Virus record (IMG/VR): IMGVR_UViG_3300021963_000541
Coordinates: 1 to 27,222 of that record
Length of the DNA stretch: 27,222 nt
Direction: 5' to 3' (one strand)
Origin: a virus
Under the pieces are notes generated by a model, which worked only from the letters and a program-made list of their open reading frames with translations, was not told the origin of the DNA and searched no databases. The first letter of the stretch is position 1. The number at the start of each line of letters is the position of its first letter. Both the position numbers and the translations under genes were made by a program. This document shows, piece after piece, positions 1 to 27,222 of the stretch.

Positions 1-2
1 TT

Positions 3-227
3 CGCTTTGCTATTGAGTTGCTTGCTTGGGCTATCAGTATTGGTTGCGCGATTACTATGGCTGCCACAGTCCCAACCCCACCTCTTCTGGCTCTCTATCC
101 TATTTGGATTACTGGCTGTGCCTTGTATGCTTGGGCTGCTTGGTCTAGGAAATCTTTTGGCATGCTGGCTAACTACATCCTGCTCACATCTATTGATACC
201 GTTGGCCTTATAAGGATGTTAATGTGA
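3..227 (+). CDS. Membrane protein, 5'-truncated
   Basis: The reading frame is open from the window edge, so the N-terminus is missing. The visible 74 residues are strongly hydrophobic, with two or three candidate transmembrane stretches (around LLAWAISIGCAITMAA, LLALYPIWITGCALYAW and MLANYILLTSIDTVGLI). It ends at the TGA that overlaps the GTG start of gp62, so the two are translationally coupled. The size and pattern recall the small integral membrane proteins next to clamp-loader genes in some T4-like phages. No function can be assigned. A competing frame over the same bases (7-213) lacks this coupling. Confidence 0.6.
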   Translation, partial: RFAIELLAWAISIGCAITMAATVPTPPLLALYPIWITGCALYAWAAWSRKSFGMLANYILLTSIDTVGLIRMLM

Positions 228-646
228 ATCCATTTGACTATGTAACTTCCATCAGCCATAGCAAGGCCGATCTGATGACCGATGAGTTGGAGGAGAAGAG
301 TTACCCCGCCTTCCTCGTTAACAAAGGACTATCTTACTTCACCGATACCGTTCTCTATGCCAATGAGATGAACCTCCGTGGCCATCTCGATAACAAACTT
401 CAATATTCCTATCTCCTAAATAGTATAAGACCGGCAAAGAGATTTGCCAAATGGGTCAAAAAAGAAGATAGTAATGATCTGGATGCTGTTAAAGAATACT
501 ATGGCTATAGCAATGAAAAAGCCTCGCATGCCCTAAGCATACTATCACCTGATGAACTCGTCATGCTAAAAGAACAATTACAAAAAGGTGGGGTACATGA
601 GTCTGGTAGACAATCTAATCGAGGTGCACCTAAAGAACGAAGATGA
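224..646 (+). CDS. 62: Clamp-loader small subunit (T4 gp62-like)
   Basis: This is the small subunit of the phage sliding-clamp loader. With gp44 ATPase it opens the gp45 clamp and loads it at primer-template junctions for gp43. The N-terminus MNPFDYVTSI, the LSYF.DTVLYANEMN stretch and the HLDNKLQYSYLL and KRFAKWVK segments match the short (about 140 aa) gp62 form of marine T4-like phages rather than the 187-aa T4 protein. The start is GTG at 224, preceded by AAGGA and overlapping the upstream TGA. The 3' end overlaps regA by 50 bases, keeping the T4 order 62-regA. The gp44 gene is not in the window and presumably lies upstream. Confidence 0.88.
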   Translation: MNPFDYVTSISHSKADLMTDELEEKSYPAFLVNKGLSYFTDTVLYANEMNLRGHLDNKLQYSYLLNSIRPAKRFAKWVKKEDSNDLDAVKEYYGYSNEKASHALSILSPDELVMLKEQLQKGGVHESGRQSNRGAPKERR

Positions 647-995
647 CTTCCTTAAAGTTAGAGAGACTCTGACCAGGATCGGGGTTGCCTCTAAGAAGGA
701 CAAGATGCTCTACCAATCTTGCCACATCCTCCATAAACAAGGTAAGTATTACATCGTTCATTTCAAAGAACTATTTCTCCTAGACGGGAAGCCATCCAGT
801 TTTGGTGATGATGATGTAGGAAGACGAAACACCATTACCAACTTGCTTGCCGAATGGGGATTGATTGACATAGTCGACCCATTGAAGACAAAAGATCCCG
901 TTGCACTCCTATCCCAGATCAAGGTCCTCCCTTACAAAGAGAAGGATGAATGGAATCTAGTCGCCAAATACAATATAGGACGTAAGATTAACTGA
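597..995 (+). CDS. regA: Translational repressor RegA
   Basis: RegA binds the initiation regions of phage early mRNAs and represses their translation. The segments DFLKVRETLTRIGVA, DKMLYQSCHILHKQGKYYIV, HFKELF, WGLIDIV and EWNLVAKYNIG line up with T4 RegA almost throughout; the protein is 132 aa against 122 in T4. ATG 597 is preferred over the in-frame GTG at 588 because AAGGTGG lies at the right distance upstream of it. The gene overlaps the end of gp62, as expected for the T4 gene 62-regA pair. In T4 gene 43 follows directly; here it lies about 20 kb away. Confidence 0.93.
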   Translation: MSLVDNLIEVHLKNEDDFLKVRETLTRIGVASKKDKMLYQSCHILHKQGKYYIVHFKELFLLDGKPSSFGDDDVGRRNTITNLLAEWGLIDIVDPLKTKDPVALLSQIKVLPYKEKDEWNLVAKYNIGRKIN

Positions 996-997
996 AC

Positions 998-1024
998 AAA
1001 GCCACTGTAGAGTGGCTTTTTTTA
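998..1024 (+). terminator. Rho-independent terminator after regA
   Basis: A perfect 9-bp stem AAAGCCACT / AGTGGCTTT with tetraloop GTAG is followed by an unbroken T-run. It lies just after the regA stop codon and closes the 62-regA operon. Confidence 0.92.
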
Positions 1025-1035
1025 TGGATAACTAG

Positions 1036-1041
1036 TATAAT
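1036..1041 (+). promoter_or_regulatory. Possible -10 element upstream of the metallopeptidase gene
   Basis: TATAAT lies between the regA terminator and the next gene, 20 bases before ATG 1061. No good -35 is visible (TGGCTT at the expected spacing is poor), so this is only a weak promoter candidate. Confidence 0.35.
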
Positions 1042-1060
1042 TCATGTACACTTAGGAGAG

Positions 1061-1597
1061 ATGTGCATGTTTGAGATTTGTGATACAGATAAATGGGTTG
1101 CTACTGGCATCTATGCTTCAGGCTTTGCCTATTACAATAAGCAATTGAAGGGTAAGACAGCGTTTGCTACCCAGATTATCTCTAAGACTCTACCAGAGTT
1201 TAGAAAACTCCTTAATATCCCCAAGGATGTAGTATTCCGCATTGCGCCTATCAAGGGTAAGGCGCTGGGTCGATATAATTCTAATGATAAGGTGGCAGTC
1301 ATCGATCCTCGTCAGGATTTCTTCTCCTTACTTAACTGCATTGCCCATGAGTTGGTGCATGCCGAGCAATACCATGAGAATCGATTAGACATTACCTATG
1401 TCAGGGGCAAGGGCTATCTTCATATGTGGAATGGTGATAAGATTAATAACAAAGGCACTACCTATAAAGCCTATCGTAACCAGCCGTGGGAGATAGAGGC
1501 ATTCTCCCGTCAGGCCTCCTTGGCCGAAAAGGTATCTGATGCCTTAGATCTTCAAACTACATCTTTATACGTTTATAAATATCTTATCGATTTATAG
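1061..1597 (+). CDS. HExxH zinc metallopeptidase-like protein
   Basis: This 178-aa protein carries HELVH at residues 96-100 inside a hydrophobic helix (IAHELVHAEQ), the zinc-binding and catalytic signature of gluzincin or SprT-like peptidases. A downstream QPWEIEAF (E144/E146) could supply the third zinc ligand. Start ATG 1061 has the ribosome site TTAGGAGAG; an in-frame ATG at 1067 is possible. The gene stands alone after a terminator, and the late promoter of the next gene lies inside its 3' end. Similar small HExxH proteins occur in T4-like phages, but substrate and timing are unknown. The protease class is supported by the motif; the family assignment is inference. Confidence 0.7.
   Translation: MCMFEICDTDKWVATGIYASGFAYYNKQLKGKTAFATQIISKTLPEFRKLLNIPKDVVFRIAPIKGKALGRYNSNDKVAVIDPRQDFFSLLNCIAHELVHAEQYHENRLDITYVRGKGYLHMWNGDKINNKGTTYKAYRNQPWEIEAFSRQASLAEKVSDALDLQTTSLYVYKYLIDL
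1574..1581 (+). promoter_or_regulatory. T4-type late promoter box
   Basis: TATAAATA, identical to the T4 late promoter -10 consensus read by gp55-type sigma with the sliding clamp, sits 29 bases before ATG 1611 and inside the end of the previous gene. It suggests that the block 1611-3529 is expressed late, fitting virion proteins. Confidence 0.65.
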
Positions 1598-1610
1598 TAG
1601 AAGGATAGGT

Positions 1611-2915
1611 ATGAATCCATACGAACCACTTGAAGAAGAAAAAGATTACTCTAAACCAATCAACTCATTGAAAGATAAGCTGATGGCGATGAAGAAAGAT
1701 CTGTCATCTGTCACCAAGGCCCATGCTAAGATGGCCAAGGAAGAGGAGAAGGAAAAGGATAAGATGAATCAGGCACCAACACCTGAAGACCATCAAGCCG
1801 CCCTATCTCATTTCAAGAATCAGTACATGAACGCCAAGAGAAACAAGGACGGGGCCGGGGCCACAGATGCTGCCAGAGGCTATCATGACTATTCCAACAA
1901 ACTGGCCGATATCTATCAAAGAAAACTAAAGGAAGACATGGATAATCCTTATTCGAATCAATATAGCTTAGATGAGGCAGTCACTGTCGATAAGAAGAAA
2001 TACTCATGGGGTAAGATGGTAACGGTCCATCATGGGAGTGACACCTCCTTCCCATTGCATCCAGAACACCAAGCGGCTATCAAAAAGCTAAGACCTGGCA
2101 TGAAAACCACATTCAAAGACGAGACCGGACGTCAAATTCACGCCCATCGTGAAGGTGATGATGTTCATTTAGTTCATCACAACACCGGCTCTAGTACTGC
2201 CAAGAAGACAACAGTAGGGTATCATCACTTTGATGAAGGATACTCCGAGGATGATATAGCCAGGGGTGGAACGGTGATCTATAAGCATGGTGGGAAGCAC
2301 TACATGTCCAAGGTATCCCACATGACCGGGGGCGGGGCAGGTACAAAGATCCATACCACATCTAAGCTAGGCCACGAGGTCAAACTCAATCATGTAGTCT
2401 CTACTGATGCCTCCGATTGGAAAAGGTTTAAGGACAAGACAGTAAACGAGGCCAAGGATCCTGGTGAATATGACCAGGAAGGTGACATGGCCATGACCCA
2501 GTTAAGAAGCATTGCCTATCATGCCAAACAGTTACATGATCAACTAAAACCAAACGATAATCTCCCAGAATGGGTTCAATCAAAGATTACTCTTGCCCAA
2601 GACTATATGCAAACGGCCCACGACTACATGGTATCACAGATGAATGAGGGTGCATATGAGGGGGATCGTGCCAATAAATTGGTGAAGCATTCCCAGGATC
2701 TATTCAACAAGTCAAAGACAGAGGCCGACCCAGAAAAGAAAGCACATCTACAGAAGATGTCTTCTAAGGCCCATAAGATCTACGGCAAGGCAGTGGCCCA
2801 GCATTTCAAGAGGAAACCAGAGGAATACGAGAAGTTCAAGGCACACATCATGTCTTCGGCCGCAGTTGATTACAACAAACCTGCTAGGATGGGCGGGAAC
2901 TGGACGGGGGACTAA
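1611..2915 (+). CDS. Hydrophilic protein, possible virion or scaffold component
   Basis: This 434-aa protein was not recognised with confidence. Residues 1-130 are charged and probably helical, rich in Lys, Glu, Met and Ala with a likely coiled coil (KEEEKEKDKMNQ). Residues about 130-300 are rich in His, Gly and Thr, contain repeated histidine pairs (VHHGSD, HLVHHN, GYHHFD) and may be a beta-rich domain. The C-terminal third is again helical (AKQLHDQLKPN, AHDYMVSQMNEG). It starts about 30 bases after a late promoter with site AAGGATAGGT, and the following gene begins directly after its stop. The late promoter and the neighbouring phage-type genes suggest a head-associated protein; this is inference. 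Confidence 0.7.
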   Translation: MNPYEPLEEEKDYSKPINSLKDKLMAMKKDLSSVTKAHAKMAKEEEKEKDKMNQAPTPEDHQAALSHFKNQYMNAKRNKDGAGATDAARGYHDYSNKLADIYQRKLKEDMDNPYSNQYSLDEAVTVDKKKYSWGKMVTVHHGSDTSFPLHPEHQAAIKKLRPGMKTTFKDETGRQIHAHREGDDVHLVHHNTGSSTAKKTTVGYHHFDEGYSEDDIARGGTVIYKHGGKHYMSKVSHMTGGGAGTKIHTTSKLGHEVKLNHVVSTDASDWKRFKDKTVNEAKDPGEYDQEGDMAMTQLRSIAYHAKQLHDQLKPNDNLPEWVQSKITLAQDYMQTAHDYMVSQMNEGAYEGDRANKLVKHSQDLFNKSKTEADPEKKAHLQKMSSKAHKIYGKAVAQHFKRKPEEYEKFKAHIMSSAAVDYNKPARMGGNWTGD

Positions 2916-3344
2916 ATGCTATCATTCAATGAATACTTAGAAGAAAAGATAGGACTTTGGGACAGGATACATGCCAAGCGTGCACGTATCAAGGCCGGTT
3001 CTGGTGAAAGGATGAGGAAACCAGGATCGGAAGGCGCCCCAACCAAACAAAACTTCATTGATGCCCAGGAATCGGCGGCATGGCAAAGAAAGGAAGGCAA
3101 ATCAGAATCCGGTGGTCTCAATCAAAAGGGCATTGCCTCGTACAGAAGAGAGAACCCGGGGTCGAAGTTATCGATGGCTGTCACAACCAAGCCTTCTAAA
3201 CTTAAAAAAGGCTCAAAGGCTGCCAACAGAAGGAAATCGTTTTGTGCTAGAATGGGTGGGATGAAGAGATCCCGTACAAGTGCAAAGACAGCCAGAGATC
3301 CTGATTCAAGAATCAACAAAGCACTAAGGAAATGGAATTGTTAA
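2916..3344 (+). CDS. Basic phage protein, DUF6321-like, with capsid-targeting-like N-terminus
   Basis: A 142-aa, very basic protein. The C-terminal half (GGLNQKGIASYRRENPGSKL, KPSKLKKGSKAANRRKSFCARM, ARDPDSRINKALRKWNC) matches a conserved phage family of unknown function that I know as DUF6321. The middle (WDRIHAKRARIKAGSGERMR) is a separate basic segment often fused to it. The first residues, MLSFNEYLEE, resemble the T4 capsid-targeting sequence MKTYQEFIAEA and contain L-E-E, which fits the (L/I)-x-E cleavage rule of the T4 prohead protease gp21. The ATG follows directly on the previous stop. A packaged, DNA-binding internal head protein is a reasonable hypothesis but is not shown. Confidence 0.72.
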   Translation: MLSFNEYLEEKIGLWDRIHAKRARIKAGSGERMRKPGSEGAPTKQNFIDAQESAAWQRKEGKSESGGLNQKGIASYRRENPGSKLSMAVTTKPSKLKKGSKAANRRKSFCARMGGMKRSRTSAKTARDPDSRINKALRKWNC

Positions 3345-3529
3345 GTTTCAAACAATTCAACGAGAACTTCCAAGACGGAAGAAACCCCCAAGACAAGGGC
3401 GACATGTCTAGACATGGACTGAGGGGCAAATCTATATCAGATCTTAAGAAGGTAAGATCATCATCTAATGCCTCACCAAGGAAGAAACAACTCGCCCATT
3501 GGTACATCAACATGCATTCTAAAGACTGA
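3338..3529 (+). CDS. Small basic phage protein (KGDxxRHG family)
   Basis: About 63 aa, basic and Ser/Lys-rich. The segments QDKGDMSRHGLRGKSISDL and RKKQLAHWYINMHSK match a small protein found in many T4-like phages, of unknown function. TTG 3338 is preferred over ATG 3332: AAGGA at 3326-3330 is one base from the ATG but seven from the TTG, and the TTG start gives MLSFKQF, mirroring MLSFNEY of the preceding gene. It overlaps the upstream stop by seven bases. Its 3' end converges with and overlaps the minus-strand gene by 11 bases. Confidence 0.65.
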   Translation: MLSFKQFNENFQDGRNPQDKGDMSRHGLRGKSISDLKKVRSSSNASPRKKQLAHWYINMHSKD

Positions 3530-4046
3530 ACATCTTACCGAATTCTAAATCGGGATTACGTCCCCATAGCATTCCTTCAGGAAGCACCTCCTTCCGATAC
3601 TCCTTCCCTGTCATGGGATCATAGCACCATTTCTTTCCAACATTACGTTTATGGCCGGTTGCACGCAAGGCCATAACGTTACGTGTGTTCTTGGAATGTC
3701 TTTTGCCGGTATGATTACCTCTCTTCCCGGTCTTACCTTCACTTATTCTTTTCTTCTGATGTTCGGACAATGGACGTCCGGCTCTGGTTTTAGACATCAT
3801 AGAACGGTATAATAACTTCTGTTCTTCGGTAAAGTACTTCCATCCCATCTTCTTCTTTATCTTATAGTCTAGTATGACCTCCCCGGTTCGATACTGTTTC
3901 TTCATCTTGTTGATAACGGGGGTAAGATTGGAATCATCCTTAACAACGGCAATCTGTTCATAGGACGTGCCATACTTGGCTTTAAACTCCTTATCAGATT
4001 GATTGTATACGACGATAGTGTTGTTGTGAAAGAACAGCTTAAACAT
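3519..4046 (-). CDS. NUMOD3-like repeat protein, possible homing-endonuclease relative
   Basis: This is the only minus-strand gene I support in the window. It encodes 175 aa. Residues about 85-125 contain repeats of the type (P/K)LSEHQKKRISEGKTGKRG and GKRHSKNTRNVMA, characteristic of NUMOD3 DNA-binding modules attached to GIY-YIG or HNH homing endonucleases. The C-terminus (KKWCYDPMTGKEYRKEV, PEGMLWGRNPD) matches the tail of phage proteins of this kind. No GIY-YIG or HNH catalytic motif is visible in the N-terminal half (VVYNQSDKEFKAKYG, YKIKKKMGWKYF), so cleavage is unsupported. The start has a good site (TTAGGAG on the minus strand). Its orientation and isolated promoter suggest an independently acquired gene. 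Confidence 0.65.
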   Translation of the reverse strand: MFKLFFHNNTIVVYNQSDKEFKAKYGTSYEQIAVVKDDSNLTPVINKMKKQYRTGEVILDYKIKKKMGWKYFTEEQKLLYRSMMSKTRAGRPLSEHQKKRISEGKTGKRGNHTGKRHSKNTRNVMALRATGHKRNVGKKWCYDPMTGKEYRKEVLPEGMLWGRNPDLEFGKMFSL

Positions 4047-4067
4047 GGGGCTCCTAAGGCTCAGATA

Positions 4068-4102
4068 TAGGTCTATATAGGGGGAGACCTATTTGGAGTA
4101 AA
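4068..4102 (-). promoter_or_regulatory. Minus-strand promoter overlapped by an inverted repeat
   Basis: Read on the minus strand, TTTACT (4102-4097) and TATATA (4079-4074) are separated by 17 bases, about 30 bases upstream of the minus-strand gene. TAGGTCT (4068-4074) and AGACCTA (4085-4091) form a perfect 7-bp inverted repeat across the -10 and spacer, a possible operator. Confidence 0.5.
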
Positions 4103-4112
4103 ATTAAAAAGA

Positions 4113-4150
4113 GTTTTACGATGCAAAACGTATTTTTTGCGATGCAAAAC
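4113..4150. repeat. Two copies of the GTTTTACGATGCAAAAC quasi-palindrome
   Basis: 4113-4129 is GTTTTACGATGCAAAAC; 4134-4150 is the variant TTTTTGCGATGCAAAAC, in which TTTTGC and GCAAAA form a perfect inverted repeat around GAT. The same element recurs inverted at 5521 and 6122 and as a variant at 6880, always beside early promoters. A protein-binding operator or an intergenic hairpin are both possible. Confidence 0.65.
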
Positions 4151-4209
4151 GTTGTCTGCGCAGGTAGGGGGTAACTATTTCATTTGCAGACCGCCCTCCA
4201 ACATTTCGC

Positions 4210-4238
4210 TTGACTTAATTCCCGAATATTACTACAAT
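4210..4238 (+). promoter_or_regulatory. Early promoter
   Basis: TTGACT (4210-4215), 17-bp spacer, TACAAT (4233-4238), followed by the conserved leader CATCAACAGGAGG. It drives the gene at 4265. Confidence 0.85.
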
Positions 4239-4264
4239 AGGGCATCAACAGGAGGAAACACGAC

Positions 4265-4570
4265 ATGTTCAAGCGTATGAAGGATGAGTATCTCGGAACC
4301 GGGCTTTGGTTCACATTGCCCACTGTTACCAATGCCATGGTCAAGGCCAAGTTCGGCACTGGGTTGGCCGGCCAAGACTTGGAGAAGTATAGTGATAGTA
4401 TTCAGATCATTTCGGAGATGACCGGCATCAAGTACAACCTGTACAAGTGCTATGGGGTATGGCGTGTTGGGCGTGAATCCCATGTTGGTACTGCCGTTCA
4501 GAAGATCTTTGACCGTAATGAAATTCATAAGTTTTTCGGGGTTGATGAAGTAACTGAAAATAGTTACTAA
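4265..4570 (+). CDS. Hypothetical early protein
   Basis: A soluble 101-aa protein that I do not recognise. It has Gly-rich turns (GTGLWFTLP, KFGTGLAGQDLEKY), no Cys cluster and no membrane segment. It is first in the early region, with an AGGAGG site ten bases before ATG 4265 and its own promoter. Its last codons lie in the stem-loop at 4550-4567, which may end or stabilise the transcript before the next promoter. Confidence 0.7.
   Translation: MFKRMKDEYLGTGLWFTLPTVTNAMVKAKFGTGLAGQDLEKYSDSIQIISEMTGIKYNLYKCYGVWRVGRESHVGTAVQKIFDRNEIHKFFGVDEVTENSY
4550..4567 (+). repeat. Cassette stem-loop, imperfect copy
   Basis: GTAACT...AGTTAC, a 6-bp stem with a six-base loop, lies at the end of a gene and 11 bases before the next -35 box. 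It is a diverged member of the GTAACTA/TAGTTAC family. Confidence 0.6.
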
Positions 4571-4578
4571 AATATCCG

Positions 4579-4607
4579 TTGACTTAATTACGGAATATTA
4601 CTATAAT
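4579..4607 (+). promoter_or_regulatory. Early promoter
   Basis: TTGACT, 17-bp spacer TAATTACGGAATATTAC, TATAAT (4602-4607), then the leader ACATCAACAGGAGAAAA. It drives the AAA+ ATPase gene. Confidence 0.9.
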
Positions 4608-4634
4608 TGGTACATCAACAGGAGAAAACAAGAG

Positions 4635-5519
4635 ATGCATCAGCTCAAACAAGTCAACGGTTACTACGTTGGTTACATCAACGGGGAAGAAGTAGTGAAG
4701 TCCAAGTCTAAGTACTACGCCGAGAGAAAGCTTTATAACACCTCGGTTCCGGCTTTCAAGGCACCGGAGACTGTTGTCGAATCTGCAGTCGAGTTCCCCA
4801 TCAACCAACGTTTTGGCTTTGTGACCGATCTGGTCTCTATGGTGGCCCATGGTGCAACCCCATCATGCATCGTATCTGGGGAAGGCGGCCTGGGCAAGAC
4901 CTTCACCGTGATCCAGGCTTTGGAGGCCGCCGGCCTTCGGAACATCACCGAGGTGCCCGTTGGTGAGGTGGTGCCTCCGAAGTCGACCTACCGGGTTGTT
5001 AAGGGCTACAGTACTCCTAAAGGTCTGTATCGTATTTTGGCTGAAAACGCCAATTCAATCATCGTGTTCGACGATTGTGATAGCGTACTGAAGGATGATA
5101 ATGCTCTGAACATCTTGAAAGGTGCATTGGATACCTTTGATAAACGCATCATCTCCTGGAACTCATCCAAGGACGAGGACGATGTGCCCCGTTGGTTTCA
5201 GTTCAAAGGTGGCATCATCTTCATCTCCAACATGCCTTTGCATAAAATGGAACAGGCCGTTCGGTCACGCGCAATGTGTGTTGATCTCTCCATGACCCTG
5301 TCCCAGAAGATCGAACGCATGGCCGTTATCATGAACGATGATGGGTTTATGCCTGAGGTATCGATGGCGGTGAAGAAGGCGGCATTGGCCTTGGTTGATG
5401 AACTGAAGGAAAAGTCTAAAGAAGTTAGCCTTCGTACCCTGATCAAGACGGCAAAGATTGCCAATTCCAAGTCTGCCAACTGGAAATCATTGGCCGAGTA
5501 CATGCTGATTCAGGGTTAA
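4635..5519 (+). CDS. AAA+ family ATPase
   Basis: A 294-aa P-loop ATPase. Walker A GEGGLGKT is at residues 82-89, Walker B IIVFDDCD at 142-149, a sensor-1-like ISNM at 197-200 and likely arginine fingers in VRSRAM (R210/R212). The C-terminal helical part (residues 220-294) would be the lid domain. The N-terminal 55 residues (HQLKQVNGYYVGYINGEE) look like a small beta domain. It has its own strong early promoter and an AGGAGA site. Early expression suggests action on DNA or in host takeover. The ATPase class is clear; the substrate is unknown. Confidence 0.85.
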   Translation: MHQLKQVNGYYVGYINGEEVVKSKSKYYAERKLYNTSVPAFKAPETVVESAVEFPINQRFGFVTDLVSMVAHGATPSCIVSGEGGLGKTFTVIQALEAAGLRNITEVPVGEVVPPKSTYRVVKGYSTPKGLYRILAENANSIIVFDDCDSVLKDDNALNILKGALDTFDKRIISWNSSKDEDDVPRWFQFKGGIIFISNMPLHKMEQAVRSRAMCVDLSMTLSQKIERMAVIMNDDGFMPEVSMAVKKAALALVDELKEKSKEVSLRTLIKTAKIANSKSANWKSLAEYMLIQG

Positions 5520-5520
5520 A

Positions 5521-5554
5521 TTTTGCATCGTAAAACGTAACTAGTAATAGTTAC
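5521..5554. repeat. Quasi-palindrome plus cassette stem-loop
   Basis: 5521-5536 is TTTTGCATCGTAAAAC, the inverted form of the element at 4113. It is followed directly by the perfect stem-loop GTAACTA-GTAA-TAGTTAC (5537-5554). Together they sit between the ATPase stop codon and the next promoter. Confidence 0.75.
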
Positions 5555-5565
5555 TAAAATAACAG

Positions 5566-5594
5566 TTGACTTTATTACTGAATATGTCTATAAT
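5566..5594 (+). promoter_or_regulatory. Early promoter
   Basis: TTGACT, 17-bp spacer, TATAAT (5589-5594), then ACATCAACAGGAGAAAA. The core from TTGACT to the leader is repeated base for base at 5767. Confidence 0.9.
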
Positions 5595-5616
5595 AAGACA
5601 TCAACAGGAGAAAACG

Positions 5617-5763
5617 ATGATCAAAAAGCTACTCGACCTCTGCACCGAACATCCTTTCACATTCTATTGTGTTGGAATGGTGTTGGTGGGGTTGATTGCG
5701 TATGCAACAGGCCTGGACTGCAACAAGTCCCCTGTGGCGTGCATGATGCTGGTAGTGAAATAA
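5617..5763 (+). CDS. Small single-pass membrane protein
   Basis: 48 aa starting at ATG 5617 behind an AGGAGA site. A charged N-terminus (MIKKLLDLCTEH) precedes one transmembrane stretch (FYCVGMVLVGLIAYATG) and a short tail with two cysteines. It is unrecognised. A lone promoter-served membrane peptide in the early region suggests a host-envelope or exclusion role, which is only inference. Confidence 0.6.
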   Translation: MIKKLLDLCTEHPFTFYCVGMVLVGLIAYATGLDCNKSPVACMMLVVK

Positions 5764-5766
5764 CAG

Positions 5767-5795
5767 TTGACTTTATTACTGAATATGTCTATAAT
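5767..5795 (+). promoter_or_regulatory. Early promoter
   Basis: TTGACT, 17-bp spacer and TATAAT (5790-5795), identical in core and leader to the promoter at 5566, indicating recent cassette duplication. It overlaps the end of the upstream gene and serves the genes at 5820 and 5897. Confidence 0.9.
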
Positions 5796-5819
5796 AAGAC
5801 ATCAACAGGAGAAAAGAAC

Positions 5820-5900
5820 ATGGATATGATTGATGTGGCTACTATCGCTTTTGCCCTCGTTGGCATTGTGTACTTGATTGTTGAAGGAGAACTGCTTTGA
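5820..5900 (+). CDS. Very small membrane peptide
   Basis: 26 aa from ATG 5820, almost entirely one hydrophobic helix (VATIAFALVGIVYLIVEG). It is supported by the promoter, the AGGAGA site and the TTGA coupling to the next gene. It is too short for family assignment. Confidence 0.5.
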   Translation: MDMIDVATIAFALVGIVYLIVEGELL

Positions 5901-6106
5901 ATAACGTTGCTGCTTGTGTGTTCAGTGATATGCGCTATCAGTTGATTGATATAGGGGATCGACGTCGTGCATTTGTTGGTCATGACGTCTTCCATGTGAT
6001 GGCCGATAGCCTCCTCTACCCCCCTGCAACCAATGGTGAGACGGTCAGGGGTATCGCCGACTTCGAACGCTACATTGACCAATCCTGTGAGTTCGATCCT
6101 ACGTAA
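5897..6106 (+). CDS. Hypothetical protein
   Basis: 69 aa starting at TTG 5897, which overlaps the TGA of the previous peptide (TTGA). GAAGGAG upstream (5884-5890) is a good site. It is soluble (DIGDRRRAFVGHDVFHVMAD) and unrecognised. Its stop codon TAA lies within the stem-loop at 6103, so the cassette supplies the termination codon. Confidence 0.55.
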   Translation: MNNVAACVFSDMRYQLIDIGDRRRAFVGHDVFHVMADSLLYPPATNGETVRGIADFERYIDQSCEFDPT

Positions 6107-6146
6107 CTAAAACTAGTTACATTTTGCATCGTAAAACGTGCAAAAT
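6103..6146. repeat. Cassette stem-loop plus quasi-palindrome
   Basis: The stem-loop GTAACTA-AAAC-TAGTTAC (6103-6120) is followed by TTTTGCATCGTAAAAC (6122-6137). ATTTTGC (6121-6127) and GCAAAAT (6140-6146) add an outer 7-bp inverted repeat. Confidence 0.75.
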
Positions 6147-6151
6147 AACAG

Positions 6152-6180
6152 TTGACTTTATTACGTGGCTGGACTATAAT
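6152..6180 (+). promoter_or_regulatory. Early promoter
   Basis: TTGACT, 17-bp spacer, TATAAT (6175-6180), leader ATATCAACAGGAGAAAA. It drives the three-gene unit 6205-6888. Confidence 0.9.
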
Positions 6181-6204
6181 TGGATATCAACAGGAGAAAA
6201 CGAT

Positions 6205-6441
6205 ATGACAGAATTCGAAACCAAGTGCTACGGAATGTCCGAAGCCGATATCCGTACCCAGTACATGCAGTCGATCACCGCCAAATTCACTGGCTTGGAG
6301 TTTGTTGTGATGGGTTTGTTGTCGGATGCCCAGGAGCTGCAGAAGTTTGGCCATGGCCAGGCCCTGGACCAGTCTAGGAAGAACATGAACATTGCCAAGT
6401 TCATCTTGTCAGAGATGATGGAAGCAAAGGAGACGATATGA
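6205..6441 (+). CDS. Hypothetical helical protein
   Basis: 78 aa, mostly predicted helix (SEADIRTQYMQSITAKF, LGLLSDAQELQKFG-like pattern, RKNMNIAKFILSEMMEAK). I do not recognise it. ATG 6205 has a strong AGGAGA site. The stop overlaps the next start (ATGA). Confidence 0.65.
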   Translation: MTEFETKCYGMSEADIRTQYMQSITAKFTGLEFVVMGLLSDAQELQKFGHGQALDQSRKNMNIAKFILSEMMEAKETI

Positions 6442-6614
6442 GTAGAATGGCTGAGCTGTATCAGGACATAGTGGATATGATAGAAGGTGGGGTTGACTCT
6501 GCCGAGATCGCCTATGACCTGGAGTGTAGGTTTGGCATCCCTTTGAAAGAAGGGATTGTGATGGTAGACCGTATGGCTGCAGAAATCAAGGAACTGGAAA
6601 AATATGAACTATGA
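6438..6614 (+). CDS. Hypothetical small acidic protein
   Basis: 58 aa starting at ATG 6438, overlapping the previous stop by ATGA, with AAGGAGA upstream inside the preceding gene. The sequence is helical and acidic (MAELYQDIVDMIEGGVDSAE, KEGIVMVDRMAAEIKELEK) and has the look of a small regulator. It is unrecognised. Its last 11 bases overlap the next gene, so three coupled genes form one unit. Confidence 0.6.
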   Translation: MSRMAELYQDIVDMIEGGVDSAEIAYDLECRFGIPLKEGIVMVDRMAAEIKELEKYEL

Positions 6615-6888
6615 AGACTACAACGATGAGGTGAGAAACCTCATTGATGCCAGTGTTGAGGAGGCGGTGGAGTTGGTGGAGTGCATGGATGAGGATAGCC
6701 CCGAGGAAGAGGTGGAAGAACGCACCCGGGCCCAGTACCGTGCATACATTGCCCGTACAGCGGTTGATTGCTTCAAACGTGCATTGGACCCCGAAGACTA
6801 CGACCAGGTGAAGTTGCCTGATGTTCTGATCATGGCCATCGTTGCCCGGGTCACGGATTCTGTGGCTTTTCGTGCACGCGTTTTATAA
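6604..6888 (+). CDS. Hypothetical acidic protein
   Basis: 94 aa with a strongly acidic first half (ECMDEDSPEEEVEERTR) and a helical C-terminus (DVLIMAIVARVTDSVAF). It begins inside the previous gene. The TAA stop lies in the quasi-palindrome variant at 6880. I do not recognise it; an acidic DNA-mimic role is conceivable but untested. Confidence 0.65.
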   Translation: MNYEDYNDEVRNLIDASVEEAVELVECMDEDSPEEEVEERTRAQYRAYIARTAVDCFKRALDPEDYDQVKLPDVLIMAIVARVTDSVAFRARVL

Positions 6889-6915
6889 TGCAAAACGGTA
6901 ACTAGAAATAGTTAC
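6880..6915. repeat. Quasi-palindrome variant plus cassette stem-loop
   Basis: GTTTTATAATGCAAAAC (6880-6896) is followed by GTAACTA-GAAA-TAGTTAC (6898-6915). The order of the two elements is as at 5521 but the palindrome is in the opposite orientation. Confidence 0.7.
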
Positions 6916-6926
6916 TTCTGAAACAG

Positions 6927-6955
6927 TTGACTTTATTACGGACTTTGACTATAAT
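6927..6955 (+). promoter_or_regulatory. Early promoter
   Basis: TTGACT, 17-bp spacer, TATAAT (6950-6955). The leader differs from the CATCAACAGGAG type and reads ACGTATGAAC, so an ATG at 6961 lies at about +1. Confidence 0.88.
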
Positions 6956-6984
6956 TACGTATGAACAATGAAAAGGAACAGACC

Positions 6985-7383
6985 ATGAACTACTACTTCA
7001 ACGACGTCAAGGTGACTGAGGCTGAATATCACAAGTTGATTGAGGATGCTGAATCCCATCACGAACTGTTGGCTGCAGCCAAGGCCAAGCAGGCCGCTAT
7101 TGACAAGGAATTGGAAAAGGCCAAGCCTAAGGCTAAGTCCCGTAAGGTGGCTAAGATGCCGGCCCCAGTAGTAGACCTGAACGAGGTGACCATCAAAGGC
7201 ATGGCCGATAAGGTGGCAGCACCTAAGAAAGGATCCAAGACCGCCGTTGCTGCCGAATGCATGGTGAAGGTTGGTGTGGAAAACAAGGTCGGATGCATTG
7301 AGGCTATCATGGTGGCCTTGGGTGTTACTAAGGGTAACGCAACCTGCTACTACTTCAACGTGATGAAAAAAGGGTTGATTTAA
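6985..7383 (+). CDS. Small Lys/Ala-rich protein with winged-helix-like C-terminus
   Basis: 132 aa if started at ATG 6985, which has the site AAAGGA; the in-frame ATG at 6961 would add eight residues but sits at the transcript 5' end. Residues 1-50 are helical (EAEYHKLIEDAESHHELLAA), 50-75 are a Lys/Ala/Pro linker, and the C-terminus (KTAVAAECMVKVGV, CIEAIMVALGVTKGNATCYYFNVMKK) has the pattern of a compact DNA-binding module seen at the ends of many phage early proteins. A role as a phage DNA-binding regulator is inference. The promoter of the next transcript overlaps its last codons. Confidence 0.65.
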   Translation: MNYYFNDVKVTEAEYHKLIEDAESHHELLAAAKAKQAAIDKELEKAKPKAKSRKVAKMPAPVVDLNEVTIKGMADKVAAPKKGSKTAVAAECMVKVGVENKVGCIEAIMVALGVTKGNATCYYFNVMKKGLI

Positions 7384-7403
7384 ATAACAGGATGGCCTAT
7401 AAT
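7375..7403 (+). promoter_or_regulatory. Promoter of the 7.4-7.8 kb non-coding stretch
   Basis: TTGATT (7375-7380) overlaps the end of the preceding gene and lies exactly 17 bp from a perfect TATAAT (7398-7403). Transcription would begin near 7410. Confidence 0.75.
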
Positions 7404-7409
7404 TGACTT

Positions 7410-7790
7410 ATGTTCAACGGTTGTTAGTGACGATACGATAATAGGAACTAACTGGAATTCGGTTGCTCCAAAACGCAAGGCAAGACGCATTAACTAGATC
7501 CAAAGGATCAGCCCGGTAGAGGGTGTGCATGTCAAAAAGCCAAGCCTGGAGCATTAAATGGGCGAATGCCCAGCCAATCGATCCCGTTACTACTTTGCGT
7601 TAAAGTGGCGTTTGATTAACGATAGAGATCCGGTGGCAGAAAACCGTAAGCGTAAGGATGGAGACTACCCTTGCAGACTCTGATAGGCAGAATCCTAACT
7701 GCACACAGACACAGAATAAAATGGATGGACAGGGTAACCACTCATGTAGGGGCGATTGTGGAAGACGTAGCCTACAACTATCAAAGGACA
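7410..7790 (+). ncRNA. Candidate structured RNA of unknown class
   Basis: About 380 bases with a strong promoter but no ORF that combines a ribosome site and plausible composition. Many complementary segments are visible: GTTAGT 7423-7428 / ACTAAC 7447-7452; TGCTCC 7464-7469 / GGAGCA 7548-7553; GATCC 7497-7501 / GGATC 7505-7509 around AAA; TGGGC 7559-7563 / GCCCA 7568-7572 around GAAT; ACTTT / AAAGT around GCGTT near 7595; and a long-range AACGCAAGG / CTTTGCGTT pairing that would compete with the last hairpin. It could be a phage regulatory RNA or simply the leader of the gene at 7793. It matches no RNA family I can name. Confidence 0.4.
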
Positions 7791-7792
7791 TC

Positions 7793-7948
7793 ATGCAGCA
7801 CATCATTGATTGGATCTTTCGTATTCTTGGATGGATTTTCATGTCCGCCACCTTCTTTGGACTCCTTATCCTCCTCATCGTGCTTGCTGGCATGACGTAC
7901 GGCGGATATGTGGAATTCATGAAGTACTTAAAACTAGTTACTTCTTAA
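7793..7948 (+). CDS. Small membrane protein
   Basis: 51 aa from ATG 7793, chosen because AAAGGA lies upstream and the hydrophobic part begins here; an in-frame ATG at 7658 would add 45 low-complexity polar residues and has no site. The protein is one long hydrophobic segment (IFRILGWIFMSATFFGLLILLIVLAGM) with a short cytoplasmic-like tail. It is unrecognised. Its stop lies in the palindrome at 7940-7953. Confidence 0.55.
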   Translation: MQHIIDWIFRILGWIFMSATFFGLLILLIVLAGMTYGGYVEFMKYLKLVTS

Positions 7949-7953
7949 GAAGT
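7924..7953. repeat. Degenerate cassette stem-loop and palindrome
   Basis: A decayed copy of the cassette arm (GTACTTA-AAAC-TAGTTAC, 7924-7941) overlaps the perfect 14-bp palindrome ACTTCTTAAGAAGT (7940-7953) in front of the next promoter. Confidence 0.55.
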
Positions 7954-7983
7954 CCTCGTTACCTCTGTCAAGTAAAAAAACTG

Positions 7984-8012
7984 TTGACTTTATTACGGAT
8001 AAAGCCTATAAT
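7984..8012 (+). promoter_or_regulatory. Early promoter
   Basis: TTGACT, 17-bp spacer containing TTACGGA, TATAAT (8007-8012), leader ACATCAACAGGAGAAGAG. It drives the gene chain 8037-9304. Confidence 0.9.
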
Positions 8013-8036
8013 AAGACATCAACAGGAGAAGAGCAG

Positions 8037-8237
8037 ATGAACACAGTGATCAAAGCAACCAGTTACGGTGAAGTCGGTATCGACACCGAAGCCTCACCTG
8101 GCAACGGTCAGTATTATGCTAAGACGTATGATGGCGAGTTGGATTCTGTAGGATTTGATACCCTTGAAGAAGCATGGGCTGAATTGGAGTACGTGGCCTG
8201 TGGTATCGTGGATGCTGAATTGGAGGATGCACAATGA
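8037..8237 (+). CDS. Hypothetical protein
   Basis: 66 aa, acidic, with a likely small alpha-beta fold (KTYDGELDSVGFDTLEEAWA, resembling a substrate-free transfer or binding domain only in general pattern). It is the first gene after the promoter and has an AGGAGA site. Its end overlaps the next start by ATGA. Confidence 0.65.
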   Translation: MNTVIKATSYGEVGIDTEASPGNGQYYAKTYDGELDSVGFDTLEEAWAELEYVACGIVDAELEDAQ

Positions 8238-8416
8238 AACCAACCGAACGTTACTTCGATAGTAACCTCAATGCATGGGTCAACATATATGAGGAAAAGA
8301 AGGTCAAGCGCATACCCTGGCAACGGGGTGAGGCCTATCTGGCCATGAAGATGCGCATTCCTTCCGATACCGGCATGATCATGCACCAATTTACTCGTAA
8401 AAATGGAAAGTACTAA
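8234..8416 (+). CDS. Hypothetical basic protein
   Basis: 60 aa, basic, with aromatic residues throughout (ERYFDSNLNAWVNIYEEKK, RIPWQRGEAYLAMKMR). The site GGAGG lies 9 bases before ATG 8234 inside the previous gene. I do not recognise it. Confidence 0.6.
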   Translation: MKPTERYFDSNLNAWVNIYEEKKVKRIPWQRGEAYLAMKMRIPSDTGMIMHQFTRKNGKY

Positions 8417-8417
8417 A

Positions 8418-8591
8418 ATGGATAACCCTATACCTCGTTCTAGTCTCTTTGTGACCCCGGAGTCATTGGATGCCCTAGATCAGATGATTCGTCTACTACC
8501 TACCAAAGAACGTGGCACGGTATATACGTACGTCATGTATGCCTTTAACCTTGCCCATAAACTCGTTGAAGAAAGCAAAGAAAATGTCTAA
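8418..8591 (+). CDS. Hypothetical helical protein
   Basis: 57 aa from ATG 8418 (GGAAAG seven bases upstream); ATG 8403 in the same frame would overlap the previous gene and lacks a site. The sequence LFVTPESLDALDQMIRLLPT followed by two helices may be a small dimer or ribbon-helix-helix-like regulator. This is a weak guess. Confidence 0.55.
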   Translation: MDNPIPRSSLFVTPESLDALDQMIRLLPTKERGTVYTYVMYAFNLAHKLVEESKENV

Positions 8592-8787
8592 CTTAAGTGC
8601 AAAAGAATACCAGGTGTTGATTGACCAGTTGATCGATGGCTCAAATAAGAAGTACGGCTCCCATTCCTATGCCGCCGGCTACCTTGGGGCCACGCTTGCC
8701 TCCCTTTTAGCCTCCCCATCCAAGGAATCCAGTGCCACCGTGTTACGTTTCATAATCAAGGCTATCGATGGACTCCATTCGCCATAA
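8584..8787 (+). CDS. Hypothetical protein, paralogue of the gene at 17112
   Basis: 67 aa from ATG 8584, overlapping the previous stop. Its middle (KKYGSHSYAAGYLGATLASLL) corresponds to RKHGLPYTVGYLEGTVLKAF in the product of the gene at 17112, and both have a preceding D-x-LI and a following helix. This suggests an ancient duplication or two related acquisitions. No function is known to me. Confidence 0.58.
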   Translation: MSNLSAKEYQVLIDQLIDGSNKKYGSHSYAAGYLGATLASLLASPSKESSATVLRFIIKAIDGLHSP

Positions 8788-8953
8788 GTGCCAAGTATGT
8801 GAACACGTGTACAACGAGGGTGCCAGGGATAGGCATGGCCTTCCTATGTTCACCGATGGGGTGCCTACGTGCCCGGAATGCTGGAACCGGTTTCTTCTGA
8901 AAATCGGACATGGTTATATTACACTAAGGAAAGATGATGAAAGCAAAGATTGA
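8768..8953 (+). CDS. Small zinc-ribbon protein
   Basis: 61 aa with two CxxC knuckles, CQVC at residues 8-11 and CPEC at 35-38, which would bind one structural zinc. The start at ATG 8768 has AAGG upstream and overlaps the previous gene by 20 bases. Phage proteins of this size with paired knuckles often act on nucleic acids or host polymerase; that role is inference. Confidence 0.62.
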   Translation: MDSIRHKCQVCEHVYNEGARDRHGLPMFTDGVPTCPECWNRFLLKIGHGYITLRKDDESKD

Positions 8954-9137
8954 GTTGACCCCTGAATTCAAAGAACAAGTGTTTGGGTTCTTGGATGTGT
9001 TCCGTGAGACCGGCCATATCAACATGTTTGGTTCTGGGCCCTTGGTACAGGAGGCATTCGAAGTCGATCGCCACCAGGCCAAAGAACTGGTGCTTGAATG
9101 GATGGAAACCTTTGCCAAGCGTCACGGTGGTGCATGA
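8934..9137 (+). CDS. Hypothetical protein
   Basis: 67 aa. It starts at ATG 8934 (or 8937) with AAGGA seven bases upstream, overlapping the previous gene by 20 bases. Likely helix-turn-helix-like composition (GPLVQEAFEVDRHQAKELVL EWMETF). It is similar in feel to small phage proteins with an N-terminal ELTPEFKEQV strand. It is not identified. Confidence 0.6.
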   Translation: MMKAKIELTPEFKEQVFGFLDVFRETGHINMFGSGPLVQEAFEVDRHQAKELVLEWMETFAKRHGGA

Positions 9138-9304
9138 TGGATGATACTAACAAAACCATCCTCTATACAGTAACCATTGTATCCCTGTTCCTCCTGACAT
9201 GCCTTGCATTAAGTACATACAATACCTCCCAGTTGTATGAATGCCGTAGGATTGGCATGGAGCTATCCATGTCTGCCGTAGATATCCAGGCCATCTGTAA
9301 GTGA
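9134..9304 (+). CDS. Small single-pass membrane protein
   Basis: 56 aa from ATG 9134 (ATGATG coupling with the previous gene). One transmembrane helix (ILYTVTIVSLFLLTCLALS) is followed by a periplasm-sized tail with two cysteines. It is the last gene before the next stem-loop cassette and is unrecognised. Confidence 0.55.
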   Translation: MMDDTNKTILYTVTIVSLFLLTCLALSTYNTSQLYECRRIGMELSMSAVDIQAICK

Positions 9305-9312
9305 GGGAGAAG

Positions 9313-9330
9313 GTAACTAGAAATAGTTAC
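9313..9330 (+). repeat. Cassette stem-loop
   Basis: GTAACTA-GAAA-TAGTTAC, identical to the copy at 6898, ten bases before the next -35 box. Confidence 0.75.
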
Positions 9331-9340
9331 TTTATTGGGG

Positions 9341-9369
9341 TTGCTTTAATTACGCAAACGGACTATAAT
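9341..9369 (+). promoter_or_regulatory. Early promoter
   Basis: TTGCTT, 17-bp spacer, TATAAT (9364-9369). It is the likely promoter for the long coupled array 9398-13815, in which no other strong promoter was found. Confidence 0.8.
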
Positions 9370-9374
9370 AACGT

Positions 9375-9401
9375 ATGTTCAGTAAGAAAGGTAGTATATG
9401 A
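9375..9401 (+). CDS. Leader mini-ORF
   Basis: An 8-codon ORF (MFSKKGSI) begins at about the transcription start and ends in ATGA, overlapping the start codon at 9398. It may couple or tune translation of the next gene, or be a chance ORF. Confidence 0.3.
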   Translation: MFSKKGSI

Positions 9402-9781
9402 AACTCGTCATCGAAACCCAGTATGCAGAAAACTACGGTGCCCATGATTGGAATGGTGTTGGGGAGTGCCCCCAGTATTGGAAGATGAAGGGTGGTTATA
9501 CCTACGTGATTGAGAACGTCGAGAATTATATCAAAGGTGGGGAATTCTTTGATAGGAGATGTGAAATGATCGTCGACGGTCTCCGTCTTAAACTTGAAAC
9601 CTCCACCGAATATATGCGTGAATACATTATCGGCTGGAACGTCAGGCCTGACGATTGGATGTCCGAATTTGAGAAAGACCAGTTGGAGTACGCCGGGGTC
9701 ATCGACGCCCCCGACCACCGCATTGATTTGGAAGGCAGGAGGGTGTACAACTTTGATTCGAAAGGTAGGGTGGTGAGATGA
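9398..9781 (+). CDS. Conserved phage hypothetical protein
   Basis: 127 aa. The N-terminus (IETQYAENYGAHDWNGVGEC, PQYWKMKGGYTYVIENV) matches a family that I recognise from many phage genomes but whose function is unknown. The rest is mixed alpha-beta with several Trp residues. AAAGGT lies upstream of ATG 9398. It heads the coupled run that continues into the small-gene array through ATGA at 9778. Confidence 0.7.
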   Translation: MKLVIETQYAENYGAHDWNGVGECPQYWKMKGGYTYVIENVENYIKGGEFFDRRCEMIVDGLRLKLETSTEYMREYIIGWNVRPDDWMSEFEKDQLEYAGVIDAPDHRIDLEGRRVYNFDSKGRVVR

Positions 9782-9999
9782 ACAAACGAATTCAAGCACT
9801 TGCTAAAGAGGCTGGCTTTATTGATAGAGGCTCTAATCATACTGCTTATATGAATTTTGACCACGAAAAGTTTGCCGAGTTGATTGTTAGGGAATGTATG
9901 GAAGTTGCCCACCCAAGACTAACCGATGTAGGTGAGTGGGCTGCCGGTATGCGTCTGGTGCAAAAGCGATTGGAACAACATTTCGGAGTTGAAGAATGA
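9778..9999 (+). CDS. MNERI-family protein, copy 1
   Basis: 73 aa. This is the first of eight paralogues sharing a three-part plan: N-terminal helix MN(E/K)RIxxLAxxAG, central core (K)FAELIVRECxxV, and C-terminal helix ending (K/E)HFGVEE. The spacer between the helix and the core is variable. The proteins are small, soluble and helical, with no catalytic residues visible. Such genes recur in phage genomes of several types, with no known role. The site GGTAGGGTGG precedes the ATG, which overlaps the previous stop. Confidence 0.75.
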   Translation: MNKRIQALAKEAGFIDRGSNHTAYMNFDHEKFAELIVRECMEVAHPRLTDVGEWAAGMRLVQKRLEQHFGVEE

Positions 10000-10169
10000 A
10001 CGGCCACGAAGAAGCAGATTATCGCAGAGCAATTATTTTTGCATTTGGTGATAATCCAAAAAAGCTAAAGAAGGCTCTCAAGGTACTTCAAAAGATGATT
10101 CCAGAAATGGAAGAAGAATACGAGGAACGGATGGCAGATTATTACATGGGGCGGGGACCACATCCATGA
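9996..10169 (+). CDS. Hypothetical charged protein
   Basis: 57 aa from ATG 9996 to 10169, coupled by ATGA on both sides. It is helical and charged (NPKKLKKALKVLQKMIPEME) and is not a member of the repeated family. It is inserted between copies 1 and 2. Confidence 0.6.
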   Translation: MNGHEEADYRRAIIFAFGDNPKKLKKALKVLQKMIPEMEEEYEERMADYYMGRGPHP

Positions 10170-10375
10170 ACGAACGAATTAAAGAATTGGCTGAACAGGC
10201 TGGTATTGATGAATGGTGGGATAGCGGCAGTGAACGCCGTGAAGGCCTACAGGAGCATCTGGAAAAGTTAGCCGAGTTGATTGTGCGAAAATGCGCTGAC
10301 ATTGGTCGACAATATGCTGATGGCAACTATGAAGTTCCTAATCAGATTTTAGAATATTTTGGGATGGAAGAATGA
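10166..10375 (+). CDS. MNERI-family protein, copy 2
   Basis: 69 aa. It has the family core as KLAELIVRKCADI and the end as EYFGMEE, with a variable Trp/Arg-rich spacer (DEWWDSGSERREGLQEH). It is coupled to its neighbours by ATGA. Confidence 0.75.
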   Translation: MNERIKELAEQAGIDEWWDSGSERREGLQEHLEKLAELIVRKCADIGRQYADGNYEVPNQILEYFGMEE

Positions 10376-10590
10376 ACGAACGAATTAAAAAACTTTATGA
10401 ACAGTCATTTGTAACCGATGATTATGTAAATGTTGGAATTAACGGTGTTGAGTTGGGTATTAAATTTGACCCTGAAAAGTTCGCCGAGTTGATTGTTCGA
10501 GAATGTGCTGAAGTTGGTTCTAAATTCAGTCAAGCACATCCTTTAGATATTCAATATCAAATTAAAAGGCATTTCGGAGTTGAAGAATGA
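10372..10590 (+). CDS. MNERI-family protein, copy 3
   Basis: 72 aa. The core is KFAELIVRECAEV and the end HFGVEE. The first repeat deviates (KLYEQSFVTDD). The stretch from the core to the end is close to copies 1 and 4 at the nucleotide level, for example GCCGAGTTGATTGTTCGAGA. Confidence 0.75.
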   Translation: MNERIKKLYEQSFVTDDYVNVGINGVELGIKFDPEKFAELIVRECAEVGSKFSQAHPLDIQYQIKRHFGVEE

Positions 10591-10787
10591 ACGAGAAAAT
10601 TAAACAACTTGCCGAACAGGCTGGATACTTACCGGATATGTTTGGCATTGGACACTGGGATATGCCAGAATGTCAAAAGTTCGCCGAGTTGATTGTTCGA
10701 GAATGTGCTAAAAGGGTAGATTACTGGGAATCAAGACAAGGTGAACATGCTGATGATTTACTAAAACATTTCGGAGTTGAAGAATGA
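10587..10787 (+). CDS. MNERI-family protein, copy 4
   Basis: 66 aa, with core KFAELIVRECAK and end KHFGVEE. The variable spacer here is short (YLPDMFGIGHWDMPEC). ATGA coupling on both sides. Confidence 0.75.
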   Translation: MNEKIKQLAEQAGYLPDMFGIGHWDMPECQKFAELIVRECAKRVDYWESRQGEHADDLLKHFGVEE

Positions 10788-10984
10788 ATGAACGAACTAA
10801 ACAACTTTGGGAAGAGGCTGCTAAAAAAACTCAGGGTGATTCTTGGGAAGAGCAGACAAAGTTCATAGAAAGGTTCGCCGAGTTGATTGTTAGGGAATGT
10901 ATCAGCAATGTTGAAGTATGGGAAAAGGATAGTCGTAATCATATATCATATATGCTGAAACAACAGTTCGGAGTTAAAGAATGA
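10784..10984 (+). CDS. MNERI-family protein, copy 5
   Basis: 66 aa, with core RFAELIVRECIS and end QQFGVKE. A tandem ATGAATGA at the start gives two possible starts (10784 or 10788 in another frame); 10784 is in frame. Confidence 0.72.
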   Translation: MNERTKQLWEEAAKKTQGDSWEEQTKFIERFAELIVRECISNVEVWEKDSRNHISYMLKQQFGVKE

Positions 10985-11154
10985 ACACACTAATGAAAAT
11001 TCTACACAAGATACCGTTTGTGCATTTTTATAGTAAATGGTCTGACCCGGTTGGTCGTGATTACGCCGGATGCGAACGCCAACAAAGATTCTGTATTATC
11101 TGCAATAAGAAACAATACCGTACCGTAAATAATTCTGATATTGTTAGTTTATGA
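10981..11154 (+). CDS. Small protein with cysteine knuckle
   Basis: 57 aa from ATG 10981, coupled by ATGA on both sides. It contains C-x6-C-x2-C (CERQQRFCIICNKKQYR), which could bind zinc together with nearby His residues. It breaks the array between copies 5 and 6 and is unrecognised. Confidence 0.6.
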   Translation: MNTLMKILHKIPFVHFYSKWSDPVGRDYAGCERQQRFCIICNKKQYRTVNNSDIVSL

Positions 11155-11342
11155 ACGAACGAATTCAAGAACTTTGGGTGCAGGCTGTACATGGTGACGG
11201 ACCTCATGCATCAGTGATTGCAGATTTCGCCGAGTTGATTATTAAGGAATGTGGTGTGGCATTGAGTCCTATGTTGCGTGATATGGTTAGTCGTGGACAA
11301 GCATATGATTTGATTAAACAACATTTTGGAGTTGAAGAATGA
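11151..11342 (+). CDS. MNERI-family protein, copy 6
   Basis: 63 aa, the shortest copy, with core DFAELIIKECGV and end QHFGVEE. The spacer between helix and core is reduced to about 10 residues. Confidence 0.72.
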   Translation: MNERIQELWVQAVHGDGPHASVIADFAELIIKECGVALSPMLRDMVSRGQAYDLIKQHFGVEE

Positions 11343-11560
11343 ACGAACGAATTAAAGAAATGGCTAAATTAGCGCAATTGCGGGCTGAGTGGATGACACC
11401 TCAGGGATTAGAGTGGTTTGATAACTTCAAAGAACAATTCGCCGAGTTGATTGTGAAGGAATGTTTAGGTATAATTGAAAATGAAGCATCTACCTATGCC
11501 GAACCTGTATGGGCCGTTGAATTAGTTAACGATATTAAAGAACGTTTTGGTGTTAAATGA
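11339..11560 (+). CDS. MNERI-family protein, copy 7
   Basis: 73 aa, with core QFAELIVKECLGI and the end shortened to RFGVK. Its stop overlaps the next small gene. Confidence 0.72.
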   Translation: MNERIKEMAKLAQLRAEWMTPQGLEWFDNFKEQFAELIVKECLGIIENEASTYAEPVWAVELVNDIKERFGVK

Positions 11561-11667
11561 TGACAAATATTGAGAGACGATTAATGTGGGAAGGTATCTT
11601 TGCAATTGGTAAAGGTTTAGCGTACTTCCTGTTCATGGCTGCTATGATAAAATATTTGTGGAGTTGA
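11557..11667 (+). CDS. Very small membrane protein
   Basis: 36 aa starting at ATG 11557 (ATGATGA coupling). One hydrophobic helix (WEGIFAIGKGLAYFLFMAAM) with a basic N-terminus. It is unrecognised. Confidence 0.5.
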   Translation: MMTNIERRLMWEGIFAIGKGLAYFLFMAAMIKYLWS

Positions 11668-11670
11668 ATA

Positions 11671-11856
11671 ATGAATTATGAAGATGATGATCACGGTAGC
11701 GATATGTCTGACGAAGAATACCGTCGTCGAATAGCTAGAGAAAAAGAGAGTGAAGAATTCTATGCCAATGCTCGCAAGACATGGAAGCCATCTAACAATG
11801 ATAAAAGCTCTTATCGTTTTAGTAGCGACGATGACGACGCGTATCTATCTTATTGA
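11671..11856 (+). CDS. Acidic low-complexity protein
   Basis: 61 aa, with Asp/Glu-rich ends (YEDDDHGSDMSDEEYRRR and SSDDDDAYLSY) and a charged helix between. GGAG lies 7 bases upstream of ATG 11671. It is probably disordered. A DNA-mimic or host-factor inhibitor is conceivable, but nothing in the sequence proves it. Confidence 0.55.
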   Translation: MNYEDDDHGSDMSDEEYRRRIAREKESEEFYANARKTWKPSNNDKSSYRFSSDDDDAYLSY

Positions 11857-11868
11857 AGGAGTTAAATT

Positions 11869-12054
11869 ATGAAAGTTGCATGGCCTATTTTTCTGTTGTT
11901 GATTGTTGTGGGCCTACTGGTCCCATTTGCATTCCTTTGGGCACTCAACACCCTGTTCCCCGTTCTAGAATTGGAGTACAGCTTTGTTAACTATCTGGCT
12001 GTCTGCCTTATCCATGCCTTCTTTCGTTCAGATGTGTTTAGTATCAAGAAATGA
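11869..12054 (+). CDS. Membrane protein
   Basis: 61 aa with two hydrophobic segments (WPIFLLLIVVGLLVPFAFLW and VNYLAVCLIHAFF). AAGGAG lies 8 bases upstream. Its end overlaps copy 8 of the repeated family (ATGA). Confidence 0.6.
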   Translation: MKVAWPIFLLLIVVGLLVPFAFLWALNTLFPVLELEYSFVNYLAVCLIHAFFRSDVFSIKK

Positions 12055-12272
12055 ACAAGCAAATTAAACTGTTTGCTGAACAAGCCGGCTTTGTGATGTG
12101 GGAAGATGAACCGTGGAATCCCGGTGACGTCATTGACTGGAGTACACGTTATGATACTGAACTGGAAAAGTTTGCTAACATTATCATCTTCGAATGTTTC
12201 AAGCTGGCAGTATTCAATAGTAATCACGCAACAGCAAAAGCAATCAAAGAACATTTTGGAGTTGGAGAATGA
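12051..12272 (+). CDS. MNERI-family protein, copy 8 (divergent)
   Basis: 73 aa, with N-terminus MNKQIKLFAEQAGF, core KFANIIIFECFKL and end EHFGVGE. It is the most diverged copy and is separated from the others by three unrelated genes. Copy 1 also has the Lys at position 3. Confidence 0.7.
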   Translation: MNKQIKLFAEQAGFVMWEDEPWNPGDVIDWSTRYDTELEKFANIIIFECFKLAVFNSNHATAKAIKEHFGVGE

Positions 12273-12637
12273 AAGTAGTGATCAACGGTGACTTTGGGGG
12301 CTTTAGCCTATCTGATGAGGCATTTGAAAAGTTTCTACATCGTAAGGGCATTGCCTGGGAGAAGTGCATTAACAAATATGATATGATGGACTACTACCAC
12401 GCCCGCCACCTCGATAGTGAAGAACATTATTTGGCCCAGCATGAAGTTTTGCATAACCGGGCCGATCCCGATCTTGTGGCTGTGGTGGAGGAGATGGGCC
12501 ATAAGGCCAATGGACAGTATGCCAATCTGGTGATTGTGGAGATACCTGACGACGTTCAATGGCACCTGGCCGAATACGATGGCGTTGAACACATTGCCGA
12601 AAACCACAGAACCTGGGGGCCAGGATATGAGCCTTGA
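12269..12637 (+). CDS. Conserved phage hypothetical protein
   Basis: 122 aa. The stretches MKVVINGDFGGFSLSDEAFE, DPDLVAVVEEMG and IVEIPDDVQWHLAEYDGVEH are hallmarks of a family I know from many phage genomes, with unknown function. It is coupled to the preceding array by ATGA, and its 3' end overlaps the next gene by 11 bases. Confidence 0.75.
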   Translation: MKVVINGDFGGFSLSDEAFEKFLHRKGIAWEKCINKYDMMDYYHARHLDSEEHYLAQHEVLHNRADPDLVAVVEEMGHKANGQYANLVIVEIPDDVQWHLAEYDGVEHIAENHRTWGPGYEP

Positions 12638-12968
12638 TGTTGATTTAATGGTGACCCAGCCTACCTCTGTATACAGTGGCAACATTACCCATAACCTCGG
12701 TCTTATGGCTAAGGAAGTCGTTCTCAGAAACGGTCTGACTTTATACCAGGTTCTCTGGCGCCCGGATGAGTGTAATTTGCTGTTTGCAAGAAATATCTCC
12801 GAATTGTTGGATGAAGGTTGGAATATTCTTCTATCTGATCCAGAACGTTTTCAGAAATTTGATCCTCCCAATGGATGGGGCTCATATGAAGGACTATGTG
12901 ACTTTGTTTATAAGTACAGAAATGCGTGTTGGGATAATCCTGATGCTGAACTTAGAATATCTAGATAG
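12627..12968 (+). CDS. Conserved phage hypothetical protein
   Basis: 113 aa from ATG 12627 (site CAGGA). The segments YSGNITHNLGLMAKE, LYQVLWRPDE, LLSDPERFQKFDPPNGWGSY and NPDAELRISR match a widespread phage family of unknown function. An upstream in-frame start at 12534 would lie deep inside the preceding gene and is rejected. Confidence 0.75.
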   Translation: MSLDVDLMVTQPTSVYSGNITHNLGLMAKEVVLRNGLTLYQVLWRPDECNLLFARNISELLDEGWNILLSDPERFQKFDPPNGWGSYEGLCDFVYKYRNACWDNPDAELRISR

Positions 12969-12974
12969 AGAAAA

Positions 12975-13169
12975 ATGTACCAACTAGTCCTACTCACATT
13001 CCTGGTCACTAACGGTAAGTTAGAAATTCAACAAAATAAAATTGATACCTTCTATACGGCATCTGAATGTGAGAGGTTTAAAGTTGTGCTTGAAAAGAAT
13101 ACCTTGTTGAAGCTACAATCAAATACGACCAATGCCGCCATTGTATTTGAATGTAGGAGGGAAATATGA
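12975..13169 (+). CDS. Hypothetical small protein
   Basis: 64 aa with an N-terminal hydrophobic stretch (YQLVLLTFLVTNG) followed by a mixed domain with two cysteines (ASECERF, VFECRRE) that could pair if exported. No clear ribosome site is visible, only GAGAAAA. It is unrecognised. Confidence 0.5.
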   Translation: MYQLVLLTFLVTNGKLEIQQNKIDTFYTASECERFKVVLEKNTLLKLQSNTTNAAIVFECRREI

Positions 13170-13396
13170 AAAGGAACTGGAAAGATTCTGCTGATGATTG
13201 CCATTACTACTTTAATGAAGAAGATGGTAGGATCATTGGTCAAGTAAACAAGATAGCGTTTACTAAAGTATTCATTGCAAAGATTATTAGAAATCATAAT
13301 GATGAAGCGTTTCTTGGGCAATTCATATCTTGTGCGTTTGCCCAGACCGCAGTTCAACTTTTTTGGGATACCCAAGATAGGACGTTTATAGAATGA
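13166..13396 (+). CDS. Hypothetical protein
   Basis: 76 aa. The sequence WKDSADDCHYYFNEEDGRII GQV and QTAVQLFWDTQ has the pattern of a small alpha-beta phage protein. Strong site GGAGGGA before ATG 13166. ATGA coupling with both neighbours. It is not identified. Confidence 0.6.
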   Translation: MKRNWKDSADDCHYYFNEEDGRIIGQVNKIAFTKVFIAKIIRNHNDEAFLGQFISCAFAQTAVQLFWDTQDRTFIE

Positions 13397-13815
13397 GAGC
13401 AGAACTAGATAAGGAGCTTTGTGAAAAGTATCCTAAGATGATGGTCAACCGTCATAAAGATATGCAGGAGACCACCATGTGCTGGGGATTTGAATGCGGT
13501 GATGGGTGGTATAACATTATTAGAAGTCTTATGAGCCAGATCCAACATCATATTGATTGGAAAAACCGAGACAGTGAAGTTGTTCAGCAAGTCACACTTG
13601 ATCAGGTCAAAGAGAAATTCGGTACCCTTCGTTTCTACTATACCGGGGGCGATGACCGTATTCGTGGCATGGTGACTATGGCAGAGGCTATGTCCGCCGT
13701 TACTTGTGAGGTGTGCGGGAATGCAGGTAAGTTCCGAGGTCGGAACTGGTATTATACCTCTTGTGAGGAACATGCCAGGGAAGAAGATAAACTCCCAGTG
13801 GAAAATATGTCTTGA
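13393..13815 (+). CDS. Conserved phage protein with zinc-knuckle-like C-terminus
   Basis: 140 aa. CWGFECGDGWYNIIRSLMSQ, VKEKFGTLRFYYTGG and TCEVCGNAGKFRGRNWYYTSC identify a family common in phages and prophages; function unknown. CEVC with the later C and H residues probably forms a zinc site. It ends the long coupled run; its stop lies within the -35 of the next promoter. Confidence 0.78.
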   Translation: MRAELDKELCEKYPKMMVNRHKDMQETTMCWGFECGDGWYNIIRSLMSQIQHHIDWKNRDSEVVQQVTLDQVKEKFGTLRFYYTGGDDRIRGMVTMAEAMSAVTCEVCGNAGKFRGRNWYYTSCEEHAREEDKLPVENMS

Positions 13816-13840
13816 CTTAATTTCCGTAATATACTATAAT
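13812..13840 (+). promoter_or_regulatory. Early promoter
   Basis: TTGACT, 17-bp spacer, TATAAT (13835-13840). The -35 overlaps the stop codon of the upstream gene. Confidence 0.88.
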
Positions 13841-13865
13841 TGTCTTACATTAACTAGGAGTTACT

Positions 13866-14309
13866 ATGACAATGCCAGCCGGTAAGTATTACGTGGGTGA
13901 TTTGTGCTATGTGATGCATGAATGTTGGGATGAGGTGTGCGGGTTGTTCTTCAAAGGTCGTACCGACCATGGATGTAATGAGGGAGAGTTCGTACTCAAA
14001 GACGGCCGCCGTTTTGTATCTATCAATACAAAACACGGTGACGGTAGTTACTACGATCAATACGGTAACGAGTACGGTGTTGATGCCGGTCTCATTGGCT
14101 GTATCCTGATCAACGACATTAACTTCAACTCCGAGGGTAACTTTACTGCAGGCGGTAATGTAGTTGACTTTGATCGCTCGTTCGATTGCGGCGGTGGTCG
14201 GAATGAAGGTCGTGACTGGGATGGTAATATCCATATTGGTCATCTGGTTATTGAAACTGACCCTGTCTGCGAGTACGACGAAGATCCTGTCTACGAGGAC
14301 GAAGAATGA
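13866..14309 (+). CDS. Conserved phage hypothetical protein
   Basis: 147 aa. The start MPAGKYYVGDLCYVMHE and the DWDGNIHIGHLVIETDP region match a family I recognise from various phages, function unknown. It is rich in Gly, Asp and aromatic residues, probably beta. Site TAGGAG is 7 bases before the ATG. The acidic tail (YDEDPVYEDEE) runs into the next start. Confidence 0.75.
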   Translation: MTMPAGKYYVGDLCYVMHECWDEVCGLFFKGRTDHGCNEGEFVLKDGRRFVSINTKHGDGSYYDQYGNEYGVDAGLIGCILINDINFNSEGNFTAGGNVVDFDRSFDCGGGRNEGRDWDGNIHIGHLVIETDPVCEYDEDPVYEDEE

Positions 14310-14626
14310 GAAAAAGACAGATAGCAAGATTGATACAAGCCAAAGAAATGGGCAATAGCATGAACAACAGTCAAACAGAAATTTTAAATATCCTACAGGA
14401 AGAATGCGCCGAAGTCATTCAGGCAGTCTCTAAGATTCGCCGCTTTGGTGAAGAGTCTAACCGGGTTGGCTTCATCCAGGAACTTGCCGATCTCCAATGC
14501 ATGATTAATTTGTGCTTTGAATTTGATATCGTAGGAGAAGAAGATGCACTGGATAAACTCATTGACGCCAAGCGTGATAAGTTGAAGGTGTACAGCAATA
14601 TTTTTGAAGAGGAAACCCAATCATGA
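14306..14626 (+). CDS. MazG-like nucleotide pyrophosphohydrolase
   Basis: 106 aa. The helix EECAEVIQAVSKIRRFG and the later ELADLQCMINL correspond to the EExxE...ExxD metal-binding pattern of the all-alpha NTP pyrophosphohydrolase superfamily (MazG, dUTPase-like). These enzymes hydrolyse (d)NTPs to monophosphates; in phages they may alter nucleotide pools or ppGpp signalling. The start at ATG 14306 overlaps the previous stop; ATG 14360 just before the domain is an alternative that would remove 18 basic residues. Confidence 0.72.
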   Translation: MRKRQIARLIQAKEMGNSMNNSQTEILNILQEECAEVIQAVSKIRRFGEESNRVGFIQELADLQCMINLCFEFDIVGEEDALDKLIDAKRDKLKVYSNIFEEETQS

Positions 14627-14817
14627 TGCCCATTTTGATCGATGTTAAGACAATTAATAATACCCTTTATACTCTTTGGCAAAAGAGTGATTACAATTAT
14701 GAGATTGATATCTCAAAACAAGGCATCCGTACTACTATCGAATTTGCTGAAAAGCCTTTTGAATATGCCAAAGGCGTTTTCGATACCCTAGGTTCAGAAG
14801 TGGACGTATACGCATGA
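14623..14817 (+). CDS. Hypothetical protein
   Basis: 64 aa, mixed alpha-beta (PILIDVKTINNTLYTLWQKS, TIEFAEKPFEYAKGVFDTLG). It is coupled upstream and downstream by ATGA. It is unrecognised. Confidence 0.55.
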   Translation: MMPILIDVKTINNTLYTLWQKSDYNYEIDISKQGIRTTIEFAEKPFEYAKGVFDTLGSEVDVYA

Positions 14818-15047
14818 GATACTGGACATATTGTTTTCATGATGGTGAAAAAGAGTTTGATGGGGTTGAAACGCTATCAGAGAAGGATATTCTTGATAGT
14901 TACTTCCCTCATTGGTTGTCTATGATGGCCAAGGCAGGAAAAGATCTCCCCCCTAATGCCGAACAAGTATGCATTGACGATTGGGTGGTGGTTCACTGGG
15001 CAGTGGAATCTGATGCCAATGGTGTTATGCTGGATAAACGTAACTAG
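14814..15047 (+). CDS. Hypothetical protein
   Basis: 77 aa, Trp/His-rich (YWTYCFHDGEKEF, FPHWLSMMAKAGKD, DWVVVHWAVESDAN). It starts by ATGA overlap. Its stop TAG is inside the stem-loop at 15040, another case of the cassette supplying a terminator codon. It is unrecognised. Confidence 0.6.
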   Translation: MRYWTYCFHDGEKEFDGVETLSEKDILDSYFPHWLSMMAKAGKDLPPNAEQVCIDDWVVVHWAVESDANGVMLDKRN

Positions 15048-15057
15048 TAATAGTTAC
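15040..15057 (+). repeat. Cassette stem-loop
   Basis: GTAACTA-GTAA-TAGTTAC, identical to the copy at 5537. It abuts the next -35 box without a gap. Confidence 0.75.
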
Positions 15058-15086
15058 TTGACTTATTTACGGATATAGACTATAAT
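15058..15086 (+). promoter_or_regulatory. Early promoter
   Basis: TTGACT, 17-bp spacer containing TTTACGGA, TATAAT (15081-15086). The transcript would start at about the A of the ATG at 15093, implying a leaderless mRNA. Confidence 0.88.
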
Positions 15087-15092
15087 ATCCGT

Positions 15093-15452
15093 ATGAGCAC
15101 TTATCACATTGGCACCTACGTCGAAATTCAATGCCGGGTTAGAAATAATTTTCTATTCCGTACCGATGACTATAATACTGTTACTATCAAAGGTACAGTT
15201 ATTAGACCTCCATATAAACTAGATTCACCAGCAGTATGCTTAAGAACCGATGATGAGAATGTACCTGTTCGTGTTATTGATAGTTCTATTATTGTGGGAA
15301 GCATTGCGGGGGCCGCAGATAAACTCTTGGGTGAGATCCGAGCTTATGATACCGGAGAGTATATCGTCACCAAGCTTAACGGAAAAGTAAATTGTACTTG
15401 TGTAGGATTTCAATTCCGTCGTTATTGCAAACATTCTGATCGTTACAAGTAA
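15093..15452 (+). CDS. Hypothetical protein with SWIM-like zinc motif
   Basis: 119 aa. A beta-rich N-terminal part (GTYVEIQCRVRN, VTIKGTVIRPPY) is followed by a C-terminal CTCVGFQFRRYCKH, which fits the CxC...CxH pattern of SWIM zinc domains (DNA or protein binding). The ATG is six bases after the -10 box, with no space for a ribosome site, so initiation is probably leaderless. The function is unknown. Confidence 0.65.
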   Translation: MSTYHIGTYVEIQCRVRNNFLFRTDDYNTVTIKGTVIRPPYKLDSPAVCLRTDDENVPVRVIDSSIIVGSIAGAADKLLGEIRAYDTGEYIVTKLNGKVNCTCVGFQFRRYCKHSDRYK

Positions 15453-15462
15453 AGGAGCACCT

Positions 15463-15891
15463 ATGGAAGAATATGAAGATGGAGAAGTTACGGTTAACTA
15501 CCAAGCTGTTCTTAAACAAAAAGATTACATGGCAGTTACTCGGTTACTGGCGGCAAATTTAATTTCTGAGCCGTACATGACTATGAGGGACTTTCTTATG
15601 GGTCTATCTGATAATGATCTGAAGGTGCTTTTAGAGATTTTAGATACAGGTATGGGTAGTGAGGAAGATGCAGATCCAAGACTTGAAGAAGCCGTTCTCA
15701 TCGTAGTCATGCTATCCCAGGCCGAAGGCCTTTGTGCTGGTGATTCTCAAACCGTTTCTAATCGATTAAATGCATTTGCAATGATCCTGGCTATTGAATC
15801 GCTATTCAGGAAGAAGTTAGTTAAGATCTACCGTGAAAATATGACGCTTGGTGAAGACTACGGCTCAAAAATTATTTGTGAGAAACTATGA
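15463..15891 (+). CDS. Hypothetical acidic helical protein
   Basis: 142 aa, almost all helix, acidic (MEEYEDGEVTV, YMTMRDFLMGLSDNDLK, EEAVLIVVMLSQAEG). Strong site AAAGGAG before ATG 15463. It overlaps the next gene by ATGA. I do not recognise it. Confidence 0.65.
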   Translation: MEEYEDGEVTVNYQAVLKQKDYMAVTRLLAANLISEPYMTMRDFLMGLSDNDLKVLLEILDTGMGSEEDADPRLEEAVLIVVMLSQAEGLCAGDSQTVSNRLNAFAMILAIESLFRKKLVKIYRENMTLGEDYGSKIICEKL

Positions 15892-16385
15892 AGAAGATAT
15901 TTGTAGACATGGATGGCGTGCTGTGTGACTTCAACAAGAGGTATACGGAGAAGTTTGGACGTACCCCGGCAGAAATTAAAGCCGATAGGGTGAATAAACT
16001 ATATTCGAAACACTGGCATCAGTTCGTAGAAGATGCAGAATTTACCGGTCTGGAGAAGATGGGTCATGCAAATGAGTTGCTAAGCATCCTACGTAGTGTT
16101 GAAAATCGTTTTGATATCTGTATCCTCAGCTCTGCCGGTGGTTTTGATCGTCAGCGAGAGGTACAAGAGCAGAAGCTGGCGTGGTTGGAGATGCACCATA
16201 TCCACTGGCCTGCTGTCATTGTTCCTGGCCGCAAGTATAAAACCGGATTTGCCGGTGTAGACGCACTCATGATTGATGACACATACGATGTTGTAGAGTC
16301 ATTCATCAAAGCCGGTGGTAACGGGGTATGGTATAAAGATGGTGGTGAAAACGCATTAGGTTTAATTCGAGGGCATGTACAGTGA
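15888..16385 (+). CDS. 5'-nucleotidase of the HAD superfamily (NT5C-like)
   Basis: 165 aa. DMDGVLCDF holds the nucleophile and acid-base Asp pair (motif I), ILSSAG is motif II, the Lys in RKYKTG fits motif III, and LMIDDTYD is motif IV. This is the layout of 5'(3')-deoxyribonucleotidases (NT5C), which remove phosphate from (d)NMPs. In a phage this could recycle host nucleotides or balance dNMP pools, in keeping with the nearby deaminase and MazG-like genes. The start overlaps the previous stop; the stop overlaps the GTG start of the next gene. Confidence 0.82.
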   Translation: MKKIFVDMDGVLCDFNKRYTEKFGRTPAEIKADRVNKLYSKHWHQFVEDAEFTGLEKMGHANELLSILRSVENRFDICILSSAGGFDRQREVQEQKLAWLEMHHIHWPAVIVPGRKYKTGFAGVDALMIDDTYDVVESFIKAGGNGVWYKDGGENALGLIRGHVQ

Positions 16386-16867
16386 AAGAAACATTTAGTA
16401 TTACATCTGACCAGATCAGTAAGCTGCATAATGCATATTGGCTTATCAACAATGAGATCGAGCAATTGGAAGAAGTACTTCGTTCCGATAAAATTGTTGC
16501 CTTACGAAAGGCAGTCAGTATCTTTAGTGAAGCATACATCCCTCTGATGGAAGAAAAAGACAAAGAGTGGGATCGCCGTAATTCATATTATGATGATTTG
16601 AGAGAAAATCATAAGTTTAGATCTGTGTGGTCAATATATGATGTGGTGAGTTTTCAGGCAAATAGTGGTATTGAGGGTACGGTATTAAAGTATGGTAAGG
16701 TGAATATTCCTATGAAGAAGGATACTATGACCATGTGTATTACCTGGTTAGATATGTGGAAGTATGCCGACCAAGCTATCAAGGAATCTGAGGACGAGCA
16801 CCATTTGTTCATCGAAAGGTTCTATGATAGAGGTGACGGCGTCATAGAATTGATCACAGGAAGCTAA
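16382..16867 (+). CDS. Hypothetical protein
   Basis: 161 aa starting at GTG 16382 (GTGA overlap). The first half is a long helix pair (ISKLHNAYWLINNEIEQLEE and SEAYIPLMEEKDKEWDRR), possibly coiled coil; the second half is mixed. I do not recognise it. Confidence 0.62.
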   Translation: MKETFSITSDQISKLHNAYWLINNEIEQLEEVLRSDKIVALRKAVSIFSEAYIPLMEEKDKEWDRRNSYYDDLRENHKFRSVWSIYDVVSFQANSGIEGTVLKYGKVNIPMKKDTMTMCITWLDMWKYADQAIKESEDEHHLFIERFYDRGDGVIELITGS

Positions 16868-17091
16868 TGATTAACCGTATTGTAAATTTCTTACATAACA
16901 TCTTACCCTTTTGGCTTCTATTTATTTTTATAATAGGTGCTTATGGGTTTATGTCTAATGATGATTTTATCAACAAACCAAATCAAGACGTAGTTACGTT
17001 TAAGATTTCTTGTAGTACCGTTCTCTCCGATCCTATGAGATACCCCGAGCACATTTACGAGCATTGTAGAAAAATTACATCGAAGAGATAA
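16867..17091 (+). CDS. Small membrane-anchored protein
   Basis: 74 aa with an N-terminal membrane helix (ILPFWLLFIFIIGAYGFM) and a soluble tail with two cysteines (KISCSTVL, YEHCRKI), suggesting a periplasmic domain that could form a disulphide. The start overlaps the previous stop (TAATG). It is unrecognised. Confidence 0.58.
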   Translation: MINRIVNFLHNILPFWLLFIFIIGAYGFMSNDDFINKPNQDVVTFKISCSTVLSDPMRYPEHIYEHCRKITSKR

Positions 17092-17092
17092 A

Positions 17093-17112
17093 TAGTTGCA
17101 GGGGTACAACTA
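17093..17112 (+). promoter_or_regulatory. Hairpin presenting a ribosome site
   Basis: TAGTTG (17093-17098) and CAACTA (17107-17112) form a 6-bp stem; the loop CAGGGGTA holds the GGGG ribosome site, and the A of the start codon is the last base of the stem. It may control initiation of the gene at 17112. Confidence 0.55.
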
Positions 17113-17330
17113 TGCAATTAGAAACAAAATTAGGTGATGTTGACACTTTCTCAAAAATTGAGGTTAGAAAAGCCGTAGGTACGGTTAGAGATGAATTGAT
17201 TAGAAAGCACGGGCTGCCTTACACAGTAGGGTACCTTGAAGGCACTGTACTCAAAGCATTTCAACAGCTACCTGAAAGTGATAAGAGTAGAATTTTAAGT
17301 CAGATGTTAGATAAGGTTAATTTGCTATGA
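17112..17330 (+). CDS. Hypothetical protein, paralogue of the gene at 8584
   Basis: 72 aa. VRDELIRKHGLPYTVGYLEG resembles the matching part of the product at 8584 in order and spacing. Helical and slightly basic. Translation is likely governed by the hairpin over its start. It couples to the next gene by ATGA. Confidence 0.6.
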   Translation: MQLETKLGDVDTFSKIEVRKAVGTVRDELIRKHGLPYTVGYLEGTVLKAFQQLPESDKSRILSQMLDKVNLL

Positions 17331-17524
17331 AACTAGATGCATTCGTAAAAACAAAACGTAACTTCGACGTCAACTCAAAAAAAGATATCGAAATCTTTAC
17401 CGAGTTCATGAAAAAATCAGCATGGGGACCTGACTGCTGCCCCTTCCTTCTGGAATTCCCATTCCTGTCAGTTCCAGACATGATCAAATCAAAGCTAGTC
17501 AACAAAGTACTAAAGCTTACGTGA
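17327..17524 (+). CDS. Conserved T4-like phage hypothetical protein
   Basis: 65 aa. DIEIFTEFMKKSAWGPDCCP and LEFPFLSVPDMIKSKLV match a small family of T4-like phages, function unknown. Its stop TGA lies just before the next -35 box. No membrane segment. Confidence 0.65.
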   Translation: MKLDAFVKTKRNFDVNSKKDIEIFTEFMKKSAWGPDCCPFLLEFPFLSVPDMIKSKLVNKVLKLT

Positions 17525-17525
17525 G

Positions 17526-17554
17526 TTGATTTTTTTCTCTATATAGTATATAAT
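17526..17554 (+). promoter_or_regulatory. Promoter
   Basis: TTGATT, 17-bp T-rich spacer, TATAAT (17549-17554), followed by the site TTAGGAGAAAA. It is the likely promoter of the unit 17577-19349. Confidence 0.8.
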
Positions 17555-17576
17555 AACTATGTTAGGAGAAAAGAAT

Positions 17577-17733
17577 ATGAAACGAGCTGCAGTACATCGC
17601 GACCTTCGGGGCCCCGAAGTATCGCATGCGTGTGGTCGCGCTTAAGACCGCATATAAACGCAAATCAAAGAACCAACGTGAATCTCAATACTATGATACT
17701 GACCTCACCAATTCCAGACGGTTACATTTTTAA
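17577..17733 (+). pseudogene. Small gene apparently frameshifted just after its start
   Basis: The ATG at 17577 has a strong promoter and the site AGGAGA, but its own frame ends after 22 codons (17645). The +1 frame, beginning two codons later, is open to 17733 and reads as a normal basic protein (NELQYIATFGAPKYRMRVVA, LKTAYKRKSKNQRESQYYDT). Removing one A from the ATGAAACGAG run would join start and body. It is either a decayed gene, a sequencing error or a slippage site. The GC-rich paired segment 17598-17640 lies inside. Confidence 0.5.
17598..17640 (+). repeat. GC-rich nested inverted repeat
   Basis: CGCGACC (17598-17604) and GGTCGCG (17634-17640) pair perfectly. Directly inside lies the perfect palindrome TTCGGGGCCCCGAA (17605-17618). 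It is much more GC-rich than its surroundings. Confidence 0.6.
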
Positions 17734-17995
17734 TCTCCATGGAGAGGTTATAGGCGTGGGTACATATGTAGAGGGAGACTTCTTCCTACTTGAGACCAAC
17801 AATGATACGTCTAACCATTCGAACGGAATGGCAGCCCTTGGGTATCTGCGCATGAAGTATACCCCAGAGTATTATAAGGTACCTGTAAAGAGCTATAATA
17901 TAATTGAACCTCGTGTCTCAGAAACTAGGCACGACCTTTCAAAATTTAAGCATCACCAGTCATTGGTTGGGGTGCATCCACTTGCTAAGGAATGA
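17693..17995 (+). CDS. Hypothetical protein
   Basis: 100 aa from ATG 17693 (GTG 17630 in frame would lengthen it over the frameshifted gene). A beta-rich N-terminal domain (SPIPDGYIFNLHGEVIGVGT, YVEGDFFLLET) is followed by KYTPEYYKVPVKSYN. No good ribosome site is visible, so the start is uncertain and translation may depend on read-through from the gene in front. Confidence 0.5.
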   Translation: MILTSPIPDGYIFNLHGEVIGVGTYVEGDFFLLETNNDTSNHSNGMAALGYLRMKYTPEYYKVPVKSYNIIEPRVSETRHDLSKFKHHQSLVGVHPLAKE

Positions 17996-17996
17996 T

Positions 17997-18881
17997 ATGA
18001 AAATTGCATTGATGTCGGACGTTCATCTAGAATTTGCCGATCTACCTATTGAGCCTGTTGAGGCTGATGTACTCCTTCTGGCTGGAGATATCTTTGTTGC
18101 CACCGACCTGACTGTTGATAATCATAGGAAGGAAAGATTTGTTGGCTTCATTGAGAATGCTTGTTCAAAGTTCAAGCACGTTATCTTCATTTGCGGTAAT
18201 CATGAACATTACCACGGTGACATTGCCCGTTCCTATGGTATCATCCGTGAGACGTTCAAAGACCTTTCCAACCTCTATGTACTAGATAATGAAGTAAAAG
18301 TCATCGATGATGTTACATTTATTGGTGGTACTCTTTGGACGGATATGAACAAAGAACAGCCCCATACATTGTTTGCAATTAAAAGCTACATGAATGACTA
18401 CCGTATCATTGCTGATTCGGATGCAAGGGTGGTTTTCAGCGAACCAATCTATGCCGTAAAAGAAGATGGTACTAATGATCTTACAAAGGTGGTTAGCAAG
18501 AAGTTCCACGAAAGATCAGGTAAGTTTACTCCCGAAAGATCGGTAACGTTACACAAAGTAATGCTTGACGTTATTCGTAAGACGGCGGCGGAAAATCCTT
18601 CTGGTAAGTTAGTAGTAGTTGGTCATCATGCACCAAGTAAAATATCTACTAAACCGGAATACGAAAATGATACTATGGTCAATGGTGCTTACAGTTCTGA
18701 TCTGTCAGAGTTGATTTTAGATAACCCACAGATTAAACTATGGGTACATGGCCATACACACAGTCAGTTTGATTACATGATTGCATCTACTCGTATTGTT
18801 GCCAATCCACGTGGCTATGTTGGTTACGAAAGAAACGAGCATGCTAGTGAGCCGTATTTTGCAAAAGTAATGGAGATTTAA
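17997..18881 (+). CDS. Calcineurin-like metallophosphoesterase
   Basis: 294 aa. All five metallophosphoesterase motifs are present: SDVHLE (D-x-H) at residues 7-12, GDI after LLLA, GNHEHY, GHHAP and GHTH near residue 256-260 (approximate). This fold hydrolyses phosphomono- or diesters using two metal ions; phage members are often annotated simply as phosphatases. The start ATG 17997 has AAGGA and follows the previous stop by one base. The substrate cannot be told from sequence; it might be a nucleotide or nucleic acid end. Confidence 0.85.
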   Translation: MKIALMSDVHLEFADLPIEPVEADVLLLAGDIFVATDLTVDNHRKERFVGFIENACSKFKHVIFICGNHEHYHGDIARSYGIIRETFKDLSNLYVLDNEVKVIDDVTFIGGTLWTDMNKEQPHTLFAIKSYMNDYRIIADSDARVVFSEPIYAVKEDGTNDLTKVVSKKFHERSGKFTPERSVTLHKVMLDVIRKTAAENPSGKLVVVGHHAPSKISTKPEYENDTMVNGAYSSDLSELILDNPQIKLWVHGHTHSQFDYMIASTRIVANPRGYVGYERNEHASEPYFAKVMEI

Positions 18882-19349
18882 ATGAAGGTGAAACCGAAAA
18901 GTCATATCGTTGAATTGGAAAAGGATCCTGTAACAGGTGATCTTATCCTCCCCCTGTCTGATGAATTGTTGGCCGAGGCTGGATGGAATACCGGGGATAC
19001 TATTAATTGGACCGATAACAAGGATGGGAGCTGGACTATGTCTAAAGTAGAAGAACCAACAGAATTGGTTTTGGTTGAAGCTATTCAATCGTATCGTATG
19101 CGCTATGTTATTGAGGTGCCTGTTGGTAAGAAAGAATGGGCTGAAGATACTGTAGTAATGCAGCAATATGATGTCTTACAGGAATTCTCCCAGCTGTCTC
19201 TTGGTGAACAAATTACATCTTCACGTGTAGTTACTGAGGCCGAGGTTTTGGCTTTATGTAATACCGATAATAACTATTGTAGTGAATGGGAAGATAATAA
19301 AAAATTAGAAGTGTTCGTAACCAAATGGAAGGATATTAAAGATGCCTAA
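18882..19349 (+). CDS. Protein with AbrB/SpoVT-like N-terminal domain
   Basis: 155 aa. Residues about 14-50 (DPVTGDLILPLSDELLAEAG, WNTGDTINWTDNKDGSWTM) have the swapped-hairpin AbrB/MazE pattern of DNA-binding transition regulators, in the version found in T4-like marine phages. The C-terminal 100 residues form a separate, unrecognised domain. It begins directly after the previous stop without space and with a weak site. It overlaps the next gene by eight bases. Confidence 0.6.
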   Translation: MKVKPKSHIVELEKDPVTGDLILPLSDELLAEAGWNTGDTINWTDNKDGSWTMSKVEEPTELVLVEAIQSYRMRYVIEVPVGKKEWAEDTVVMQQYDVLQEFSQLSLGEQITSSRVVTEAEVLALCNTDNNYCSEWEDNKKLEVFVTKWKDIKDA

Positions 19350-19647
19350 ATTTACATTTACATGTGAGCATGATTCAAATCATAAATCGACCATGGAGTA
19401 TGAGGCTGAGTTTCTCCAGGATGTTGTTTCTGAATTTGAATTGTTCTTGAGAGGCTGTGGATATTACTTCGATGGCAATCTCGAATTCGTAACAGAAGAA
19501 AAAGAAGAGGTGTTTGATTTTGGGCACAAAATGGATAATTCAGAGGCAGCAGAAGTGGGATGGCCGTTTCCTAAAACTCGCCAAGGAAGTGGCGAATTGG
19601 TCCCAGGATCCGTCGACGAAAGTGGGATCGGTAATAACAACGGATGA
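19342..19647 (+). CDS. Conserved phage hypothetical protein with out-of-frame tail
   Basis: 101 aa. The N-terminal 55 residues (FTFTCEHDSNHKSTMEYEAE, SEFELFLRGCGYYFDGNLEF) match a small phage family of unknown function. The remaining 45 residues read through the beginning of the dCMP deaminase in another frame and have unusual composition. The original stop may have been lost, or the overlap may be functional. Confidence 0.62.
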   Translation: MPKFTFTCEHDSNHKSTMEYEAEFLQDVVSEFELFLRGCGYYFDGNLEFVTEEKEEVFDFGHKMDNSEAAEVGWPFPKTRQGSGELVPGSVDESGIGNNNG

Positions 19648-20011
19648 TCATCGGATTCTGTCGTTGGGGTATAATGGGTTTCCAAAAGGAGTAGAGGATA
19701 CATTAAAGAGGTATGAAAATAAACCTCTTAAGTATAAACTGGTATGTCACGCCGAACGTAATGCATTAGATAATGCGTACTTTGATCTTACTGGCGCCAC
19801 CCTCTACTCCACCCTCTTCACCTGCAACGAGTGCGCTAAATCCATCATACAACGTGGGATACGAAGGGTCGTCACCCCCACACCCGATCTTAACAACAAG
19901 CTATACAACTGGGATGAAGCATTGTTAATGTACAAGGAAGCTGAACTCCAAATTAAGTTTATTGACACTAATGACGCCGATAGGAATAATCAATTGAAAA
20001 CTCAAAGTTAA
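19514..20011 (+). CDS. cd: Deoxycytidylate deaminase
   Basis: Up to 165 aa. WDGRFLKLAKEVANWSQDPS, STKVGSVI, CHAERNA (catalytic HAE) and TCNECAKSII (zinc C-x-x-C) define a dCMP deaminase of the T4 Cd type, converting dCMP to dUMP for thymidylate synthesis. The start is unclear: TTG 19514 and TTG 19520 both follow AGAGG, and no ATG precedes the conserved region. It overlaps the previous gene by 134 bases. No thymidylate synthase is in the window. Confidence 0.85.
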   Translation: MILGTKWIIQRQQKWDGRFLKLAKEVANWSQDPSTKVGSVITTDDHRILSLGYNGFPKGVEDTLKRYENKPLKYKLVCHAERNALDNAYFDLTGATLYSTLFTCNECAKSIIQRGIRRVVTPTPDLNNKLYNWDEALLMYKEAELQIKFIDTNDADRNNQLKTQS

Positions 20012-20049
20012 TACACTAAATATATTATGTTAACCTAGTTAATGTATTA
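20009..20049. repeat. Inverted repeat before the rubredoxin gene
   Basis: TAATACACTAA (20009-20019) and TTAATGTATTA (20039-20049) pair over 11 positions with one mismatch; the AAAGGAGG site follows immediately. It could be an operator or an mRNA hairpin near the start. Confidence 0.5.
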
Positions 20050-20062
20050 TAAAGGAGGTATT

Positions 20063-20212
20063 ATGAAAGAGTATGTTTGTACAGTTTGCGGTCATATCCA
20101 TGACGAAAATGTAGATGGTAGGTTTGAAGATTTACCAAAGTACCATAATTGTCCAGAATGTGGTACCGCTAAAGAAGATTATCAAATGGTCAGTGACCAG
20201 CAGATGTATTAA
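20063..20212 (+). CDS. Rubredoxin-like protein
   Basis: 49 aa. CTVCG (C6, C9) and CPECG (C30, C33) form the four-cysteine iron site of rubredoxins, and EYVCTVCGHIHDE is close to the usual start (YVCTVCGYIYD). The loop between the pairs is shorter than in classical rubredoxins and lacks the conserved Trp before the second pair (here KYHNCPEC). Rubredoxins carry single electrons to reductases or oxygenases; no partner gene is visible here. A zinc-binding rubredoxin-like domain is an alternative. Strong site AAAGGAGG at ATG 20063. Confidence 0.75.
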   Translation: MKEYVCTVCGHIHDENVDGRFEDLPKYHNCPECGTAKEDYQMVSDQQMY

Positions 20213-20213
20213 T

Positions 20214-20221
20214 TATAAATA
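20214..20221 (+). promoter_or_regulatory. T4-type late promoter box
   Basis: TATAAATA begins just after the rubredoxin stop. A transcript would start near 20228 and carry the paired leader 20233-20285 before the genes at 20318 and 20547. Confidence 0.65.
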
Positions 20222-20232
20222 TTCATTCAGCA

Positions 20233-20295
20233 GTCCGAGGTTAAGGCTGAAAAAAATTCCTCGGGCCTACGCCTTTTAGGGTAGGATTTATTTTA
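20233..20295 (+). ncRNA. Structured leader with possible loop-loop pairing, terminator-like
   Basis: Helix 1: GTCCGAGG (20233-20240) with CCTCGGGC (20259-20266), containing one G-U. Helix 2: CCTAC (20266-20270) with GTAGG (20281-20285), extended by CCT (20272-20274) with AGG (20278-20280), followed by the T-rich ATTTATTTTA. AAGGC (20243-20247) in loop 1 can pair with GCCTT (20271-20275) in loop 2. It may be an attenuator-like leader or a plain terminator after the rubredoxin gene. Confidence 0.5.
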
Positions 20296-20317
20296 ACTCG
20301 CTTAATAAGGAGCAATT

Positions 20318-20533
20318 ATGCTAATCTATGCAGACATGGCTATTGATGCCATCCAATCGACCAAGAGCACTTGGCTTAAAACTTTCATCTCCGATGAACA
20401 GGTCCGTAAACCCCTACAACAATTCGTAGATGCACAAACTGCATTCACCAAACAAGTCGCAAAGACTTTTTGGGATGTAACTGGTGCTGCAGCTGAGGTC
20501 GCAGTATCAAAAGTGTTCACTGCTAAGAAGTGA
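20318..20533 (+). CDS. Phasin-like protein
   Basis: 71 aa, helical and amphipathic. EQVRKPLQQFVDAQTAFTKQ and VAKTFWDVTGAAAEVA resemble the core of phasins, which coat polyhydroxyalkanoate granules. It has AAGGAG eight bases before ATG 20318, lies behind a late promoter and is followed closely by Hsp20. If the resemblance holds, it might bind host granules or act as a chaperone-like helper; similarity by eye only. Confidence 0.5.
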   Translation: MLIYADMAIDAIQSTKSTWLKTFISDEQVRKPLQQFVDAQTAFTKQVAKTFWDVTGAAAEVAVSKVFTAKK

Positions 20534-20546
20534 TAGGAGGTTCATA

Positions 20547-21041
20547 ATGACATATCTCAAAGACGTTTTTGGACGCGACATGTTCAAAGATTTTGATAAG
20601 TTTTATGTAGGATTTGATGATCAATATAATCGCCTTTCGAAAATTCACGACGATCTTACGAAAAATATCCCCAACTACCCTCCTTACAATATCAAAAAAG
20701 TCGGTGACAATACCTACGTGGTTGAAATCGCCGTTGCTGGTTTTGCAAGACAGGATATTGAAATTGAACTTGCCAATAACACCATGGTTATCAAAGGCAA
20801 TACTTCAACTGATGAGGATGACAATAACTTTTTGTTTAAAGGTATTGCTAATCGTAACTTCACTCGTTCCTTTACACTAGATGATCAGATTGAGGTTAAG
20901 GATGCAGAAATGCTTAATGGTATGTTGAAGGTATTCCTTGAACGTATTATTCCTGAACACAAGAAACCAAAGAAAATCGAAGTCAAGGAAAAAGCTGAAA
21001 AAGTTTCCAAGAAACCAGAGCTACTTACAGAAGACTCATAA
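20547..21041 (+). CDS. hsp20: Small heat shock protein Hsp20
   Basis: 164 aa. The alpha-crystallin domain spans about residues 45-145: YPPYNIKKVGDNTYVVEIAV, AGFARQDIEIEL, FTRSFTLDDQIEVKDAEM and NGMLKVFLER. The C-terminal IIPEHKKPKKIEV supplies the I-x-I/V-like anchoring region, and it ends in a Lys/Glu-rich tail. Such ATP-independent holdases are common in T4-like phages of marine and freshwater bacteria, possibly supporting virion assembly. Site TAGGAGG is seven bases before ATG 20547. A terminator follows. Confidence 0.92.
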   Translation: MTYLKDVFGRDMFKDFDKFYVGFDDQYNRLSKIHDDLTKNIPNYPPYNIKKVGDNTYVVEIAVAGFARQDIEIELANNTMVIKGNTSTDEDDNNFLFKGIANRNFTRSFTLDDQIEVKDAEMLNGMLKVFLERIIPEHKKPKKIEVKEKAEKVSKKPELLTEDS

Positions 21042-21059
21042 GGTCACAAACTGTAATCC

Positions 21060-21084
21060 AAGCCGGCACCACGCCGGCTTTTTA
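21060..21084 (+). terminator. Rho-independent terminator after hsp20
   Basis: AAGCCGGC / GCCGGCTT, a perfect 8-bp stem with loop ACCAC, followed by TTTTTAATT. It separates the late phasin/Hsp20 unit from the replication genes. Confidence 0.92.
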
Positions 21085-21106
21085 ATTCACAAAATTAAGG
21101 AAAAAT

Positions 21107-21253
21107 ATGAACATAGAAACCCTATGGGAATGGGTACGTAAAACTTTTACACCCTCGTATCAAGAAGAGATAGATGAGTATTTCAAACATTGTGTTGATA
21201 CTGCTGATATCGAACGCACCATGCTTAATCTTCAAAGAAGGGGGATGTTATGA
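21107..21253 (+). CDS. Small DUF3563-like protein
   Basis: 48 aa. EEIDEYFKHCVDTADIERTM followed by LNLQRRGML resembles DUF3563, a short helical family in T4-like phages and bacteria, function unknown. Site AAGGA before ATG 21107; ATGA overlap with the next gene. Confidence 0.55.
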   Translation: MNIETLWEWVRKTFTPSYQEEIDEYFKHCVDTADIERTMLNLQRRGML

Positions 21254-21348
21254 GAGTAATTAGACTGTTTAAATATTTCTTAAATACAATGGCTGAATTT
21301 ATTGTTGCCGCAAGACAAGGTAAACAACGTTATCCTCGCGGTTCTTGA
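21250..21348 (+). CDS. Very small basic protein
   Basis: 32 aa, basic with one amphipathic helix (MRVIRLFKYFLNTMAEFIVA, ARQGKQRYPRGS). It is coupled by ATGA to the gene in front, and its stop overlaps the -35 of the polymerase promoter. Pairs of such genes occur in T4-like phages. No function known. Confidence 0.5.
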   Translation: MRVIRLFKYFLNTMAEFIVAARQGKQRYPRGS

Positions 21349-21373
21349 TTTTTAATTTGATATTCTATATAAT
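21345..21373 (+). promoter_or_regulatory. Promoter of the DNA polymerase gene
   Basis: TTGATT, 17-bp spacer, perfect TATAAT (21368-21373). The ATG at 21380 falls at about +1, so the message would be leaderless. Confidence 0.82.
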
Positions 21374-21379
21374 GTACTG

Positions 21380-23917
21380 ATGGCGTTTTATACTAATGTG
21401 CATCTGCACAAAAATGAGTTTCTTATTCGCGGCTACGAAGATGGCAGGCGTGTTCAATACACCGTGCCTTGTGAGCCTTGGCTTTTTACTAATGATAGAA
21501 TAGGGCTTGATGAATACAAGACTCTAGACGGTAAGTCGGTTTATAAAAAGACCTTCAATAGTATATACGATGCCAGAAATTATGTAAAAGAGAATACGGG
21601 GGTATCTGGTAAGGTCGTCTACGGAATGACCAACTGGGTATACCCTTTTATTAATGATCACTTCCCCGGTGTTATTGACTACGATGCTAAGTCAATTGCC
21701 GTAACCACCATTGACATTGAGACAGACTCAAGTGGTGGCTTTCCTGATATTTCATTAGCTGATAAACAAGTAACAGCTATCACCCTTCGTAAAGGTGATA
21801 AGTCTGTGGTAATGGGTTACTTCCCATACGAACCAGAATCAGATAACATAACATACATTCAATGCGATACCGAACAGGCGTTGCTGGAGATGTTCATTAA
21901 GTGTTGGAGATCGGAGCAATACAACCCAGATATTATCACCGGGTGGAATTGTGAGTTCTTCGACATGCCGTATCTTATTAATAGGATTACGCGCATCATT
22001 GGTCCTGAATCAGCTAAACGTCTCTCACCGTGGGGCATGTTGTCCGAGCGTGAGGTTGAGATCAATGGGCGCACCTTCAATATACCAATCATCGTTGGTA
22101 TTACCATTCTTGACTACCTACAGTTGTATCGTAAGTTCTCCTTTACCATGCAGGAGAGTTATAAACTCGACCACATTGCTTATGTGGTACTGGGTGAACG
22201 TAAATTGGACTACACCGAACTAGGTTATGAGAACCTGGATGAGTTTTATAGAAAAGACTTCCGTAATTACATTAACTATAACATCAGGGACGTAGACTTA
22301 GTATATCGGATGGATGATAAACTCAAGTTCATCGATCAAGTATACGCACTGGCATATGACGGTAAGGTAAACTACCTGGATACGTTTACATCGGTACGTA
22401 TGTGGGATGTTATCATACATAACTACCTTATCGACCATAAAATTGTTGTACCAATGTTTGACCCTGGTGAGAGGGAAGGGCAGGAGGGTATTGAAGGTGC
22501 ATATGTTAAGGACCCCCAGGTTGGTTTACATAAGTGGGTGGTGTCATTTGACCTTAACAGTCTGTATCCCCACCTTATCATGCAGTACAACATTAGTCCT
22601 GAAACGTATAAGGGAATGTTTGCCTCCCTTAACACCGATACCGGTGTCGATAAGATTCTTAACGGTGCATTAAACGATATTGGTATACGTCGTGAGATGA
22701 TTGCCCAGAATTATACCGTGGCTGCAACTGGTTGTTATTTCGATCGAGATAGACAAGGCTTCTTACCTAAGCTAATGGAGAAGATGTACAACGATCGAGT
22801 TCATTTCAAGAATGAAATGATTGCAGCAAAGAAAAAGTACGAGGCAAATCCTAGCTACGAGTTTGAGAAAGAAATCTCACGTTGCCACAATATGCAGCTG
22901 GCCAAGAAGATTCAACTTAACTCAGCATATGGAGCCCTTGGTAATAGATTCTTTAGATGGTTCGATCCTAAGTATGCCGAATCAATTACTAAGTCCGGTC
23001 AGCTATCCATTCGATGGATGGAAGAACGTATTAACAAGTACTTAAACAAGTTACTTAAGACTGATAATAAAGACTACGTGATTGCGGTTGATACTGACTC
23101 CATGTACATAACCTTGGATAGCCTCGTACAACAAGTCATGCCAAAGGCTGATAACGATAAGGTGGTTAAGTTTCTAGATGAAGTGTGTGAGAAGAAACTA
23201 GAACCATATATTGATAAATGCTATGATGAGTTAGCAGTCTACGTAAATGCTTACTCACAGAAGATGAAGATGAAGCGTGAGGCAATTGCCAACAAGGGCA
23301 TCTTTACTGCTAAGAAGAGATACATCTTAAACGTGTACAATAACGAAGGTGTTCAGTATACCGAACCTAAGTTAAAGATGATGGGTATTGAGGCGGTGCG
23401 TTCTTCAACACCGGCTGCTATCAGATCCAACTTCAAAGAGGCTATTATCATTATTATGAATAGCACTGAGGATGATCTACAGCAGTACGTGGCAAGACAG
23501 AGGGATGAGTTTAAAAAATTACCATTCGAAGAAGTTGCATTTCCAAGGGGGTGTAAGGAATTAGAGAAATGGCAGGACATTAACTCCGGTGGAAAGATAT
23601 TTAAGTCAGGTACACCAATACACGTTAAGGGTGTTATCCTATACAATTTTTTTATTAAACAAAAGAAACTTGAGTCAAAGTACGAAGTTGTACATCGTGG
23701 GTCAAAGGTTAAGTTTTGCTATCTAAAGACGCCTAACTACCTCGGTGAACACGTTATTGCCACCCCAGGCAAATTACCTAAAGAATTAGAGCTCGATCAT
23801 CTGATCGATTACGACAAACAATTCGATAAAGCCTTCCTTGAACCACTAGGCACCATCCTGGGTGTCATTGGATGGGAGGCTGAAAAACGAAGCACATTAG
23901 AAGGATTCTTTCTATGA
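21380..23917 (+). CDS. 43: Family-B DNA polymerase (T4 gp43-like)
   Basis: 845 aa, near the 898 of T4 gp43. The 3'-5' exonuclease carries TIDIETDS (D112, E114), NCEFFDMPYL (D195) and NIRDVDLVYRMD (D304). The polymerase carries SFDLNSLYPHLI (motif A, D391), LNSAYGALGNRFF (motif B) and VIAVDTDSMYI (motif C, D571 and D573). All metal ligands are present, so the enzyme should polymerise and proofread. The C-terminus ends in a hydrophobic GFFL-type tail, as expected for clamp binding. It has its own promoter and no visible leader. In T4 it follows regA directly; here it is about 20 kb downstream. Confidence 0.97.
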   Translation: MAFYTNVHLHKNEFLIRGYEDGRRVQYTVPCEPWLFTNDRIGLDEYKTLDGKSVYKKTFNSIYDARNYVKENTGVSGKVVYGMTNWVYPFINDHFPGVIDYDAKSIAVTTIDIETDSSGGFPDISLADKQVTAITLRKGDKSVVMGYFPYEPESDNITYIQCDTEQALLEMFIKCWRSEQYNPDIITGWNCEFFDMPYLINRITRIIGPESAKRLSPWGMLSEREVEINGRTFNIPIIVGITILDYLQLYRKFSFTMQESYKLDHIAYVVLGERKLDYTELGYENLDEFYRKDFRNYINYNIRDVDLVYRMDDKLKFIDQVYALAYDGKVNYLDTFTSVRMWDVIIHNYLIDHKIVVPMFDPGEREGQEGIEGAYVKDPQVGLHKWVVSFDLNSLYPHLIMQYNISPETYKGMFASLNTDTGVDKILNGALNDIGIRREMIAQNYTVAATGCYFDRDRQGFLPKLMEKMYNDRVHFKNEMIAAKKKYEANPSYEFEKEISRCHNMQLAKKIQLNSAYGALGNRFFRWFDPKYAESITKSGQLSIRWMEERINKYLNKLLKTDNKDYVIAVDTDSMYITLDSLVQQVMPKADNDKVVKFLDEVCEKKLEPYIDKCYDELAVYVNAYSQKMKMKREAIANKGIFTAKKRYILNVYNNEGVQYTEPKLKMMGIEAVRSSTPAAIRSNFKEAIIIIMNSTEDDLQQYVARQRDEFKKLPFEEVAFPRGCKELEKWQDINSGGKIFKSGTPIHVKGVILYNFFIKQKKLESKYEVVHRGSKVKFCYLKTPNYLGEHVIATPGKLPKELELDHLIDYDKQFDKAFLEPLGTILGVIGWEAEKRSTLEGFFL

Positions 23918-24165
23918 GTAACCCAGAAGACGATTTTGACTTTGGTTTTACAACCGTTAGTGAGGAAGTAATTACTAAAGGTCAACAAGAGTTGAATACC
24001 CAATTACAACAATTATATAATGCTATTATTCCTTTGCTTAAAAACCTTCAAGCAAACCCCGACAAGGAGTACATCCTCTGGCCCAATAGGGTGGAGAAGG
24101 TAAAGGAATTTAAATCAAAGATCGATTCCATTGTTGGTGATTCAGTTACAAAGAAAAAATTATGA
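23914..24165 (+). CDS. Conserved T4-like hypothetical protein
   Basis: 83 aa. PEDDFDFGFTTVSEEV and LYNAIIPLLKNLQANPDKEY, ILWPNRVEKV match a small protein that lies beside polymerase or recombination genes in T4-like marine phages, function unknown. The ATG overlaps the gp43 stop. Confidence 0.72.
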   Translation: MSNPEDDFDFGFTTVSEEVITKGQQELNTQLQQLYNAIIPLLKNLQANPDKEYILWPNRVEKVKEFKSKIDSIVGDSVTKKKL

Positions 24166-24347
24166 GTAATGACTTTGAAGTACATACCATTGGCACATCT
24201 ACAGAATTAAGACTGTCACGAGCCCTGTCCAGAGAAATAGAACAGACATTACACCAATTCGGTGAAGTGTTGCCTAGTAATGTGAGATTAGCGTATAATA
24301 GGCTTAATGAGCATTATGCCAAACAAATTCAAACGGAGAACTTATGA
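24162..24347 (+). CDS. Hypothetical protein
   Basis: 61 aa, helical (STELRLSRALSREIEQTLHQ, NVRLAYNRLNEHYAKQ). Coupled by ATGA on both sides in the 43-uvsX run. A small T4-like protein of unknown role. Confidence 0.62.
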   Translation: MSNDFEVHTIGTSTELRLSRALSREIEQTLHQFGEVLPSNVRLAYNRLNEHYAKQIQTENL

Positions 24348-24523
24348 AAAAACCTAAGATTGTAAAGTATGCTGAAGCACCTTATAAGCAGGGCTACGAT
24401 CAAGCATTAGCAGGTACAAAATATTCCAACCCCTATGAAAATGTAGAAGGTGAAGAGGCTGATGCTGAGGATTTTGAGCGCGGGTTTAACAATGGTATAG
24501 AATTATTTGAGGAAACAGAATGA
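24344..24523 (+). CDS. Ribosome modulation factor-like small protein
   Basis: 59 aa. [20 protein letters not shown] followed by [12 protein letters not shown] repeats the spacing of ribosome modulation factor (RMF: QRGYQAGIAG, CPY, WLGGWREA), with two GY/GF-type helices joined by an NPY loop. RMF binds 30S near the anti-Shine-Dalgarno and inactivates ribosomes. Here the protein is acidic, unlike basic RMF, so ribosome binding is doubtful. Coupled by ATGA to uvsX. Confidence 0.5.
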
Positions 24524-25563
24524 GTTTTTTTAGAGACCTTATTAACGAGATAAAAGATGAAGATACTACTATTGCCGCTGACGGTGCCGGCTCTGCTGAG
24601 TTTGGTGGCTTTATTGATACTGGCAGCTATATTCTCAACGCTGTCCTCTCTGGTAGCCTCTATGGTGGCATACCTGATAACAAAATTACTGCTTTTGCAG
24701 GAGAATCTGCTACTGGTAAAACTTACTTCGTACTTGGTGTCGTTAGAGCCTTCCTTGACAAGAACCCAGAAGGAGCAGTCGTCTACTACGACACAGAAGC
24801 AGCGGTCACACGAGGAATGATGGAGGCCCGAGGCATAGATACTAACCGTGTTATTATTGCCGAGCCAGATACTATTCAAAAGTTTCGAACTCATGCATTG
24901 AAGATGCTTGAGGCGTATGATAAACACCCCCTGGGCAAACGACCACCAATGATGATGGTGTTAGACAGCCTAGGTTTACTATCAACCACTAAGGAGATGG
25001 AAGATAGTACCGAGGGTAAAGAAACACGTGATATGACAAAGGCCCAGACCATTAAGGCCGCATTCCGTGTCTTGACACTTAAGCTTGCAAAAGTAAAAGT
25101 GCCAATGCTTGTGACCAATCACGTTTACGAGATGGTCGGTTCTTACATACCTCAAAAGGAGATGGGCGGTGGTTCAGGACTCAAATACGCAGCTAGCACG
25201 ATTGCTTACCTCGGAAAAAAGAAGGAAAGAGATGGAGACGAGATCGTTGGCAATATTATCAAAGTCAACATGCACAAATCCAGACTCTCAAAAGAGAATT
25301 GCAAAGTCGAAGTGCTTCTTACTTACGACAAAGGCCTCGACAAATACTATGGTCTTTTAGACTTAGCTGAAAAGCATAAGATCTTTAATAAGGTATCTAC
25401 ACGGTATGAACTACCTGATGGGTCAAAGGTTTTTGGTAAGACTATTAACGAGAACCCAGAGAAGTATTTTACTGAAGAAATCATGGCAAGGCTTGAAGAG
25501 GCCGCTAAAACTGAATTTAGTTATGGAGTAAATGATGGGCAATTACAAGACAGTGACGGTTGA
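24520..25563 (+). CDS. uvsX: RecA-like recombinase UvsX
   Basis: 347 aa. GESATGKT at residues 61-68 is Walker [10 protein letters not shown] at 144-152 Walker B, and [20 protein letters not shown] is the segment containing the catalytic Glu. The length and order fit T4 UvsX (391 aa), which forms filaments on single-stranded DNA for recombination-dependent replication and repair. The gene lies two small ORFs after gp43, as in several T4-like marine phages. Start by ATGA overlap with the previous gene. Confidence 0.94.
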
Positions 25564-25750
25564 TGTAGATATTGAACTGGATAGCTTTGATGACGATGAC
25601 ATCAGAGAAGAGTATATTTCCAGATTTGGTGGCGGCGGTGGCGGCGGTGACTGGTCACAAATTTACGAAAAGAGACGTAGGTTATCCCGTGAGAACTTTC
25701 TTGCATGGTTAGATATTATTATACAGAATAAAACCGGCCGTATTTTGTGA
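25532..25750 (+). CDS. Hypothetical protein with polyglycine tract
   Basis: 72 aa. It starts at ATG 25532 inside the end of uvsX (site GGAG). An acidic first part ([20 protein letters not shown]) is joined by seven consecutive glycines to a helical part ([20 protein letters not shown]). The GGTGGCGGCGG stretch of DNA is repetitive. It is unrecognised; the Gly run looks like a flexible linker. Confidence 0.6.
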
Positions 25751-26907
25751 GTAGTGATATTAGTCAAATCTTTAAAGAGTTAAGAATGATAGGTCTTTCG
25801 CCTTCAATGCACTGGCCGCCTCCATCACTTAAAGGCAAACGATCTTTGAATAGAAGAAGACGGTCGAGATTTTTTAAGAAGTATACATGGGATGCTTTGG
25901 ATACAGGAAAAAGAGATATGAGTACAAGTGATATATTTTTAGGTGCGTCTGACGTTAGTGATTACATTACCGGACAGATGATGTTTGATCGTAATGAGAG
26001 GGCTATTGAGACCCATCATAAAGAGTTTACTCTTATTGCTACAAGAGCGGAATGGCATAAGGTGGTGGTTACCAGCAAACTCAGATTTATTCAAATCCGC
26101 GAAGATATTGGGCTTATGATTGAAGATGAAACTAAATCATACGTTGAGTACAGCATTAACTCATCTTCTATCGTCATTAAGATCTGGGGTGACTCAGACT
26201 TTGTTTACTCTTGGTATGATAAACTGGCCGAACAGTTTGAAGAAGTAAAGAATGTAATTGAATGGATTTACAGCGGGGATGGGCAGAGTATTGAAGTACC
26301 TGTACGTGCCGATAGAGTACCTGTAGAGGAGATGTACCCCTTTCTAAACGGGGAGTCTCTTGGAGACTACTATGATCGCTTTCTGAGATCATCAGCCTCT
26401 ATCCTGCTTTTGATCGGACCACCAGGTACTGGTAAGACAACCTTCATCCGTGGGCTTTTGCAGCACGCAGAACTATCTGCAATGGTTACTTACGATACCA
26501 GTATCCTTTCAAAGGACCATATCTTCGCCAACTTCATTGAAGGTGACCGTAACGTTATGATCATTGAGGATGCGGATAACTTCCTAGGTGCACGTAGTGA
26601 TGGTAATGACTTTATGCATAAGTTTCTTAACGTCGGTGACGGTTTAGTCACTACAAAGAACAAGAAGATGATCTTCTCAACCAACCTACCTTCTATCCGT
26701 GACGTAGATCCAGCCCTTATTCGTCCAGGTCGTTGTTTTGATATTCTTAACTTCGACACCCTTAATGACGAACAAGCTACAAAGTTGGCCGAACGACTTG
26801 AGGTAAATCTGGAACGTAAAGATGATGGTAAATACAGCATTGCCGATATCTTCCACAAACAAGTAGAGGCACCTAAAGCACAGAGACGTAAGGTGGGGTT
26901 TGTATGA
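25747..26907 (+). CDS. AAA+ ATPase between uvsX and gene 41
   Basis: 386 aa starting at GTG 25747 (GTGA overlap). The C-terminal half is a classical AAA+ module: GPPGTGKT (224-231), VMIIEDAD (270-277), sensor-1 FSTN (310-313) and RPGRCFD (around 326-332) with likely arginine fingers, as in BCS1-like or proteasome-like ATPases. The N-terminal 200 residues have a basic patch (KGKRSLNRRRRSRFFKKY) and an unrecognised domain that may select substrates. The position beside recombinase and helicase suggests a role in replication or remodelling; function unknown. Confidence 0.85.
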   Translation: MSSDISQIFKELRMIGLSPSMHWPPPSLKGKRSLNRRRRSRFFKKYTWDALDTGKRDMSTSDIFLGASDVSDYITGQMMFDRNERAIETHHKEFTLIATRAEWHKVVVTSKLRFIQIREDIGLMIEDETKSYVEYSINSSSIVIKIWGDSDFVYSWYDKLAEQFEEVKNVIEWIYSGDGQSIEVPVRADRVPVEEMYPFLNGESLGDYYDRFLRSSASILLLIGPPGTGKTTFIRGLLQHAELSAMVTYDTSILSKDHIFANFIEGDRNVMIIEDADNFLGARSDGNDFMHKFLNVGDGLVTTKNKKMIFSTNLPSIRDVDPALIRPGRCFDILNFDTLNDEQATKLAERLEVNLERKDDGKYSIADIFHKQVEAPKAQRRKVGFV

Positions 26908-27122
26908 GGACCTTTATAGTTGAATACTCGTCAGAGGGAAATCAATTTGAAGGTGAGATGGTTATACAATCCAATACCCTGTCTCATGCACAGGATAGAT
27001 TTCTAACATGGCTTAAATTCGAATCACATTGGCAGCATCTCTGGCAGTTGAGTTTCAAGTTTAGAGAGGTTAAAATGTGTATGTTGGGATTGCCATTACA
27101 AACAGATACAAAAGATGATTGA
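26904..27122 (+). CDS. Hypothetical protein
   Basis: 72 aa, small alpha-beta (MRTFIVEYSSEGNQFEGEMV, LSHAQDRFLTWLKFES). It overlaps both neighbours, ending inside the start of gene 41, so it belongs to the replication operon. It is unrecognised. Confidence 0.62.
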   Translation: MRTFIVEYSSEGNQFEGEMVIQSNTLSHAQDRFLTWLKFESHWQHLWQLSFKFREVKMCMLGLPLQTDTKDD

Positions 27123-27222
27123 ACAGTTAATTTTTAGTAACTTAATTTTCAATGAGACTTATGCCCGTAAGTCTCTTCCTTTTTTAAAGGATGATTACTT
27201 TCAATCCCGTACCGATAAGACT
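27115..27222 (+). CDS. 41: Replicative helicase gp41, N-terminal part
   Basis: Only 36 codons are in the window; the gene continues beyond the edge. IEQLIFSNLIFNETYARKSL and LPFLKDDYFQSRTDK parallel the start of T4 gp41 (ILSHLIFDQAYFSKVWPYM, EYFES). gp41 is the DnaB-like hexameric helicase-primase partner. It starts within the end of the preceding gene. Confidence 0.8.
   Translation, partial: MIEQLIFSNLIFNETYARKSLPFLKDDYFQSRTDKT

Follow-up and report, generated by a model that had tools for sequence, protein, structure and literature searches.

Structured RNAs of phage tRNA islands

Two phage RNAs of unknown function, GOLLD and ROOL, lie near tRNA islands (PMC12286853). GOLLD rises during lysis, pull-downs reported ribosomes binding it, and its 3′ part is conserved and its 5′ part variable, with a length above 800 nt in many members; ROOL occurs in phages and prophages and has pseudoknots (PMC12286853). 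The tRNA cluster of phage T4 holds two smaller stable RNAs on the same strand, rnaC and rnaD (species 1 and 2; 139 and 119 nt). The RNA described here as RNA A lengthens this short list of structured RNAs kept among phage tRNAs: the niche, that of a phage tRNA-island RNA of unknown function, was already known, and the family is apparently new.

RNA A is comparable to GOLLD and ROOL in niche and is not homologous to them. Like GOLLD (RF02032), it is a structured phage RNA of tRNA islands (tRNA genes are present at 133 of 139 RNA A loci, all on the RNA A strand and none on the opposite strand), but it is about 200 nt long rather than more than 800, the models of the two do not match each other, and RNA A members gave no GOLLD match in Rfam scans at E ≤ 5-10. 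ROOL (RF03087) resembles RNA A in its pseudoknots and tRNA-island neighbourhood, but its model has 574 positions (approximately 580 nt) and cmscan found no ROOL match among RNA A members; none of 12 phages carrying RNA A yielded a ROOL, a weak test of absence because the tool's controls also gave no signal. The 286-kb phage G006 carries a true GOLLD (L057 / G006:C1:141221-141685, 204 bits) as a separate locus 2.4 kb from RNA A; a tRNA lies inside this GOLLD. By analogy with GOLLD and ROOL, RNA A might be a scaffold that forms RNA-only oligomers or cages, as the common niche (PMC12286853) and the nearby GOLLD of G006 would suggest, but RNA A is far shorter than either and has no model similarity to them, and such a role is considered unlikely. 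T4 rnaC and rnaD resemble RNA A in location, but the 3′ end of rnaC looks tRNA-like and that of RNA A does not; the RNA A model finds nothing in T4, and the two were rejected as homologues. Neither a tRNA nor a tmRNA was detected in the window by ARAGORN or Rfam, and group I and II introns were sought in Rfam without a match, the tRNAs that flank RNA A being complete.

The source phage and the stretch without a gene

The window, meaning the whole stretch of DNA that was analysed, corresponds to one complete IMG/VR record (27,222 bases) from a T4-like phage with genes for a family B DNA polymerase, UvsX, dCMP deaminase and Hsp20; among cultured phages, Methylophilales phage Melnitz (Kyanoviridae) has the closest UvsX, with 60% identity. 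Near-identical promoters (TTGACT-17-TATAAT) occur in series at positions 4579, 5566, 5767, 6152, 6927 and 7984, several of them preceding a common ribosome-binding leader (ATCAACAGGAGAA), and some ten small paralogous genes in succession, whose products start MNERIK...FAELIVRECAEV...HFGVEE, occupy positions 9778-12272.

An earlier note, made from the letters of the window, had placed a strong promoter at the end of a gene, followed by about 380 nt without a credible ORF that it took for a possible non-coding RNA. The promoter is present, with its −35 hexamer at 7375-7380 and its −10 hexamer at 7398-7403, and this region is conserved in the two nearest relatives of the window (contigs L002 and L003). 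The absence of a credible ORF was borne out: the frame that begins with the ATG at 7658 has an in-frame stop in 63 of 72 aligned sequences, its length modulo 3 is kept in 31, and only six sequences combine a kept length with an open frame, so that the coding signature that would have told against the proposal of the earlier note does not appear in this frame across the 72 homologues. In favour of a coding region, the window has no stop in this frame before 7948, but the stops elsewhere and the strong covariation described below have already refuted both this reading and that of an ordinary intergenic spacer, to which next to no probability is given. The stretch stands as non-coding, but not as a single RNA of about 380 nt: no fewer than two conserved RNAs, RNA B and RNA A, lie in it together with a short conserved motif (Table 1). 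The 51-aa ORF that follows had no match in a PHROG search.

Table 1. Features of the window around RNA A
Feature	Position	Strand	Remarks
Upstream ORF	6961-7383		140 aa; 3′ end overlapped by the promoter
Promoter TTGATT-17-TATAAT	7375-7403	+	Overlaps the end of the upstream ORF
RNA C, short conserved motif	7414-7452	+	CAACGGTTGTNAGTGACGAT ... GGAACT; also present in three other phages, in their tRNA arrays
RNA B, second conserved structured RNA	7461-7576	+	About 115 nt; compensatory changes
RNA A core, conserved pseudoknotted RNA	7579-7782	+	About 200 nt; model match 7578-7782, 195.9 bits, the window itself being among the sequences used to build the model
P0, 5′ strand UCC	7582-7584	+	Pairs with GGA 7727-7729
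Tertiary/pseudoknot contact	7585-7599	+	Two pairs that join 7585-7586 of the 5′ strand to P1-loop bases 7598-7599
P1 hairpin (ACTTT/AAAGT)	7590-7608	+	Covarying
P1b, GAU/AUC	7614-7630	+	Covarying: UA 51, AU 9, CG 9
P2, CGGU/ACCG	7631-7646	+	Loop GGCAGAAA; stem invariant
P3 hairpin	7652-7674	+	Length variable; strong covariation
P4/P5 hairpin	7679-7709	+	Stems nearly invariant; loop 7691-7698 joins the pseudoknot
Pseudoknot PK	7692-7726	+	P5 loop AUCC with GGAU 7723-7726; compensatory changes
P6	7731-7742	+	Loop GUAACN; closing A.G/G.A pair
P7/P7a 3′ hairpin	7747-7774	+	Conserved GGGC / GUAGC internal loop
Downstream ORF	7793-7948	+	51 aa, hydrophobic; possibly co-transcribed

Homologues of RNA A

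With the upstream gene as bait, L002 (a contig of 164 kb) and L003 were found, and their alignment showed high conservation over two thirds of the stretch, on its 3′ side, and differences in the 5′ part. An 18-mer of the conserved part matched 25 viral contigs, every one of which has the entire element with compensatory differences, and two further patterns raised the total to at least about 135 other IMG/VR phage contigs with RNA A; four matches of one pattern scan (L039, L049, L101, L104) were rejected as chance. Among phage records of 115-525 kb, 19 of 20 have one good copy of RNA A and one has two, the exceptions having a divergent copy.

Beyond these contigs, Rfam 15 gave no credible match to several members at gathering or at permissive thresholds (E ≤ 5-10), in keeping with the earlier remark that the stretch fits no recognised class. 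Several RNA A queries compared by blastn with 50,697 named phages returned only chance words or tRNA matches, a plasmid search returned none, and one specific pattern run against 84,980 prokaryote genomes had no real match, the sole hit being a chance one within a GC-rich coding gene. RNA A was not found in nine cultured phages, and thus there is no laboratory host so far. The open-access literature yielded no earlier description; subscription journals, preprints or supplements may hold one. These searches show RNA A to be phage-restricted as far as they extended, and it is apparently an undescribed RNA family without a known relative.

Conserved fold and covariation

A fold of 46 base pairs was drawn from RNAalifold and from column covariation in an alignment of 72 distinct sequences (alignment A2). 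Standard pairs fill 96.0% of its positions in the 72 homologues, as against 24-40% in slid controls, 34-40% being the figure for partners moved by 1-3 columns. Changes on both sides are seen in 19 pairs, with 247 compensated cells compared to 76 after shuffling, and they are located in P1, P1b, P3, P7, P7a and the long-range pseudoknot, in which the P5 loop pairs with the strand that precedes the 3′ side of P0. The contact between 7585-7586 and 7598-7599 is paired in all 72 sequences (variants C-G, G-C, A-U and U-G). A stricter, tree-aware null scattered substitutions randomly over the tree; when all 18,528 column pairs are tested against it, only three of the proposed pairs reach E < 0.05 and seven more fall below 0.7, and one other pair also falls below 0.05. 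Several helices are uninformative for covariation because they are invariant, P2, P4 and P5 being nearly so and supported by conservation only. The P6 helix of RNAalifold (columns 176-178/185-187) was replaced by columns 175-177/184-186, since columns 177 and 184 covary. The aligned homologues show a conserved, covarying fold that is predicted to be pseudoknotted; since this alignment also served to define part of the fold, independent sequences matter.

The folding energy of the stretch by itself is unexceptional (z = −1.06, 15 of 100 shuffles being equally good), and it is by covariation in homologues, not by energy, that the stretch exceeds chance. This covariation is the check on which the earlier note had let its proposal depend, and the ACTTT/AAAGT hairpin that it had pointed out is real, being the covarying helix P1. 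The evidence as a whole supports the stretch as phage non-coding RNA with its own predicted promoter.

RNA B and the RNA C motif

RNA B consists of two similar halves, each of which closes with a hairpin and AGCC. In L066 and L095 its homologues immediately precede RNA A, whereas in other arrays they occupy other positions; the RNA B model finds 11 loci, which are either immediately upstream of RNA A or in tRNA arrays. The helices of RNA B are 97.3% paired, with 18 compensated cells compared to 5.0 after shuffling, figures that come from only eight distinct sequences fitted to the model. The complementary segments of the earlier note do exist, and the pairing of AACGCAAGG with CTTTGCGTT, which it had set as a competitor against the P1 hairpin, does occur in the window. 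Switching between the two is not supported: the pairing would connect RNA B with RNA A, separate units that lie apart in other phages, and so is most likely coincidental; RNA B is not a switch partner of RNA A. The RNA C motif recurs after tRNA-Asp at L162:1204, at L207:3234 and, on the minus strand, in L096.

A divergent class 2

About 50 contigs carry a divergent form of RNA A, class 2, in which the middle domain is different and the 5′ CCCG strand, P1, the pseudoknot, P6 and P7 are in common with class 1. Examples are L134:3160-3285, L132:2350-2481, L162:2457-2666, L178:3754-3960 and L205:214-422. The class 1 model matches all 44 loci of the class 2 scan with E ≤ 1.3e-7. In the alignment of class 2 by itself (31 sequences, approximately 29,000 column pairs), the five highest-ranking pairs belong to P7/P7a, and the A.G/G.A swap of P6 is seen again, so that it occurs in both classes. 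Seven arrays (L157, L184, L185, L187, L190, L198 and L199) have two copies of differing class. In L132, just after the class 2 RNA and before tRNA-Gln, a perfect 17-bp stem (CTTAATTGTGTTATCTG) encloses about 85 nt (2478-2640); this element has no Rfam match.

Location among tRNA genes and promoters

The RNA A core starts no more than 4 nt from the end of the upstream tRNA in 80 of 139 loci; in 99 the next tRNA begins no more than about 15 nt beyond the core, and in 61 both sides are abutted; in G006 (L057) a tRNA, RNA A and tRNA-Asp follow in order with one base between. The tRNA before RNA A is Tyr, Glu or Cys, and the tRNA after it is mostly Asp(GTC) (81 loci) or Tyr(GTA) (22 loci), with Ala, Glu, Met and Cys also seen. 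Common descent explains this preference, and no functional conclusion is drawn from it.

In eleven distinct arrays RNA A is immediately preceded by a perfect consensus promoter (TTGACA-16/17-TATAAT), a score that none of 200 shuffles reached, and in ten of the eleven this promoter ends 17-18 nt before the core; the count leaves out L084, L116 and L141 as artefacts of elements at contig ends. In G001, the phage of L002 and the closest large relative of the window, RNA A is located at 154.6 kb and an array of 27 tRNA genes at 36-54 kb. Being about 100 kb from the array, RNA A is a unit of its own that resides mostly but not only in tRNA arrays.

If RNA A were a cis-acting leader or riboswitch, it would control the next gene downstream, and the window, L002 and L003 do share the same small ORF in that position. 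In most phages, however, the next gene is not an ORF but one of the tRNAs listed above, no class of downstream gene is constant, and the arrays with a promoter directly before RNA A resemble a gene unit; a leader is accordingly regarded as quite improbable.

Possible function

The consensus promoter, the tRNA-array niche and the survival of RNA A away from an array point to an autonomous, probably trans-acting RNA gene. With moderate confidence, RNA A is viewed as the transcript of an autonomous gene for a non-coding RNA, carried by large phages rich in tRNAs, and probably as a processed structural RNA that acts in trans. It would be transcribed from a promoter of the sigma-70 type or within a tRNA transcript, would be trimmed by tRNA-processing enzymes where it lies between tRNAs, and, at about 200 nt, would adopt a compact pseudoknotted fold; it may work in trans as a stable structural RNA, either alone or with a protein. 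The wide conservation says that RNA A matters to these phages.

Alternatively, RNA A might be a ribozyme that cleaves or splices itself or cuts other RNA, for instance freeing itself from adjoining tRNAs. The nested pseudoknot and the many invariant unpaired bases (GGCAGAAA, ACACAGA, GUAAC) are what a catalytic RNA might have, but Rfam scans at E ≤ 5-10 matched it to no ribozyme or intron, RNA A interrupts no gene, and in the window it is kept without an adjoining tRNA, all of which makes this rather unlikely.

For a structural RNA acting in trans, the target might be the translation apparatus, whether the ribosome, tRNAs or the host enzymes that destroy tRNAs in infection; this is a guess, held at distinctly less than even weight. 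Long antisense complementarity to rRNA was excluded, as the longest matches to E. coli 16S, 23S and 5S rRNA were 6-8 nt, below the shuffled means. On a bolder reading, likewise held at less than even weight, RNA A would be the founding example of a large superfamily of RNAs, made up of class 1, class 2 and intermediates and often present twice in an array, with a new RNA-based function in the takeover of translation, such as shielding or steering tRNAs or ribosomes against host defences that destroy tRNAs, possibly by catalysis. At about 200 nt RNA A is compact and suited to probing in vitro, it occurs in phage records of up to 525 kb, and it makes the purpose of non-tRNA RNAs in phage tRNA islands testable with a small molecule.

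Unusual tRNA-like sequences

Directly after RNA A in L002 (6942-7031) is a tRNA-like sequence with a 7-bp acceptor stem, a T arm, a CCA end and an odd anticodon arm, for which ARAGORN makes no call. In one phage array (L167), ARAGORN identifies tRNAs with the stop-codon anticodons CTA (5204-5278) and TTA (10349-10422), hinting at stop-codon suppression or reassignment.
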